Shown here: positions 1 to 64,000 of the stretch, piece by piece
Layout of the letters: each line of letters opens with the position of its first letter
How positions within the stretch are numbered: position 1 is the first letter of the stretch
Assembly: GCA_021820845.1 (NCBI GenBank)
Contig: JAKADC010000005.1
Span: 1-64,000 of the forward strand
Length of the DNA: 64,000 nt
Direction of reading: 5' to 3'
DNA from: Pseudomonadota bacterium
GTDB lineage: Bacteria > Pseudomonadota > Gammaproteobacteria > Burkholderiales > Thiobacillaceae
Made by a program: the position numbers and the translations under genes
Notes under the pieces: generated by a model
Databases searched by the model: none
What the model was told of the DNA's origin: nothing
The model's input: the letters and a program-made list of their open reading frames with translations, nothing else

Positions 1-994
1 CGAGGCAGACGCGGTGCATCGCCTGCACGGCTTCGACCGGAAACTGGCCCGCCGCCGTTTCGGCCGACAGCATCACCGCATCGGTGCCGTCGAGCACCGC
101 GTTGGCGACGTCGGAGACTTCGGCGCGCGTCGGGATCGGGCTGGTGATCATCGATTCCATCATCTGGGTGGCCGTGATGACGACCTTGTTGCGCTCGATC
201 GCCATGCGGATCATGCGCTTCTGCAACGCCGGCACCGCGGCGTCGCCGACTTCCACGCCGAGGTCGCCGCGCGCCACCATGATGGCGTCGGAAGCCTCGA
301 GAATCTCTTCCAGGTGCTCGATCGCCTCGGTGCGCTCGATCTTGGCGACGAGCTGGCTCTTGCCGCCGGCGGCGCGCAAGAGCTCGCGCGCCTGCTGCAT
401 GTCGGCGCCGGAGCGCGGGAACGACACGGCGAGGTAATCCGCCTTCAGCGCCGCGGCGGTCCTGATGTCCTCGATGTCCTTCTCAGTCAGCGCCGACGCC
501 GACAGGCCGCCGCCCTTGCGGTTGATGCCCTTGTTGTTGGACAGCACGCCGCCCTGCACCACCTTGCAGATGATTTCCGCGCCCTGCACGTCTTCGACCC
601 AGAACTCGATGCGGCCGTCGTCGAGCAGCAGGGTCACGCCGCGCTTCACGTCGTTCGGCAACTCCTTGTAGTCGAGGCCGACTCGCGTCTGGTCGCCCAG
701 CGCGCAGGCGGCGTCGAGGATGAAGGTATCGCCCTTGGCGAGGACGATCTTGCCGTCCTTGAACTTGCCGATGCGGATCTTCGGGCCCTGCAGGTCGACC
801 AGGACGCCGACCGCGCGGCCGCGCGCGCGTGCCAGCGAACGCACGAGCTCGGCGCGGTCGATGTGATCCTGCGCCGAGCCGTGGGAAAAGTTGAGACGCA
901 CCACGTCCAGGCCGGCTTCCATCATGCGGTCCAGGGTCTGGGGATCGGAGCAGGCGGGGCCGAGGGTGGCGACGATTTTGGTTCTGCGTATCAT
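1..994 (-). CDS. pyk: Pyruvate kinase, C-terminal part cut off by the window edge
   Basis: Cytosolic glycolytic enzyme that makes pyruvate and ATP from phosphoenolpyruvate and ADP. The N-terminus reads [14 protein letters not shown], the usual pyruvate kinase start. About 331 residues are visible, including the NFSHG segment, the [12 protein letters not shown] region with the catalytic lysine context, [10 protein letters not shown] and TQMMESM. The remaining C-domain lies beyond position 1. It is the last visible gene of a tkt-gap-pgk-pyk cluster on the minus strand. No good ribosome binding site precedes the ATG at 994, and a strong hairpin (1029-1067) separates it from pgk, so expression may depend on read-through or a promoter in the gap. 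Confidence 0.97.
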
Positions 995-1028
995 TATTCG
1001 AGTGCGGTAAGGTAAAGGAGGCGGCGGA

Positions 1029-1067
1029 AAACCCGAGGGGGAAGCATGACGCCTCCCCCTCGGGTTT
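1029..1067 (-). terminator. Hairpin between pgk and pyk
   Basis: A perfect 14-bp inverted repeat (1029-1042 with 1054-1067) has an 11-nt loop. On the minus strand it lies just past the pgk stop and is followed by a short run of four T. It probably terminates or attenuates pgk transcription before pyk, or protects the pgk mRNA 3' end. Confidence 0.7.
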
Positions 1068-1080
1068 CACCGTGAAGCGC

Positions 1081-2262
1081 TCAGCCCTTCGCGCGTTCCT
1101 CCAGAATCGCCACGGCGGGCAGGACCTTGCCTTCGAGGTACTCGAGGAAGGCGCCGCCGGCGGTGGAGATGTAGCTCACCTTGTCGTAGATGTCGTACTT
1201 CTGGATCGCGGCGATGGTGTCGCCGCCGCCGGCCAGGGTGAAGGCATTGGTGTTGGCGATCGCCATGGCGATGGTCTTGGTGCCTTCGCCGAACTGGTCG
1301 AATTCGAACACGCCGACCGGGCCGTTCCACACGACGGTGCCCGCCTTCATGATGATGTCCGCGAGCTCCTGGGCGCTCTTCGGGCCGATGTCGAAAATCA
1401 TGTCGTCGTCGGCGACGTCGCCGGCGTCCTTCAGCACGGCGGGCTCGCTGGCGTCGAATTTCTTGCCGCACACGACGTCGACGGCGATGGGGATGGTCGC
1501 GCCGCGCGCCGTCATCTTCTCGATCAGCGCCTGCGCGGTCGGGACGAGGTCGTCCTCGCACAGCGACTTGCCGACGTTGTGGCCCGTGGCCTTGAGGAAG
1601 GTGTTGGCAATGCCGCCGCCGACCACCAGCTGCTCGCACTTCTCGGCCAGCGCTTCCAGCACGGTCAGCTTGGTGGAAACCTTGGAGCCGCCGACGATGG
1701 CGACCATCGGACGCGCCGGGTTGGCGAGCGCCCTGTCGAGCGCGTCGAGTTCCTCGGTCAGGAGGATGCCGGCCGCGGCGGTCGGCGCGAACTTGGCGAT
1801 GCCGTGGGTGGAGGCTTCGGCGCGGTGCGCGGTGCCGAAGGCATCCATCACGAAGACGTCGCACAGCGCAGCGTACTTCTTCGCGGTCTCGTCGACGTTC
1901 TTCTTCTCGCCCTTGTTCACGCGGCAGTTTTCCAGCACCACCAGCTCGCCGTCGGCGACGTCGAAGCCGCCATCGGTCCATTCGCGGATCAGGCGGATGT
2001 TCTTGCCGAGCTTCTGCGCGATCACGTCGACCACCGGCTTCAGCGAATCCTCTTCCTTGAATTCGCCTTCGGTGGGACGGCCGAGGTGCGAAGTGACCAT
2101 GACCTTGGCGCCGGCCTTGAGGCAATGCTCGATTGTGCGCATCGACGCGGTGATGCGGGCGTCGGACGTGACCTTGCCGTCCTTGACGGGCACGTTCATG
2201 TCGGCGCGGATGAAGACGCGCTTGCCTGCCAGGTCGAGGTCGGTGACGCGGATAAATGCCAT
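1081..2262 (-). CDS. pgk: Phosphoglycerate kinase
   Basis: Cytosolic enzyme that interconverts 1,3-bisphosphoglycerate + ADP and 3-phosphoglycerate + ATP, in glycolysis or, in an autotroph, in the reverse direction in the Calvin cycle. At 393 residues it is full length for the bacterial family. It contains the substrate-loop RADMNVP near residue 19, SHLGRP near 60, and the C-terminal nucleotide-binding GGGDTIAAI. The ATG at 2262 follows a good AGGAG. It lies between gap and pyk on the same strand, and hairpins sit in both flanking gaps. Identification is firm. Confidence 0.98.
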
Positions 2263-2344
2263 GGTGGGTTCTCCTGAAAGTAAGGTTTAAGGGTTGGCGC
2301 GGGGTTGGAGACCGCGCCAGGCCTTAAGACTCACGGCCGAAACA

Positions 2345-2370
2345 AGGGGCAAGGCCTGAGCCTTGCCCCT
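2345..2370 (-). terminator. Hairpin downstream of gap
   Basis: A 10-bp perfect stem (2345-2354 with 2361-2370) and 6-nt loop begin 8 nt after the gap stop codon on the minus strand. There is only a TTGTTT tract after it, so it may be a weak terminator or an mRNA-stabilising structure between gap and pgk. Confidence 0.55.
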
Positions 2371-2378
2371 CGATCGAC

Positions 2379-5457
<3,079 letters not shown>

Positions 5458-5477
5458 TGCGTTCCCTTCAGCTAAGT

Positions 5478-5501
5478 AAAAAACGGGCGCATTCTCGCCC
5501 G
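5478..5501 (-). terminator. Intrinsic terminator in the tkt leader
   Basis: On the minus strand a 6-bp GC stem (5496-5501 with 5484-5489, 6-nt loop) is followed by six T (5483-5478), ending about 20 nt before the tkt ATG. It may end transcripts arriving from the suhB side, or act as an attenuator if a promoter lies just upstream. A weak candidate (CTGACG, 18 nt, TATTCT) can be read about 30-60 nt upstream. Confidence 0.6.
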
Positions 5502-5689
5502 GGAAAGCCGTGCGGCGACAGCTTGGGCAGAATATGCAAAAACCTTGATTATCCGTCAGCAGGACGCGCTTCGGCAAGCCACGGCCGAACCGGGCAAAAC
5601 ACGCGTCGCGACAAGGGGTTAAGGCGGCAAGCTCGACGTCGGCTCAGAACCGTGCCGCTAAAATCTTTTTATTTGCCTCGTGCGCTGAT

Positions 5690-6472
5690 TTATGCGCCGG
5701 CGGCCTTCAGCCAGTCGCGCCAAAGTTCGAACAGATCGGGACTGACCGATGCCACGACCGAGCGCTCCCAGACGTTGGCGATGTCGAAGCTGCCCGACAG
5801 GCTCGCCAGCCGTCCGCCCGCCTCCTCGAGGATCAGCGCGCCGGCGGCGTAATCCCAAAGCTTCTGCCCGCCGTGGACATAGATATCGAAGCGCCCGGCC
5901 GCTGTGTAGCACCAGTCCAGCGTCGACGCGCCGAAATTGCGCTGCGAGGCGTACGGCGGCCACGATGCCAGCCGGCCGGCGAGTTCGCGGTCGATGCGCT
6001 TCATTTCGACACCGGCGAGCGCGCGCCGCAGTTCGGGAACGGGCTGGCGCAAGGGCAGCGGGGCGCCGTTGAGGTGCGCGCCGCGGCCGCGCTCGGCGGT
6101 GAACATTTCGTCGGCGACGGGATCGTAGACGACGCCGAGCTGGCGCTCGCCCTTGTACAGGTAGGCCACCGACACGGCGAAATAGGGCACGCCGGCGACG
6201 AAATTGGAGGTGCCGTCGATCGGGTCGACGCACCACAGCCCGTCGCGCCCGGCGTCCCAGGCGTCGTGCTGCTGCCGCTCGGTCATTTCCTCGCCCAGCA
6301 CGGGAACGCGCCGGATCTGCGGCAATGCCGCCTCGAGCGCCGCCTGGGTCGCGGCGTCCGCCTCCGTGAACAGACTGCCGTCCGTCTTGTGGCTGTGCGC
6401 CACCTTGAGAAACCGCGGGGTCACTTCGCGCAGCGCGACCTCGCGGACAAGCGCCTTGACGTCTTCAAGCAT
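5690..6472 (-). CDS. Inositol monophosphatase family protein
   Basis: Mg-dependent phosphatase of the inositol monophosphatase / FBPase / CysQ superfamily. It has 260 residues. Metal-binding motifs are visible as VLGEEM near residue 68, WCVDPIDGTSNF near 90, and WDYAAGALILEEAGG near 205. The start at 6472 lies 2 nt after the stop of the methyltransferase gene, so the two are probably translationally coupled. The substrate cannot be read from sequence: histidinol phosphate, inositol phosphate or 3'-phosphoadenosine phosphate are all possible. It is more divergent than a standard SuhB, so no symbol is assigned. Confidence 0.88.
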   Translation of the reverse strand: MLEDVKALVREVALREVTPRFLKVAHSHKTDGSLFTEADAATQAALEAALPQIRRVPVLGEEMTERQQHDAWDAGRDGLWCVDPIDGTSNFVAGVPYFAVSVAYLYKGERQLGVVYDPVADEMFTAERGRGAHLNGAPLPLRQPVPELRRALAGVEMKRIDRELAGRLASWPPYASQRNFGASTLDWCYTAAGRFDIYVHGGQKLWDYAAGALILEEAGGRLASLSGSFDIANVWERSVVASVSPDLFELWRDWLKAAGA

Positions 6473-6474
6473 GG

Positions 6475-7089
6475 TCAGACGCGCCGGCAATAGCAGTAGA
6501 CGAATTCCTGCTCCCCGCCCGAAGGGGTGCGATGGATTTCGGTTTCGTGGGCGACGAGGCGGAACGGCGCGCCGAACTCGGCGTGCAGCACGTCGGGCGC
6601 GTAGCGCACCACGTCGAGGCCCGAGCATTGCAGCGGCCCGCCGGGGCCGAAGGTCGCGACGATGACGTGTCCGCCGGGCTTCACGCTTTTCAAGACCTGC
6701 GCCACGTAACGCGCCCGGTCCGCCGCGTCGGTGAGGAAATGGAAAACCGCGCGGTCGTGCCAGACGTCGTAGGCCATCGCGGGGAGGTCGGCACGCGTGA
6801 CGTCGGCCGCGATCCACTCCACATCCTGTGCCCGTGCGCCGAGGCGCGCACGGCTCGCGGCCAGCCCCGATTCGGCGAGGTCGAGCACGGTCAGGTTGCG
6901 GTAACCGGCATCGAGCAGATCGCCGACCAGCACCGAGGCGCCGCCGCCGACGTCGATGACGTGGGCGTCCCTGCCGGCGCAATCCTCGATCAGGCGCAGC
7001 GACGACGCCGCGTGCGGCTGGAACCAGCCCACCTGGTCCGCGGCCTTGCTGCGGTAAACCCCTTCCCAATGCTGGTGACGATCGACCAT
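6475..7089 (-). CDS. Class I SAM-dependent methyltransferase
   Basis: The 204-residue protein has the seven-strand methyltransferase fold: motif I HVIDVGGGASVLV near residue 44, an acidic residue at the end of strand 2 (LTVLDLAES), and DVWHDRAVFHFLTD as the motif IV region. The N-terminus HWEGVYRSKAADQVGWFQPH is typical of a widespread uncharacterised family related to thiopurine/tellurite methyltransferases. The ATG at 7089 has AGGGGAG upstream and follows the preceding stop by 1 nt, so a longer in-frame start is rejected. The substrate is unknown. Confidence 0.87.
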   Translation of the reverse strand: MVDRHQHWEGVYRSKAADQVGWFQPHAASSLRLIEDCAGRDAHVIDVGGGASVLVGDLLDAGYRNLTVLDLAESGLAASRARLGARAQDVEWIAADVTRADLPAMAYDVWHDRAVFHFLTDAADRARYVAQVLKSVKPGGHVIVATFGPGGPLQCSGLDVVRYAPDVLHAEFGAPFRLVAHETEIHRTPSGGEQEFVYCYCRRV

Positions 7090-7090
7090 C

Positions 7091-7651
7091 TCACTCCCCT
7101 TTCCATTTGATCGAGCATCCCATGCTCGGAATCTGTTCGGCGGGACCGCGCCCGGTGGCGGCAACAGCCTTCATCGCCTCGAACAGGTCGCGGCGCGCGC
7201 CTTCGGGCGCCGTCTCCTTGCGCGACGCGTCGAAGCGGCCGCGGTACTGCAGTTCGAAATCGCGGTTGAATCCGAAAAAATCCGGCGTGCAGACGGCGCC
7301 GTAGGCTTTCGCCACGTCCTGGGTCTCGTCGAGCACGTACGGAAAGGAAAAACCGAATTCGTCCGCCACCCGCTTCATGTTGTCGAAGGAATCCTCCGGG
7401 TAGTCGGCCGGGTCGTTCGACATGACGGCGATGGCATGGATGCCATGGTCGCGTCGCAGTTCGGCGAGGTCGCGCACCAGCCTCGGGCGGATCGCTTTCA
7501 CGTAGGGGCAGTGGTTGCAGATGAACATGACCAGGAGCCCGTTGGGCCCCATCGCATCCGCCAGCGACCACACCTTGCCGTCGATGCCCGGCAGCCGGAA
7601 ATCGGGCGCCTTCCAGCCAAAATCGCATACCGGGGTGGTGAGGGAAACCAT
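7091..7651 (-). CDS. Thioredoxin-fold (AhpC/TSA-like) redox protein
   Basis: A 186-residue cytosolic protein without a signal peptide. It has a thioredoxin/peroxiredoxin fold with the CxxC motif in FICNHCPYVKAIRP near residues 43-54, preceded by KAPDFRLPGIDGK. This is the family annotated as thioredoxin family protein, whose partners are mostly unknown. It is the first gene of a three-gene minus-strand run with the methyltransferase and the inositol-phosphatase-like gene, with junctions of 1-2 nt. It is divergent from rsmE, with 45 bp between start codons. Confidence 0.88.
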   Translation of the reverse strand: MVSLTTPVCDFGWKAPDFRLPGIDGKVWSLADAMGPNGLLVMFICNHCPYVKAIRPRLVRDLAELRRDHGIHAIAVMSNDPADYPEDSFDNMKRVADEFGFSFPYVLDETQDVAKAYGAVCTPDFFGFNRDFELQYRGRFDASRKETAPEGARRDLFEAMKAVAATGRGPAEQIPSMGCSIKWKGE

Positions 7652-7696
7652 GACGCGCTCCGCAGAAACTCATGCCAACCCCGGCATAATACCAAG

Positions 7697-8467
7697 ATGT
7701 CCGCACCGCGCTTTTATCTCGATCAGGCGCTCGCCCCCGGCGCCCGCTTCAGCCTGCCGCCCGGCCCCGCGCGCCACGCGGCGCGAGCCCTGCGGCTGGC
7801 GGAGAACGACGCCGTCACGCTGTTCAACGGCCGCGGCGGCGAATACGCGGCGCGCATCGAGCGCATCCGCAAGGACGACGTTGCGGTCGTAGTGACCGGA
7901 TTCGCCGACATCGAGCGCGAGTCACGGCTGCACCTGATGCTGGCACAGGGGATTTCGAGCGGCGAGCGGATGGACTACACGCTGCAGAAGGCGGTCGAAC
8001 TGGGCGTCGCGGCGATCCAGCCGATCGCCGCCAGGCGCAGCGTCGTCAAGCTCGCCGGCGAGCGCGCGGACAAGCGGACGGCGCACTGGCAGGGCGTTGT
8101 CGCCAGCGCGTGCGAGCAATGCGGCCGCAACCGGGTGCCCGAGGTGGCCGCGCCGCTGACGCTGGCCGACTGGCTGGCACGAACGACTTCGCGCGGGCAG
8201 AACGCGGAGGCGGACTCGCCGGGGCAGCGAAGCATGCGCCTCCTCTTCCTGTCGCCGCTCGCGGAAATGCGCCTGCCCGATCTGCCCGCCCCCGCCGCGA
8301 TGGATTGCCTGGTGGCTGGGCCCGAAGGCGGCTTCGAGGCCGACGAGACCGCCGCGCTGCACGCGGCCGGCGCCGTTCCGGTCCGCCTGGGGCCGCGCGT
8401 GCTGCGCACGGAGACCGCGGCGCTCGCCGCGCTCGCCGCGATGCAGACGCTGTGGGGCGACTTCTGA
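7697..8467 (+). CDS. rsmE: 16S rRNA (uracil(1498)-N(3))-methyltransferase
   Basis: RsmE methylates N3 of U1498 in helix 44 of 16S rRNA. The protein has 256 residues. It shows the N-terminal PUA-like segment (HAARALRLAENDAVTLFNGRGGEY), then the SPOUT catalytic part with QKAVELGV near residue 97, CEQCGRN near 140, GPEGGFEADE near 208 and the C-terminal knot LGPRVLRTETAALAAL. The ATG at 7697 was chosen because the protein begins in register with the family; the ORF extends upstream only as open frame over the divergent promoter. Confidence 0.95.
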   Translation: MSAPRFYLDQALAPGARFSLPPGPARHAARALRLAENDAVTLFNGRGGEYAARIERIRKDDVAVVVTGFADIERESRLHLMLAQGISSGERMDYTLQKAVELGVAAIQPIAARRSVVKLAGERADKRTAHWQGVVASACEQCGRNRVPEVAAPLTLADWLARTTSRGQNAEADSPGQRSMRLLFLSPLAEMRLPDLPAPAAMDCLVAGPEGGFEADETAALHAAGAVPVRLGPRVLRTETAALAALAAMQTLWGDF

Positions 8468-8480
8468 GCAGCACAGACGC

Positions 8481-8503
8481 AAAAAAACCGGGCTTGCGCC
8501 CGG
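8481..8503 (-). terminator. Intrinsic terminator of the DsrE-like gene
   Basis: A 6-bp stem CCGGGC/GCCCGG (8488-8493 with 8498-8503, 4-nt loop) is followed on the minus strand by seven T (8487-8481). It sits 18 nt beyond the stop of the DsrE-like gene and also lies just past the convergent rsmE stop. Confidence 0.85.
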
Positions 8504-8521
8504 CGTCCTCTGCGGCCCCGG

Positions 8522-8959
8522 TCAGGGTCGCAGATAGGCGTAACCCTGCTGCTCGCGCTTCATGATCTCGACGACCCCGCCCGGCACATAGCCGATCTTG
8601 GAATTCATGTCTTCCTTGGTCAGCTTCTGCGCCTGCATGGTGTTCTCGCACGCGACCACCTTCACCCCGGAATCCACGGCATCGGCAACCCGGTTGGCCA
8701 CTTCGGCCTCGGCCTTCAACATGTTGATGCCGGGACCATAGGCCACGATTTCCAGCTCGACGTTGTTCTTGCCCAGCACCTTCTGAACGTTCTTGACATT
8801 GTTGAGCGTCAGGTTCCATTTCGCAGGATCGTTGTCGCTCACCTGGATCACGATCTTGTCATGCTTGTCGCTTGCCTGGCTGGTGGCGGGCAGTGCCAGC
8901 GCGCCCATCATCAATGCACCGCCCAGCAGGGCGCCCATCAACTTGTTCATTTGCTTCAT
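8522..8959 (-). CDS. Exported DsrE-family protein
   Basis: A 145-residue protein with a clear signal peptide (cleavage expected after ATSQA near residue 29). The mature part has the DsrE/F-like fold: KIVIQVSDNDPAKWNLTLNN, LEIVAYGPGINML and the conserved cysteine in VVACENTMQAQKLTKEDM near residue 104. Cytoplasmic DsrE-family proteins pass sulfur between carriers. Exported versions such as this one are common in sulfur-oxidising and metal-respiring bacteria but their role is not settled. It has a strong AAGGAGA and its own terminator, so it is probably monocistronic; it is divergent from argA. Confidence 0.85.
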   Translation of the reverse strand: MKQMNKLMGALLGGALMMGALALPATSQASDKHDKIVIQVSDNDPAKWNLTLNNVKNVQKVLGKNNVELEIVAYGPGINMLKAEAEVANRVADAVDSGVKVVACENTMQAQKLTKEDMNSKIGYVPGGVVEIMKREQQGYAYLRP

Positions 8960-9123
8960 GTGTTGTCTCCTTCGGACTGATTGAAACGGAAATAATTGTC
9001 GCGCTTCGTTATGACGCGAGGCCTGTCCGATTTATTCCACTAATTTCCCGCATGAAGACAGGCGCCCGCCGTTTCACAGGCGTTTTCTGTATCCTTCGCC
9101 ATAAACACATCCAATTCCAGGCC

Positions 9124-10458
9124 ATGTCATTGAAAGACACCACCCATTTCGTCCACTGGTTCCGCTCCGCCGCCCCGTACATCCACGGGTTCCGCGGCAA
9201 GACCTTCGTCATCGCCTTCGGCGGCGAACTGGTGGCGGACGGCGGCTTCGTGCAGCTGGCCCACGACGTCAACCTGCTGAACAGTCTGGGCGTGCGGCTG
9301 GTGCTGATCCATGGCGTGCGGCCGCAGGTCGAGGCGAGGCTGACCGAGAACGGCACCGCCATCCGCTACGTCAACGGCCTGCGCGTCACCGACGACGCCG
9401 CGCTCGCCTGCGTCAAGGAAGCCGCCGGCACGGTCCGGGTCGAAATCGAGGCCCTGCTGTCGCTCGGACTCGCCAACACGCCGATGGCGGGCGCCGACAT
9501 CCGGGTCGCCTCGGGCAATTTCGTCACCGCGCAGCCCCTGGGCGTGCGCGACGGCGTCGACCTCCTGCATACCGGCGAGGTGCGCAAGATCGACGCCGCC
9601 GCGATCCGGCGTCGGCTGGACCAGCACGACATCGTGCTGCTGTCGCCCATCGGTTATTCGCCGACCGGCGAGGTCTTCAACCTCAGTCTGGAGGACGTCG
9701 CCACCCAGGCCGCGGTCGAGCTGGCGGCGGACAAGCTGATCTTCCTGATGGACACCGAGGGCGTGCCGGACAAGGGCCGCGCCATCCACAACGCGCTCAC
9801 CGTCAGCGAGGCGCGGCAGGTGCTCGAAAAAGCCGGCCGGGCGAAGGCGCGCAGCCTGCCCGAAGACGTCGCCTATTACCTCCCCTGCGCCATCGCCGCC
9901 TGCACCCAGGGCGTCAAGCGTGCCCATCTCATCAGCCGCCATCACGACGGCGCGCTCCTGTCCGAACTGTTCACCCGCGACGGCGTCGGCACGCTTGTCA
10001 CGCCGACGCCCCTGGAGACCCTGCGCGCCGCGACCATCGACGACGTGGGCGGCATCCTCGGCCTGATCGAGCCGCTCGAGCGCGAGGGCATCCTTGTGCG
10101 GCGTTCGCGCGAACTGCTGGAGATGGAGGTCGAGCGTTTCCTGGTCCTCGAATCCGACGGCGTCATCGCCGGTTGCGCAGCACTCTATCCATTCCCGGAG
10201 GAGCGCGCGGCCGAGCTCGCCTGCCTCGCCGTAGCCAAGGATTTCCGCGGGCGCGGCTTCGGCAACATGCTGCTCGCCGAAGCCGAGAAAAAAGGCAAGA
10301 AGGCAGGATTCAAGAAACTCTTCGTCTTGACCACCCGCACCGAACACTGGTTCGAGGAGCGCGGCTTCGTCGACAGCAGCCCGGACCACCTCCCGCGGAG
10401 CAAGCAGGCGCTGTACAACTACAAGCGAAGATCCAAGGTCCTTCAGAAGAACCTGTAA
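9124..10458 (+). CDS. argA: Amino-acid N-acetyltransferase (N-acetylglutamate synthase)
   Basis: Catalyses the first step of arginine biosynthesis, acetyl-CoA + glutamate to N-acetylglutamate. At 444 residues it matches the classical ArgA length. The N-terminal amino-acid-kinase domain (KTFVIAFGGELVADGGF, VLIHGVRPQVEARL, FLMDTEGVPDKG) spans about 1-290. The C-terminal GNAT domain spans about 300-440, with the acetyl-CoA loop AKDFRGRGFGNMLL. The ATG at 9124 is preferred over an 84-codon upstream extension lacking similarity. It stands alone between divergent dsrE-like and downstream GGDEF/EAL genes. Feedback inhibition by arginine is a family property. Confidence 0.95.
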   Translation: MSLKDTTHFVHWFRSAAPYIHGFRGKTFVIAFGGELVADGGFVQLAHDVNLLNSLGVRLVLIHGVRPQVEARLTENGTAIRYVNGLRVTDDAALACVKEAAGTVRVEIEALLSLGLANTPMAGADIRVASGNFVTAQPLGVRDGVDLLHTGEVRKIDAAAIRRRLDQHDIVLLSPIGYSPTGEVFNLSLEDVATQAAVELAADKLIFLMDTEGVPDKGRAIHNALTVSEARQVLEKAGRAKARSLPEDVAYYLPCAIAACTQGVKRAHLISRHHDGALLSELFTRDGVGTLVTPTPLETLRAATIDDVGGILGLIEPLEREGILVRRSRELLEMEVERFLVLESDGVIAGCAALYPFPEERAAELACLAVAKDFRGRGFGNMLLAEAEKKGKKAGFKKLFVLTTRTEHWFEERGFVDSSPDHLPRSKQALYNYKRRSKVLQKNL

Positions 10459-10519
10459 AGACAAAGAAAAAAGGGGGAGCAAGCTTGTATCGATATGCCC
10501 GGGAGGCAGACGACGTGAC

Positions 10520-13309
10520 GTGGGTGGCGCGTTGAAGGCCTGGTTCGCGCGTCTGTCGTTGCGATACAAGCTCACCCTCGCCGCACTCGGCGTCGAGGCG
10601 CTGATGCTGGCCTTCCTGATCGTCAACGGGGTGCGCCTGACCGGCGAGGAATTGCAGCAGCAGGCCGAGAATCGCGCACGCGATGTCGGAAAGACCCTCG
10701 CCGCGGCCCTGCTGGCGCCGCTGTCGCGAGAGGACGCCGCGCGCGTGGCCGACGTCGTCGAGACCCTGCAACGCGAGGGCAGCCTGAAAATGATCACGGT
10801 GCGCGACCGCTACGGCCGCGTCGTCCATCGGGCCGGAAACGAAGGGACCCAAGCGGATTTCCGCCTGGTCCAGCCGGTCGCCTCGGCTCGGGGGCGCTAC
10901 GGCGAGATCGTTCTGGTGCTGCCGGGCGACTTCATTCGCCAGGCGCGCGATCGCTACCTCAGGCAAAGCCTCATCATCGCCGCCGCCGCGCTGCTGCTGA
11001 CCGGCATCCTGCTCGCCGTGTCGGCCGGCGGCGTGATCCGCCGCTTCGAGGCGCTGACGCGCGCCAGCAAGCGCATGGCGCAGGGGCATCTCGACGTCAA
11101 GCTGAGCGGCGCGGGCGAGGACGAGATCGGACAGCTCGTCGACACCTTCAACCGCATGGCCGAATCGGTGCGCTTCAACATCGAGCGCGCCCGCGAGAAC
11201 GAGGCGCGCTTCCACGCCATCGCCGACTACACCCACGACCTCGAGTTCTGGCTGTCGCCCGACGGCCGGCTGCTGTGGGTCAATCCCTCGGTCGAGCGCA
11301 TGCTCGGCTACCGCGTCGACGAGTGCATGGGGCAGGCGGACTTTCCGCTCGGCATCATCCACCCGGCCGACCGCACCGCGTCGGACTTCCAGTTGCGCCA
11401 GGCGCTGCGCGGCACCTCGGGCCAGGGCTACACGCTGCGGATGCTGCGCAAGGAGGGCGGCCATTTCTGGGCGGTGGCGAACTGGCAGCCGATCCACGAT
11501 TACGCGGGCGTGTATCAGGGCATCCGCGCCAGCATCCACAGCATCGACGACCTCAAGGCGACGGAGGCGAGCCTGCGTCAGGCCATCGGCGAGCTCCGCG
11601 CGGCGGAAAGCCTGCAGGGCCGGTACCTGGAGGAAACCGAGCAGGAGCGCGCGCGGCTGGTGTCGCTGCTCTCGGCGATGAATCTGGGCATCCTGTTCGT
11701 CGCCGCCGACGGCCGCGTGATCTACCACAACCCCGCGTTCACGCGCATGTGGATGATCGACGAGCAGGACGGTCTGATCGGCCTGCCGGCGCGCGACGTG
11801 CTCGCCAAATCGGCGTCCTCGCTGGCGCGCCCCGACCATTTCTCGCGGCACCTGCTGTCGGTGCTCGAAACGCGCGAGCTGTCCGACAGCTATGAAATCC
11901 AGATGGCCGACGGGCGCGTCATCACCGAACTCGATTATCCGGTCCGCGACCGCGAGGGCCGCTTCATCGGCCATCTGTGGATCTACGAGGACATCACGCG
12001 CGAACGCCAGACCGCCGAACAACTCGTGTATCTGGCCGAGCGCGACGCGCTCACCGGCCTCTACAACCGCCACCACTTCCAGCAGGAACTGGTGCGCACG
12101 ATGCTCGAGAGCGATCGCCGCCAGTCCCGGTTCGCCGTCATGTTCTTTGACCTCGACGAGTTCAAGACGATCAACGACAGCTACGGCCATCGCGCCGGCG
12201 ACGCACTGCTGATCCGCGTGGCCAGCGAGATCGGCACTTTGGTGCGGCGCAACGAAGTCCTGGCGCGCCTCGGCGGCGACGAATTCGCCATCCTACTGCC
12301 GTCGACGCAAGGCAACGAAGCCGAGGTGCTGGCCGAACGGATCGTGCGCGCGATCGCGCAGATTCCTTTCCGCTTCGAGGGGCAGAACCTCAGGCTCACC
12401 ACCAGCCTTGGCATCGCCTACTATCCCGGCCACGCCGCCGACGCCGACGACCTCGTCGCGCGCGCCGACATTGCGATGTATCAGGCCAAGGACGCGGGCA
12501 AGAACACCTGGCGCGTGTACCGCGCCGACCAGGAGGCCGACAGCGAGATGCGCAGCCGCCTCTCGTGGGGCGAGCGGATCAGCAACGCCCTCGACAAGGG
12601 CCTGTTCCGGCTGCATTTCCAGGGCGTGTACCGGACGGAGGACGGCACGCTGTCGCATCTGGAAGCGGTCATCCGCATGGTCGACGAACGCGAGCCCGGC
12701 GAGTTCATCATGCCGACCCACTTCATCCAGCTCGCCGAAAAGAGCGGCCGCATTCTCGACATCGACCGCTGGGTGATCGACGAGACGCTGCGCCTGCTCG
12801 CCGCGAACCCGCTGACGCCGCCGATCGCGGTGAACCTGTCGGGGCGCTCGCTCTCCGAACCCGGCCTGCCGCAGCACATCGGCGACGCGTTGCGGCAGGC
12901 CGGCGTAAGCCCGAACCGGCTGATCGTCGAAATCACCGAAACCGCGGCCGTCTCCGACCTCCACGACGCACAGCGCATGATCGAGGCCCTGCGCCAGCTC
13001 GGCTGCGGCGTCAGCCTGGACGATTTCGGCGTCGGCTTCTCGTCGTTCGCGTATCTCAAGCACCTGCACGTCGACACCATCAAGATCGACGGGATTTTCA
13101 TCCGCGATCTGGCCGGGGACCCGGACAACCAGGTGTTCGTGCAAGCCATGGTCAGCGTCGCGCTGGGCCTCGGCAAATCCGTCGTGGCGGAATACGTCGA
13201 GGACGGCCCCACGCTCGCCCTGCTGCGCCGCTTCGGCGTCGACCTCGTGCAGGGCTACTTCCTGGACCGGCCGGCCGCGGACCATCCGGCGCTGATGGCC
13301 GAAGCCTAG
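10520..13309 (+). CDS. Membrane PAS-GGDEF-EAL cyclic-di-GMP protein
   Basis: A 929-residue inner-membrane signalling protein. Order of parts: TM1 about 14-34, a short periplasmic sensor, TM2 about 148-172, HAMP about 172-225, two PAS domains (about 235-350 and 375-500), GGDEF about 505-665 and EAL about 680-925. The cyclase motif LGGDEF is intact. The upstream RxxD inhibitory site reads RRNE. In the EAL domain the signature is EAV instead of EAL, while NLSGRS, EITET, DDFGVGFSS, KIDG and QGYFL are kept and the usual AEGVET reads AEYVED. It may be mainly a cyclase, with phosphodiesterase activity uncertain. The GTG start at 10520 is the only long-frame choice and its ribosome site (GGGAGG) is rather far upstream. 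Confidence 0.9.
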   Translation: MGGALKAWFARLSLRYKLTLAALGVEALMLAFLIVNGVRLTGEELQQQAENRARDVGKTLAAALLAPLSREDAARVADVVETLQREGSLKMITVRDRYGRVVHRAGNEGTQADFRLVQPVASARGRYGEIVLVLPGDFIRQARDRYLRQSLIIAAAALLLTGILLAVSAGGVIRRFEALTRASKRMAQGHLDVKLSGAGEDEIGQLVDTFNRMAESVRFNIERARENEARFHAIADYTHDLEFWLSPDGRLLWVNPSVERMLGYRVDECMGQADFPLGIIHPADRTASDFQLRQALRGTSGQGYTLRMLRKEGGHFWAVANWQPIHDYAGVYQGIRASIHSIDDLKATEASLRQAIGELRAAESLQGRYLEETEQERARLVSLLSAMNLGILFVAADGRVIYHNPAFTRMWMIDEQDGLIGLPARDVLAKSASSLARPDHFSRHLLSVLETRELSDSYEIQMADGRVITELDYPVRDREGRFIGHLWIYEDITRERQTAEQLVYLAERDALTGLYNRHHFQQELVRTMLESDRRQSRFAVMFFDLDEFKTINDSYGHRAGDALLIRVASEIGTLVRRNEVLARLGGDEFAILLPSTQGNEAEVLAERIVRAIAQIPFRFEGQNLRLTTSLGIAYYPGHAADADDLVARADIAMYQAKDAGKNTWRVYRADQEADSEMRSRLSWGERISNALDKGLFRLHFQGVYRTEDGTLSHLEAVIRMVDEREPGEFIMPTHFIQLAEKSGRILDIDRWVIDETLRLLAANPLTPPIAVNLSGRSLSEPGLPQHIGDALRQAGVSPNRLIVEITETAAVSDLHDAQRMIEALRQLGCGVSLDDFGVGFSSFAYLKHLHVDTIKIDGIFIRDLAGDPDNQVFVQAMVSVALGLGKSVVAEYVEDGPTLALLRRFGVDLVQGYFLDRPAADHPALMAEA

Positions 13310-13407
13310 CGCGGGTTTCGCCCGTCGTCGGGGCGGCGGAGGCGCCATGGGCGGCGCCGGCGCGATGTTAAAATACCGCGCTTTTCCCGCGTTCCAGGAA
13401 CACTTCC

Positions 13408-15000
13408 GTGCTCACCGCTTCCAGCATCACCCTCCAATTCGCCTCCAAACCGCTGTTCGAGAACGTCAACGTCAAGTTCGGCGAGGGCAACCGCTACGGC
13501 CTGATCGGCGCCAACGGCTGCGGCAAGTCGACGTTCATGAAGATTCTCGCGGGCGAACTGGAACCGAGCGCCGGCAACGTGTCGCTCGACCCGGGCGAGC
13601 GCATGGCGTGGCTGCGGCAGGACCAGTTCGGCTACGAGGAGCAGCGCGTGCTCGACGTGGTGCTGCAGGGCCATGCCGAGATGTGGAAGGTGATGCAGGA
13701 AAAGGACGCGATCTACATGAACCCCGAGGCGACCGAGGAGGACTACCTGCACGCGGCCGAGCTCGAGGCGAAGTTCGGCGAAATGGGCGGCTACGACGCC
13801 GAGGCGCGCGCGGGGCAACTGCTGCTCGGCGTCGGCATTCCCACCGAGCAGCACACCGGCACCATGAGCCAGATCGCGCCCGGCTTCAAGCTGCGCGTAC
13901 TCTTGACGCAGGCGCTGTTCTCCAACCCCGACATCCTGCTGCTCGACGAACCGACCAACAACCTCGACATCAATACCATCCGCTGGCTGGAGAACGTGCT
14001 GAACGAGAGCAATGCGACCATCATCGTCATCTCGCACGACCGCCACTTTTTGAACCAGGTCTGCACCCACATGGCCGACCTCGACTACGGCACGATCAAG
14101 GTGTGGCCGGGCAACTACGACGACTACATGCTCGCGTCGTCCGAAGCGAAGGCGCGCCAGGCCGCCGCCAACGCGCGCGCCAAGGACAAGGTCGCCGAAC
14201 TGCAGGAATTCGTGCGCCGCTTCTCCGCCAACAAGTCGAAGGCGCGCCAGGCCACCAGCCGCATGAAGATGATCGACAAGATCAAGATCGAGGACTTCAA
14301 GCCGAGCTCGCGCCAGAACCCCTACATCCGCTTCGAGCCCGAGAAGGCGCTGCACCGCCGCGCGCTCGAGGTCGAGAACCTGAAGTTCGGCTACGACGGC
14401 ACGCCACTGCTGTCCAACCTCGGCTTCTCGCTCGAGGCTGGCGAGAAGATGGCCGTCATCGGCGGCAACGGCGTCGGCAAATCGACGCTGATGAAGCTCC
14501 TGATGGGCGAACTGACGCCGCAATTCGGAGAAGTGCGTTGGAGCGAGAACGCCAACGTCGGCTATTTCTCGCAGGACCACGTTTCCGATTTCGACACCGA
14601 TAAGAATCTCACCGACTGGATGCACCAGTGGACCCAGCCGGGCGACGACGAGCAGGTGCTGCGCGGCATCCTTGGGCGCCTCCTGTTCTCCGGCGACGAC
14701 GTCAGGAAATCGGTGCGCGTGCTCTCGGGCGGCGAGAAGGGCCGCATGCTCTACGGCAAGCTCATGCTCGGCCGCCACAACGTGCTGGTGATGGACGAGC
14801 CGACCAACCACATGGACATGGAGTCGATCGAGTCGCTCAACCTCGCGCTCGACCTCTTCAAGGGCACGCTGATCTTCGTCTCGCACGACCGCCAGTTCGT
14901 GTCGAGCCTGGCCACCCGCATTCTCGAGATCACCCCCGAAGGCGTCGAGTTCTACATGGGCACTTATGACGAGTACCTGCACTCGAAAGGGCTGGAGTAA
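13408..15000 (+). CDS. ybiT: ABC-F family ATPase, YbiT type
   Basis: A soluble twin-ATPase ABC-F protein that acts on ribosomes rather than transporting. It has 530 residues, two Walker A motifs (GANGCGKST near residue 36, GGNGVGKST near 350), two LSGG-type/Walker B regions with [11 protein letters not shown] and [10 protein letters not shown], and an interdomain linker near 240-320. The N-terminal [24 protein letters not shown] closely follows E. coli YbiT as I remember it. The start is a GTG at 13408 fitting that N-terminus. It is monocistronic in appearance, with about 100 bp upstream. Confidence 0.92.
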
Positions 15001-15081
15001 TTTTCCATCGGCATGCCGCCGTGACGATTCCCCCGGCGGTCATTCACGCGCTTCGCGGATAAATCCTTTCCTGGAGGCAGC

Positions 15082-15837
15082 ATGAGCGAAATCATCATCA
15101 TCGGCCTCGGTCAGCTCGGCCGCGTGTTTGCGGGCGGTTTTCTGCGGACGGGGCACACCGTCGTTCCGGTCACGCGCGGCGACGACATGTTCACCGTCGC
15201 GCACGCCCACCCCGATCCTGCCCTGGTCCTGATCGCAGTGGCGGAAACCGACCTCCACCGCGTCCTCGCGGCGATTCCCGGCGCGTGGCGGCCGAAGATC
15301 GCGCTGATCCAGAACGAGTTGCTGCCGCGGGACTGGGCGCAGTACCACTACGCCGATCCGACGGTGATCTCGGTCTGGTTCGAAAAGAAGAAGGGCACCG
15401 ACGCCAAGGCCCTGATCGCCTCGCCGGCGGCCGGCCCGGGCGCGCGGCTGCTGTGCGAGGCGCTGGCGTCGATCGACCTGCCTTGCCGCGAGATCGCGTC
15501 GGGCGACGCGCTGTGCTTCGAGCTCGTCCGCAAGAACGTCTATATCCTGACGACCAACCTCGCCGGCCTGAAGACCGGCGGGACCGTCTCGGCGCTGTGG
15601 TCGCAGCACGAAACCTTCGCGCGCCAGGTGGCGGACGAGGTCATCGACATCCAGGATGCGCTGACCGGCATGAAGAACGACCGCGAAAAGCTCCTCGCCG
15701 GCATGCTCGAAGCCTTCGACGCCGACCCCGCCCACGGCTGCACCGGGCGCTCGGCGCCGGCGCGGCTGGCGCGCGCGCTGCAGCATGCCGACGCGTTCGG
15801 CCTCGCCGTGCCCACCCTGCGCGCCCTGGCGGTCTGA
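15082..15837 (+). CDS. NAD(P)-binding Rossmann protein, ketopantoate-reductase-like
   Basis: A 251-residue soluble protein beginning MSEIIIIGLGQLGRVFAGGF, a GxGxxG dinucleotide-binding motif. The next strand ends in PVTRGDD, which could contact NADPH. The rest has the layout of a small 6-phosphogluconate-dehydrogenase-like reductase: helical C-terminal half with KNDREKLLAGMLEAFDADPAHGCTGRSAP. Similar proteins are annotated as ketopantoate-reductase-like, but PanE identity is not supported. A good GGAGG precedes the ATG. It converges on the lipoprotein gene with only 20 bp between stops. Confidence 0.7.
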   Translation: MSEIIIIGLGQLGRVFAGGFLRTGHTVVPVTRGDDMFTVAHAHPDPALVLIAVAETDLHRVLAAIPGAWRPKIALIQNELLPRDWAQYHYADPTVISVWFEKKKGTDAKALIASPAAGPGARLLCEALASIDLPCREIASGDALCFELVRKNVYILTTNLAGLKTGGTVSALWSQHETFARQVADEVIDIQDALTGMKNDREKLLAGMLEAFDADPAHGCTGRSAPARLARALQHADAFGLAVPTLRALAV

Positions 15838-15857
15838 GACGCGACGAAACGCCCCGC

Positions 15858-16337
15858 TCAGACGCGCCGGCCGTCCGGCTTCTTCTCCTCGCCCCCATAC
15901 ACCCCGGCGTGATCGAACGGGATCCAGACGGGTGAACGGTCGGTCTTGATGCGGCCGTGGATGCGATAGGGCACGCCTGCCTTCAACGCTTCCGGCGACA
16001 GGTCCTGCAGCTGCCGGATCAGCTTGTCCGATTGCGTGACGGCGTCGATCCGCAGCAGCGTGCTGGATGCCGCCGCGATGGGGGTGGCGTCGTGCGTCAG
16101 GGCGCTGGCGAAAGGCTGCCCGTTCACGTCCAAATCGAACTCCACCGCCTCGACGGTCAGCCCGAAGTCGTTCGGATTGCTGACACGCAGGTCGACGTCG
16201 AAATGCTGCTCGAAGAATCCGAGCCGCTTGACGGCGATACCGGCGACGCTCACCTTCGGCGCGACGGCGTTGCGCGGCAGGCCGGAACAGCCGGCGAGGC
16301 AGAGCACGAGGAACAGGATGAGCAGACGCTGTGGCAT
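15858..16337 (-). CDS. LEA type 2 family lipoprotein
   Basis: A 159-residue lipoprotein. The lipobox LCLAGC puts the lipidated cysteine near residue 17, so the protein is membrane-attached in the periplasm. The mature part resembles the LEA14/water-stress domain: VAGIAVKRLGFFEQHFDVDLRVSNPNDFGLTVEAVEF. Such beta-sandwich domains are stress-associated; their molecular role in bacteria is unclear. The start at 16337 (MPQRLLILFLVLCLAGC) is preferred to an upstream ATG without signal sequence. It is the last gene of the DUF971-radical SAM-ATP-grasp-kinase operon, 7 nt after the kinase stop. Confidence 0.85.
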   Translation of the reverse strand: MPQRLLILFLVLCLAGCSGLPRNAVAPKVSVAGIAVKRLGFFEQHFDVDLRVSNPNDFGLTVEAVEFDLDVNGQPFASALTHDATPIAAASSTLLRIDAVTQSDKLIRQLQDLSPEALKAGVPYRIHGRIKTDRSPVWIPFDHAGVYGGEEKKPDGRRV

Positions 16338-16344
16338 TCGGGGC

Positions 16345-17220
16345 CTACCGGACCTGCGACAGCAGCTGGGCGAGCATGCGCTGCGCCTGCGCCGCATAGC
16401 CGCCGCCGAACAGGTTGGCGTGGTTGAGGATGTGATAGAGATTGTAAAGCGTCTTGCGCACGGCGTAGCCCGCGTCCAGCGGCCATGCCTCGCGGTACGC
16501 GGCGTGGAAATCGGGCGCGAACCCGCCGAACAGTTCGCTCATCGCCAGGTCGCATTCGCGGTCGCCGAAATACGGCGCGGGATCGAAGATCACAGGCGTT
16601 CCATCCGCCAGATAGCCGTGATTGCCGCCCCACAGGTCGCCGTGCAGAAGCGAGGGGACCGGCGCGTAGCCGTCGAAAAAAGCGGCGAGGTGCGCAAGCA
16701 GGCTGTCGCCGTCCCGCTGCAGCGCGCCGTAGCCGTTTTCGGCTGCAAGCCGCAACTGAAAGCCGAGCCGTTCCGCGCGCCAGAAATCGATCCAGCCCTC
16801 GTGCCAGGCATTCGGCTGGGGCGTGGCGCCGATCCAGTTGTCGCGCGTCCAGCCGAATTGCTCAGCGCCGGCGCGGTGCTGCTGCGCGAGTTGCCGCCCC
16901 AGGCGCGCCGCGTCGCCCCGCGCGCCGAGCGGCAGATGTTCGAGCACCAGATAGGCCCGCCCCGCCGCCGTGCCGTGGCAAACAACGCGCGGCACGCGCA
17001 CGGCGTGCGCCGCCGCCAGTTCGGCGAGCCCTGCGGCTTCCGCTTCGAACAGGTCGAGCCGGGCGGCGGGCTGGACCTTGACGAAGAATGTGCGATCGCC
17101 GTCGCCGAGCGTGAAGGCGTCGCTGATGTCGCCGCCGTGGACGCTTCGTGCGGCGCCCGCCTCGAACGGCGCGCCGATGGCGCGCCCGATCGCGGCGGCG
17201 AGCTCGGCGCGAAGCGTCAC
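16345..17220 (-). CDS. Fructosamine/ketosamine-3-kinase family protein
   Basis: A 291-residue aminoglycoside-phosphotransferase-fold kinase. The family phosphorylates ketosamines formed by glycation so that they break down, although many bacterial members have unknown substrates. Diagnostic motifs are SVHGGDISDAFTL near residue 27, FFVKVQ near 45, LVLEHL near 93, LLHGDLWGGNHGY near 185 and FDPAPYFGDRECDLAM near 207, so catalytic and metal residues are present. The GTG start at 17220 overlaps the TGA of the ATP-grasp gene by 4 nt, showing coupling. The context with a radical SAM enzyme and an ATP-grasp ligase suggests a dedicated pathway instead of generic deglycation; this is inference. Confidence 0.88.
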   Translation of the reverse strand: MTLRAELAAAIGRAIGAPFEAGAARSVHGGDISDAFTLGDGDRTFFVKVQPAARLDLFEAEAAGLAELAAAHAVRVPRVVCHGTAAGRAYLVLEHLPLGARGDAARLGRQLAQQHRAGAEQFGWTRDNWIGATPQPNAWHEGWIDFWRAERLGFQLRLAAENGYGALQRDGDSLLAHLAAFFDGYAPVPSLLHGDLWGGNHGYLADGTPVIFDPAPYFGDRECDLAMSELFGGFAPDFHAAYREAWPLDAGYAVRKTLYNLYHILNHANLFGGGYAAQAQRMLAQLLSQVR

Positions 17221-18434
17221 GGCTCGATCAGCGGCTGGATGTGGACCGTCAGCGCGGCATGGGCTTCGCGCAGGATCGCCTCGGCCCGATCGGGCGTCGC
17301 CGCGCGGCTGAAGAGAAAGCCCAGGTAGGCCGCGCCCTCCGGCGGCGGCGCCACCAGCTGGCCGGGTTGAACGGTGATGTCGACGCCGGTGACGCCGGGC
17401 ACGGCGCGCGCGACATCGAGCCCGTCGATGCCGTGAAAGATGCCGTGGGCCGGAATGGGGATCATCATCACGCCGGCCGCGCCGCCGTTCGGCCGCGACG
17501 GCAGCGGCAGGCCGACGGCATGGCGCAGCACGATCTCGGCCGCGTCCATGCCGAGCGTGGATGCGAGCACGCGCCCGCACAGGCCGCCGATGCCGCGCGG
17601 CGCGATTTCGAGCAGCCAGACCCCGCCGTCGTTGATGCGCGCTTCGGCGTGAACCATGCCTTCGGTGACGCCGGCCGCGACGCACGCGCGCTCGACCGCC
17701 TCGGCGAATTCGCGCTGCGTCGCCGCGGGCAGCCGCGACGGCGTCACGAACAGCGTTTCCTCGAAATAGGGCCCGTCGAGCGGATCGGGCTTGTCGAATA
17801 CGGCGAGCACCTGCAGGACGCCGTCGACCAGCACCCCGTCGAGCGCGGCCTCGACGCCCGGAATGAAGCGTTCGACCAGCAGTCCCTGCTTGTCGCGCTT
17901 GGCGCGTGCCTGGATGCGCTCCACCTGCTTCAGTGCGCGAACAAGCTGCTCGGCATCGTCGACCCGCACCACGCCGCGGCTGGCGTTCAGCCCGCGTGCC
18001 TTCACCACCAGCGGAAAGCCCAACGCGAGCGCGGCGGACGCGTCGCCTTCGGCCTCGACGAACGCCGGACAGCGCAGGCCGAGTGCCTGCTGCAGCCGGC
18101 GAAACTGCAGCTTGTCGGTGAGCTTCGCCACCGCTTCGGGAAGGTTGCCCGGCAGCCCGAGCGCGGCGCGCAGGCGCGCGGCGAGCGGCTGTCCGTGGTC
18201 GTCCACCGCCAGCACGGCGTCGACAGGTTGCTTCAACGCTTTTCGGACCCGCGGCAGCGCGGCATCCGGCCGGTCGAACGGCACGCTCATCAGCGGCGGC
18301 AGGCCCCAGCCCAGCGCGAGCTGCGGGCAATAGTCGGCGCAGGCGACGAGCTCGATGTCGAGCCGCGCGGCGGCGGCGATGAAATCCTGGTTGGCGTAGC
18401 CGGCGGCGGGAAGCAGAAGCAGAAGGCGCGCCAT
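17217..18434 (-). CDS. ATP-grasp ligase-type protein
   Basis: A 405-residue soluble protein with the ATP-grasp fold. The ATP-binding lysine segment is PLVVKARGLNASRG near residues 143-158; LLVERFIPGVEAALDGVLVDG near 185 and VHAEARINDGGVWLLEIAPRGIGGLCG near 260 carry the metal-binding acidic residues. It resembles carboxylate-amine/L-amino-acid ligases more than carboxylases. The product is probably an amide or peptide bond through an acyl phosphate, but the substrates are unknown. The ATG at 18434 is 4 nt after the radical SAM stop, and the stop overlaps the kinase start. Confidence 0.85.
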   Translation of the reverse strand: MARLLLLLPAAGYANQDFIAAAARLDIELVACADYCPQLALGWGLPPLMSVPFDRPDAALPRVRKALKQPVDAVLAVDDHGQPLAARLRAALGLPGNLPEAVAKLTDKLQFRRLQQALGLRCPAFVEAEGDASAALALGFPLVVKARGLNASRGVVRVDDAEQLVRALKQVERIQARAKRDKQGLLVERFIPGVEAALDGVLVDGVLQVLAVFDKPDPLDGPYFEETLFVTPSRLPAATQREFAEAVERACVAAGVTEGMVHAEARINDGGVWLLEIAPRGIGGLCGRVLASTLGMDAAEIVLRHAVGLPLPSRPNGGAAGVMMIPIPAHGIFHGIDGLDVARAVPGVTGVDITVQPGQLVAPPPEGAAYLGFLFSRAATPDRAEAILREAHAALTVHIQPLIEP

Positions 18435-18438
18435 CGCG

Positions 18439-19851
18439 TCAAAAGCCGGTGAGCTGCGTTTCGGTCGGTTCGGCGCAGCAGTACCACGGTTCCGAATGGT
18501 GCGGGATCGGCTCGCCGAACTGCGCGGGATCGAGCGGCGGCGGCGCTTCGCCGAGCGCCGCGTGCGTGCGAGCCCAGACCCCGGCAAAAACTTCGGCGCG
18601 CGGAAGCCCGGCTTTTTCGGCGTCCATCACCCAGGCCATGACGTCGCGCTGCAGCGCATCGACGCGCGGGTCGTCCGCCTGCCAGGGATAGCCCAGCATG
18701 GCCTCGTCGAAGGCACCGACCCGTGCCGCGAAATCCGGCAGGTGCAGGAGATGCGAGCCCTGCGGCACCAGCAGGCGGATCGCCAGTTGCACCGGCGGAA
18801 CCGCTTCCACCAGACGCAGCTTCAGCAAGGTGGCGAGCAGGTCGCGATAGCCGGTCAGCGTGGTCCACGGCGTGAACGGCACGAAGGTCGGCGCCACCGC
18901 GATGCCGAGCGCGCGGCAGTGCGCCAGCGCCCGTTCGAAATCGGCGCGGGTGTGGCCCTTGGCGAGCCTGTCGAGAATCGCGTCGTCGACCGACTCGACG
19001 GCGCTGACGACGAACAGCAGCCCGCACGCCTTGAGGCGCGGCAGCAGATCGGCGTGATTCAGCAGGTGCTCGACCTTGATCGTGGCGTCCCAGCTCAGAT
19101 CGGGGAAACGAGCGTGCAGCGCCTCGGCCACTTTGAGCGCATGGGTCGGGCCGTTGAGAAAATCGGGATCACCGAAGCTGATGTGCTGCGCCCCCGCTTC
19201 GACCTGCTGCGCGATGTCGGCGATCACGGTTTCCGCCGGCACGATGCGGAACCTGCCCTCGTACACCGGCACCACCGGACAGTGGCGGCAGAGATGCTTG
19301 CAACCGCGGCTCGCCTCGGTGAAGCCGGTCGTGTTCTGCGTGCCGTCGGCGAGGATCAGCTTGGCGTAGCGCCCCAGCTCGGGCAGGCCGCGCCGCTCGG
19401 GCAGCAGGAATTCGATCTTGTCGCGCCGCACCACGCTACCGCCCGGCGCCGCGCCCGATCGCACCCATGCGACGAGGTCAGGTTCCGATTCGCCGCCGAA
19501 GATCGCCTCGACGCCGAGGCCTTTCAGCCACGCCGCATTGACCGGGGCGTAGAGGCCGAACGCGGCGATTCGCGCACGCGGGGCGAGCGCGCGGATTTTC
19601 GGCAGGGCCGCCGCGGCGATCCGCGTGGCGGTGTGCATGCCCAGGTAGATCGCCACGTACTCGGCATCGGCGAAGGTCGCGGCGTCGAGCTGCTGCTGGG
19701 ACAGGTCGACGCAGGCGGCGGCGATGCGCTCGCGCGCGAACCACGCCGCGGGCTGCGCCAGGTTGAACGGCTGCCGGCCCAGCTCGTAGGGGCTCACCAA
19801 AACAACACGCGCCCCGGAGGGCGCGCAGGTGTTTGCCGAGCAGACGGTCAT
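18439..19851 (-). CDS. Radical SAM protein with C-terminal CCAEP tail
   Basis: A 470-residue enzyme. Residues about 12-150 look like a cobalamin-binding-type Rossmann domain (GARVVLVSPYELGRQPFNL, YVAIYLGMHT, FGGESEPDL) but lack the DxHxxG cobalamin motif. The radical SAM core follows, with the CxxxCxxC cluster motif in SRGCKHLCRHCPVVPVY and the downstream SFGDPDFLNGP. The extreme C-terminus reads WYCCAEPTETQLTGF. This matches, as I remember it, a family called CUAEP/CCAEP-tail radical SAM (seleno)proteins, in which one of the paired cysteines can be selenocysteine. Here both codons are TGC. The function is unknown. The start at 19851 is 10 nt after the DUF971 stop. Confidence 0.88.
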   Translation of the reverse strand: MTVCSANTCAPSGARVVLVSPYELGRQPFNLAQPAAWFARERIAAACVDLSQQQLDAATFADAEYVAIYLGMHTATRIAAAALPKIRALAPRARIAAFGLYAPVNAAWLKGLGVEAIFGGESEPDLVAWVRSGAAPGGSVVRRDKIEFLLPERRGLPELGRYAKLILADGTQNTTGFTEASRGCKHLCRHCPVVPVYEGRFRIVPAETVIADIAQQVEAGAQHISFGDPDFLNGPTHALKVAEALHARFPDLSWDATIKVEHLLNHADLLPRLKACGLLFVVSAVESVDDAILDRLAKGHTRADFERALAHCRALGIAVAPTFVPFTPWTTLTGYRDLLATLLKLRLVEAVPPVQLAIRLLVPQGSHLLHLPDFAARVGAFDEAMLGYPWQADDPRVDALQRDVMAWVMDAEKAGLPRAEVFAGVWARTHAALGEAPPPLDPAQFGEPIPHHSEPWYCCAEPTETQLTGF

Positions 19852-19861
19852 GGACAGCGTC

Positions 19862-20260
19862 TCACTTGGCCTTCGGACGCTGCTCGAACATCTTGGCGAT
19901 GCCCGGATCGCGCGAGGCGCCGGCGGCGTCCATGCGCCGGAGATATTCGTCCCACAGCGCGGCCTGGTTGACGCCCAGATCGTGAAGGTATTCCCACGAA
20001 TAGATGCCGGTGTCGTGGCCGTCGGAAAAGAAGAAGTTGATGCCGTACAGCCCGACCGGCTCGGCGGCATTGATCATCACCTCGCGCTTGCCGACCTGCA
20101 GCACTTCCTGGCCGGGACCGTGGCCGCGCACTTCGGCGGACGGCGAATAGACGCGCAGGAACTCGAACGGCATCTCGAAGCGCGCGCCGTCGGAAAAGGC
20201 GATTTCAAGCTTGCGCGAAGCCTGGTGCAGTTTGATGTCGGTGGGGGTGGGAATGGCCAT
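19862..20260 (-). CDS. DUF971 family protein
   Basis: A 132-residue protein of the DUF971 / gamma-butyrobetaine-hydroxylase-like N-terminal family. Typical strings are TDIKLHQASRKLEIAFSDGARFEMPFEFLRV and FFFSDGHDTGIYSWEYLHDLG; the family is linked in the literature to Fe-S or iron handling, but a firm role is lacking. It is first in a five-gene operon with the CCAEP radical SAM gene 10 nt downstream. In other betaproteobacteria this gene is often next to ubiE; that partner is absent here. The start was taken at the ATG matching the family N-terminus. Confidence 0.88.
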   Translation of the reverse strand: MAIPTPTDIKLHQASRKLEIAFSDGARFEMPFEFLRVYSPSAEVRGHGPGQEVLQVGKREVMINAAEPVGLYGINFFFSDGHDTGIYSWEYLHDLGVNQAALWDEYLRRMDAAGASRDPGIAKMFEQRPKAK

Positions 20261-20360
20261 GATTGCAAACTCGAATGAACTTCACCCCAAGTGTAAACCC
20301 GCGACGCAGAGATTAAACCCTGGCGGAACAAGGGGCTGAAGCCGATGGTGAGCGGAAAAC

Positions 20361-20437
20361 TGGCGCGCCCGGCGCGATTCGAACGCACGACCCCTGCCTT
20401 CGGAGGGCAGTACTCTATCCAGCTGAGCTACGGGCGC
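20361..20437 (-). tRNA. tRNA-Arg, anticodon CCG
   Basis: A complete cloverleaf is readable on the minus strand. The acceptor stem is GCGCCCG/CGGGCGC, the D-arm region is AGCTCAGCTGGATAGAGT, and the anticodon stem CTGCC/GGCAG has loop CTCCGAA giving anticodon CCG (reads CGG, Arg). The T-arm has TTCGAAT, the discriminator base is G, and the CCA end is encoded at 20363-20361. The length is 77 nt including CCA. Confidence 0.96.
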
Positions 20438-20449
20438 TAGGAGCCGCGA

Positions 20450-20478
20450 AGCATAGCGGGTTTGCGGCGCGGCGTCCA
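20450..20478 (-). promoter_or_regulatory. Predicted sigma70 promoter of tRNA-Arg
   Basis: On the minus strand TGGACG (20478-20473) and TATGCT (20455-20450) are spaced by 17 nt, and the expected start is a few bases upstream of the tRNA 5' end at 20437. This is a moderate match to the -35/-10 consensus. Confidence 0.5.
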
Positions 20479-20497
20479 TCCGCCCTCGCGGCCGCAC

Positions 20498-20527
20498 TTT
20501 ACCTGCCAGAGCGGCTTTCCTTATAAT
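20498..20527 (+). promoter_or_regulatory. Predicted sigma70 promoter of the cytochrome c5 gene
   Basis: A perfect TATAAT at 20522-20527 lies 18 nt after TTTACC (20498-20503). The expected transcription start near 20534 leaves a leader of about 30 nt before the cytochrome ATG at 20563, with AAGGA at 20551. Confidence 0.65.
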
Positions 20528-20562
20528 CCCGGCTTTCGATGCCACCCCCCAAGGATAATTTC

Positions 20563-21405
20563 ATGGCCGATTCGCACGCCAAGATGACCCAAGCCACCCC
20601 GCAGGAGATCATCATTTCCGTTCTTGCCGGACTGTTCGCCCCCCTGGTGGCGATCATTCTGATCATCATGCTGATCATCAGCATTCAGGACAAGCACAAG
20701 CCCGACACCAGCAGCGAGGCGGCGCAAAAAGCCACGCTCGAACGCATCAAGCCGGTCGCCACGCTCGACGCGCTCGACGCCAACGCGCCCAAGGTCGAGA
20801 AATCCGGCCAGCAGGTCTTCGAGGCGGTCTGCACGACGTGTCATACGCCGGGTGCGCTGGGCGCGCCGAAATTCGGCAACAAGAGCGACTGGGGTCCGCG
20901 CATCGGCCAGGGCTACGAGACGCTGGTCAAGCATGCCCTGGAAGGCATCCGCCAGATGCCTCCGCGCGGCGGCGCCAGCGATCTGTCTGACGTCGAAGTG
21001 GAGCGCGCCGTCGCCTACATGGCCGACGCCGCAGGCGCCAAGTTCAAGGCGCCCGAAGCCGCTGCGCCGGCTGCTGCAGCAGCAGCGCCCGCCGCGGGTG
21101 CGGCTGCTGGCGCCGAAGCTGGCGCAAGCGCCGGCGCCGCGCCCAAAGCCGACCCCGCCAAGGGCAAGGCCGTCTTCGAAGGCACCTGCGTCGCCTGCCA
21201 CGGCACCGGCGTCGCCGGCGCGCCGAAGGTGGGCGACAAGGCAGCCTGGGGTCCGCGCGTGAGCCAGGGCTACGCGACGCTGTACGACCACGCGCTGCAC
21301 GGCATCCGCGCCATGCCTGCGAAGGGCGGCAACGCCTCCCTGTCCGAAGCCGACATCGCGAACGCGGTCGGCTACCTGATGACCCAGGGCGGCGGGAAAC
21401 TGTAA
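20563..21405 (+). CDS. Membrane-anchored dihaem cytochrome c5
   Basis: A 280-residue periplasm-facing electron carrier held by one N-terminal membrane segment (about residues 15-42, rich in Ile and Leu). Two cytochrome c5-type domains follow, each with a CxxCH haem motif (CTTCH at 90-94 and CVACH at 209-213) and the conserved stretch WGPRI/VxQGY. They are joined by an Ala/Pro/Gly-rich linker of about 40 residues (163-198). Such tandem c5 proteins feed terminal oxidases or nitrite reductases in Neisseriales and Thiobacillus-like bacteria. The second ATG (20563) is preferred over 20539 because of the AAGGA spacing and family start. Confidence 0.92.
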   Translation: MADSHAKMTQATPQEIIISVLAGLFAPLVAIILIIMLIISIQDKHKPDTSSEAAQKATLERIKPVATLDALDANAPKVEKSGQQVFEAVCTTCHTPGALGAPKFGNKSDWGPRIGQGYETLVKHALEGIRQMPPRGGASDLSDVEVERAVAYMADAAGAKFKAPEAAAPAAAAAAPAAGAAAGAEAGASAGAAPKADPAKGKAVFEGTCVACHGTGVAGAPKVGDKAAWGPRVSQGYATLYDHALHGIRAMPAKGGNASLSEADIANAVGYLMTQGGGKL

Positions 21406-21455
21406 CGCCCCCGCGCGCCCCGGCTTCCCGCCGGGACGCGCATCGAAATCTACGC

Positions 21456-21493
21456 AGGCCGGCAGCCACGGTGTGGTTGCCGGCCTCGTTTTT
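21456..21493 (+). terminator. Strong intrinsic terminator after the cytochrome c5 gene
   Basis: A 14-bp stem (21456-21469 with 21473-21486, one G-T mismatch, 3-nt loop) is followed by CG and five T (21489-21493). It closes the monocistronic cytochrome transcript about 50 nt after its stop. Confidence 0.9.
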
Positions 21494-21610
21494 GGCCCTC
21501 TCCCCCTGAAACAGGCAACGCTGCCGCTGGCTCGACCAGCCGGCCACGACGCGCATTTTCCGTTCGCGCCCCCCGCCGTCCCCTTCAAATTGTCTTCACC
21601 GCGGCGACCC

Positions 21611-22885
21611 TCAAGGATGCGCGTGCGTGCTGTCCTCCATGCCGGCATCGAGCGGCCATAGCTGGTGCGAATCCAGCTTCAGGCGCGCCTCCGCCGATAG
21701 CGCATCGACCTGCGCCTGCTGCGCCATCAGCTGGCCTTCGAGCGCCAGCCGGCGATTGACCAGCACCTGATCCAGGCTGCCCTCGCCCAGGCTGTAGGCG
21801 CGCGCCGCCAGCCGCGCGCCTTCGGCAAGCGCCTGCGCCGCACGGTCGGCCTGCTGCCAGTTCGCCGCCTGCGCGACGGCCGCTTCGAAATTCGCGCGCG
21901 CCTCCTCGCGTATCCGCTGTTCCAGGCGGACCGCGGCATCCTGCGCGGTGGCGCTGAGCTGCTCGGCGGCCTGCTGGTCGGTGCGTCGCGCCGATCCCGG
22001 CAGTGTCAGTCCGACGCTCACGCCCACGAGATGTTCGTTGCCGCCCATTTCGTTCTTGTAGAACACGCCGACGTTGGGGTCGACGCTGCGGCGGCTGGCG
22101 AATTGCCGCGCTTCGGCCTGCAGCATCTCGGCCTTGCGGCGCGCGCGCATCAGTTCGTGGTCGTGCGCCAGCACCGCGTCGACATAGGCGTCGGCGGTCC
22201 CCGGCGGCAACGCCGGCGGCGGCAGCGTGTCGTCCGCCGCCACCGGCAGACCGGGGTACTGCGCGACGAGGCGGCTGCGCGCCCGCTGCTCGCGCGCGGC
22301 CGCCTGCTGCTGCTGCAGGCGTGCCTGCGCCAGCGCAGCCTCGGCGTTGACGCGCTCGGACCGCGGCGCCTCGCCCAGGTGAATGCGCGCATTCACCGCG
22401 GCGAGCTGCTGATCGGCGATCGCCACTTGCGCCAGCCACACCTTCGCCTGGCCGGCCTCGCTCAGCCAGTCGAACCACAGCGCGAGCAGCTGCCGCCCGC
22501 TTTCGTGCATCGCTTCGCCAAGGCTCGCGCCGGCGTGGGCGGTCAGCGCATCGGCCAGGGCGCGGTCGGCATTGGCGCGCCCGGGCAGTCGCAGCGGCCG
22601 CGACACCGCCACGCCCCATTCGGTGAAGCGATCCTGCGGCGCATCGATGCGGCGCTGCAGAACGTCGGTTCCCACCGTCCACTCCTCGCGCCCGCGCTTC
22701 AGGCTCTCGCTTTTCAGCGATTGCGCGGCGAGTTCGCCCCGCGCCTGCGCCACCGTCGGCGAGGCCAGCAGGGCGGCTTCGGCAGCCGCGGGATCGGGCA
22801 GGTAGCCGGCGCGCGCCGCCGTCGAAAAAACCGGCGCGGCAAACGCCAGCGCGAGCGCCCAGGTCAGTCTATGCACGGCGTTCAT
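21611..22885 (-). CDS. czcC: Outer-membrane channel of heavy-metal RND efflux system (CzcC/CusC-like)
   Basis: A 424-residue TolC-type outer membrane factor. A signal peptide ends near AARAG (residue 27). The body is mostly long helices, with the two repeated halves expected for this family (repeated ARxxLxxLW and LALEGQLMAQQAQVDAL stretches). It partners with the periplasmic adaptor and RND pump encoded just upstream. Its ATG overlaps the pump stop by 4 nt. It is the last gene of a czcB-czcA-czcC operon on the minus strand. Gene order B-A-C differs from the usual C-B-A order. Confidence 0.88.
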   Translation of the reverse strand: MNAVHRLTWALALAFAAPVFSTAARAGYLPDPAAAEAALLASPTVAQARGELAAQSLKSESLKRGREEWTVGTDVLQRRIDAPQDRFTEWGVAVSRPLRLPGRANADRALADALTAHAGASLGEAMHESGRQLLALWFDWLSEAGQAKVWLAQVAIADQQLAAVNARIHLGEAPRSERVNAEAALAQARLQQQQAAAREQRARSRLVAQYPGLPVAADDTLPPPALPPGTADAYVDAVLAHDHELMRARRKAEMLQAEARQFASRRSVDPNVGVFYKNEMGGNEHLVGVSVGLTLPGSARRTDQQAAEQLSATAQDAAVRLEQRIREEARANFEAAVAQAANWQQADRAAQALAEGARLAARAYSLGEGSLDQVLVNRRLALEGQLMAQQAQVDALSAEARLKLDSHQLWPLDAGMEDSTHAHP

Positions 22886-25800
22886 GCGCGCCTTCCTTTC
22901 AGTATGAATTGGCGGTACAGCAGCGGCAGCATCACCAGCGTCAGCAGCGTGGCGCTGACCAGGCCGCCGATGACGACGATGGCGAGCGGCCGCTGGATTT
23001 CGGAACCCGGCCCGCTGGCGAACAGCAGCGGAACGAGGCCGAAGGCGGCGATGCTGGCGGTCATCATCACCGGGCGCAGACGCCTCAACGCGCCGTCGCG
23101 CACCACGGCGTCGCCGTCCAGGCCCCGCGCGCGCAACTGGTTGAAGTGGCTGACCAGCACGACGCCGTTCAGCACCGCGATGCCGAGCAGCGCGATGAAG
23201 CCGACCGATGCCGGCACCGACAGGTACTCGCCCGACGCGGCCAGCGCGAAGATGCCGCCGATCAGCGCGAGCGGCACGTTCATCATCACGAGAAGCGCCT
23301 GGCGCGCGTCGCCGAAGGTGACGTAGAGCAGAAAGCCGATCAGCAAGAGCGCCACCGGCACCACGATCATCAGGCGCTTCGCCGCCCGCTGCTGGTTCTC
23401 GAACTGCCCGCCCCAGGTGATGCTGTAGCCCGGCGGCAGCTTGACCTGCGAAGCGACGGCGGCTTTGGCGTCGTCGACGAAGCCGACCAGGTCGCGCCCC
23501 ACGACATTGCTCTGCACGACGGTGAAGCGCGCGGCGTTTTCGCGCTTCACCGCGACGGGGCCGGTGGTCCGCTTGAGGTGCGCCACCTGGTCGAGGCTGA
23601 TCTCGCGTCCGTCCGCGAGCGTGAGGCGCAGCGCCTGCAATGCGTCGGGCGATGCGCGCAGATCGGCCGGGCCGCGCAGTTGCAGCGGAATGCGCCGCCC
23701 CTGCTGCTGGATCGTGCCGATGACCTCGCCCTCGAGCTGCGTGCGCAGCAGCAGGGCGACTTCGTCGCCGCTGAGTCCGAAGCGCGCCGCCGCGTTGCGG
23801 TCGATCTCCGCCTGCAGATACTGCACGCCCGCGTTCTGCTGCGTATAGACGTCCGACGCGCCGGGGATTTTTCCGATCACGCCGAAAATCTGCCCGGTCA
23901 ACCGGTTGAGCGTGGCGAGATCGGGGCCGAAGATCTTGATCGCGATGTCGCCGCGCGAACCGGTGAGCATTTCCGAAACGCGCATGTCGATCGGCTGCGT
24001 GAAGGTGTAGGCGATGCCGGGGAAGCCGTCGACCACCTTGCGGATTTCATCGATCAGCCATTCCTTGTCCGGCCGGCGCCACTCGGCCATCGGCTTCAGC
24101 ACCAGGAACGAATCGGTGTCGTTGAGCCCCATCGGGTCGAGGCCGAGTTCGTCGGCACCGGCGCGCGCGACGATGCGGCGGATCTCGGGCACGTTCTTCA
24201 GGAGCGCCTGCTGCACGCGCGAATCCTGCGCGACCGCTTCTTCCAGGCTGATCGACGGCAGCTTCTCCAGTTGCACCAGGATGTCGCCCTCGTCCATCGT
24301 CGGCATGAAGGTCTTGCCGATCATCGGATAGACGCCGACCGCCGCCAGCATCAGCAGCGCTGCCGCCGCATATACGACCTTCGGCCGCGCCAGCGCCCGG
24401 TCGAGCAGCGGCGTGTAGATGGCCTGCGCCTTGCGCAGCAGCCACGGATCGCTGTGCGCCGCCTTTTTCAAGAGCAGCGATGCGGCCACCGGAATCACGG
24501 TGAGCGCCAGCAGCAGCGACGCCGCCAGAGCGAACACGATGGTCAGCGCGACCGGCGAGAACAGCTTGCCCTCCAGCCCTTGCAGCGTCAGCAGCGGCAG
24601 AAAGACGATGGCAATGATGGCGATGCCCGAGGTCACCGGATTGGCGACTTCCTGCGTCGCCCACAGCACGCGCTGCAGCGGCGTTTCGCTGACGTTCTCG
24701 GGATCGTGCGCGAGATGCGCGACGACGTTCTCCACCACCACCACCGCGGCGTCGACCAGGAGGCCGATCGCGATGGCCAGCCCCCCCAGGCTCATCAGGT
24801 TGGCCGACAGGCCGAACTGGCGCATCAAAACGAAGGTCGCCAGCACCGACAGCGGCAGGATCAGCGCGACCACGATGGCCGCGCGCAGATTGCCGAGGAA
24901 CAGCAGGAGCAGGATCACGACCAGCACGGCAGCTTCGAGCAGCGCGCGGCTCACGGTGCCGACGGCGCGGTCGACGAGCTGCGCGCGATCGTAGAACGTC
25001 GAGATCGTCACGCCTTTCGGCAATGTCGCCTGGATCTCGGCAAGCTTGGCCTTGACGTTCTTGATGAGCTCGCCGGCGTTGACGCCTTTCAGGCCGATGA
25101 CCAGGCCCTCCACCGCCTCGCCGCGGCCGTTCTCGGTCACGGCGCCGTAACGGGTCATCTCGCCGAGCTCGACGTGGGCGACGTCGCCGACGGTGACGAC
25201 GACGCCGCCGACCGCCTTGATGCCGATATGGCGCAGGTCGTCCAGCGAGGCGATGCCGCCGTTGACGCGCACGACCCAGGTTTCCTCGCCCTCGTTGACG
25301 CGCCCGGCGCCGTCGTTGCGGGTGTTGGTTTCCAGCGCGTTGCGCAATTCGTCGTAGGTGACGCCGCGCGCGGCGAGCGCCGCCGGGTCGGGGCTCACGG
25401 CGAAGGTGACGACGCGTCCGCCGAGCGAGTTGACGTCGGCCACGCCCGGGATGGCCCGCAGTTGCGGGCGCACCGTCCAGTCGAGCAGGGTGCGTTTTTC
25501 AGCCAGCGAGAGCGGCCCCTCGATGGTGAACATGAAGAGTTCGGACAGCGGCGTGGAAATCGGCGCGAGGCCGCCCGACACGTCGGCGGGCAGGTCGCCC
25601 TTCACGTTGGCGAAGCGCTCCGCCACCTGCTGGCGCGCCCAGTAGATGTCGGTGCCCTCGGCGAAATCGACGGTGATGTCGACCAGCGCATTCTTCGACT
25701 GGCTGCGCAGGACGACCTGGTGCGGAATGCCCAGCAGCTCGGTTTCGACCGGCTGCGCGATGCGCGCCTCCACCTCTTCCGGCGTCATGCCCGGCGCCTT

Positions 25801-25953
25801 CAGGATCAGCTTGACCTGCGTGGTCGAGACGTCGGGAAAGGCGTCGATGGGAATCTGCTGGTACGCGCGCACGCCGAGGCCCGCCAGGACCAGCGCGAGC
25901 GCGAGCACGAACCAGCGTCGCGCCAGCGCGGTTTCGATCAGGATGTTCAGCAT
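22882..25953 (-). CDS. czcA: Heavy-metal efflux RND pump (CzcA/CusA family)
   Basis: A 1023-residue proton-driven inner-membrane exporter with twelve membrane segments and two large periplasmic loops. The N-terminus MLNILIETALARRWFVLALALVLAGLGVRAYQQIPIDAFPDVSTTQVKL is typical of the HME-RND branch. The proton-relay motif in TM4 is GGLAIAIGLLVDAAVVVVEN, closer to the VDAA form of CusA-like pumps than to the DFG...DG form of CzcA. The periplasmic part contains methionines in MRVSEMLTG and DPMGL, which might bind metal. The cation is not decidable from sequence: Cu/Ag or divalent metal are both open. It starts 3 nt after the czcB stop. Confidence 0.92.
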   Translation of the reverse strand: MLNILIETALARRWFVLALALVLAGLGVRAYQQIPIDAFPDVSTTQVKLILKAPGMTPEEVEARIAQPVETELLGIPHQVVLRSQSKNALVDITVDFAEGTDIYWARQQVAERFANVKGDLPADVSGGLAPISTPLSELFMFTIEGPLSLAEKRTLLDWTVRPQLRAIPGVADVNSLGGRVVTFAVSPDPAALAARGVTYDELRNALETNTRNDGAGRVNEGEETWVVRVNGGIASLDDLRHIGIKAVGGVVVTVGDVAHVELGEMTRYGAVTENGRGEAVEGLVIGLKGVNAGELIKNVKAKLAEIQATLPKGVTISTFYDRAQLVDRAVGTVSRALLEAAVLVVILLLLFLGNLRAAIVVALILPLSVLATFVLMRQFGLSANLMSLGGLAIAIGLLVDAAVVVVENVVAHLAHDPENVSETPLQRVLWATQEVANPVTSGIAIIAIVFLPLLTLQGLEGKLFSPVALTIVFALAASLLLALTVIPVAASLLLKKAAHSDPWLLRKAQAIYTPLLDRALARPKVVYAAAALLMLAAVGVYPMIGKTFMPTMDEGDILVQLEKLPSISLEEAVAQDSRVQQALLKNVPEIRRIVARAGADELGLDPMGLNDTDSFLVLKPMAEWRRPDKEWLIDEIRKVVDGFPGIAYTFTQPIDMRVSEMLTGSRGDIAIKIFGPDLATLNRLTGQIFGVIGKIPGASDVYTQQNAGVQYLQAEIDRNAAARFGLSGDEVALLLRTQLEGEVIGTIQQQGRRIPLQLRGPADLRASPDALQALRLTLADGREISLDQVAHLKRTTGPVAVKRENAARFTVVQSNVVGRDLVGFVDDAKAAVASQVKLPPGYSITWGGQFENQQRAAKRLMIVVPVALLLIGFLLYVTFGDARQALLVMMNVPLALIGGIFALAASGEYLSVPASVGFIALLGIAVLNGVVLVSHFNQLRARGLDGDAVVRDGALRRLRPVMMTASIAAFGLVPLLFASGPGSEIQRPLAIVVIGGLVSATLLTLVMLPLLYRQFILKGRRA

Positions 25954-25956
25954 GAA

Positions 25957-27018
25957 TTACTCTCCCAGCCACTGCGCCTTGAGCGCCGCCACGCCCCTGG
26001 CGGCGACGCGGCTGCCCGGGGCGAGGCCGGCGACCTCGGCCTGGCTGGCGTTGCGGCGGATCAGCCGCACCGGCGTCGGCACGAAGCCGCGGGCGGTTTC
26101 GACGAATACGTAGGGCGCGCTGCCTTTCCACGCGAGGGCGGCGGCGGGAACGACCAGGTTCTGCATCGACTGCGCATCCTGAGCGGCGCGTGCGGCGCCG
26201 ATGGCGACCTGCACCGACTGGCCAGGACGCAGGCGCCGCTGCGGATCGACGAGACTGGCACGCACCAGCACGCTTTGCGAGGCGCTGAGCTGCGGCAGCA
26301 GCGCGGTGACGCTGCCGCTCGCGTCGCTGTCCGCCACGGTCACGGTCACGGGCTGGCCGACCGCCACCTGGCGTGCCTGCTCGGTCGACAGCGGGATCTC
26401 CAGCGCCAGCTTCGAGAGGTCGGCGAGCTTCACGAGCGCGGTGCCGGCATCCACGCGCTGGCCCGGCTCGGCGACGCTTTCCGTCACTACACCGGCGATC
26501 GGCGCGGTCAGCGTGATCGCGCTGCCGGTGACCTTGCCCGTCCCCATCAAGGCCAGCGCGCTCTGCGCCGCGACGAGACCGGCGTGCGCCGACTGGGCTT
26601 CGGATCGGGTGGCGCGCAGGCGCGATTCGGCGATCAGGCCTTCGCTGAACAGCTTCTCGTCGCGGGCGGCGTTGGCGGCCGCGAGCTGCGATCGCAGCCG
26701 TGCCTGCGTCAACGCATTCTGCGCCTCGGCGAGGCCGGGCATCGACAGGGTCACGAGCGGGGCACCGCGCTTGACCGTGTCGCCCGGCTGCACGTGCAGC
26801 CGGGTCACGAGGCCTGCGCCGGCCGCGGCCGCGACACGTACGCTGGCCGGCGGCAGCGTCACGCGCGCCGTATAGGTCAGCGCCGGACTGGTCGTCCGCG
26901 CGGCGGCCACCGTGGCGATGCCCAGATTCTTCTTCTGGGCAGCGGTCACGGGCAGGACATCGGCTGCGAAAGCGGGGGCGGCGCAAAACAGCGCCAATAC
27001 GAGCATGCGAGCGATCAC
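25957..27018 (-). CDS. czcB: RND efflux periplasmic adaptor (CzcB/CusB-like)
   Basis: A 353-residue membrane-fusion protein linking the pump to the outer-membrane channel. A signal peptide (MIARMLVLALFCAAPAFAA) is followed by a barrel-sandwich/lipoyl half (GLVTRLHVQPGDTVKRGAPLVTL), a helical hairpin (about 95-150), the returning lipoyl half (TLTAPIAGVVTESVAEPGQRVDAGTALVKLADLSKLALEI) and a beta-barrel. A GTG start at 27018 is chosen: GGAG lies 7 nt upstream and the signal sequence follows; a second ATG at 27006 is possible. It is the first gene of the efflux operon and faces the regulatory region with QseB/PmrA-type boxes. Confidence 0.9.
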   Translation of the reverse strand: MIARMLVLALFCAAPAFAADVLPVTAAQKKNLGIATVAAARTTSPALTYTARVTLPPASVRVAAAAGAGLVTRLHVQPGDTVKRGAPLVTLSMPGLAEAQNALTQARLRSQLAAANAARDEKLFSEGLIAESRLRATRSEAQSAHAGLVAAQSALALMGTGKVTGSAITLTAPIAGVVTESVAEPGQRVDAGTALVKLADLSKLALEIPLSTEQARQVAVGQPVTVTVADSDASGSVTALLPQLSASQSVLVRASLVDPQRRLRPGQSVQVAIGAARAAQDAQSMQNLVVPAAALAWKGSAPYVFVETARGFVPTPVRLIRRNASQAEVAGLAPGSRVAARGVAALKAQWLGE

Positions 27019-27207
27019 GCTTGATCTCCAGGGCAAAAAGACAAGGGGCGGACGGACGGCGGCTGCGCCAATGGAACGATCAGCCGGCGCTTGCGGCAGT
27101 CGGTCCGGTTCCGGCGGCATGATAAGCCACCTGGCGAACGCGCCGGGAAGCCGGTCCATTGGCGCCGACCTGTTCGCCAGAGCCGACGCGCATCCTGCCG
27201 GCCGATC

Positions 27208-27224
27208 CTTAAGCGTGCCTTAAG
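27208..27224. promoter_or_regulatory. QseB/PmrA-type response-regulator box 1
   Basis: The sequence is CTTAAG, five bases, CTTAAG: an exact match to the PmrA consensus YTTAAK-N5-YTTAAK and to the QseB form CTTAA-N6-CTTAA. Because CTTAAG is its own reverse complement, the site can serve either direction. The matching QseB-like regulator is encoded at 28940-29608. Confidence 0.7.
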
Positions 27225-27273
27225 CCGCGCCGCAGACGCTGCCTGCCGGGCGCGGCACGCGACGTTCACCCGC

Positions 27274-27290
27274 TTAAGGTTTCCCTAAGC
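27274..27290 (+). promoter_or_regulatory. QseB/PmrA-type response-regulator box 2
   Basis: The sequence is CTTAAG, five bases, CCTAAG: one mismatch to the QseB/PmrA consensus. It lies 66 bp from box 1 and 47 bp before the cytochrome b561 ATG, a suitable place for activation or autoregulation of the operon that includes the two-component genes. Confidence 0.6.
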
Positions 27291-27336
27291 TGGGGCGCGC
27301 ACAGTCCGCCTCACAACCCGCGTTCAGGAGACTGCC

Positions 27337-27972
27337 ATGCGCCATCCAACCCTGTCACATTCGTCCACGCCGCGACGCGTGTTCGACCCCCTGCTGCGGC
27401 TGTCGCACTGGGTCGTCGCGCTGTCGATCGTGGCCCTCATCGCCACCAGCCAGCTGGCCGACTCGTTCGAGCACGGCCCGTACGAGCAATTCGTGTGGAA
27501 CCTGCACATCGTCATCGGCTACACGCTGACGGCGGGCCTGTTGACGCGCCTGCTGTGGGGCGTGGCGGGCCCGGCCAGCGCGCGCTGGCGCGACCTGTGG
27601 CATCCGGCGGTCTGGAAGGACAGCCTGAGGAAAATGCGCCTGCCCGCGGCGCACCGCCCCGGACACGACCCGATCGCCAGCCTGGCCTACCTGTTTGCCT
27701 ACGGCGTGATGGCGCTGATGGTCGTCACCGGCCTCGGGCTCGCCGCGAGCGAGTTCCAGACCGGCCCGCTCGCCGGCTGGCTGGGCGGGATGCCCTGGCT
27801 GGAGGACGTTCTGGAAGGACCGCACGAGTTCGGCTTCGGCCTCATGCTCGGTTTCGTCGGCCTGCACCTGGCGGCGCTGGTATTCCACCAGTGGCGCGGC
27901 GAGCGGGTGGCGCAGAGCATGGTGACCGGCAAGCAATATTTCAACGTGGAAAGAGAGGTGCAGCATGATTAA
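27337..27972 (+). CDS. Cytochrome b561 (SHP-operon type)
   Basis: A 211-residue inner-membrane di-haem b-type cytochrome with about four membrane helices. Candidate haem-ligating histidines sit in RLSHWVVA near 24, NLHIVIGY near 57, GPHEFGFGL near 165 and GLHLAALVFHQW near 178-184. It probably passes quinol electrons to the periplasmic c-type cytochromes encoded next to it. The ATG at 27337 has AGGAG and is the first gene of the operon; its stop overlaps the SHP start by 8 nt. As I recall, b561 genes of this type are linked with SHP and dihaem cytochrome genes in Rhodobacter, Shewanella and other proteobacteria. Confidence 0.88.
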   Translation: MRHPTLSHSSTPRRVFDPLLRLSHWVVALSIVALIATSQLADSFEHGPYEQFVWNLHIVIGYTLTAGLLTRLLWGVAGPASARWRDLWHPAVWKDSLRKMRLPAAHRPGHDPIASLAYLFAYGVMALMVVTGLGLAASEFQTGPLAGWLGGMPWLEDVLEGPHEFGFGLMLGFVGLHLAALVFHQWRGERVAQSMVTGKQYFNVEREVQHD

Positions 27973-28378
27973 GCGATTCGTTTGCAGTGGCCTGGCGATG
28001 CTCGGCACGGTCTCGGCGCTGGCGGGCGCCGCCGAAACGCCCGCCAGCCTGATGGCGCAGTATGCGAAGCAGGCCGGGGTGCCGGTCTCGGCCCTGTCGG
28101 CCGAGCGCGGCGCGGCGCTGTACCGCACCGAGCATCCGGGGCGCAATGGCCAGGCCGTGAGCTGCGCCGGCTGCCACACCGCCAATCCGACCCAGGCCGG
28201 GCGCACCCGGATCGGCAAGCGCATCGAGCCGCTGGCGCCGGCGGCGAACCCGCAGCGCTTCACCGATGCGGCCAAGGTCGAGAAATGGTTTCGCCGCAAC
28301 TGCCAGGACGTGCTGCAACGCGAGTGCAGCGCGCAGGAAAAGGGCGATTTCATCACCTGGCTGAGCCAGGCCAAATAA
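27965..28378 (+). CDS. shp: SHP-type oxygen-binding cytochrome c (DUF1924)
   Basis: A 137-residue exported monohaem protein; the signal peptide ends near GAAE (residue 23). The haem motif is CAGCH (67-71). The C-terminal part TRIGKRIEPLAPAANPQRFTDAAKVEKWFRRNC closely follows the Rhodobacter sphaeroides haem protein SHP as I remember it. In SHP an asparagine is the weak sixth haem ligand that moves away when O2 or NO binds; here Asn112 in RRNC fits. Cys113 and Cys121 match the SHP disulfide. The physiological job of SHP is unsettled. Its genes lie between b561 and dihaem cytochrome c, the predicted donors. Confidence 0.88.
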   Translation: MIKRFVCSGLAMLGTVSALAGAAETPASLMAQYAKQAGVPVSALSAERGAALYRTEHPGRNGQAVSCAGCHTANPTQAGRTRIGKRIEPLAPAANPQRFTDAAKVEKWFRRNCQDVLQRECSAQEKGDFITWLSQAK

Positions 28379-28388
28379 GGAGCACATC

Positions 28389-28913
28389 ATGAATTATCTG
28401 TTGCGTGGCATCGGCGTCGTCTCGGCGGTCGGGGTCTTCAGCCTGCTGGCGTTTTCGCTGCCGTCGGGCGACGCCCGCGGCGACGGCGGCTACACCCTGC
28501 CAAAATTGACGCACAAGAACTGGCAGCAGGAATGCGCGAGCTGCCATATCGCCTATCCACCGTCGATGCTGCCGAAGGCTTCGTGGCGGCGACTGATGGG
28601 CGGGCTCGACCAGCACTTCGGCGAGAACGCCAGCCTTGATCCGGCAACGCAGGCTGATATCCTCCGATTCCTGGAGGCCAACGCCGCCGACAGCGGCACC
28701 AGCCGGATGGGCAGCCGCGTGATGCGCAGCATGAGTCCGAGCGAGGCGCCGCTGCGCATCACCGAAACGCGCTGGTTCGTGCGCAAGCACGACGAGGTGT
28801 CGCGCGCGACGTGGTCCCGCAAGTCGATCGGCTCCGCCGCCAATTGCGCGGCCTGCCACCGGCAGGCGGAGCGGGGCGTGTTCGACGAGGACACGGTCAG
28901 GATTCCGAAATAA
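28389..28913 (+). CDS. dhc: Dihaem cytochrome c (DHC family)
   Basis: A 174-residue periplasmic dihaem cytochrome. It has a signal or anchor segment at residues 5-24 and CxxCH motifs CASCH (49-53) and CAACH (153-157). Conserved features are the N-terminal KLTHKNWQQECASCHIAYPPSMLP and the middle RITETRWFVRKHDEV. DHC is known as the high-affinity redox partner of SHP. It lies 10 nt after the SHP stop, with AGGAG overlapping that gap, and 26 nt before the response-regulator gene, so the five genes likely form one transcript. Confidence 0.9.
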   Translation: MNYLLRGIGVVSAVGVFSLLAFSLPSGDARGDGGYTLPKLTHKNWQQECASCHIAYPPSMLPKASWRRLMGGLDQHFGENASLDPATQADILRFLEANAADSGTSRMGSRVMRSMSPSEAPLRITETRWFVRKHDEVSRATWSRKSIGSAANCAACHRQAERGVFDEDTVRIPK

Positions 28914-28939
28914 TCGTTTTGAAGGAAGAGGCCGGAACG

Positions 28940-29608
28940 ATGCGCATATTGCTGGTGGAAGACGACCGCCTGCTGGGCGATGGCCTGCAGGCGGGGCTGA
29001 CGCAGGCGGGCTACGCGGTCGACTGGCTGCGCGACGGCGAGGCCGCGGTGGCCGCGTTGTCCACCGAGTCGTTTGCCGCCGTGGTACTCGACCTCGGACT
29101 GCCCAAACGCGACGGCCTGTCGGTGCTGCAGTGGCTGCGCGGGCGCCATGACGCGACGCCGGTGCTGATCCTGACCGCGCGCGACCAGCTCGACGACAAG
29201 GTGCGCGGGCTCGACCTGGGCGCCGACGATTACGTGCTGAAGCCGTTCGACCTCGACGAGATCGCCGCCCGGCTGCGCGCGCTGGTGCGGCGCGCCCACG
29301 GCCGTCCGGAACCGGTGCTCACGCTGGGCGAGATCGCGCTCAACCCGGCCACGCGGAGCGTGACGCGTGCGGGCCAGGCGGTCGACCTGACCCCGCGCGA
29401 ATTCGACCTGCTGCACCTGCTGCTCGAAAACACCGACCGCGTGCTGACGCGGCGCGCACTGGAAGAACAGCTCTACACCTGGAACGAGGCGGTCGACAGC
29501 AACGCGCTCGAAGTCCATATCCACCACCTGCGGAAGAAGCTCGGCAACGACGTGATCCGAACCGTGCGCGGCGTCGGCTACATGGCCTCGACGGGCATGG
29601 CGGCATGA
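28940..29608 (+). CDS. OmpR-family response regulator, QseB/PmrA type
   Basis: A 222-residue DNA-binding response regulator. The receiver domain (1-115) has acidic pocket EDD at 7-9, phospho-acceptor Asp51 and Lys101 in LKPFD. The winged-helix domain (about 125-220) shows LTPREFDLLHLLLEN, ALEEQLYTWNEAVDSNALEVHIHHLRKKLG and TVRGVGYM, the QseB/PmrA hallmark strings. Predicted targets are the CTTAAG-type boxes upstream of its own operon and the efflux operon. The ATG at 28940 is chosen over an upstream extension lacking homology. Its stop overlaps the kinase ATG by 4 nt. Confidence 0.93.
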   Translation: MRILLVEDDRLLGDGLQAGLTQAGYAVDWLRDGEAAVAALSTESFAAVVLDLGLPKRDGLSVLQWLRGRHDATPVLILTARDQLDDKVRGLDLGADDYVLKPFDLDEIAARLRALVRRAHGRPEPVLTLGEIALNPATRSVTRAGQAVDLTPREFDLLHLLLENTDRVLTRRALEEQLYTWNEAVDSNALEVHIHHLRKKLGNDVIRTVRGVGYMASTGMAA

Positions 29609-30969
29609 CCCGGCCCTATTCCCTGCGCCGGCGGCTGGTCTGGCTGCTGACCGGCTCGGTGACGGCGATCTGGCTGCTGTCGGCGCTGGTGGTCTATCAG
29701 CGCGCGCACCATGAAGCCGACGAACTGCTCGATGCCCAGTTGACGCAGGTCGCCGATACCCTGCTGGCGATCGTGGCGGCGGGCGAAGTCGAACATTTCG
29801 CGGAAGAACTGCAGGATCATGGGCGCCACAACCCGGTGCCGATCGCATTCGAGGTCTGGCACGGCAAGCACGGGCAGATGCAGCGCCTGGTCACCTCGAT
29901 GGGTCACGACGGGTTCGAGGCCGGCGTGGAGCCGGGATTCAGCGAGCATCTCTACCGGGGCGCGCGCTGGCGTTTCTATACGGTGCGCGATGCCGACGAG
30001 GAATACCGGGTGGTCGTCGGCCAGGCGCACGCCGCACGTGAAGGTCTCGCACGCGAAATCGGCGTGTCGCTGCTGATTCCCGGCGCGCTGGCACTGCCGC
30101 TGATGGCGCTCGCGGTGTGGTGGGGCGTCGGCCGCAATTTGCGGCCCGTCGATGCGGTGGCGCGGCAGGTCGGCGCGCTCGATGCGCAGGCCCTGTCGCC
30201 GCTCGACGAATCGCCCGCGCTGCCGGATGAGATTTCGCCCCTGCGCACCGCGCTCAATGCGCTGATTCGGCGCGTCACGGAAGCCTTCGAAAACGAGCGC
30301 CGCTTCACCGCGGACGCCGCGCACGAGCTGCGCACCCCACTGGCGGCCTTGAAGGTGCAGGCGCAGGTCGCGCTGCGGGCGCAGACGCCGGCGCACCAGC
30401 AGCGCGCGCTGGCGCAGGTGATCGCCGGGGTCGATCGGATGACGCATCTGGTCGAGCAATTGCTGACGCTGGCGCGCATCGACCCGGCCGCGCAAAGCGG
30501 CACGCCGCCGCCGCTCGACGTCGCGCGGACCGCAGCGGACGTGTGCGAAGAGTTGCGGGCGCAGGCCGAGCGGCAGGGGCAATCGCTGGTCGTCGAGGCG
30601 GCAGGGACGTGCCCGGTTGCAGTGACCGCGGCCTGGCTGCAGATCGCGATCCGCAACCTGGTGGACAACGCGATGCGTTATGCCGGCGAAGGCGCGCGGA
30701 TCGAAGTGCGCGTCGCGCGCGAGGACTCGGCCTGCAGCGTCACCGTCGCCGACGACGGTCCGGGCGTGGCGCCCGAACTGCGCTCGCGGCTGAGCGCCCG
30801 CTTCGTGCGGGGCGAAGTCGAAGGCGAAGGGTGCGGCCTCGGTCTGTCCATCGTCGCGCGCATCGCGGCCCGCTCACACGGGGAGCTCGAACTCGGTGAC
30901 GGGTTGCCGCGTCCCGACGGCGGCCACGGATTCGCGGCCACGCTGCGCTTCGACGCCGCCGAGGCCTGA
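29605..30969 (+). CDS. Sensor histidine kinase, QseC-like
   Basis: A 454-residue membrane kinase partnered with the response regulator by an ATGA overlap. TM1 is about 13-33, a periplasmic sensor of about 130 residues with several histidines (HHEADE, VEHFAEELQDHGRHN, HGKHGQ) follows, then TM2 about 155-180 and a HAMP segment. The phospho-acceptor His240 sits in ADAAHELRTPLAALK. The ATPase has N box IRNLVDNAMRYA, DDGPGVAP and CGLGLSIV. The His-rich sensor would fit metal or redox sensing, but the signal is unknown. Confidence 0.92.
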   Translation: MTRPYSLRRRLVWLLTGSVTAIWLLSALVVYQRAHHEADELLDAQLTQVADTLLAIVAAGEVEHFAEELQDHGRHNPVPIAFEVWHGKHGQMQRLVTSMGHDGFEAGVEPGFSEHLYRGARWRFYTVRDADEEYRVVVGQAHAAREGLAREIGVSLLIPGALALPLMALAVWWGVGRNLRPVDAVARQVGALDAQALSPLDESPALPDEISPLRTALNALIRRVTEAFENERRFTADAAHELRTPLAALKVQAQVALRAQTPAHQQRALAQVIAGVDRMTHLVEQLLTLARIDPAAQSGTPPPLDVARTAADVCEELRAQAERQGQSLVVEAAGTCPVAVTAAWLQIAIRNLVDNAMRYAGEGARIEVRVAREDSACSVTVADDGPGVAPELRSRLSARFVRGEVEGEGCGLGLSIVARIAARSHGELELGDGLPRPDGGHGFAATLRFDAAEA

Positions 30970-30973
30970 TCCG

Positions 30974-31342
30974 TCAGCGACGGGAGCCGCCCGGCGCCAT
31001 CATCCCGGGGCCCATGCCGGGTCCCATGCCTGGGCCGGGGCCGATGCCCGCCGGCGGCATGTCGGGCAGCGTCTTGCCCTGCGCCCGGGCGCGCTCTTCC
31101 ATCTGCCTGTGGTGCTCGGCGCGGAAAGCCTGGCGCTCCTGCGCGGTTTTCAGGGACCGCATGCGGTTGCGGTATTCGATCCGCTCCTGCGGCGACATCA
31201 GTTCGTACCCGTAGATGCGATCCTGGTCGCGAACCTGTTCGGTCGCGCGCGTCCGGTCCTGTGCCGGCGCGGGATCGGCGGCATGCGCCGGAACGGCGCC
31301 CGCGATCAAGAAGGAAAGGGCCACGATTGGTGCGATTTTCAT
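30974..31342 (-). CDS. Small exported Met-rich, CpxP-like protein
   Basis: A 122-residue periplasmic protein with a signal peptide ending near PAHAA (residue 22). The middle (LMSPQERIEYRNRMRSLKT, then AQERQAFRAEHHRQM) is helical and charged, as in CpxP/Spy-type proteins. The tail (about 95-119) is Gly/Pro/Met-rich with repeated GPGMGPGMGPGMM. Methionine clusters of this kind can bind Cu(I) or Ag(I). It converges on the histidine kinase with 4 bp between stops, which supports a link with the neighbouring efflux/two-component region. The function is inferred, not shown. Confidence 0.75.
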   Translation of the reverse strand: MKIAPIVALSFLIAGAVPAHAADPAPAQDRTRATEQVRDQDRIYGYELMSPQERIEYRNRMRSLKTAQERQAFRAEHHRQMEERARAQGKTLPDMPPAGIGPGPGMGPGMGPGMMAPGGSRR

Positions 31343-31491
31343 TTCAGCCTCCCTGGCAAGTGCGAAGTTTGCGGCGCAGGCACCCTCGTCCCTGCGCCAA
31401 GCCATACCCGCTTTCAATCTAGTACACCCGGCGCCGATCCGGCAGTCTCACGCCCCACCCGCGTCCGGTCTCTCCCTGCGATGGTTCGGGT

Positions 31492-31938
31492 TCACGAGCG
31501 GCGCTTGCGCGGTTCGTAATGCACCACCGCACGCATGATCTCGGAGTAGGGAAATGCGGCGGCGTCGCCGAATCGTTCCCGGGCCTGCATCACCGTGGCG
31601 GCGATGTCGGTCGCTTCATCGGCGGGGCCGTCCAGCACGGCCGAGAGGCCGCGCACGCCGCCGCACTCGGCGCGGATTTCCTTGCCGAAGGGCCACTGCA
31701 CGCCGGGGCTGATCTTGAGCGCGAACTGCGCGTTCATGCGCAGCGCGTCATAGAACGCGATGCAGTGCTCGCGCACGGCCGGATCATCGCAGGCAATCGC
31801 TTCGCGCTCGGCGAGATTCAGCCTGCGCGAGCGTCCGCAGCCGGCGCAACGCGACAGCAGGGCCCGCTCGAACGGGCAGCTGTATTCGATGTACGCCTTG
31901 CGGGCAAATTTGTATGCGTCTTCGTTGTACTCGGCCAT
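31492..31938 (-). CDS. Cysteine-rich protein of unknown function
   Basis: I do not recognise this 148-residue soluble protein. It has six cysteines (21, 31, 34, 50, 59, 92), with CAGC at 31-34 forming a CxxC that could bind zinc or a metal cluster. There is no signal peptide or membrane segment. The C-terminus is basic (EPRKRRS). It lies 163 bp downstream of the small gene after secA, on the same strand, and may be transcribed separately. No function is proposed. Confidence 0.65.
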   Translation of the reverse strand: MAEYNEDAYKFARKAYIEYSCPFERALLSRCAGCGRSRRLNLAEREAIACDDPAVREHCIAFYDALRMNAQFALKISPGVQWPFGKEIRAECGGVRGLSAVLDGPADEATDIAATVMQARERFGDAAAFPYSEIMRAVVHYEPRKRRS

Positions 31939-32101
31939 GTCGTCCTGTCGAGGAAAACGGGCTGGAAACCGTCGCGCGGTAAAAGCCCGATGGGTTGCGC
32001 ATCAAGTCCCGGGCGGATCCCCGGTAGCCCCGCGGCGTGGAGTCGCGGACGGGGTTTGCCCACTTCGCCGGCGAATGCGCGGCACGCCCCGCGGCAAGGC
32101 G

Positions 32102-32329
32102 TTACCAGTCGTCGCCGGCGAGCCGCTGATCCAGTTCACGCTCCGCCGTCAGCGTTTCCTGCGCGACGATCTCGTTTTCGGCGAAGATCATCTTGTACTT
32201 GTCGCTGCTCTTGGGATCGAGCGTCTTGCGCAGTTCGTTGACGTGGGCGCGGGCTTCCTTGAAGGTCGCCCACTCGCCCTGCTTTTCCGCGATCTTGAAC
32301 ATCCCCAGACGAAAAACGTAGTAGGGCAT
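32102..32329 (-). CDS. Small conserved-looking protein downstream of secA
   Basis: A 75-residue protein beginning MPYYVFRLGMFKIAEKQGEW, with helix-rich composition (FKEARAHVNELRKTL, AENEIVAQETLTAERELDQRL) and no cysteine or membrane segment. It starts 9 nt after the secA stop on the same strand, so it is likely cotranscribed. Codon use and base composition match its neighbours. I do not recognise a named family. Confidence 0.65.
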   Translation of the reverse strand: MPYYVFRLGMFKIAEKQGEWATFKEARAHVNELRKTLDPKSSDKYKMIFAENEIVAQETLTAERELDQRLAGDDW

Positions 32330-32338
32330 GGTGCGTCC

Positions 32339-35059
<2,721 letters not shown>

Positions 35060-35148
35060 GAGGAATCCGAAATGCCCGCAGGACGCGGTAAACCGTTGAA
35101 TCTTAACATAGCGGGGAAGGCTTCCCGCGGCGCCTCCCGGTCGCCCGC

Positions 35149-35580
35149 ATGAGCGCCTCGAGTCTGGCCGACCTGCTCGCCAGCCAGTTGCCAAACGGCC
35201 TGGCCGCGCGCGCCCGCACCCTGCTCCAGACCCAGGCTGCGCTCGATCGTTCCCTCCCGGCCGCGCTGGCCGGGCACGTGCGCGTGATGCAGCTGGAAGA
35301 CGGCGTGCTGAGCCTTGCCTGCGACAGCGGGGCCGTCGCGAGCCGCCTGCGCCACCAGACCGATTCGCTGATCGCCGGCCTCGCCGGACACGGCGTCGCC
35401 GCGACCACGATCCGGGTCAGCGTCAGGCCCGAACTGCTGGCGCGCTATGTCCACCCCGTCGAGAAAAACGGGCTGCCCCCCGCCGCACTCGACGGGCTCG
35501 CCCATCTCAACGCGGAAATTGAAGCCGGCCCGCTGAAGGACGCGCTCGACAATCTGCTGCGCCACCACGGAAAGGCCTGA
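35149..35580 (+). CDS. dciA: DciA-like protein (DUF721)
   Basis: A 143-residue protein of the DUF721/DciA family. DciA helps load the replicative helicase in bacteria lacking DnaC. The central KH-like part ([39 protein letters not shown], then TTIRVSVRP) is recognisable; the C-terminal portion is predicted flexible. Location beside secA and near lpxC is common for this gene in betaproteobacteria. It converges on the FecR-like gene with 17 bp between stops. Confidence 0.8.
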
Positions 35581-35597
35581 CGCGCCTGTCCCCGCCG

Positions 35598-37511
35598 TCA
35601 GGGCGGACTGCCGTTTTCGCGGTCGCGTCTCCCGTGAGGTCGATTCACCGGCTCCCCCGGCAGCGGCCGCCCCGCCCTTTCCGGCCGGCCCTCGCCGGCA
35701 CGCGGCGCGCTGGCCGGCTCGGGCCTGAACGCGCGCTCGATGACCGGCGGCGGGCCCGTGCGCGGACGCGGCGGTTGCGCATCCGGTGGTGTGGGCCGGC
35801 CCGGCGACGGCATTCCCGCAGGCCGCTCGGGTCGCGCCGCCGGGCGCTCCGCCCGGCGCCGGGTCGCGTCCTCGCGCGCCGGGCTCTGTGCGCGCGCCTC
35901 GTCGCGGACGCGAGGGGATGGGGGAGGCGGAGGGGACATCGGCGTTCTTCCCTCGCTCTGACGGAACGGCAGCGGCCGCGTACCCGGGGCTGCGGCGGCG
36001 TCGGATCGTCGCGGCAGCGTGCGCGGGCCGGCCTCAAGGGGCGCACTCACGCGCTCACGCGCTTTGGGGGCGACGCCGTCACGCCGACCAGACACGGCCC
36101 TCGCAACCGCCTCGTCCGGCGCGCGCACCGAGACGACCGGGCGCGAGAGGCTGGCCCGCGGCGGCGCGACGCCCTTCGGCGCCCCGCCGAACAGGCTGGC
36201 GCGGGCGCGCGCGACCGGGAGCCGCCCGTGCACGGGCGTGAAGCGGACATCGCCATGTTCGTGCGCCAGGTCGGGGTGAATCCGCTCGCGCCCGAATTTG
36301 TCCGCGGGCACGGCGACGATGGCGCGAGGCAGACTCGCGTTGCGGAAACGGATGTCGCGCGCGTGGACGACCGTCGTCGGGCGGATCACCACGTTGTTGA
36401 CGACGCGAGGACCGCCCCAGCCGCTCCAGCGGGGCTGCCCGCGATAGGCAGCCGGGCCCCACCACGGCAGCACCGGCTCGCCCCAGCCCAGCGCCACCCA
36501 TCCCAGCTCGGCGCCGGCGACGGGGTGAACCGGTGTCCCGTCGCTGCCGACCACGAAGGCCACCAGCGCAGGCGCATACAGCGGCCGGCGAACGACGGGC
36601 CCCGGTGCCCAGGCCCACGATCCGTCGAGACGGATCCAGCGTCCGTAGTGAAAAGGCGCCCAGCCCCACGGCGCCTCGTCGACCCATGTCCATTCGTAAT
36701 ACGGGTCCCATACCCAGTAGCCCGTGCTGTAGGGCGCCCAGTCGGCGCTCACCCCATACGGGATCCACACCGCGCCGTAGCCGGGCGCGACCCGCCACAG
36801 GCCGGCGTGGTCGAGCTCGTCGGCGCCGTAGATCGACGGCGGCAGATAGCGCGCGCTGATCGATTCGCCGACGCGCTCGCTGCGTTCGTCGTTCCAGCGG
36901 TCCCAGCCATCCGTAGCCGGCGCGTCATACACGGCGAGCCTCGCGGGCGTCCCCGCGGCGACCGCAATATCTTCCGACGGATAGACGCTCAGCACACGCC
37001 CGTCCGCCGTCGTGACCGTCGCCTCGCCGCCGCGGCGCGTGATGAAGTGGGTGTCGTCGGCACCGACCTCCAGCCGGTAGTAGCCGGGATGCGCGATCGC
37101 GAAGACGGCGTCCGGCGTGCTGACCTCCACCGTGTCGCCCGCCGCGAGTCCGCCGATGTCGAATGACGCGCGGCCGCGGGTCAACTTGAAGCGGATCGCC
37201 CGCTCATCCTGCGCCGTGAGCGACAACTCGCTGCCCTCGTCGGCGCGCGCGAAGTTGCGCGCGCCGAACTGCACTTCGAGACGGCCACCGTCGCCGGCAT
37301 AGAACGCGTCACCCGCAGCCAGCGCCAGGTTGGGCTGCGCCTCCGCCCAGTCGTCCGCGCCGGGCCGCCAGTACGACACGTCGCCGTCGATGAAGCTCAG
37401 CCGCGGCGGGGTTGGCGACGGCAGCTCGGCGCCGGCCGCCGCAGCGGCGGAGCCGACCAGGAAAAACAGCAGGAACAGGGACATCAAGCCGATGCGTCGC
37501 AGGTCGTTCAT
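35598..37511 (-). CDS. Exported FecR-domain / W-Y-rich (DUF6600-like) protein
   Basis: A 637-residue secreted or envelope protein. A signal peptide spans about 1-28. A FecR-like beta domain covers about 45-170. A tryptophan/tyrosine-rich section (about 240-330, with YWVWDPYYEWTWVDEAPWGWAPFHYGRW) is typical of DUF6600-type proteins. The last 190 residues are Pro/Arg/Ala-rich and probably disordered. No membrane anchor is seen besides the signal. The ATG at 37511 precedes the signal directly; an ATG ten codons upstream is less likely. Its role is unknown; the disordered tail suggests peptidoglycan or surface interaction. Confidence 0.75.
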   Translation of the reverse strand: MNDLRRIGLMSLFLLFFLVGSAAAAAGAELPSPTPPRLSFIDGDVSYWRPGADDWAEAQPNLALAAGDAFYAGDGGRLEVQFGARNFARADEGSELSLTAQDERAIRFKLTRGRASFDIGGLAAGDTVEVSTPDAVFAIAHPGYYRLEVGADDTHFITRRGGEATVTTADGRVLSVYPSEDIAVAAGTPARLAVYDAPATDGWDRWNDERSERVGESISARYLPPSIYGADELDHAGLWRVAPGYGAVWIPYGVSADWAPYSTGYWVWDPYYEWTWVDEAPWGWAPFHYGRWIRLDGSWAWAPGPVVRRPLYAPALVAFVVGSDGTPVHPVAGAELGWVALGWGEPVLPWWGPAAYRGQPRWSGWGGPRVVNNVVIRPTTVVHARDIRFRNASLPRAIVAVPADKFGRERIHPDLAHEHGDVRFTPVHGRLPVARARASLFGGAPKGVAPPRASLSRPVVSVRAPDEAVARAVSGRRDGVAPKARERVSAPLEAGPRTLPRRSDAAAAPGTRPLPFRQSEGRTPMSPPPPPSPRVRDEARAQSPAREDATRRRAERPAARPERPAGMPSPGRPTPPDAQPPRPRTGPPPVIERAFRPEPASAPRAGEGRPERAGRPLPGEPVNRPHGRRDRENGSPP

Positions 37512-37551
37512 GACTATCTCACCGATACGGACTCGAACCATAAGAAGGCTT

Positions 37552-38865
37552 TCACAAGGTGCTTTGCGCCGGGCGCCGCCAGAAACGATCCATCAACGGC
37601 TTGACGCTGATGCCGTGGAGCACGATGGAAAGCGTCACGACGATCAAGTTCATCTGGGTCAGTTCCAGCGCGAGCGGTTCTGGCAATCCCTGCTCGATGG
37701 CGTACACGAGGTAATAGAGCGAACCGATTCCGCGCACGCCGAACCAGCCCGCCAGCGCACGGATGCGCCAGCGCGTGCGCGTCCCCGCCAGGCCGACGAT
37801 GACGCTGACGGGACGTGCGACCCCGAACAGGAACAGCGCCAGCCCGACCGCGCCCCAGCTCCATGAATCGGCGAACAGCGTGCCGCCGATCAGGAGAATG
37901 AGGACCACCGTCGACAGCCTCTCGAGATGTTCCTTGAAGACCAGCGATCCTTCGCTGACGGTGGGCGGCAGGTCGGGGTCGGGACAGGCGTCCTCGTCCG
38001 GGCGCGCGCGCTGCGCCGAGCGGCAGGCGTCGAAGGAGGCCTGGGCCGCCTGCGCGAGCTTCAGCTCGGTCTGGCGCAATGCGACCGCGGCGAAAAAAAC
38101 AGCCAGGAATCCCCAGGTGTGCGCCAGCGAAGCGATGCCGTAGACGACGCCGATCAGGCCGAGGCCGAGGAAATCGTCCATCAGTTCATGCTTGTAGGGG
38201 TCGCGCCGCAGCGTCCATCCCAGCCGTGCCAGCGCAACGCCGGCGCCGATGCCGATCGCGACGCCGCCGGCCGTCGCCCACGCGGCGTCCAGCAGGACCC
38301 AGTTCAGGCCGAAATCCCCCAGGTCGTGCAGCCCCAGCAGGCCGAGCCCCAGCATGACGAAAGGAAAGGCGCTGCCGTCGTTCATGCCCGCCTCGCTGGT
38401 CAGCGTGAAGCGCAGCTGGTCGCGGTCTCCGGGATGGCGGACTTGCACATCGGTCGCCAGCACCGGATCGGTCGGCGCGATGATCGCCCCGAGCAGCACC
38501 CCGGCGCCCCACGGCATCCCCAGCGCATAGTGGGTGAAGGCAGCGACCAGCGCGACCGTGATCGCCATCGACACGGTGGCCAGAAGGATCGGCACGCGCC
38601 AGCGCGGAAGGCTGAACGGCACCGGCATCTTGACGCCGGCCGAAAACAGCGAAATCAGTACCGCGGCTTCGGTCAGCACCTCGAGCAGCGCCGATTCCTT
38701 GAGCGGATTGAAATGAAACAGATCGAGCACGGTCGGCCCGACAAGCAGTCCGACGGCCAGATAAATCATGGCGACCGTGACCGGCGAGCGCTTGAGGACG
38801 GAAGACATGAGTCCCATGACAAGCAACAGGCCGCCCACGAGCATGAACCACAGTGCGTTGGACAT
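37552..38865 (-). CDS. CPA1-family cation:proton antiporter
   Basis: A 437-residue inner-membrane protein with about 12 helices. The ion-binding region GAIIAPTDPVLATDVQV near residue 120 and LTSEAGMNDGSAFPFV near 150 match sodium/proton antiporters of the NhaP/CPA1 branch. The C-terminal domain ends shortly after WRRPAQSTL with no long cytoplasmic regulatory tail. The ATG at 38865 is the family-type start (MSNALWFMLVGGLLLVMGL). The exported cation (Na+ or K+) cannot be decided. It lies upstream of the FecR-like gene on the same strand, 40 bp apart. Confidence 0.9.
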   Translation of the reverse strand: MSNALWFMLVGGLLLVMGLMSSVLKRSPVTVAMIYLAVGLLVGPTVLDLFHFNPLKESALLEVLTEAAVLISLFSAGVKMPVPFSLPRWRVPILLATVSMAITVALVAAFTHYALGMPWGAGVLLGAIIAPTDPVLATDVQVRHPGDRDQLRFTLTSEAGMNDGSAFPFVMLGLGLLGLHDLGDFGLNWVLLDAAWATAGGVAIGIGAGVALARLGWTLRRDPYKHELMDDFLGLGLIGVVYGIASLAHTWGFLAVFFAAVALRQTELKLAQAAQASFDACRSAQRARPDEDACPDPDLPPTVSEGSLVFKEHLERLSTVVLILLIGGTLFADSWSWGAVGLALFLFGVARPVSVIVGLAGTRTRWRIRALAGWFGVRGIGSLYYLVYAIEQGLPEPLALELTQMNLIVVTLSIVLHGISVKPLMDRFWRRPAQSTL

Positions 38866-39091
38866 GGCAGGGCTCCGGGGAAAAATCCGTGCAGAAAGTT
38901 CTTCTTGCAACGATCGTCTTTTCGGCAATCCTGAATGGAATTGGTTCTCCCCGCCGCGCGGCGCGCGGAGCCGGCGAGCGTCGTTGCGGCACGGTTTTGC
39001 CGTTGTCCCGTTCATCGAAATCCGGTAGCTTGGCCGCATCCCGGGCCCGCGTCCGCGCACTGCGCGGGACACGGCACGCGAGCGAAACCTT

Positions 39092-41743
39092 ATGCGACAA
39101 GAAACGCACGACCAACTCCGAATCGTATTCATCGCCGGCCTGATCCTCGCGCTTGCCACGATCCTCTCGGGCGCGCTCGTTTTTTTCCTGATGGAGCAAC
39201 ACGCCGAGGGCCTGCTGCGGAAAAACCTCATGGCGTCGCTGCAGGGCAGGGTCCGCACGGCCGAATCCGAGATCCTTCAGCGCCGAGCCGCGGCGCTCAC
39301 CGTCGCCACCCGCCCTTTTCTGATCGATCAGATCCGCCGTGCCGCGGCGCCGGCCGACCGCAGCCGCGCGCTGCGCATGATCGACCGCAGCGCGCAGTCC
39401 TTCCTGTCCGCCGGATTTTCGGCGGTCGCGCTGTACGACGACGCAGGCGGAGAACTCGCCCAGGCTGGCACCTTCGTGCGGCGGCCCGAGCTGGCCGTGC
39501 CGCTCGATCCTGCCGGACGCGCGCAGCTCCTGTGGAGGGCCGGCCTCGTGCTGCGGACGAACACCGAGGTCCTGAACGGAGGCCACCGCATCGGCAGCTT
39601 GGTCACCGAGGCGCGCCTGCCCGCGACGAGCGATCTCTTCCGCGACGACAGCCTCGGCAGAACGAGCGATCTCGCCCTGTGCGCGCCGCTCGGCGCCGAC
39701 ATGCAATGCTTTCCCACCACGCTCACGCCGACGGTTTTCCCGCGCCTGACGCGGCAGCAGAAGCACCGGGCCCTGCCCATGAGCCATGCCCTGGCGGGTC
39801 AGACCGGATTCATCGTCAGCCGCGACTATCGTCGCCGCGACGTCGTCGCCGCGTTCAGCCCGGTCACGCCATTCGGGCTCGGCATGGTGCTGAAGATGGA
39901 CAGCGCGGAACTCTACGCGCCGGTCTGGTCCGAGGCGCGCCGTCTGCTGCCGGTCTTTGTTTCCGTCCTGGTCGCGGCGATCCTGTTGTTGCGCTGGCTG
40001 CTCGCCCCGCTCGTCGCAAGGCTGGTCCGCTCGGAACGGCAGTCGCGCGAAACCAGCACCCGCCTGAACGACAGCGAAAGCCGCATCCACGCGGTGCTGG
40101 ACAACGTCGACGAAGGCATCGTCACCACCTCCGAGGACGGCACGATCGAACTCTTCAATCCGGGTGCCGAGCGCCTGTTCGGCGTGCGCCGCGAGGAAGC
40201 CCTTGGCCGCAACGTGTCGAAGCTGATGCCCGAGCCGTTCCGCAGCCAGTACCTCGCGCATGTGGCGCACGACCTCCGCAGCGGGAAGCTCCACGCGTCC
40301 GGCATGGGGCTCGAGGTCATGGGGTTGCGCCGGAACGGCGACGTGTTCCCGATGGACTTGCGCGTCTCGGCGTTCTACGAAGGCAGCCGCCTGCATCTCA
40401 TCGGCGTCATGCGCGACATCACCGAGCGCCGCGCCATCGAAAACAAGATCCGGCACATGGCCAACCACGATGCGCTGACCGGCCTGCCCAACCGCAACCT
40501 GGTGCAGGATCGCATCAAGCAGGCGATCGCACGGGCGCAGCGTTCGGCGTCGCATTTCGCGGTCCTGTTCATCGACCTCGATCAATTCAAGACAATCAAC
40601 GACTCGCTCGGACACAACGTCGGCGACCAGTTGCTGCAGACGGTCGCCGCGCGCGTCGTCGTGTGCCTGCGCGAGGAAGACACGGTGAGCCGCCAGGGCG
40701 GCGACGAATTCATCGTGCTGCTGGACGACCTGAGCAGTCCGGAGGACGCCGCGGTGGTGGCGCGCAAGATCCTGGACGCGCTGTCGGCGCCCGCCGAGGT
40801 CGGCGGGCGCGTCTTGAGCACCAGCGCCAGCATCGGCATCGCCCTCTATCCCGCCGACGGGCACGACGTGGAGACGCTGCTCAAGAACAGCGACACCGCG
40901 ATGTATTACGCGAAGGAATCCGGCCGCAACCTCTATCAGTTCTTCGCGCCCGAAATGAATGCGAGCGCCGCCGACCGGCTGCTGCTCGAGTCGCGGCTGC
41001 GGCGGGCGGTCGCGTGCGGCGACCTGCAGTTGCACTACCAGCCCGTGGTACGCGTGACCGATGGGCGCATCGTGGCCGTCGAGGCGCTCGCGCGCTGGAA
41101 CGACGCCGAACTCGGCGACGTCCCGCCGGCGCGCTTCATTCCCGCGGCGGAGGCGTCCGGACTCATCGTTCCGCTGGGCGAATGCGTGCTCAGGCAGGCG
41201 TGCCGCCAGCTCCGGCTCTGGCAGGACCAGGGCATCGAGCCGCCGCGCATGGTGGTCAATCTGTCGCATCTGCAGTTCCGCCAGAAAAACCTCGCGCACA
41301 GCTTTTCCGAGATCATCGCGGACACCGGCGTCGACCCGCGCTGCCTCGGACTCGAGGTCACCGAAAGCGCGATCATGGAAAATCCGGAGGCCACCATCGG
41401 CACGCTCGCCACGCTCAAGGCACTGGGAATCGAGTTGTCGCTCGACGACTTCGGCACGGGATATTCGAGCCTCAGCTATCTCAAGCGCTTTCCCATCGAC
41501 AAGCTCAAGATCGACCAGTCCTTCATCCACGACATTTCCACCGACGCGAGCGACGACGCCATGGTCACGGCGATCATCGCCATGGCGCATTACCTCGGGA
41601 TACGGGTCGTGGCCGAAGGCGTGGAAACCGGCGCCCAGCTCGCTTACCTGCGCGAACATGCCTGCGACGAATATCAGGGCTACCTGTTCAGCCGGCCGCT
41701 GCCCGCCGACGCGGTGCAGGGCCTGTTCGCTGCGCCGCGTTGA
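39092..41743 (+). CDS. Membrane PAS-GGDEF-EAL cyclic-di-GMP protein with intact motifs
   Basis: An 883-residue inner-membrane protein. TM1 is about 10-33, a large periplasmic sensor runs to about 285, and TM2 is about 288-310. A PAS domain follows (about 330-450), then GGDEF (about 455-615) and EAL (about 630-880). GGDEF reads RQGGDEF with an RxxD-type inhibitory site (REED). EAL motifs are complete: VEALARW, NLSHLQF, EVTES, DDFGTGYSS, KIDQSF, AEGVET and QGYLFSRP. Both cyclase and phosphodiesterase activities are possible. It is transcribed alone and converges on the ompA gene through a long hairpin. Confidence 0.93.
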   Translation: MRQETHDQLRIVFIAGLILALATILSGALVFFLMEQHAEGLLRKNLMASLQGRVRTAESEILQRRAAALTVATRPFLIDQIRRAAAPADRSRALRMIDRSAQSFLSAGFSAVALYDDAGGELAQAGTFVRRPELAVPLDPAGRAQLLWRAGLVLRTNTEVLNGGHRIGSLVTEARLPATSDLFRDDSLGRTSDLALCAPLGADMQCFPTTLTPTVFPRLTRQQKHRALPMSHALAGQTGFIVSRDYRRRDVVAAFSPVTPFGLGMVLKMDSAELYAPVWSEARRLLPVFVSVLVAAILLLRWLLAPLVARLVRSERQSRETSTRLNDSESRIHAVLDNVDEGIVTTSEDGTIELFNPGAERLFGVRREEALGRNVSKLMPEPFRSQYLAHVAHDLRSGKLHASGMGLEVMGLRRNGDVFPMDLRVSAFYEGSRLHLIGVMRDITERRAIENKIRHMANHDALTGLPNRNLVQDRIKQAIARAQRSASHFAVLFIDLDQFKTINDSLGHNVGDQLLQTVAARVVVCLREEDTVSRQGGDEFIVLLDDLSSPEDAAVVARKILDALSAPAEVGGRVLSTSASIGIALYPADGHDVETLLKNSDTAMYYAKESGRNLYQFFAPEMNASAADRLLLESRLRRAVACGDLQLHYQPVVRVTDGRIVAVEALARWNDAELGDVPPARFIPAAEASGLIVPLGECVLRQACRQLRLWQDQGIEPPRMVVNLSHLQFRQKNLAHSFSEIIADTGVDPRCLGLEVTESAIMENPEATIGTLATLKALGIELSLDDFGTGYSSLSYLKRFPIDKLKIDQSFIHDISTDASDDAMVTAIIAMAHYLGIRVVAEGVETGAQLAYLREHACDEYQGYLFSRPLPADAVQGLFAAPR

Positions 41744-41787
41744 ATCCCGGGCGGCCGGCGGCGGCGTCCAGCAACCTGCCGTTGCCG

Positions 41788-41827
41788 CGAGCGACAAGGC
41801 CGCACGCGGGTACGGCCTTGTCGCTCG
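41788..41827. terminator. Bidirectional hairpin between GGDEF/EAL and ompA genes
   Basis: A perfect 15-bp inverted repeat (41788-41802 with 41813-41827, 10-nt loop) sits in the 102-bp gap between two convergent genes. No T-run follows on either strand, so it may stop polymerases through stability alone or with Rho. Confidence 0.7.
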
Positions 41828-41845
41828 ATGCGGCGCCGCGCGGCC

Positions 41846-42865
41846 TTACTTGACGACCAGCTCGACGCGACGGTTCTTCGCCCGCCCTTCGCGCGTCTTG
41901 TTGCTGAAGGCCGGACGGGTCTCGCCATAGCCCTTGGTGCTGAGGCGGTCGGCGTCGATGCCCTTGCTCACGAAATAGTCGTACACGGACTTGGCACGGC
42001 GCTCGGAAAGGGTCTGGTTGTATTGCTTGGGACCCGTGCTGTCGGTGTGGCCGACCACCTCGACGTCGACGTCCTTGCGGCGTTTCAGCACCGTCACGGC
42101 CTCGTCCAGGACCGTGACGGCGTTCGGGAGCAGCCGGGCCGAATCGAACGCGAAGTTCACGCCGTGCAGAATGACCACCGTGTCACCGGACTGGGCCCGG
42201 TCGAGTTGCTGCGCCTCCGGCGTCGCGAGCGCCGGGGGCGCCGGTTCGGGCTCCGCCGCCTGCGGGGCCGGCGCCGGCGCGGGTTCCGGGGCGGGCTCGG
42301 CGACGGGCTCGGGCGTCGGCGCGGCCTGCGCCTTCTGGCCGAGCGCGATGTTCAGGCCGACACTGACGATGGCGTCGCCGAAATGATTCGCGCCAAAGGC
42401 GTCGGTGGAATTGCCGTCGATGCGGTAGCGGGCGTCGGCGCGCAAGGAGACGTTGTCGGTCAGGCGCTGCATGATGCCGACGCCGATGTTGCCCATCAGG
42501 CCGGTGTCGTGCTTGCCGGGGATGTCGGTATACAAGGCGCCCAGCCCGACGACCCCGTAAGGCGTGAAGCTGGCGTCGCGGTTGAGCAGGTAGATGGCGT
42601 CGACGCCGAGACCCCACAGGTCGTAGCTCCCGCCCCCGTTCTTGAAGTCGAGCGAACTGCCGGTCAGGCCGAGTTCCATGTTCAGGTGCGGGCTGATCGG
42701 CTTGCCGAGGGCCAGCCCGCCGCCCCAGCCGTCGTCGGCCTGGCGGTCGCTGTCGGAGAAGGTGTAGTTCACCGTCGGCGCGATATAGAGACGATCGTCC
42801 ATGGCATGCGCTTGCAGCGCGGTGCCGGCAAGGGCGACGAGAACAGGCAGGGTTTTGATGCGCAT
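41846..42865 (-). CDS. OmpA-family outer-membrane protein
   Basis: A 339-residue outer-membrane protein. The signal peptide ends near AHA (residue 21). An eight-stranded OmpA-type barrel (about 25-190, e.g. NYTFSDSDRQADDGWGGGLALGK and VGLNIALGQ) is followed by a Pro/Glu/Ala-rich linker (about 193-220). The C-terminal OmpA-like peptidoglycan-binding domain has NFAFDSARLLPN, VEVVGHTDSTG and NQTLSERRAKSVYDYF. It anchors the outer membrane to the wall. A 202-bp gap with no gene separates it from the small membrane protein gene upstream. Confidence 0.9.
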   Translation of the reverse strand: MRIKTLPVLVALAGTALQAHAMDDRLYIAPTVNYTFSDSDRQADDGWGGGLALGKPISPHLNMELGLTGSSLDFKNGGGSYDLWGLGVDAIYLLNRDASFTPYGVVGLGALYTDIPGKHDTGLMGNIGVGIMQRLTDNVSLRADARYRIDGNSTDAFGANHFGDAIVSVGLNIALGQKAQAAPTPEPVAEPAPEPAPAPAPQAAEPEPAPPALATPEAQQLDRAQSGDTVVILHGVNFAFDSARLLPNAVTVLDEAVTVLKRRKDVDVEVVGHTDSTGPKQYNQTLSERRAKSVYDYFVSKGIDADRLSTKGYGETRPAFSNKTREGRAKNRRVELVVK

Positions 42866-43067
42866 AGATTGCTCCTCGCATTAGGCGTGATTGTTGTCCA
42901 GATATTGCAGGCCACGCGCAGCGTGAAGGGCCTTCGCGCTGCGCCAGAAGATGGCCACTCGAGAGTACGGCCGGACCCACCGCTGCCTTCTCCTCCGCGG
43001 ATCCGGGGGCGCCGCCCTCAATATTTATAGAGCATCAATCTTGCGAGGGCTAGCCTGGCCGCGGGTG

Positions 43068-43250
43068 TCAGCGCAGCACGAGCCGTTCCAGCACGAGCAG
43101 CACGGCGGCGGCGAAAGCGAAAACGACGGCGAAGCGCAGGACGCGCCCGAGGGTTCGGAGATACTTGCGGTCGGCGGTGAACAGCCACGCCAGGCCGAGC
43201 GCCGCGACCGCAATGAGCAGGGCGACGACCAGCAGGCGGAGGACGATCAT
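43068..43250 (-). CDS. Small two-helix membrane protein after lpxC
   Basis: A 60-residue protein with two hydrophobic helices (about 3-24 and 38-56) separated by [12 protein letters not shown], so it is probably an inner-membrane hairpin with a positive loop. Its ATG overlaps the lpxC stop by 4 nt (ATGA), good evidence that it is translated and coupled to lpxC. I recall similar small ORFs in other betaproteobacteria but no function is known to me. Confidence 0.7.
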
Positions 43251-44161
43251 GCAGCGAGGGGATGCAGGCGCACGAAGGCCGGCGGGACGTCCTCTTCATG
43301 CGCGAAGCTGACGAATTCCCAGGACGCCTCGTGCTGCAGCAGTTCGCGCAGCAGCGCATTGTTGAGCGCGTGCCCGGATTTGTAGGCCTGGAAGGCGCCG
43401 ATGACGGGATGGCCGAGGAGATACAGGTCGCCGATGGCATCGAGCACCTTGTGCTTGACGAACTCGTCGTCGTACCGCAGCCCGTCCTGGTTGAGCACGC
43501 GGTATTCGTCCATGACGATCGCGTTGTCGAGCGAGCCGCCGAGCGCGAGGCCGCTGTTGCGCAGGGCTTCCACCTCGTGCATGAAGCCGAAGGTGCGCGC
43601 GCGCGCGATTTCCTTCGTGTAGGCGGTGTCGGCGAAGTCGATGCTGACCGTCTTGCCGCTCTTGTCGAACACGGGATGCTTGAAGTCGATGGTGAATTCG
43701 ACCTTGAAGCCGTTGTGCGGGACGAAGCGCGCCCACTTGTCGCCGTCCCGCACCTCGATCGGCTGCTTGATGCGCACGTACCGCTTCGCCGCGTTCTGCT
43801 CGACGATCCCGGCGGACTGCAGCAGGAACACGAAGGGCGCCGAGGAGCCGTCCATGATGGGGATTTCCGGGCCGGTGAGATCGACCAGCAGGTTGTCGAT
43901 GCCCAGTCCGGCGAGCGCCGACATCAGGTGCTCGACCGTCGCGACCTTGGCCGGGCCGGATTCGAGCATCGAGCACAGCCTCGTGTCGGTCACGAGATAG
44001 GGGTCGGCCTTGAGCTCCACCGGCGGATCGAGGTCCACGCGGCGGAACACGATGCCGCTGTCCGCGGCGGCCGGGCGCAGGGTCATCTCGACCTTGGCGC
44101 CGGAATGCAGGCCGACGCCGGTCGCCTTGACCGGCGTTTTGAGGGTGCGTTGCTTGATCAT
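43247..44161 (-). CDS. lpxC: UDP-3-O-acyl-N-acetylglucosamine deacetylase
   Basis: LpxC is the committed, zinc-dependent step of lipid A biosynthesis. The protein has 304 residues. Zinc ligands appear in TVEHLMSAL (His near 78) and [13 protein letters not shown] (His and Asp near 235-240); SGHALNN carries the catalytic histidine near 263. The N-terminus [21 protein letters not shown] is the family start. It is the last large gene of the dcw cluster, 104 bp from ftsZ, and is coupled to a small downstream membrane gene. Confidence 0.97.
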
Positions 44162-44265
44162 CCCGTCATTTTAACCGGTCACGGAGTGTAGACAGCCATC
44201 TGCGCGAGACCCCGGCGTGACCGGGTCCCGTGGCGACGGCTCATCCGGCGCGCGCCGCCCGTCCG

Positions 44266-45414
44266 TCAGTCCGCCTGGCGACGCAGGAAGGCCGGGATGT
44301 CCAGGGTATCGATGCCGGAATCGGTCATCGCCTGGATCGTGCGGCTGCGGCGGCTCGTCATGACGCTGGGAAGATCCTCGCCGTGTCCGTTCGCCATCAT
44401 CGGCGCGTCGTCGGTGCCGGTGCGGATGATCTGCATCGGCTTCTGGGTCTGCCGGGCGACGGGATTGCCCAGGCCGGTCGCGACCATGGTCACGCGCAGG
44501 GCGTCTTCCATCGTGTCGTCGAGAACCTGGCCGACGATGACCGTCGCTTCCTCGGCGGTGAACGCCTTGATGGTGTTCATCACCTCGTGGATCTCCTTCA
44601 TCTTGACGGTCGACGAGGCGGTGATGTTGACCAGCACGCCGCGGGCGCCGGCGAGGTTGACGTCCTCCAGCAAAGGACTCGCCACGGCCTGCTCGGCCGC
44701 GATGCGCGCGCGGTTGTCGCCGCTTGCCTGGGCCGAACCCATCATGGCCATGCCCATCTCGCTCATCACCGTGCGCACGTCGGCGAAGTCGACGTTGACG
44801 AGGCCCGGGCAGTTGATGACTTCGGCGATGCCGCCGACCGCGCCGTGCAGGACGTTGTTGGCCGCCTTGAAGGCGTCGAGCATCGAGACGTCGTCGCCGA
44901 GCACCTGCATCAGCTTCTCGTTGGGGATGATGATCAGCGAGTCGACGTGGCGGGCGAGCGCCTCGATGCCGGCGTTGGCGGCGCGCACGCGCTTGCCTTC
45001 GAACAGGAAGGGCTTGGTGACGACGGCCACCGTGAGGATGCCGAGTTCCTTCGCGACCTCGGCCACCACGGGAGCGGCGCCGGTGCCGGTGCCGCCGCCC
45101 ATGCCGGCGGTGATGAACAGCATGTCGGCGCCGTCGACCAGCTCGGCGATGCGCTCGCGATCTTCCAGCGCGGCCTCGCGGCCGACGTCCGGATTGGCGC
45201 CCGCGCCCAGCCCCTTCGTCACGCCGTTGCCAAGCTGCAGCTGCAGCTTGGCCTGGTTGCGCTTCAGCGCCTGCGCATCGGTGTTGATGGCGATGAACTC
45301 CACGCCGTTGAGGCCGGAGGTGATCATGTGGTCGACGGCATTGCCGCCGCAGCCGCCCACGCCGATCACTTTGATTACTGCATCCTGCGTATCCACATCC
45401 ATCAGTTCAAACAT
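44266..45414 (-). CDS. ftsZ: Cell division GTPase FtsZ
   Basis: FtsZ polymerises into the division ring. The protein has 382 residues. The tubulin signature GGGTGTGAAPV is near residue 104, and the synergy-loop residues lie in the NVDFADVRTVM region. The C-terminal conserved peptide LDIPAFLRRQ, which binds FtsA, is at the very end after a variable linker. The start at 45414 (MFELMDVDTQDAVIKVIGVGG) follows a GAGGAG; the longer ORF start is rejected. A 135-bp gap separates it from ftsA and holds a small hairpin (45476-45492), possibly part of its leader. Confidence 0.98.
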   Translation of the reverse strand: MFELMDVDTQDAVIKVIGVGGCGGNAVDHMITSGLNGVEFIAINTDAQALKRNQAKLQLQLGNGVTKGLGAGANPDVGREAALEDRERIAELVDGADMLFITAGMGGGTGTGAAPVVAEVAKELGILTVAVVTKPFLFEGKRVRAANAGIEALARHVDSLIIIPNEKLMQVLGDDVSMLDAFKAANNVLHGAVGGIAEVINCPGLVNVDFADVRTVMSEMGMAMMGSAQASGDNRARIAAEQAVASPLLEDVNLAGARGVLVNITASSTVKMKEIHEVMNTIKAFTAEEATVIVGQVLDDTMEDALRVTMVATGLGNPVARQTQKPMQIIRTGTDDAPMMANGHGEDLPSVMTSRRSRTIQAMTDSGIDTLDIPAFLRRQAD

Positions 45415-45549
45415 GTCGCTCTCCTCTTTCTCCAAAACAAAACCGCACTCAAAAATCCTTTGGCGCGTTTGCCGCGATGCGATCGACGCATCCGGCACCA
45501 CCGCCAAATCCCGTTTCGACGTCGCCCGCGCAAGCGCAGCGCGGCGGCG

Positions 45550-46785
45550 TCAGAAATTCCCTTTGAACCAGCTCTTCATGCGCTCGAAAATGTCCTTGAA
45601 ATTCCCGCTCGACAGCTTGGGCGCATCGCGCCCGCGCGCCTCCAGCCCGGCCATCAGGAGGCCCATGCAGGTCGCGTAGCGCGGGTTGCGGACGACGTCC
45701 GCAAGGCCGCTCTCGTAGTGCGGCCACCCCAGGCGCACCGGCATGTGGAAGACCTCCTCGCCGAGCTCGACCATGCCCTGCATCCCGGCGGAGCCGCCGG
45801 TGATGACGATGCCGGACGACAGCAGTTCCTCGAACCCGCTGCGGCGCAGCTCGGCCTGCACAAGCGAGTACAGCTCTTCCATGCGCGGCTCGATGAACTC
45901 GGCCAGCGTCTGTCTGGACAAGGTCCGCGGCGGGCGGTCGCCGATGCCCGGCACCTCGATCATGTCGCGCGCGTCGGCGAGCTGGCGCAGCGCGCAGCCG
46001 TACTGCACCTTGATGTCCTCGGCCTCTTTCGGCGGCGTGCGCAGCGCCACCGCGATGTCGTTGTTGACCTGGTCGCCCGCGACGGGAATCACCGCCGTGT
46101 GGCGGATCGCGCCGTTGGTGAACACGGCGATGTCGGTCGTGCCGCCGCCGATGTCCACCAGGCAGACGCCGAGCTCCTTCTCGTCCTCGGTCAGCACCGC
46201 CATCGCCGAGGCGAGCGGCTGCAGCACCAGGTCGGCGACCTCGATCCCGCAGCGGCGCACGCACTTGATGATGTTTTGTGCCGCCGACACCGCGCCGGTG
46301 ACGATATGCACCTTCACTTCGAGGCGCACCGCGCTCATGCCGAGCGGGTCGCGCACGTCTTCCTGGCCGTCGACGATGAATTCCTGCGGGATCGTGTGCA
46401 GGATCTGCTGGTCGGTCGGGATGTTGACCGCGCGCGCGGTCTCCACCACGCGGTCGACGTCCATCTGGCTGATTTCCTTGTCCTTGATGGCGAACATGCC
46501 GTGCGAGTTGAAGCTCTTGATGTGGCTGCCCGCGATGCCGGTGTAGACCTCGCGGATCTTGCAGTCGGCCATCAGCTCGGCTTCCTCCAGCGCGCGCTGG
46601 ATGGCGTTGACCGTGGCCTCGATGTTGACCACCACGCCGCGCCGCAGCCCGCGGGACGGGTGCGTGCCCATGCCGATCACCTCGAGCATGCCCTCCTCGT
46701 TGATCTCGCCGACGATGCAGACGATCTTGGAGGTGCCGATGTCGAGGCCGACGACGAGGTTCTTGGGATCTCTTGGCTTACTCAT
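45550..46785 (-). CDS. ftsA: Cell division protein FtsA
   Basis: Actin-like ATPase that tethers FtsZ to the membrane. It has 411 residues. Phosphate and connect motifs are VVGLDIGTSKIVCIVGE at the N-terminus and LVDIGGGTTDIAVF near 204, and the adenosine motif is IVITGGSAGMQGM near 332. The C-terminal amphipathic helix FERMKSWFKGNF is intact for membrane binding. Its ATG is 11 nt after the ftsQ stop. Confidence 0.97.
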   Translation of the reverse strand: MSKPRDPKNLVVGLDIGTSKIVCIVGEINEEGMLEVIGMGTHPSRGLRRGVVVNIEATVNAIQRALEEAELMADCKIREVYTGIAGSHIKSFNSHGMFAIKDKEISQMDVDRVVETARAVNIPTDQQILHTIPQEFIVDGQEDVRDPLGMSAVRLEVKVHIVTGAVSAAQNIIKCVRRCGIEVADLVLQPLASAMAVLTEDEKELGVCLVDIGGGTTDIAVFTNGAIRHTAVIPVAGDQVNNDIAVALRTPPKEAEDIKVQYGCALRQLADARDMIEVPGIGDRPPRTLSRQTLAEFIEPRMEELYSLVQAELRRSGFEELLSSGIVITGGSAGMQGMVELGEEVFHMPVRLGWPHYESGLADVVRNPRYATCMGLLMAGLEARGRDAPKLSSGNFKDIFERMKSWFKGNF

Positions 46786-46796
46786 GTTGCGTGCAC

Positions 46797-47561
46797 TCAG
46801 GTTTCACTCGGTTTGAAGGGGGTCGCGCCTTTCGGCATGCGGACGGCGAAGCCGTCGGGGTAGCGCAGGTCGACCATGAGCGGGGCGGGCGGCACCGCGG
46901 GCGGCTGCCCGTTTTCCGCCGGCTGCGGACCGAACAGGCGCGGGTACAGGCGGACGAAGCGAGCCAGCCGCGCGTCGGTCTGCTGCCGGCCGAGCGCGAT
47001 CTCCATCCCGCTGTCGAGACGCATGCGCCAGGCGCGGCGCGCGGACAGGCGCAGCTCGTCTATCGTCAGGCCGACCGGCGCGAGCGCGGCCTGGTAACGG
47101 TGATAGGCCGCCACGACCTCGGCGCTGCTGCCCTCGGGCCCGGCAAGCCGCGGCAGCTTGGCGGATTCCGCCGCGCCGAAGACGTCGCCGCCCTCGCTCA
47201 CGAGCGCGTCGTCGTTCCAGCGCGCCAGCGGCACATGCTCGACGAGCGACACGACGAGCGCGTCGGGCCAGCGCCGTTCGACCCGCGCCTCGCGCACCCA
47301 CGGCAGCTTTTCCAGGCTGTTGCGGACGCGTTCGAGGTCGACGGTGAAAAAGGTGCCGTGCACCTGCCGCTCCGCCACCAGTCGGATCTGCGCCTCGGTG
47401 ACGTGCCTGACCGGCGTCTTCACCTCGATGCTGTGGAGCGCGAACCAGGGCTGCGCCGCGACCCAGCTGAGCGCGCCATAGGCCAGGAGGCCGAGCGCGC
47501 CCCAGGTCAGCACGCGGGCGACCTGCGACAGCGGGTGGGCGGCGAGTTCCGGGGAGGTCAA
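46797..47561 (-). CDS. ftsQ: Cell division protein FtsQ
   Basis: Bitopic divisome protein joining early and late division proteins (with FtsB and FtsL). It has 254 residues in the chosen frame. A single membrane helix lies about 14-33 ([20 protein letters not shown]), then the POTRA domain ([23 protein letters not shown]) and the beta domain ([31 protein letters not shown]). No ATG fits; a TTG at 47561 overlapping the ddl stop (TTGA) is the natural coupled start. A GTG a little further in is a weaker alternative. Confidence 0.9.
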
Positions 47562-48487
47562 AGCGTCCGCTCCAGGATCTTGATGCACAGCGCGTCGAAA
47601 TCGAGCCCCGCGACGCGCGCGGCCATCGGCACGAGGCTGTGGTCCGTCATGCCGGGCGAGGTGTTCACCTCGAGCAGATAGGGATTGCCGAGGCTGTCCA
47701 GCATGACGTCGACGCGCCCCCATCCGCGCCCGCCGACCAGGCGGAAGGCGTCCAGGGCAAGCTGGCGCAGGGCCATTTCCTTGGCCTCGGGCAGGCCGGC
47801 CGGACAGTGGTAGCGGGTGTCGTTGCGCAGGTACTTGGCCTCGAAGTCGTAGAAGGCGCGGTCCTGCGCGGGCTCCAGGCGAATCAGCGGCAACGCGGCG
47901 TCGCCGAGGATGCCGACGGTGAATTCGGCGCCGTCGATGAATTTTTCCGCCAGCACGAGCTCGTCGTGCTCGGCGGCGAGTTCGTAGGCGGCCTTCAGCG
48001 TGCCGGGCTCGGTCACCTTGCTCATGCCGATGCTCGATCCCTCGCGGGCGGGCTTGACGAAGATCGGCAGCCCGAGCTTTCTTTCCACCGCGGCGAAATC
48101 GCTCGCGGCGTCGAGGATGTCCCAGTCGGCGGTCGGCAGGCCCGCCGCGCGCCACAACAGCTTGGTGCGCCACTTGTCCATGCCGAGTGCCGACGCCATC
48201 ACGCCGCTCCCGGTGTACGGAATGCCCAGGAGTTCCAAGGCGCCCTGCATGCAGCCGTCTTCGCCGTAGCGTCCGTGCAGCGCGATGAAGACGCGGTCGA
48301 ACTCGCCGGCGATGAGGTCGCCGAGATTGCGGGTCGCCGGATCGAAGGCGTGCGCGTCGACGCCCTGCCGGGTCAGCGCCGCCAGCACGGCGGCGCCGCT
48401 GTTGAGCGACACCGGACGTTCGGCCGAGGTGCCGCCCAGCATCACGGCGACCTTGCCGAATTTTTTCGCCGATTCGATCGTACTCAC
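47558..48487 (-). CDS. ddl: D-alanine-D-alanine ligase
   Basis: ATP-grasp enzyme that makes D-Ala-D-Ala for peptidoglycan. It has 309 residues. Motifs are [17 protein letters not shown] at the N-terminus, [17 protein letters not shown] near 146, and the metal-binding [27 protein letters not shown] near 255-281. A GTG start at 48487 overlaps the murB stop by 4 nt (GTGA) and has GGAGA 7 nt upstream. Location in the dcw cluster supports the DdlB type. Confidence 0.96.
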
Positions 48488-49452
48488 TGACGTTCTCCAA
48501 TAATCCTGACTTCGCGGATCAGCCGCACATTGGTGCGCGCTTCCACGGTGTCCTCGACGTGCTCGATCAGGCGCTCGATGTCGGTCGCCGTCGCGTTGTC
48601 CACGTTGACGATAAAGTTGGCATGCTTGGTCGAGACCTCCGCGCCGCCGATCCTGAATCCCTTGAGGCCGCACGCCTCGATCAGGCGCGCGGCGTGATCG
48701 CCGGGCGGATTGCGGAATACCGACCCGGCGTTGGGCAGATTCAGCGGCTGCGACGCGATGCGCTTTTTCAGGAGTTCGCGGATCATGGCCCGCGATTCCG
48801 CGCCGTCGCCGCGGGCCAGCCGGAACCAGCCGCCGATGAACCATTCCTGCTGCGCCTGCTTCAGCGCGACGTGGCGGTAGCCGGTCACGTATTCGTCGGG
48901 CAGCCGTTCGTTCAGCTGCCCCTCGCGGTCCAGCGTCTGCACCTGAACCAGCTTGTCCCAGGTTTCGCTGCCGTAGCAGCCGGCGTTCATCGCGATGGCG
49001 CCGCCGACGGTGCCGGGGATGCCCGCCCAGAATTCGCCGCCGACGAGATCGTGGTTGGCGGCGAAACGCGCCAGCTTGGGCGAGGCGACGCCCGCCTGGG
49101 CGTACACCAGCGCGGTGTCCGGCGGCGCGGGCGGCAGGCCGTGCGCGCGGCTTTCGATGGCGAGCGTGTCGAGGACGCCGTGCAGCAGGATCACGACGCC
49201 GGCGATGCCGCCGTCGCGCACGAGAAGGTTGCTTCCCAGGCCCACCATGTGGATGCTTTCGCGCGCCGGTACCGAACGCACGAGCCAGGTCAGGTCCTCG
49301 AGATCGGCGGGGATGTACACGCGCTGCGCGATGCCGCCCGCACGCCACGAGACGTGCTTCTTCATCGGCTCGTTGTGGAGGAAACGGCCGCGCAGCACGG
49401 GCGCGCCGGCTCCGGCGACGTCGACTTCGCTCATGCGATAGTCATGGCGCAT
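48484..49452 (-). CDS. murB: UDP-N-acetylenolpyruvoylglucosamine reductase
   Basis: FAD-dependent enzyme reducing UDP-GlcNAc-enolpyruvate to UDP-MurNAc. It has 322 residues. The FAD-binding part includes [19 protein letters not shown] near 72-90 and [20 protein letters not shown] near 141-160. The catalytic serine region is [10 protein letters not shown]. The ATG at 49452 has GGAGG 7 nt upstream and overlaps the murC end by 11 nt; an ATG six codons later is a second possibility. In this cluster murB follows murC and precedes ddl. Confidence 0.96.
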
Positions 49453-50872
49453 CGCCTGTCCTCCCGGGAGACGCCGGCAGGGCTGCCGGTTCGAGCGCGG
49501 CGAGTGCCGGCGCCACCTGGCCGATGCTGCCGGCGCCCATCACCAGCACCACGTCGCCGCCCTGCACGAGTTCGCGCACCGCATCCGGCACGTCGGCGAC
49601 GTTTTCCACGAACACCGGTTCGACCTTGCCGGCCACGCGCACCGCGCGCGCCAGCGCACGGCCGTCCGCCGCCACGATCGGTGCCTCGCCGGCCGGATAC
49701 ACCTCGGTCAGCACCAGCGCATCGGTCTCCGACAGCACCTTCACGAAATCCTCGAAGCAGTCGCGCGTGCGCGTGAAGCGGTGCGGCTGGAAAACCAGCA
49801 CCAGCCGGCGCCCGGGGAAGGCGCCGCGCGCGGCGGCGAGCGTCGCGGCCATTTCCACCGGATGATGGCCGTAATCGTCGACGAGCGAATATTGCCCGCC
49901 ATTCTTCGCCGGCAGTTCGCCGTGGCGCTGGAACCGGCGACCCACGCCGTGGAAGTCGGCAAGCGCCTTGACGATCGCGGCATCGTCGGCGCCGACCTCG
50001 CTCGCCACGGCGATCGCCGCCAGCGCATTGAGGACGTTGTGCATGCCGGGCTGGTTGAGCATCACGTCGAGATCCGCCATGCCCTCGCGCTTGACGGTGA
50101 AACGCATCTGGCCGCGCTCGAAATGCGGATCGACCGCGCGCACCTGCGCCGCCTCGTCGAATCCGTAGGTCGTGATCGGCTTGGTGATGCGCGGCTGGAT
50201 CTCGCGCACGTGCGGATCGTCGATGCAGAGCACTGCCATGCCGTAGAAGGGCAGGCGCTGGCAAAAGTCGACGAAGGCCGTTTTCAGGCGTTCGAAATCA
50301 TGGCCGTAAGTGTCCATGTGATCGGCGTCGATGTTGGTGACGATGGCGATCACGGGCGTGAGGTACAGGAAGGAGGCGTCGGACTCGTCGGCTTCGGCGA
50401 CCAGGAAGTCGCCCTTGCCGAGGCGGGCATTGGTGCCGGCCGCGGTGAGCTTGCCGCCGATGACATAGGTCGGATCCATGCCCGCCTCGCCGAGGATGCT
50501 GGCGACCAGGCTCGTGGTGGTGGTCTTGCCGTGGGTGCCGGCGATCGCGATGCCGCGCTGCAGCCGCATGAGCTCCGCCAGCATCAGCGCGCGGGGGACG
50601 ATGGGGATTTTTTTCTCGCGCGCGGCGACGACCTCGGGGTTCGATTCCTGCACCGCGGTCGACGTGACCACCGCGTCGGCGCCGGCGATGTTCTCCGCCG
50701 CGTGGCCGCGGTGAATCTGTGCGCCAAGGCCCGCCAGCCGCTGCGTCACGGGATTGTCGGCCAGGTCCGATCCCGACACCCGGTAGCCGAGGTTCAGCAG
50801 CACCTCGGCGATGCCGCTCATGCCGACCCCGCCGATGCCGATGAAGTGAATGTGTTTGACGGCGTGTTTCAT
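49442..50872 (-). CDS. murC: UDP-N-acetylmuramate-L-alanine ligase
   Basis: ATP-dependent ligase adding L-Ala to UDP-MurNAc. It has 476 residues. The UDP-binding motif [17 protein letters not shown] is at the N-terminus, the P-loop is [16 protein letters not shown] near 111, and the central and C-terminal Mur ligase domains include [17 protein letters not shown] and [13 protein letters not shown]. The ATG at 50872 overlaps the murG stop by 4 nt. Confidence 0.97.
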
Positions 50873-51969
50873 CTTGCAAGTGCCTCGCAAATATCGGCGA
50901 CGCGGTTCGCGGCATCGGGCCTGGCCAGGGCGCGCGCCTTGTCCGCCATCGCGGCCAGGGTGGGGCGGTCGAGGCCGTCGATCAGGGCTGCGAGCGTTTC
51001 CGCGGTGAGGTCCTTCTGCTGGATCAGCCACGCCGCGCCCGCCTCGGCGAGAAACTCGGCATTGCCCGTCTGGTGGTCGTCCACCGCGAACGGGAAGGGC
51101 ACCAGCACCGCGGGCACCCCGGCGCAGGCGAGTTCGGCGACCGTCATCGCGCCCGCGCGGCAGATGGCGAAGTCGCAGTCGCGGTACGCGGCCGCCATGT
51201 CCTCGATGTAGTCGCGCACCTCGGCGTCGACGCCGGCGGCGGCGTAATTCGCGCGCAGCGTGTCGAGGTGCTGGCGTCCCGACTGGTGGACCACCCGCGG
51301 GCGCCGGTCGGCGGGCAGCGCGGCGAGCGCCTGCGGGATACACTCGTTCAATGCCTGCGCACCGAGGCTGCCGCCGACCACCAGCAGGCGCAGCGGTCCG
51401 TCGCGCACGACGCGCCCGCCTGCGGTCATCGCCGCGATGCCCGCCCGCACCGGATTGCCCACCCATTCGGCCGCCACCTTGCGGCACGGGATCGGCTTGT
51501 CGTGCGCGTGGGTGAACACCTTGGGAAACGCCGTCAGCACGCGGTCGGCCAGGCAGGCCAGCACACGATTGGTGAGGCCGCCGACCGAATTCTGCTCATG
51601 GATCACGAGCGGCCGATTGAGCAGGCTCGCCATCATGCCGCCCGGAAAGGCGGTGTAGCCGCCCATGCCCAGCACCACGTCCGGCCGGCGCTTGAGAATG
51701 GCGACGAGGCTCTGCCAGAACGCGACGAGCAAGGTGGCCGGCAACAGCAGCTTCTTCAGCAGGCCCTTGCCGCGCACGCCGCCCACGCTCACCCACACCA
51801 TGTCGATCCCGGCCGCGGGCACCACGCGCGCCTCGAGCCCCATGCGCGTGCCCAGCCAGAACACATCCCAGCCGCGCGCGCGCAAGGCATCGGCCACCGC
51901 GAGCGCGGGATAGACATGACCGCCGGTGCCGCCGGCCATCACCATGAGGGTGCGGTTGGCGATGGCCAT
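50869..51969 (-). CDS. murG: Lipid II synthase (UDP-GlcNAc transferase) MurG
   Basis: Glycosyltransferase family 28 enzyme that turns lipid I into lipid II at the inner face of the membrane. It has 366 residues. N-terminal loop [34 protein letters not shown] near 97, [13 protein letters not shown] near 120 and the C-terminal [32 protein letters not shown] near 270-300 are diagnostic. The start overlaps the ftsW stop by 1 nt (TGATG). Confidence 0.97.
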
Positions 51970-53126
51970 CAGAACGTCTTCCCCCGCATCATCTGGCGGT
52001 GTTCCCAGTCGATGCGCAGCAGCAGGGCGATCGCCAGGCAGTTGGCGATGATGCCGCTGCCGCCGAACGAGAGGAACGGCAAGGTGAGCCCCTTGGTCGG
52101 CAGCAGGCCGACGTTCACGCCCATGTTGATGAGCGCCTGCACGCCGATCCAGATGCCGATGCCCTGCGCCACGAGCGCGCAGAAATTCCGCTCGAGCTGC
52201 GCGGCGCGGTGTCCGATCAGGAAAGCCTTGACGATCAGCCAGCCGAACAGGGCGATCACGACGAGCACGCCGACGAAACCGAATTCCTCGGCAATCACGG
52301 CCATCAGGAAGTCGGTGTGCGCCTCGGGCAGGTAGAACAGCTTCTCGATGCTGCCGCCGAGTCCGACGCCGAGCCATTCGCCGCGGCCGAAGGCGATCAG
52401 CGCATGCGACAACTGGTAGCCCTTGCCGTACGGGTCGGCGAACGGGTCCATGAAGCCGAGGACGCGCTGCAGGCGGTAGGGCGAGGTCAGGATCAGCACG
52501 GCGAAGCCGATCAGCAGCACGACCACGAGTCCCGCGAACACTCTCCAGTTGAGGCCGCCGACGAACAGAATCCCCATGGCGATCGAAATGATGACGACGA
52601 AGGCGCCGAAGTCCGGCTCGCGGAGCAGCAGCGCGCCGGCGAGCATCATCACCGCCGCCATCGGCAGGAATCCTTTCTTGAAATCGTGCATGAAGGCCGC
52701 CTTGCGCGTCGTGTAGTCGGCGGCGTACAGCACGGCGAGCACCTTCATCAGCTCCGACGGCTGCAGGTTGGCGAAGCCGAGCGGAATCCAGCGGCGGCTG
52801 CCGTTGACCTCGCGGCCGATATGGGGAACCAGCACGGCCGCCAGCAACACCAGCCCGACGAGAAAAAGGTACGGCGCGGCCTGCTGCCATACCCGCATCG
52901 GAACCCGGAACGCCGCCATCGCCCCCGCGACGCCGAGGCCAATGAAGATCGCCTGCCGGATCAGGTAGTACTCGCCGTTGTGGTGCGTATAGCGGGCGGC
53001 CTCGGCGATCGCGATCGACGCGGAATAGACCATCACCAGGCCGATCGCCAGCAGGCCCATGGCGAGCCACAGCAGGCCGAAATCGAGCTCGGCGGTCGGC
53101 TTGGGCGCGCGCGCGGTGTAGAGCAT
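51969..53126 (-). CDS. ftsW: Septal peptidoglycan polymerase FtsW
   Basis: SEDS-family membrane glycosyltransferase working with FtsI at the septum. It has 385 residues and about ten membrane helices. Conserved strings are [12 protein letters not shown] near residue 32, [21 protein letters not shown] near 115, [20 protein letters not shown] near 275 and the final [24 protein letters not shown]. It begins 2 nt after the murD stop, and its own stop overlaps the murG start. Confidence 0.96.
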
Positions 53127-53128
53127 CG

Positions 53129-54553
53129 TCAGGTCCCCTCCGGCGCACGCGGCGCAGCGGCACGCGCTTCGAGGTGACGCACGGCCTCGACGAAGACTTC
53201 GGCCCGATGCGCATAGTTGCGGAACATGTCAAAGCTCGCGCAGGCGGGCGACAGCAGCACGGCGTCGCCGGGGCGGGCAAGGCGCCGGGCCAGCGCGACA
53301 GCGTCCGGCAGGGTGGCCGCCGGATGGACATCGACCCCGCTGCCCGCGATCGCGGTGCCGATGAGCGGCGCGTCGCGGCCGATCAGCACGACGGCGCGGG
53401 CGTTCGCGCGCACCGCTGCCTCGAGGGGGCCGAAATCCTGGCCCTTGCCGTCGCCGCCGAGGATCACCACCGCCTTGCGCTCTCCGAGGCCGTAGAGCGC
53501 CGCTTCGGTGGCGCCGACATTGGTGCCTTTCGAGTCGTCGTAGTAGGTCACGCCGTCGATGTCGGCGACTTTTTCCACCCGGTGCGGCAAGCCCTTGAAC
53601 TGCAGCAGGCCGCGCAGCAAGAGCTCCATCGGCAAGCTCAGCGCGCGGGTCAGCGCCAGCGCCGCGAGCGCGTTGGCGGCGTTGTGCAGGCCCGCGACCG
53701 GCAGCGCGGAGAGCGGCATGAGCGGATCGTCGCCGGCGCACAGCGCGTCCCCGCACACGCCGAAATCCTCGCTGGCCGGGCACGGATCGAGGCCGAAGCT
53801 GACGACGCGGCGGCCCGCCCGCGCCATGGCGAGGCTGCGCGCATCGTTCCGGTTCAGCACCTGCACGCCCTTGCCGCTGAAAATGCGCGCCTTGGCGGCG
53901 GCATACGCCGCCATGTCGGCATAGCGGTCCATGTGGTCTTCGGACAGGTTGAGCACAGTGGCGGCGTCGGCTTCGAGGCTGGACGTCGTTTCGAGCTGGA
54001 AGCTGGAGAGTTCGAGGACCCAGACCTGCGGCACCGGCGCATTGCCCTGTTCGATTTCATACAAGGCATCGAGCACCGGCAATCCGATGTTTCCGGCTAC
54101 GCAGGTCACGAGACCCGCCGCGCGGCACATGTCGCCGCACATCGCGGTGACGGTGCTCTTGCCGTTGCTCCCGGTGATCGCGATCACCCGCATCGGCTGT
54201 TCCTGCCGCACATTGCGCGCGCGGACGGCGCGGGCGAAGAGTTCGACGTCGCCCACCGCTTCGATGCCGGCCGCGATGGCGCCGGCGACGGCCGGTTCGG
54301 CGAGCGGCACGCCGGGGCTCACCACCAGCATGTCGGCCGCCCGCAAGCGCGCCTCGTCGAACGGCCCGGTCAAAAGGGGAACCTGCGGCAGCAATTCGGC
54401 GAGGCGGGACGCGTGCGGCGGTGCCGCGCGGCTGTCGGCCACGCTCACCTGCGCGCCGTGTGCCGCCAGCCAGCGCGCGCACGACAGCCCGGTGTCGCCG
54501 AGGCCGAGCACCAGGGCTTTCTTGCCGGAAAGATCGAGGCGGTCGTCGCTCAT
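53129..54553 (-). CDS. murD: UDP-N-acetylmuramoyl-L-alanine-D-glutamate ligase
   Basis: Adds D-Glu to UDP-MurNAc-L-Ala. It has 474 residues. The UDP-binding N-terminal domain has [18 protein letters not shown], the ATP site is [16 protein letters not shown] near 125, and the central and C-terminal motifs are [11 protein letters not shown] and [17 protein letters not shown] followed by [11 protein letters not shown]. The ATG at 54553 overlaps the mraY stop by 4 nt; the longer open frame upstream is a shadow of mraY. Confidence 0.97.
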
Positions 54554-55635
54554 CTCAGTTTCAGGCTCGACAATCCGATCAGCACCAGCATCATGCTGAT
54601 GATCCAGAACCGCACCACGACCTGGGTTTCCTTCCAGCCCTTCAGCTCGTAGTGATGGTGGATCGGCGCCATGCGGAACACGCGCCGGCCGGTGAGCTTG
54701 AAGGACGCGACCTGGACCATGACCGACAGCGTCTCCACCACGAAGACGCCGCACATGATGAAGAGCACGATTTCCTGGCGCACGATGACCGCCACCACGC
54801 CGAGCGCGGCACCCAGCGCCAGCGCGCCGACGTCGCCCATGAACACCTCCGCGGGGTAGGCGTTGAACCAGAGGAAGGCGAGCCCGGCGCCGCCCATCGC
54901 GGAACAGAAGACCGCGAGCTCGCCCGAGCCGGGGACGTGCGGCAGGCCGAGGTATTTCGAGAACACCGCGTTGCCCGCGACGTAGGCGAAGATCGCGAGC
55001 GCGGACGCGACCATCACCGTGGGCATGATCGCCAGCCCGTCGAGGCCGTCGGTGAGGTTGACCGCGTTGCTCGAGCCGACGATGACGAAATAGGTCAGCG
55101 CGATGAATCCCGCGGCCGACATCGGAACGGTCGCGTGCTTGAGGAAGGGAATGATGAGTTCGGTGTGCGCGGGCAGGCTGGCGCTGTGCCAGAGGTAGGC
55201 CGCGACCGCGAGGCCGATCACCGATTGCCAGAAGTATTTCCAGCGCGACGGCAGGCCGCGCGAGTTCTTCTCGACCACCTTGCGCCAGTCGTCGACCCAT
55301 CCGATCACGCCGAAGCCGATGAGCGTGAGCAGCGCCACCCAGACATAGTCGTTGGACAGGTCCGCCCACAGCAGGGTGGTGACGGTGACCGACACCAGGA
55401 TCAGCGCGCCGCCCATCGTCGGCGTCCCCGCCTTGACCAGATGCGTCTGCGGGCCGTCGTTGCGCACCGACTGGCCGATTTTCAGCGCGGTGAGCTTGCG
55501 GATCACCGCCGGCCCGACGATGAAGGAGATCGTCAGCGCCGTCAGCGTCGCCAGCACCGCGCGCAGCGTGAGGTAACTGAATACGTGGAAAGCACGTACG
55601 TCCTCGCCCAGGTGTTCAAACAGCCAAAGCAGCAT
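54550..55635 (-). CDS. mraY: Phospho-N-acetylmuramoyl-pentapeptide transferase
   Basis: Integral membrane enzyme that makes lipid I from UDP-MurNAc-pentapeptide and undecaprenyl phosphate. It has 361 residues and about ten helices. Catalytic acidic motifs are [14 protein letters not shown] near 110, [14 protein letters not shown] near 190, [15 protein letters not shown] near 264, and the histidine cluster [15 protein letters not shown] near 322. The ATG at 55635 is 1 nt from the murF stop. Confidence 0.97.
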
Positions 55636-55636
55636 G

Positions 55637-57031
55637 TCAGGATTCCTCGTGCCCGGGCTGCGAGGCGGCCGGGTGTTCCACAAAGCTTTGCACCACGCGC
55701 TCCATCTGCATGAAGCGCGAGCCTTTCACCAGGACGGTGACGCCGGCCGCCAGCTCGTTCTCGAGCTCGGCGAGCAGTTCCTGGATGCGCTCGAAATGCA
55801 TCGCGCCCGCGCCGAAGGCGACGACGGTTTCCTTCGTCAGATCGCCCAGCGCGAGCAGCCGGTCCACGCCGGCGGAGCGGGCCGCGTGCCCGATCTGCGC
55901 ATGCATCGCCTCCGCCTCGGCGCCCAGTTCGCCCATGTCGCCGAGAACCAGGATCTTGCGGCCGCCCTGTTGAGCCAGCACCGCGAGGGCCGCGGTGACC
56001 GAATCGGGATTGGCGTTGTAGGTGTCATCGATGAAGGTGCTGCCGTGCAGGGCCGGTTTTCTTTGCAGACGGCCCTTGACGCCGCCGAAGCCCGACAGGC
56101 CGACGACGATGCTGCGGTGGCTGACGTCGAGCGCGAACGCCGCGGCCGCGGCGGCAAGCGCGTTCATCGCGTTGTGCACGCCCGGTACCTGCAGGGCGAC
56201 ATCCAGCGTCGCGCCGGGCAGGGTGAGTGTGAGCGCCGAGCCGAAGGCGCGGGGCTCGCAGTGCCCGCGGACCGCCGCCGGCTGCGCGATCCCGAAGTCG
56301 ATCACGCAGCGCCGCGCGTTGGCCTCGCGCCAAAGGGACGCGTGCGGATCGTCGGCGTTGAATACCGCGATGCCGGCGTCCGCCAGGCCATTGAATATTT
56401 CGCCTTTGGCGCGGGCGATGTTTTCGATCGATCCGAGAAAGCCGATGTGCGCCGACAGCGCATTGTTGACGACCGCGACATCGGGGCGCGCGAGGCGCGT
56501 CAGATAGTCGATTTCGCCGGCGTGGTTCATGCCCATTTCCAGCACGGCGTATTGATGTGCCAGGCGCAGACGCAGCAGCATCAGCGGCAGGCCGATATCG
56601 TTGTTGAGGTTGCCTTCGGTGTGAAGCACGGCGGCATCGGAGCCGGCCTCGACCCGCAGGATCGCCGCCAGCATTTCCTTGACCGTGGTCTTGCCGTTGC
56701 TGCCGGTGATGCCGACGATCGGGATCGCAAAACGCCGGCGCCAGGCGGCGGCCAGATCCCCGAGCGCTAGGCGGGTATCGTCGACGCGGATCGCGGCCGC
56801 GATGCCGGCGGCCTGCGTCCGGTCGAGGACCGCGCCCGCGGCACCCTGCCGCAAGGCCTGTGCGGCGAAATTGCCGCCGTCGAATTTCGCGCCGCGCAAC
56901 GCGACGAAGAGATCGCCCGGACGGATCGCGCGGCTGTCGGTCGACACCCGCATCACGTCGGCGTCGGCGCCGGAAAAGGCGACGCCCAGCATGGCTGCCG
57001 CTTCGGAAAGGCGCATCATCGGCGCGTTCAT
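55637..57031 (-). CDS. murF: UDP-N-acetylmuramoyl-tripeptide-D-alanyl-D-alanine ligase
   Basis: Adds D-Ala-D-Ala to the UDP-MurNAc-tripeptide. It has 464 residues. Recognisable motifs are [25 protein letters not shown] near 30-54, the P-loop [17 protein letters not shown] near 105, [13 protein letters not shown] near 155 and [13 protein letters not shown] near 325. Of two nearby ATGs, the one at 57031 has GGAGG with 7-nt spacing and overlaps the stop of the short ORF upstream (ATGA); the one at 57037 sits directly on the ribosome site. Confidence 0.96.
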
Positions 57032-57129
57032 GCCCATCCCTCCATCACGTTCGATCCATGGCCCGCTTCAGCGCGTCGGCGCAGGGGGCCATTCGCGGTG
57101 CTCGCCGCTGCGCAGGCCCGGTCGCTCAT
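57028..57129 (-). CDS. Candidate 33-residue ORF bridging murE and murF
   Basis: An ATG at 57129 overlaps the murE stop (ATGA) with GGAGG 7 nt upstream, and the ORF's own TGA overlaps the murF ATG (ATGA). The ORF thus fills the 94-bp murE-murF gap exactly. The peptide begins MSDRACAAASTANG and ends MEGWA; there is no membrane segment or known motif. The two junctions are similar in sequence (18 of 20 positions around GGAGG to ATGA), as if the murE end had been partly duplicated. It may be a coupling ORF, a real small protein or a chance frame; only translation data can tell. Confidence 0.35.
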   Translation of the reverse strand: MSDRACAAASTANGPLRRRAEAGHGSNVMEGWA

Positions 57130-58649
57130 GCCCACGCCTCCAGCGCCTTCTTCGCAACCGCCACGTCGGAGAACGGCAGGCGCACGCCGGCCGTCTCCTG
57201 GTAGTCCTCGTGGCCCTTGCCGGCGATCAGGACGACGTCGCCCTGGCGTGCCCCGCCGATGGCCTCGAAAATCGCCCGCGCGCGCTCCGGCTCGACGTGA
57301 ACCCGCTCTTCCGGCTTGGCGCCGCCAATGCCGGCGACGATGTCGTCGATGATGTGGCGCGGATCTTCGTTGCGCGGATTGTCACTGGTGACCCAGACTT
57401 CGTCGGCGCCCTGCGCGGCGGCCTGGCCCATCAGCGGGCGCTTGCCCTTGTCGCGGTTGCCGCCGCAACCGAAGACGCAGATCAGGCGTCCGCCCACGAC
57501 GACCTCGCGCAGCGCGGCGAGCACCTTTTCCAGCGCGTCGGGCGTATGCGCGTAGTCGACCACCACGAGCGGGTGCGCGTCGCCGCCGAGCGTCTGCATC
57601 CGCCCTGGCGGCGGCGTGATGTGCGCGAGGGCCTGGCAGGCGTCTTCCAGCGACACGTCCGAGACCAGCAGCGTGGTGAGCACGGCAAGAACGTTGGCGG
57701 CGTTGAAGCGCCCGAGCAGCGGCGCATCGCACTCGGCCTGGCCCCAATCGGTGCGAAGCTGCAGATGCAGGCCGGCTTGCGACAGGCGCAGCGTTTCCGC
57801 CACCACTGCGCCGCGATGGAAGCCGTAGCCGGCGACGCGCGCCGGCAGCACCTCACGTTCGAGCCGCTGCCCGAACGCATCGTCGACGTTGAGCACCGCC
57901 CATTCCAGCTCCGGCCACCCGAACAGCCGGGCCTTCGCGTCGGCGTAGCTTTCCATGCTGCCGTGGTAGTCGAGATGGTCGCGCGACAGGTTGGTCAGCA
58001 CGGCCACGGAGAAGCGGGTGCCGTTCACGCGGTCCTGCACGAGACCGTGCGACGAGACTTCCATCGCGCATGCGGTCGCACCCTGCTGCCGGTAATGCGC
58101 AAGCCGCCGCTGCAACTCGATCGCGTCGGGCGTCGTGTTGAGCGCAGGCGTCAGCGCATCGCGCGTGTCGCCGACCGCGGGGAAGCCGTTGCCGACCGTG
58201 CCGATGATCGCCGTCTTGCGCCCGAGGCGGGAGAGGCTTTGCGCGACCCAGTGCGCCACCGAGGTCTTGCCGTTGGTGCCGGTGATCCCGATCATGTGCA
58301 GTGCGCGCGAAGGCTCGCCGTAGACGTGCGCGGCGATTTCGCCGACGCGGGCCTTGAGGCCGACAACGGCGGCATTGGGGATCGCAAGCGCCGGATCCCA
58401 CTGGAAGTGGTCGGCCTCCCACAGCACGCCGTCGACGCGCTGCGCCACGGCTTGCGCGATGAAGTCGCGCCCGTCGCGCGCCTCGCCCGGGTAGGCGGCG
58501 AACACCGTGCCCGGCACGGCCTTGCGGCTGTCGCTGACGAGTTCGCCCACGGCGATGCCGAGGCGCTCCAGAATGTGGGGTACCGATTCACGGGTGGCCC
58601 CCGTCGCAGCCGACCCCGGGAAGCGGGACGCGTCGGCCTTCGCCATCAT
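57126..58649 (-). CDS. murE: UDP-N-acetylmuramoyl-tripeptide synthetase (meso-DAP adding)
   Basis: Adds the third amino acid to UDP-MurNAc-L-Ala-D-Glu. It has 507 residues. N-terminal ELVSDSRKAVPGTVFAAYPG, P-loop IGITGTNGKTSVAHWVAQ near 124, EVSSHGLVQDRVNG near 195 and VVVDYAHTPDALEKVL near 360 are visible. The DNPR motif in VTSDNPRNEDPRHI near 421 is the signature for meso-diaminopimelate specificity. The ATG at 58649 overlaps the ftsI stop (ATGA). Confidence 0.97.
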   Translation of the reverse strand: MMAKADASRFPGSAATGATRESVPHILERLGIAVGELVSDSRKAVPGTVFAAYPGEARDGRDFIAQAVAQRVDGVLWEADHFQWDPALAIPNAAVVGLKARVGEIAAHVYGEPSRALHMIGITGTNGKTSVAHWVAQSLSRLGRKTAIIGTVGNGFPAVGDTRDALTPALNTTPDAIELQRRLAHYRQQGATACAMEVSSHGLVQDRVNGTRFSVAVLTNLSRDHLDYHGSMESYADAKARLFGWPELEWAVLNVDDAFGQRLEREVLPARVAGYGFHRGAVVAETLRLSQAGLHLQLRTDWGQAECDAPLLGRFNAANVLAVLTTLLVSDVSLEDACQALAHITPPPGRMQTLGGDAHPLVVVDYAHTPDALEKVLAALREVVVGGRLICVFGCGGNRDKGKRPLMGQAAAQGADEVWVTSDNPRNEDPRHIIDDIVAGIGGAKPEERVHVEPERARAIFEAIGGARQGDVVLIAGKGHEDYQETAGVRLPFSDVAVAKKALEAWA

Positions 58650-60376
58650 GCGCCCCCCTTGGTCGACGAGGTGTTCTCGGTCATCTTCGTTTCGGTTTCG
58701 GGCGCATCGGGCGGCAGGCCGAGCATGCGGAGGCTGCCGGCCATCACCTGCGCGAAGACCGGGCCGGCCACGCTGCCGCCGTAATACACGCCGTCCATCG
58801 GCTCGTCGATCGCCACGCCGATGATCAGGCGCGGATTCGACGCCGGCGCCATGCCGATGAAGGAGGCGAGGTAGCGGTTGGGCGAGTAGCGGCCGTCGAC
58901 GAGCTTGTGCGCGGTGCCGGTCTTGCCCGCGACGCGGTAGCCCGGCACCCGCGTCAGGGTTCCGGTGCCGCCTTCCTGCGTCACCGCCTCCATCATGGCT
59001 CGCACTTCCCGCGCCACGTGCGCGGAAAACACGCGCTCGCCGGTGATTTCCTGCGGCTCGCGCTTGAGGAACGACAGCGGCATGACCTCGCCGTCGTTGG
59101 CGAATGCCATGTAGGCGCGCGACAGCTGCAGCAGGCTGACCGAAAGGCCGTAGCCATAGGCCATGGTGGCTTGCTCCACCGGCTTCCAGGTGCGGGGATC
59201 GCGCAGGCGGCCCGCGCTTTCGCCGGGGAAGCCCGATCCGGGCAGCTGGCCGAACCCGGCGCGGTGCAGCACCTCCCAGTGCTGCTGCGGCGTCAGCGTC
59301 ATCGCCATCTTGGCGGCGCCGATGTTGCTCGATACCTGGATGATCTGGGTCACCGTCAGGCGGTCGTGATGATGGTCGTCGCGCACCAGCTTGTTGCCGA
59401 CGCGGAAATCGTCCGGCGTATCTATCACGCTGTCGGGCCGGAACAGGCCGCGTTCGAGCACCGCCGCCGCGACGAAGGGCTTGATCGTCGAGCCGGGCTC
59501 GAAGGTATCGATCACGGCACGGTTGCGCATCAGGTCCGGCTTGTAGTTCTGCCGGTTGTTGGGATTGAAGCCGGGCTGGTTGGCGAGCGCGAGAATCTCC
59601 CCGGTCTTGGCGTCGAGCACGACGATGCTGCCGCCCTTGGCCTTGTGCTTGGCGACCGCCGCGGTCAGTTCGCGATAGGCGAGATACTGGATCCTGAGAT
59701 CGATGGACAGGGTGAGGTTGCCGCCCATCTGCGCGGTCTTGATCGGCGCGAGGTCGCGGATGGCGTTGCCGTGACGGTCGCGCAGGATCTGCCGCTCGCC
59801 CGCCCGTCCCGCGAGCCAGTCCTGATACGCGCGCTCGACGCCCTCCTGCCCCTTGTCGTCCACGTTGGTGAAGCCCACGACCTGCGCGGTCACCTCGCCC
59901 GCCGGGTAATAGCGGCGGAACTCGCGGCGCAGGGACAGGCCCGGCAGCCCCATCGCGGCAACCTTGACGGCTTGCTCGGGGGTGAGCGGACGGCGCACGG
60001 CAAACTCGCCGCGGGTCTTGTGCGCGAGTATGGTTGAAAGGTCCGCCGGCGAGAGGTCCAGGACCCGGGCCAGATGCGCAACCTGGTCTGGCGTGAGCGC
60101 GAGATCGGCCGGGCGCGCCCACAGCGACTCGACCGGTGTGCTGATCGCCAGCAACTGGCCGTGGCGATCGGTCACCTGCCCGCGATGCGCCGGCAGCGTG
60201 AGGTTGCGGTTGGCGACGGCGTCGCCCTTGCCCTGCAGATAATCGGTGTTGATGCCCTGCAGATAGAACGCGCGGCCGCCCACCATCACCAGCCCCGCGA
60301 GCAGCAAGGCGCCGACGGTCGCCATGCGCCAGGGCGCGAGATTGAGTTTCAGCAGCTTGCGCGAGTGGTAGTTCAT
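58646..60376 (-). CDS. ftsI: Septal transpeptidase FtsI (PBP3)
   Basis: Class B penicillin-binding protein that cross-links septal peptidoglycan with FtsW. It has 576 residues. A single N-terminal membrane helix lies about 17-38. The non-catalytic domain includes AHRGQVTDRHGQLLA near 63. Active-site motifs are GSTIKP (catalytic Ser near 296), SSN near 348 and KTGT near 480. It overlaps the ftsL stop by 4 nt and the murE start by 4 nt. Confidence 0.97.
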   Translation of the reverse strand: MNYHSRKLLKLNLAPWRMATVGALLLAGLVMVGGRAFYLQGINTDYLQGKGDAVANRNLTLPAHRGQVTDRHGQLLAISTPVESLWARPADLALTPDQVAHLARVLDLSPADLSTILAHKTRGEFAVRRPLTPEQAVKVAAMGLPGLSLRREFRRYYPAGEVTAQVVGFTNVDDKGQEGVERAYQDWLAGRAGERQILRDRHGNAIRDLAPIKTAQMGGNLTLSIDLRIQYLAYRELTAAVAKHKAKGGSIVVLDAKTGEILALANQPGFNPNNRQNYKPDLMRNRAVIDTFEPGSTIKPFVAAAVLERGLFRPDSVIDTPDDFRVGNKLVRDDHHHDRLTVTQIIQVSSNIGAAKMAMTLTPQQHWEVLHRAGFGQLPGSGFPGESAGRLRDPRTWKPVEQATMAYGYGLSVSLLQLSRAYMAFANDGEVMPLSFLKREPQEITGERVFSAHVAREVRAMMEAVTQEGGTGTLTRVPGYRVAGKTGTAHKLVDGRYSPNRYLASFIGMAPASNPRLIIGVAIDEPMDGVYYGGSVAGPVFAQVMAGSLRMLGLPPDAPETETKMTENTSSTKGGA

Positions 60377-60645
60377 GGCGCGCCCGTCACTGTCTCGATG
60401 CGCACGCGGTCATGCGGCGGGGCGACCAGGCCCAGCCGGGTTCTTGCGATCGTGTCGATGCGCGCCGGATTGGCCCACGTGCCTTGCTCCAGTTGCAGTT
60501 GCCCCCATTGCTCGTCCAGTCCGTGCGCCTCTTTCTTCAGACGTTCCAGTTCCACAAAATACGTGCGCGCGCGGTGCTGCGCCTGAACGACCGCCAGCGC
60601 ACACGCCACCAGCACCAGCGCGAGGATGACATTGACGCGGCTCAT
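60373..60645 (-). CDS. ftsL: Cell division protein FtsL
   Basis: A 90-residue bitopic divisome protein. One membrane helix (about 3-21, [19 protein letters not shown]) is followed by a leucine-zipper-like coiled coil ([26 protein letters not shown]) that pairs with FtsB and FtsQ, and ends in RIETVTGAP. Position between rsmH and ftsI, with 4-nt overlaps on both sides, makes the call firm despite low sequence conservation of the family. Confidence 0.92.
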
Positions 60646-61574
60646 GCCGTTTCATCCGTGCGTTCGGCGACGCGCAGCACGGCGCTGCGCGCCCGCGGGT
60701 TGGCCGCCACTTCGGCGTCGCTCGCGTGGCGCGCCCGCCCCACCAGCTTCAGGCGCCCCGGCTTCAGCATCGCGGCGGGAATCGGCAGCCGCCGCGGTGC
60801 CTGCTCGCCCTGCGACTCGTCGCGCATGAAGCGCTTGACGATCCGGTCTTCCAGAGAATGGAAACTGATGACCGCAAGCCGGCCGCCCGGGCACAGCCTG
60901 TTCACGCATTGCGGCAGCACGGCGCTCAGCTCTTCCAGCTCGCGGTTGAGATAAATCCGTATAGCCTGGAAGCTGCGCGTCGCCGGGTGTTGCCCCGGCT
61001 CGCGCTTTTTGACCGCGGCGGCGATGAGGGCCGCCAGTTGCCCCGTGCTGCGGATGGCTTCTTTTTGCCGTGCCGCAACAAGCGCGCGCGCAATGGATTT
61101 AGCAAACCGCTCTTCCCCGTAGACGCGGATGACTTCACTGATCTCCCCCTCCTCGGCCGTCGCCAGCCAGTCCGCTGCCGACATCCCGCTGCCCGGATCC
61201 ATGCGCATGTCGAGCGGCGCATCGAAGCGGAAGCTGAACCCGCGCGTCGCGTCGTCGAGTTGCGGCGACGACACGCCGATATCCAGCAGGATTCCGTTCA
61301 CCTGCGCCACGCCGAGGTCATCCAGCACGCTGTCCAGACGCGAAAACGCGCTCTGCACCAGCGTCAGCCGTGCGTCCTCCAACGCACGGCCTGCCCGGAT
61401 GGCATCGGGATCGCGATCCAGCGCGATGAGCCGTCCCTGCGCGGCCAACTGCGCCAGGATCAGGCGGCTGTGTCCGCCGCGCCCGAAGGTGGCGTCGACA
61501 TACACGCCATCGGGCTTGATCGCCAGCGCCGCCACCGCCTCCTGTGCCAGCACCGGCACATGGGCGGTCGCCAT
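60642..61574 (-). CDS. rsmH: 16S rRNA (cytosine(1402)-N(4))-methyltransferase
   Basis: RsmH (MraW) methylates N4 of C1402 in the 16S rRNA P-site region. It has 310 residues. The SAM-binding motif [15 protein letters not shown] near 27-41, [18 protein letters not shown] near 98, and the C-terminal [23 protein letters not shown] near 226 are diagnostic. The ATG at 61574 overlaps the mraZ stop by 1 nt (TGATG); a longer open frame upstream is rejected. Confidence 0.97.
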
Positions 61575-62020
61575 CACAACGTGAACCCCTCCAGTTCGGG
61601 TGGCAGCGCATCGTTGCTGAAACTCAGCGCCTGCGACACCTGCGCCTCCCAGCGCGCCTCGTTCCACAGTTCGACCTTGCTTCCCTGGCCGACCAGCACG
61701 ACGTTTTTATCCAGCTCGGCGAACTTGCGCAGCATCGGCGGCAGCAGCACGCGGCCGGCGCCGTCCATGTCCATGTCGTGGGCATAGCCGACGAGCAATT
61801 GCTTGAGGCTGCGGGTGCGGGGATTGAAATCGGAGAGACCGTTGAGCTTTTTCTCGATCGGCTCCCATTCGGGAAGCGGATAGAGCAGCAGGCATTGGCT
61901 CGGATCGGCCGTGATCACCACGCGGCCGCCGCCGTTCACCAGGAGCGCGTCGCGATAGCGCGCCGGCACCACGAGCCGGTTCTTGCTATCCAGACTGACC
62001 GTTGCGACGCCGCGAAACAT
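61574..62020 (-). CDS. mraZ: Transcriptional regulator MraZ
   Basis: SpoVT/AbrB-type DNA-binding protein that represses its own dcw promoter in E. coli. It has 148 residues with the two family repeats: [26 protein letters not shown] and [27 protein letters not shown]. The ATG at 62020 has GGGAGA upstream; a GTG 20 codons earlier lies inside the operator and is rejected. The predicted operator with four tandem repeats is directly upstream, consistent with autoregulation. Confidence 0.96.
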
Positions 62021-62060
62021 GGTTCTCCCGTATTGAAATTGATTGCGATCGGACGGAAGC

Positions 62061-62100
62061 ATTCTCCCACAAGTTCCCACCGATCACCACTTGCCCCCAC
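62061..62100 (-). promoter_or_regulatory. MraZ operator, four 10-bp repeats
   Basis: On the minus strand four adjacent 10-mers each begin with GTGG: GTGGGGGCAA, GTGGTGATCG, GTGGGAACTT and GTGGGAGAAT. Known MraZ sites are TGGGN direct repeats separated by 5 nt; three repeats here fit TGGGN well and one (TGGTG) is degenerate. They lie just downstream of the -10 box. Confidence 0.85.
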
Positions 62101-62127
62101 TATAGGGGACAGTTTTGGGGGGGTCAA
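62099..62127 (-). promoter_or_regulatory. Sigma70 promoter of the dcw cluster
   Basis: On the minus strand TTGACC (62127-62122) and TATAGT (62104-62099) are separated by exactly 17 nt. The predicted start near 62092 places the MraZ repeats at about -10 to +30 and gives a leader of about 70 nt for mraZ. Confidence 0.85.
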
Positions 62128-62139
62128 GCGAACGGATAC

Positions 62140-62172
62140 AAAAAAACCCCTATGTCTCAACGACTTAGGGGT
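62140..62172 (-). terminator. Intrinsic terminator between rnpB and the dcw promoter
   Basis: On the minus strand ACCCCTA/TAGGGGT (62172-62166 with 62152-62146) forms a 7-bp stem, extended by an inner GTC/GAC pair, and is followed by seven T (62146-62140). It should stop rnpB transcripts before the mraZ promoter. Confidence 0.8.
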
Positions 62173-62182
62173 GGTTTACACT

Positions 62183-62191
62183 TGTGGATAA
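62183..62191 (-). promoter_or_regulatory. Perfect DnaA box
   Basis: TTATCCACA on the minus strand, an exact match to the strong DnaA box consensus. It is a single site in the region between rnpB and the dcw promoter. Whether DnaA binds here is unknown; isolated boxes near growth genes can titrate DnaA or link expression to the replication state. Confidence 0.5.
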
Positions 62192-62208
62192 GTTTCTGGA
62201 AAAACCGG

Positions 62209-62256
62209 CGGTTAGCTGCGATTTCTTTCCGGATTTTTAGGAAAAAAAGCTAACCG
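62209..62256. repeat. 9-bp inverted repeat with A/T-rich loop
   Basis: Arms CGGTTAGCT (62209-62217) and AGCTAACCG (62248-62256) are perfect complements, separated by 30 nt containing an A7 run. It lies just past the 3' end of rnpB, and on the minus strand the first arm is followed by seven T, so it may act in rnpB trailer processing or as an extra terminator. Confidence 0.5.
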
Positions 62257-62273
62257 TTTGAATCGAATGAAAA

Positions 62274-62585
62274 GTGGAAAAGCCGGCCGATAAGCCGGGT
62301 TCTGTCTTGGACAACCATTCCTCTAGGCCGGCCATTGCTGGCCGGCTCCAGCCACCTACCCGCAGACTCGGCGAGCCGCGTCATCGTCTGCCTATTTGGT
62401 GTTGCTCCGGATGGAGGTTACCGCGTTTCACCGTAACTCAATACGCTCGTCTCTGTGGCCCTGTTCCTCGCCTCGCGGCGTCCGGCCGTTAGCCGGCATC
62501 CTGCTCTGTGGAGCCCGGACTTTCCTCTCCCGTCCATGCCCCGGAGGGCATGGGCCGGCAGCGGTTGCCTGGCCTGCTTTTCCAC
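62274..62585 (-). ncRNA. rnpB: RNase P RNA, bacterial class A
   Basis: Catalytic RNA of RNase P that trims tRNA 5' leaders. The minus strand holds the conserved P4-proximal sequence GAGGAAAGTCCGGGCTCC, a region with GGTGAAACGCGG, and the 3' conserved ACAGAACCCGGCTTATCGG. The ends pair as a long P1 stem (GTGGAAAAGC near 62585 with GCTTTTCCAC near 62274), which sets the boundaries. At 312 nt it is on the short side for class A. Confidence 0.95.
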
Positions 62586-62590
62586 CGGTC

Positions 62591-62596
62591 ATTATA
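62591..62596 (-). promoter_or_regulatory. -10 box of rnpB
   Basis: A perfect TATAAT on the minus strand ends 6 nt before the predicted rnpB 5' end at 62585. No strong -35 hexamer is present at 16-18 nt spacing. Confidence 0.7.
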
Positions 62597-62675
62597 GAGC
62601 CTTCGCTTGACTGCGTGCCGAGGTTTGCTAATCCGGAAGATCCGGACCGCACCGAATCGTGCCAGGAGAACCATC

Positions 62676-63188
62676 ATGAGAAGACGCCTGTATTTCACGG
62701 TGCCGGACGTCGCGAACGCCCGACAAATCCGCGACGAGCTTCTGCTCGCCCGCATCGAGGACAGCCATATCCGCGTCCTCGCCCGCGACGGCATATCGCT
62801 GCAGGACCTGCACGAAGCCTCGCTTCTGCAGAAAACGGACGTCGTCCACGGCGCGGAAACAGGATTGGCGGTGGGCGGGGGAATCGGCATCGTCGCCGGT
62901 CTCGTGGCCCTGATCTTCCCGCCTGCCGGGATGGACCTGCAGCTGGTCACCATCCTGCTCGGCGCCTTGATCGGCGCGCTCTTCGGCGCGTGGGCCGCGA
63001 GCATGGTCGCGAGCGCGCTTCCCAACTCGAGGCTGAAAAGCTTCGAGACGGCGATCGCGGCCGGCCATATCCTCATGATGGTCGATGCGCCTTCGGGGCG
63101 GGTCGACGAAATCAAGCGGCGGGTCGCAGCCCGCCATCCGGAAGCGATGAATTCCGGGATCGAACCCACGATCCCGGCGTTTCCGTAA
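62676..63188 (+). CDS. Glycine-zipper membrane protein of DUF1269-like type
   Basis: A 170-residue protein. An N-terminal ferredoxin-like section (RRRLYFTVPDVANARQIRDELLLARIEDSHIRVLARDG) resembles sensors that precede membrane hairpins in DUF1269-type proteins. The centre (about 60-115) is a double Gly/Ala-rich membrane segment with glycine-zipper spacing. A short tail RVDEIKRRVAARHPEA follows. The ATG at 62676 has AGGAG upstream, so an earlier in-frame start is rejected. It is monocistronic, with a terminator at 63257-63286. Its role is unknown; relatives are often stress or permeability factors. Confidence 0.75.
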   Translation: MRRRLYFTVPDVANARQIRDELLLARIEDSHIRVLARDGISLQDLHEASLLQKTDVVHGAETGLAVGGGIGIVAGLVALIFPPAGMDLQLVTILLGALIGALFGAWAASMVASALPNSRLKSFETAIAAGHILMMVDAPSGRVDEIKRRVAARHPEAMNSGIEPTIPAFP

Positions 63189-63256
63189 GTCCTCCCTGCC
63201 GCGCAGCGCAACACTGCGCGGCCCCGGAAGCGGACGACAACCGTTCGCTTCCATTG

Positions 63257-63286
63257 CGGCAGACCGTCCCTGGTCTGCCGTTTTTT
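63257..63286 (+). terminator. Intrinsic terminator after the glycine-zipper gene
   Basis: A 9-bp perfect stem (63257-63265 with 63272-63280, 6-nt loop) is followed by six T (63281-63286). It ends 3 nt before the stop of the convergent pyrC. Confidence 0.9.
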
Positions 63287-63289
63287 ATG

Positions 63290-64000
63290 TCAAACGAGCC
63301 GCCAGCGGACGGCCTCGCCGGCGCGCAGCGGCACCATTGTCGCTTCGCCCAGCTCGACGCGTTCCGGAGCCGTCCAGCTTTCGCGCCGCAGCGTGATGGT
63401 GTCGCGGTTGCGCGCCAGACCGTAGAAATCGGCGCCGTGGAAGCTGGCGAAGGCTTCGAGCCTGTCGAGGGCGCCGGCGTCCTCGAACGCCTCGGCGTAG
63501 AGCTCGATCGCCGCGTGCGCCGAGTAAACGCCGGCGCAGCCGCATGCGGCCTCCTTGGCGCCCACGGCGTGGGGCGCCGAATCGGTCCCGAGAAAAAATT
63601 TCGGATCGCCCGAAATGGCGGCGGCGACCAGCGCCTGGCGATGCTGTTCGCGCTTCAGCACCGGCAGGCAATACATGTGCGGACGGATTCCGCCGCGGAA
63701 CATGGCGTTGCGGTTGTACAAGAGGTGATGCGCGGTGACGGTGGCCGCGACCCGGGCCGGGGCCGCAGCGACGAATTCGGCGGCCTGGCGCGTGGTGATG
63801 TGTTCCAGCACGATTTTCAGGCGGGGAAAATCGCGCAGCAGGCGCGTCAGGTGGCGTTCGATGAACACCGCCTCGCGGTCGAATACGTCGACGTCGGGAT
63901 CGACGACTTCGCCGTGCAGCGACAGCGGCATCCCCACTTCCTCCATCGCCGCGATCGCGTCGTATGCCTTCGTCAGGTCGGTGACGCCCGAATCGGAATT
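63290..64000 (-). CDS. pyrC: Dihydroorotase, class II, N-terminal part beyond the window
   Basis: Zinc enzyme of pyrimidine biosynthesis that cyclises carbamoyl aspartate to dihydroorotate. About 236 C-terminal residues are visible, open to position 64000. Seen are MPLSLHGEV (metal His), [16 protein letters not shown] (second metal His), [13 protein letters not shown], and the catalytic/metal Asp in [16 protein letters not shown]. The stop at 63290 is reached in frame. An internal ATG at 63946 is not the true start. Confidence 0.95.

What the first reader, a model, noticed from the sequence alone, without database searches (positions are those of the whole stretch)
15858..20260. Five-gene operon built around a CCAEP-tail radical SAM enzyme
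DUF971, a radical SAM protein ending in WYCCAEPTETQLTGF, an ATP-grasp ligase, a fructosamine-kinase-like protein and an LEA lipoprotein are packed with junctions of 10, 4, -4 and 7 nt. The CxxxCxxC cluster and the ATP-grasp and kinase catalytic residues are intact. I recall the CUAEP/CCAEP tail family only as an uncharacterised group with selenoprotein members; here the tail uses two TGC codons. Radical chemistry, an acyl-phosphate ligase and a sugar-amine-type kinase together suggest a small-molecule or peptide modification pathway not yet described.
Basis: partly seen in the sequence, partly recalled or inferred. Interest (0 to 1): 0.75.

Follow-up and report, generated by a model that had tools for sequence, protein, structure and literature searches.

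The report
Radical-SAM plus amino-acid-ligase two-gene module
A pair of neighbouring genes, a radical enzyme related to the one that builds an arsenic antibiotic and an enzyme that looks like a dipeptide maker, comes and goes as a unit in related sulfur bacteria and probably makes an unknown amino-acid-derived compound, while the three other genes of the supposed operon look like ordinary residents.

Summary
The five genes, order and junctions (10, 4, -4, 7 nt) are as described; the pathway reading is half right. The radical SAM and ATP-grasp genes belong together: the ATP-grasp lies within 1.5 kb in 33 of 62 dereplicated loci, and in a 369-genome class sample 19 of 23 radical-SAM genomes hold it against 47 of 346 others; in the host genus 15 genomes have both, 21 neither. 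Kinase, LEA and DUF971 genes are outside the unit: in 20 of 20 located loci of genus members lacking the pair, DUF971 is followed by the kinase gene (gap 48-151 nt, not 2645-2737). So this is a two-gene module in a resident locus. The radical SAM protein is a true CUAEP/CCAEP member (585 bits, cut-off 500); its nearest characterised kin is ArsL, reported to attach SAM's aminocarboxypropyl group to arsenite; both end in Cys-Cys tails, and six of seven ArsL loci opened also carry an ATP-grasp gene. I propose aminocarboxypropyl transfer to a soft acceptor on the tail, then ligation by an L-amino-acid-ligase-type enzyme. The chemistry is inferred; no arsenic genes lie nearby, and an iron-sulfur role of the ligase is not excluded.

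The parts
18439..19851 (-). CUAEP/CCAEP-tail radical SAM protein (470 aa), core of the module
   Evidence: NF040546 585.1 bits, cut-off 500; AF2 model mean pLDDT 92.7
17217..18434 (-). ATP-grasp, L-amino-acid-ligase type (405 aa), core of the module
   Evidence: PF13535 and LAL_C2 over gathering scores; best solved relative BL00235, 3vot, 133 bits; co-occurs with the radical SAM
19279..19302 (-). CxxxCxxC motif (C184, C188, C191) expected to hold the [4Fe-4S] cluster
   Evidence: read in the translation; invariant in 18 aligned members
18475..18480 (-). tail Cys458-Cys459 (TGC TGC); in Thermomicrobium the second codon is TGA
   Evidence: invariant in the 18 rows of A1; L132 7369-7371 TGA
19862..20260 (-). 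DUF971 / GBBH-like_N protein; resident upstream neighbour, not part of the losable unit
   Evidence: PF06155 103.6 bits; upstream, same strand, within 1.5 kb in 24 of 62 loci; kept without the pair
16345..17220 (-). fructosamine/ribulosamine 3-kinase family protein; resident, outside the module
   Evidence: PF03881 353.6 bits; best solved relative protein-ribulosamine 3-kinase 6oid; kept without the pair in 20 of 20 loci
15858..16337 (-). LEA_2 lipoprotein; resident, outside the module
   Evidence: PF03168 68.2 bits; found after the kinase in 14 of 20 loci without the pair; of the other 6, one stretch ends too soon and five have over 500 nt without a hit

Best explanation
A two-gene module, radical SAM plus ATP-grasp (about 2.6 kb), sits between the resident genes DUF971 and FN3K. 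Shown: in the host genus the two genes are present or absent together, and they co-occur across the class; the radical SAM protein groups with ArsL; both families have a Cys-Cys pair near the C-terminus. [quoted passage not shown] The ATP-grasp enzyme, whose closest solved relative makes Met-Gly, then ligates this amino acid to another through an acyl phosphate. The kinase and LEA genes play no part. My own weights: module boundary 0.95, ArsL kinship 0.9, ACP chemistry 0.4, dipeptide-type ligation 0.35.
For: Module: ATP-grasp within 1.5 kb of the radical SAM gene in 33 of 62 loci; 19 of 23 radical-SAM genomes against 47 of 346 others hold it, odds ratio 30, p=3e-12; by taxonomic family 14 of 15 against 26 of 166 (in one of the 14, f31, the two genes were seen in different genomes); genus 15 both, 21 neither, 0 split; empty site in 20 of 20 located loci. 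ArsL kinship: second-best NCBIfam model 221.7 bits, third 46.4; BLASTP E 4e-63 to 5e-48 for five ArsL-type proteins over about 400 columns, in a very small database; one clade against 7 other radical SAM proteins, 100/99; 51 near-invariant shared positions. ArsL chemistry: PMC8552651 (abstract and passages); PMC12159101 (passages), which cites Yao 2024. ATP-grasp near 6 of 7 ArsL loci opened. BL00235 makes Met-Gly and Met-Met (PMC6920838 passages; match).
Against: The protein is not ArsL by that family's own model (222 bits, cut-off 450) and lacks the third tail Cys (CCAEP against RCCLKC). The alignment of the two tails spans a long gap, so the Cys pairs match by lying near the C-terminus rather than by flanking sequence. 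No arsenic-type gene was found in the window or the 101 radical-SAM loci apart from two weak methyltransferase hits (E 2e-5 and 4e-5, 27-28% identity). ArsL-linked ATP-grasps are only 22-24% identical to this one, so that parallel may be convergent. Four of 23 radical-SAM genomes lack a detectable ATP-grasp, and 47 genomes have the ATP-grasp without the radical SAM, so the ligase has some role without it; where its surroundings were read, it mostly follows an A-type Fe-S carrier paralogue (19 of 20 loci). Thermomicrobium shows no annotated ATP-grasp within 6 kb. No activity was measured.
Confidence: 0.4

Rival explanations
1. The module is real, but the radical SAM enzyme does ordinary 5'-deoxyadenosyl chemistry on a small molecule or peptide; the Cys-Cys or Cys-Sec tail is a redox shuttle, as the C-terminal pairs of ribonucleotide reductase and thioredoxin reductase are (recalled). 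The ATP-grasp enzyme activates a carboxylate of the product.
For: Best solved fold match is AprD4, a radical SAM dehydratase. A Cys-Sec tail fits redox work. No arsenic-type gene lies nearby.
Against: The nearest characterised sequence family is ArsL, not a 5'-deoxyadenosyl enzyme.
Confidence: 0.3
2. The pair serves iron-sulfur metabolism: YggX and a dedicated A-type carrier next to these genes in many gammaproteobacteria (and DUF971 here, whose Fe-S link through HCF101 is recalled) point to a modified Fe-S carrier or ligand, with the ATP-grasp enzyme acting on the A-type protein or on an iron-binding metabolite.
For: Of 20 fetched loci in which the ATP-grasp gene lies away from the radical SAM gene, 19 have the A-type paralogue directly upstream by the coordinates (12 by my own gene calling; exception L146). 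It is not ErpA: 81-85 bits against a cut-off of 117 for the 3 scored. It is in 17 of 23 radical-SAM genomes and in 7 of 45 others at over 170 bits, the same 7 that hold the ATP-grasp (G141 has a middling 123-bit hit). Iron_traffic (YggX) genes adjoin several loci.
Against: The host genome has no close copy of the paralogue, nor has G334, although both enzymes are there. A radical SAM enzyme needs an Fe-S supply anyway, and the neighbourhood is a housekeeping one.
Confidence: 0.18
3. Five-gene pathway as first proposed, with the fructosamine-kinase-like enzyme phosphorylating the product of the other two.
For: Tight same-strand packing in this genome and DUF971-radical SAM-ATP-grasp-kinase order also in Sulfuriferula, Sideroxydans and a UBA bacterium.
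Against: Kinase retained without the pair in 20 of 20 loci, near the radical SAM gene in only 7 of 62 loci, and no specific co-occurrence.
Confidence: 0.05
4. A cobalamin-dependent radical SAM methyltransferase, given the Rossmann-like N-terminal domain.
For: Fold matches to OxsB, TsrM and MgmA and weak B12-type model hits.
Against: No B12-binding Pfam domain detected at E 0.01; AprD4, the best fold match, does without cobalamin (recalled).
Confidence: 0.07

Closest known systems
NCBIfam NF040546, CUAEP/CCAEP-tail radical SAM (seleno)protein
   Same: Full-length match over the curated cut-off, CxxxCxxC and CCAEP tail.
   Different: Nothing; this protein is a member. The family has a name but no stated function.
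ArsL, arsinothricin biosynthesis radical SAM protein (NF040542, RCCLKC tail)
   Same: Homologous over about 400 alignment columns, one clade with CUAEP in a 34-row tree, Cys-Cys near the C-terminus, ATP-grasp near 6 of 7 loci opened.
   Different: Below the ArsL cut-off; tail CCAEP instead of RCCLKC (no third Cys); longer C-terminal region before the tail; no ars genes found nearby.
L-amino acid ligases (BL00235, BacD, RizA)
   Same: ATP-grasp_4 plus LAL_C2 domain; 133 bits to BL00235, 26-27 bits to BacD.
   Different: Distant in sequence; partnered with a radical SAM enzyme.
Fructosamine/ribulosamine 3-kinases (PF03881)
   Same: Full-length family match, nearest solved relative protein-ribulosamine 3-kinase.
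   Different: None seen; an ordinary member that adjoins the module.
AprD4 (6fd2), radical SAM diol dehydratase
   Same: Best fold match, TM about 0.7, N-terminal Rossmann-like domain plus barrel.
   Different: 20% identity; a Cys-Cys tail is not known to me there.

Membership tests
NF040546 CUAEP/CCAEP-tail radical SAM | Score over the curated cut-off of 500 bits | tested here: met
   585.1 bits
NF040546 CUAEP/CCAEP-tail radical SAM | C-terminal C-(C/U)-A-E-P motif | tested here: met
   WYCCAEP; WYCCAEP in 96 of 101 loci; of the other five, three read WYCCSEP, one WFCCAEP, one is truncated
ArsL (NF040542) | Score over the curated cut-off of 450 bits | tested here: not met
   221.7 bits
ArsL (NF040542) | RCCLKC tail | tested here: not met
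   tail is WYCCAEPTETQLTGF
ArsL (NF040542) | ars genes nearby (arsM, arsQ, arsN1, arsR, arsB, arsC) | tested here: not met
   none in the window or 101 loci by tblastn with labelled queries, apart from two weak methyltransferase hits; the rest of the host genome was not searched for them
ArsL (NF040542) | Transfer of the 3-amino-3-carboxypropyl group of SAM | not testable with these tools
   needs enzyme assay
L-amino acid ligase | ATP-grasp domain plus LAL_C2 domain | tested here: met
   PF13535 86.5 and PF18603 63.0 bits, both over gathering
L-amino acid ligase | ATP-dependent dipeptide synthesis from free amino acids | not testable with these tools
   needs enzyme assay
Fructosamine kinase PF03881 | Full-length match over gathering score | tested here: met
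   353.6 bits, residues 7-288 on profile 5-287 of 288
Cobalamin-dependent radical SAM methyltransferase | B12-binding domain | tested here: not met
   only PF04055 found in Pfam; the fold alone resembles that class

The most novel reading that the evidence does not exclude
A chromosomal pathway in Thiobacillus and other beta- and gammaproteobacteria in which an ArsL-like radical SAM enzyme builds a new 'element amino acid' (2-amino-4-X-butanoate, X a soft atom or chalcogenol captured by a Cys-Cys or Cys-Sec tail), which a dedicated L-amino acid ligase caps as a dipeptide: arsinothricin-type chemistry outside any arsenic operon.
Probability: 0.2. Interest if true: 0.85.

Novelty: new variant of a known kind. 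Interest (0 to 1): 0.6.

Why it matters
It gives an uncharacterised enzyme family (394 related stretches in one genome collection) a concrete chemical hypothesis, a partner enzyme and a clean genetic control, because related species carry the same locus with and without the pair. It also shows ATP-grasp genes near ArsL-type enzymes in six of seven loci opened, which the passages I read on arsinothricin do not mention.

Tried and rejected
Arsenic link: tblastn with labelled ArsM, ArsB, ArsC, ArsR, ArsH, ArsN1, ArsQ, aquaporin, CobW-type and other queries gave nothing in the window, the 101 radical-SAM loci or the 20 ATP-grasp loci, except two weak ArsM-like hits and, as expected, the ATP-grasps themselves. 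The rest of the host genome was not searched for ars genes.

Selenium in the A-type carrier: one search reported one TGA each in G156 and G267; reading them shows what look like natural stop codons, so I dropped it. SECIS: the stretch after the Thermomicrobium TGA folds little better than shuffles (z -1.24, 20 of 200 shuffles as good); the selenocysteine reading there rests on TGT-TGA-GCG-GAG-CCG alone.

Gain or loss: the DUF971 plus FN3K tree needs 4 changes (2-4 over bootstraps, at least 2 by starred branches) and does not settle gain against loss; three outgroup loci with the same order argue for an old arrangement with losses.

Limits of counts. Class searches scored at most 4 candidates per genome. 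The 45 genomes without the radical SAM are 45 of the 346 such, taken down its list before I knew their partner genes; one search repeats the ATP-grasp test on all 369. Several of the 21 genus members without the pair are incomplete (70-84%). Family totals assume the 181 family codes seen. In 2 of the 20 empty-site loci (L176, L182) the kinase matched in two pieces. Gene calling is crude; the neighbour counts quoted come from tblastn or from the coordinates. Neighbours of the ATP-grasp other than the A-type protein and YggX varied. Distribution: 1 of 299 genomes of a phylum sample, the window's own.

Literature: CUAEP, CCAEP and RCCLKC had 0 papers. The ArsL text search also matched the author name Arslan (PMC5554334, passages), discarded. 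PMC9312934 and PMC13188914 (passages) do not name this family in what I searched. The other papers were seen only as search listings. On this check I raised the iron-sulfur rival from 0.15 to 0.18 and lowered the 5'-deoxyadenosyl rival from 0.33 to 0.30, because the A-type neighbour proved to be upstream in 19 of 20 loci, not 12.
Full report
What is there. The five minus-strand genes exist as described, with junctions of 10, 4, -4 and 7 nt. A tRNA-Arg(ccg) gene lies just upstream at 20361-20437. Host: the window is contig C4 of a 2.85 Mb genome. The closest loci (82-89% identity) bear titles that are mostly Thiobacillus, and several contig lengths of the host-genus genomes equal those of Thiobacillus records, so the genus is Thiobacillus by inference.

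Family assignments. The radical SAM protein is NF040546 (585 bits, cut-off 500); the next best NCBIfam model is ArsL (222 bits), then a drop to 46 bits. The ATP-grasp protein has PF13535 and LAL_C2, the kinase PF03881, the last gene LEA_2, the first PF06155. Among solved structures the ATP-grasp protein is closest to the L-amino acid ligase BL00235 (133 bits; next 50 bits), which makes Met-Gly and Met-Met according to PMC6920838 (passages); the kinase is closest to protein-ribulosamine 3-kinase.

Which genes belong together. From 101 radical-SAM loci (the window, 20, and the 80 kept of 394 relatives), dereplicated to 62 at 85% radical SAM identity, tblastn finds the ATP-grasp within 1.5 kb in 33, DUF971 in 24 and FN3K in 7; LEA within 8 kb in 3. 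Of 56 loci with at least 1.3 kb of downstream sequence, 31 have the ATP-grasp. In a class sample of 369 genomes, 23 hold the radical SAM over its cut-off and 66 the ATP-grasp at E 1e-60; 19 hold both, 4 only the radical SAM (G147, G174, G207, G299), 47 only the ATP-grasp, 299 neither (Fisher p=3e-12). By taxonomic family: 14 of 15 against 26 of 166, one of the 14 (f31) with the two genes in different genomes. No correction for phylogeny beyond the family level was made.

The empty site. In the host genus 15 of 36 genomes hold the radical SAM. The same 15, and none of the other 21, hold the ATP-grasp. Of those 21, 20 gave a DUF971 locus (G391 did not), and in all 20 the next matching gene is FN3K; LEA follows in 14, while of the other six one stretch ends too soon and five have over 500 nt without a LEA hit. 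The DUF971-FN3K gap by tblastn edges is 48-151 nt in these 20 and 2645-2737 nt in 14 genus loci and 3 outgroup loci with the pair. The supposed five-gene operon is therefore a resident locus with a two-gene module inside it. A DUF971+FN3K tree needs 2-4 changes of state. FN3K itself is widespread: 20 of 23 radical-SAM genomes and 31 of 45 others (p=0.14), and by the coordinates only the window genome among them has it beside the radical SAM.

Kinship with ArsL. tblastn against plasmid records found 18: one CUAEP protein (Thermomicrobium roseum, 44%), sixteen annotated RCCLKC-tail or ArsL (27-30% identity, 82-85% of the query), one other radical SAM. In a tree of 20 CUAEP, 7 ArsL and 7 other radical SAM proteins (the latter from the best weak hits), CUAEP plus ArsL form one clade at 100/99 and ArsL one at 99/100; CUAEP alone is one side of a branch in 48% of bootstrap trees, so ArsL could also lie inside it. 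51 positions are near-invariant in both families, among them the three cluster cysteines and the two tail cysteines, the latter aligned across a long gap. PMC8552651 (abstract and passages) reports that ArsL makes hydroxyarsinothricin from arsenite and predicts transfer of the 3-amino-3-carboxypropyl group; PMC12159101 (passages) describes that transfer as catalysed by a radical SAM enzyme, citing Yao 2024, which I saw only as a citation.

ATP-grasp beside ArsL. Of seven annotated ArsL/RCCLKC loci opened (of sixteen records), six carry an ATP-grasp gene within a few kilobases (Priestia megaterium, Alicyclobacillus, Klebsiella, Pantoea agglomerans, Priestia filamentosa, Pantoea ananatis) and one does not (Pseudomonas amygdali). 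They are not independent: two genera appear twice. The four ligases compared are 22-24% identical to the window's, and the three scored resemble PRK02186 more than it does (115-193 bits against 90). The parallel is suggestive, not proof of orthology.

Selenium. The Thermomicrobium gene is annotated to end at ...WFC; the DNA reads TGT TGA GCG GAG CCG, that is Cys-TGA-Ala-Glu-Pro, as the family name implies. The 23 over-cut-off matches of the class sample have no in-frame stop.

Structure. The AF2 model (18-row alignment) has mean pLDDT 92.7, tail blocks 82-84. Foldseek's best solved matches include AprD4, OxsB, TsrM and MgmA: an N-terminal Rossmann-like domain and a radical SAM barrel. Pfam finds no B12-binding domain. 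I could not measure the distance from tail to cluster.

A wider partner set. I fetched 20 loci in which the ATP-grasp gene lies away from the radical SAM gene. In 19 (all but L146) a PF01521 protein lies directly upstream by the coordinates. It is not ErpA (81-85 bits against 117 in the three scored; ErpA-like copies with a CGCGS tail lie separately in L140, L141, L151 and L159). At over 170 bits it is in 17 of 23 radical-SAM genomes and 7 of 45 others, those seven being exactly the ones with the ATP-grasp at over 280 bits; the window genome has none. Iron-trafficking (PF04362) genes adjoin several loci. This may mean dedicated cluster delivery, or an Fe-S role of the ligase; it is the main unresolved point.

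Mechanism. Shown: module boundary, co-occurrence, ArsL kinship, tail cysteines. Inferred: ACP transfer to a soft acceptor bound by the tail, then amino acid ligation. Against it: no arsenic genes nearby, no third tail Cys, ligase present without the radical SAM in 47 genomes, no assay. The kinase looks ordinary and incidental.

Noticed in passing
L133, L134, L136, L137, L138, L139 (plasmid ArsL loci): ArsL/RCCLKC loci of Priestia, Alicyclobacillus, Klebsiella and Pantoea carry an ATP-grasp gene, and by annotation a GTP-binding or cobalamin-biosynthesis-type gene (CobW-like in L136, the one scanned) and mostly an aquaporin, unlike the arsQ-arsL-arsM locus L135; they may make a ligated derivative.
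   Followed up: partly
L140-L145 and L147-L159, e.g. L148 8134-9883: An A-type Fe-S carrier paralogue, usually with a Gly/Cys-rich tail (GTCGACGAAGGGC type), directly precedes the ATP-grasp gene in 19 of 20 fetched loci, also in genomes without the radical SAM gene.
   Followed up: partly
L132 5935-7440: The Thermomicrobium CUAEP gene is annotated as ending at TGA, probably a selenocysteine codon, so the public protein is likely truncated.
   Followed up: partly
L113, L105, L116: Three loci have a WYCCSEP instead of WYCCAEP tail, so the motif is C-C-[AS]-E-P.
   Followed up: no
19806-19827, minus strand: A terminator-like stem-loop followed by TTGTTTTGG lies inside the first codons of the radical SAM gene (7 such sites found in the scanned region against 3.6 in shuffles), possibly chance.
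   Followed up: no
G034:C1:1203546-1205055 (within L159): In a genome without the radical SAM gene the ATP-grasp match falls in two pieces, perhaps a decaying gene.
   Followed up: no
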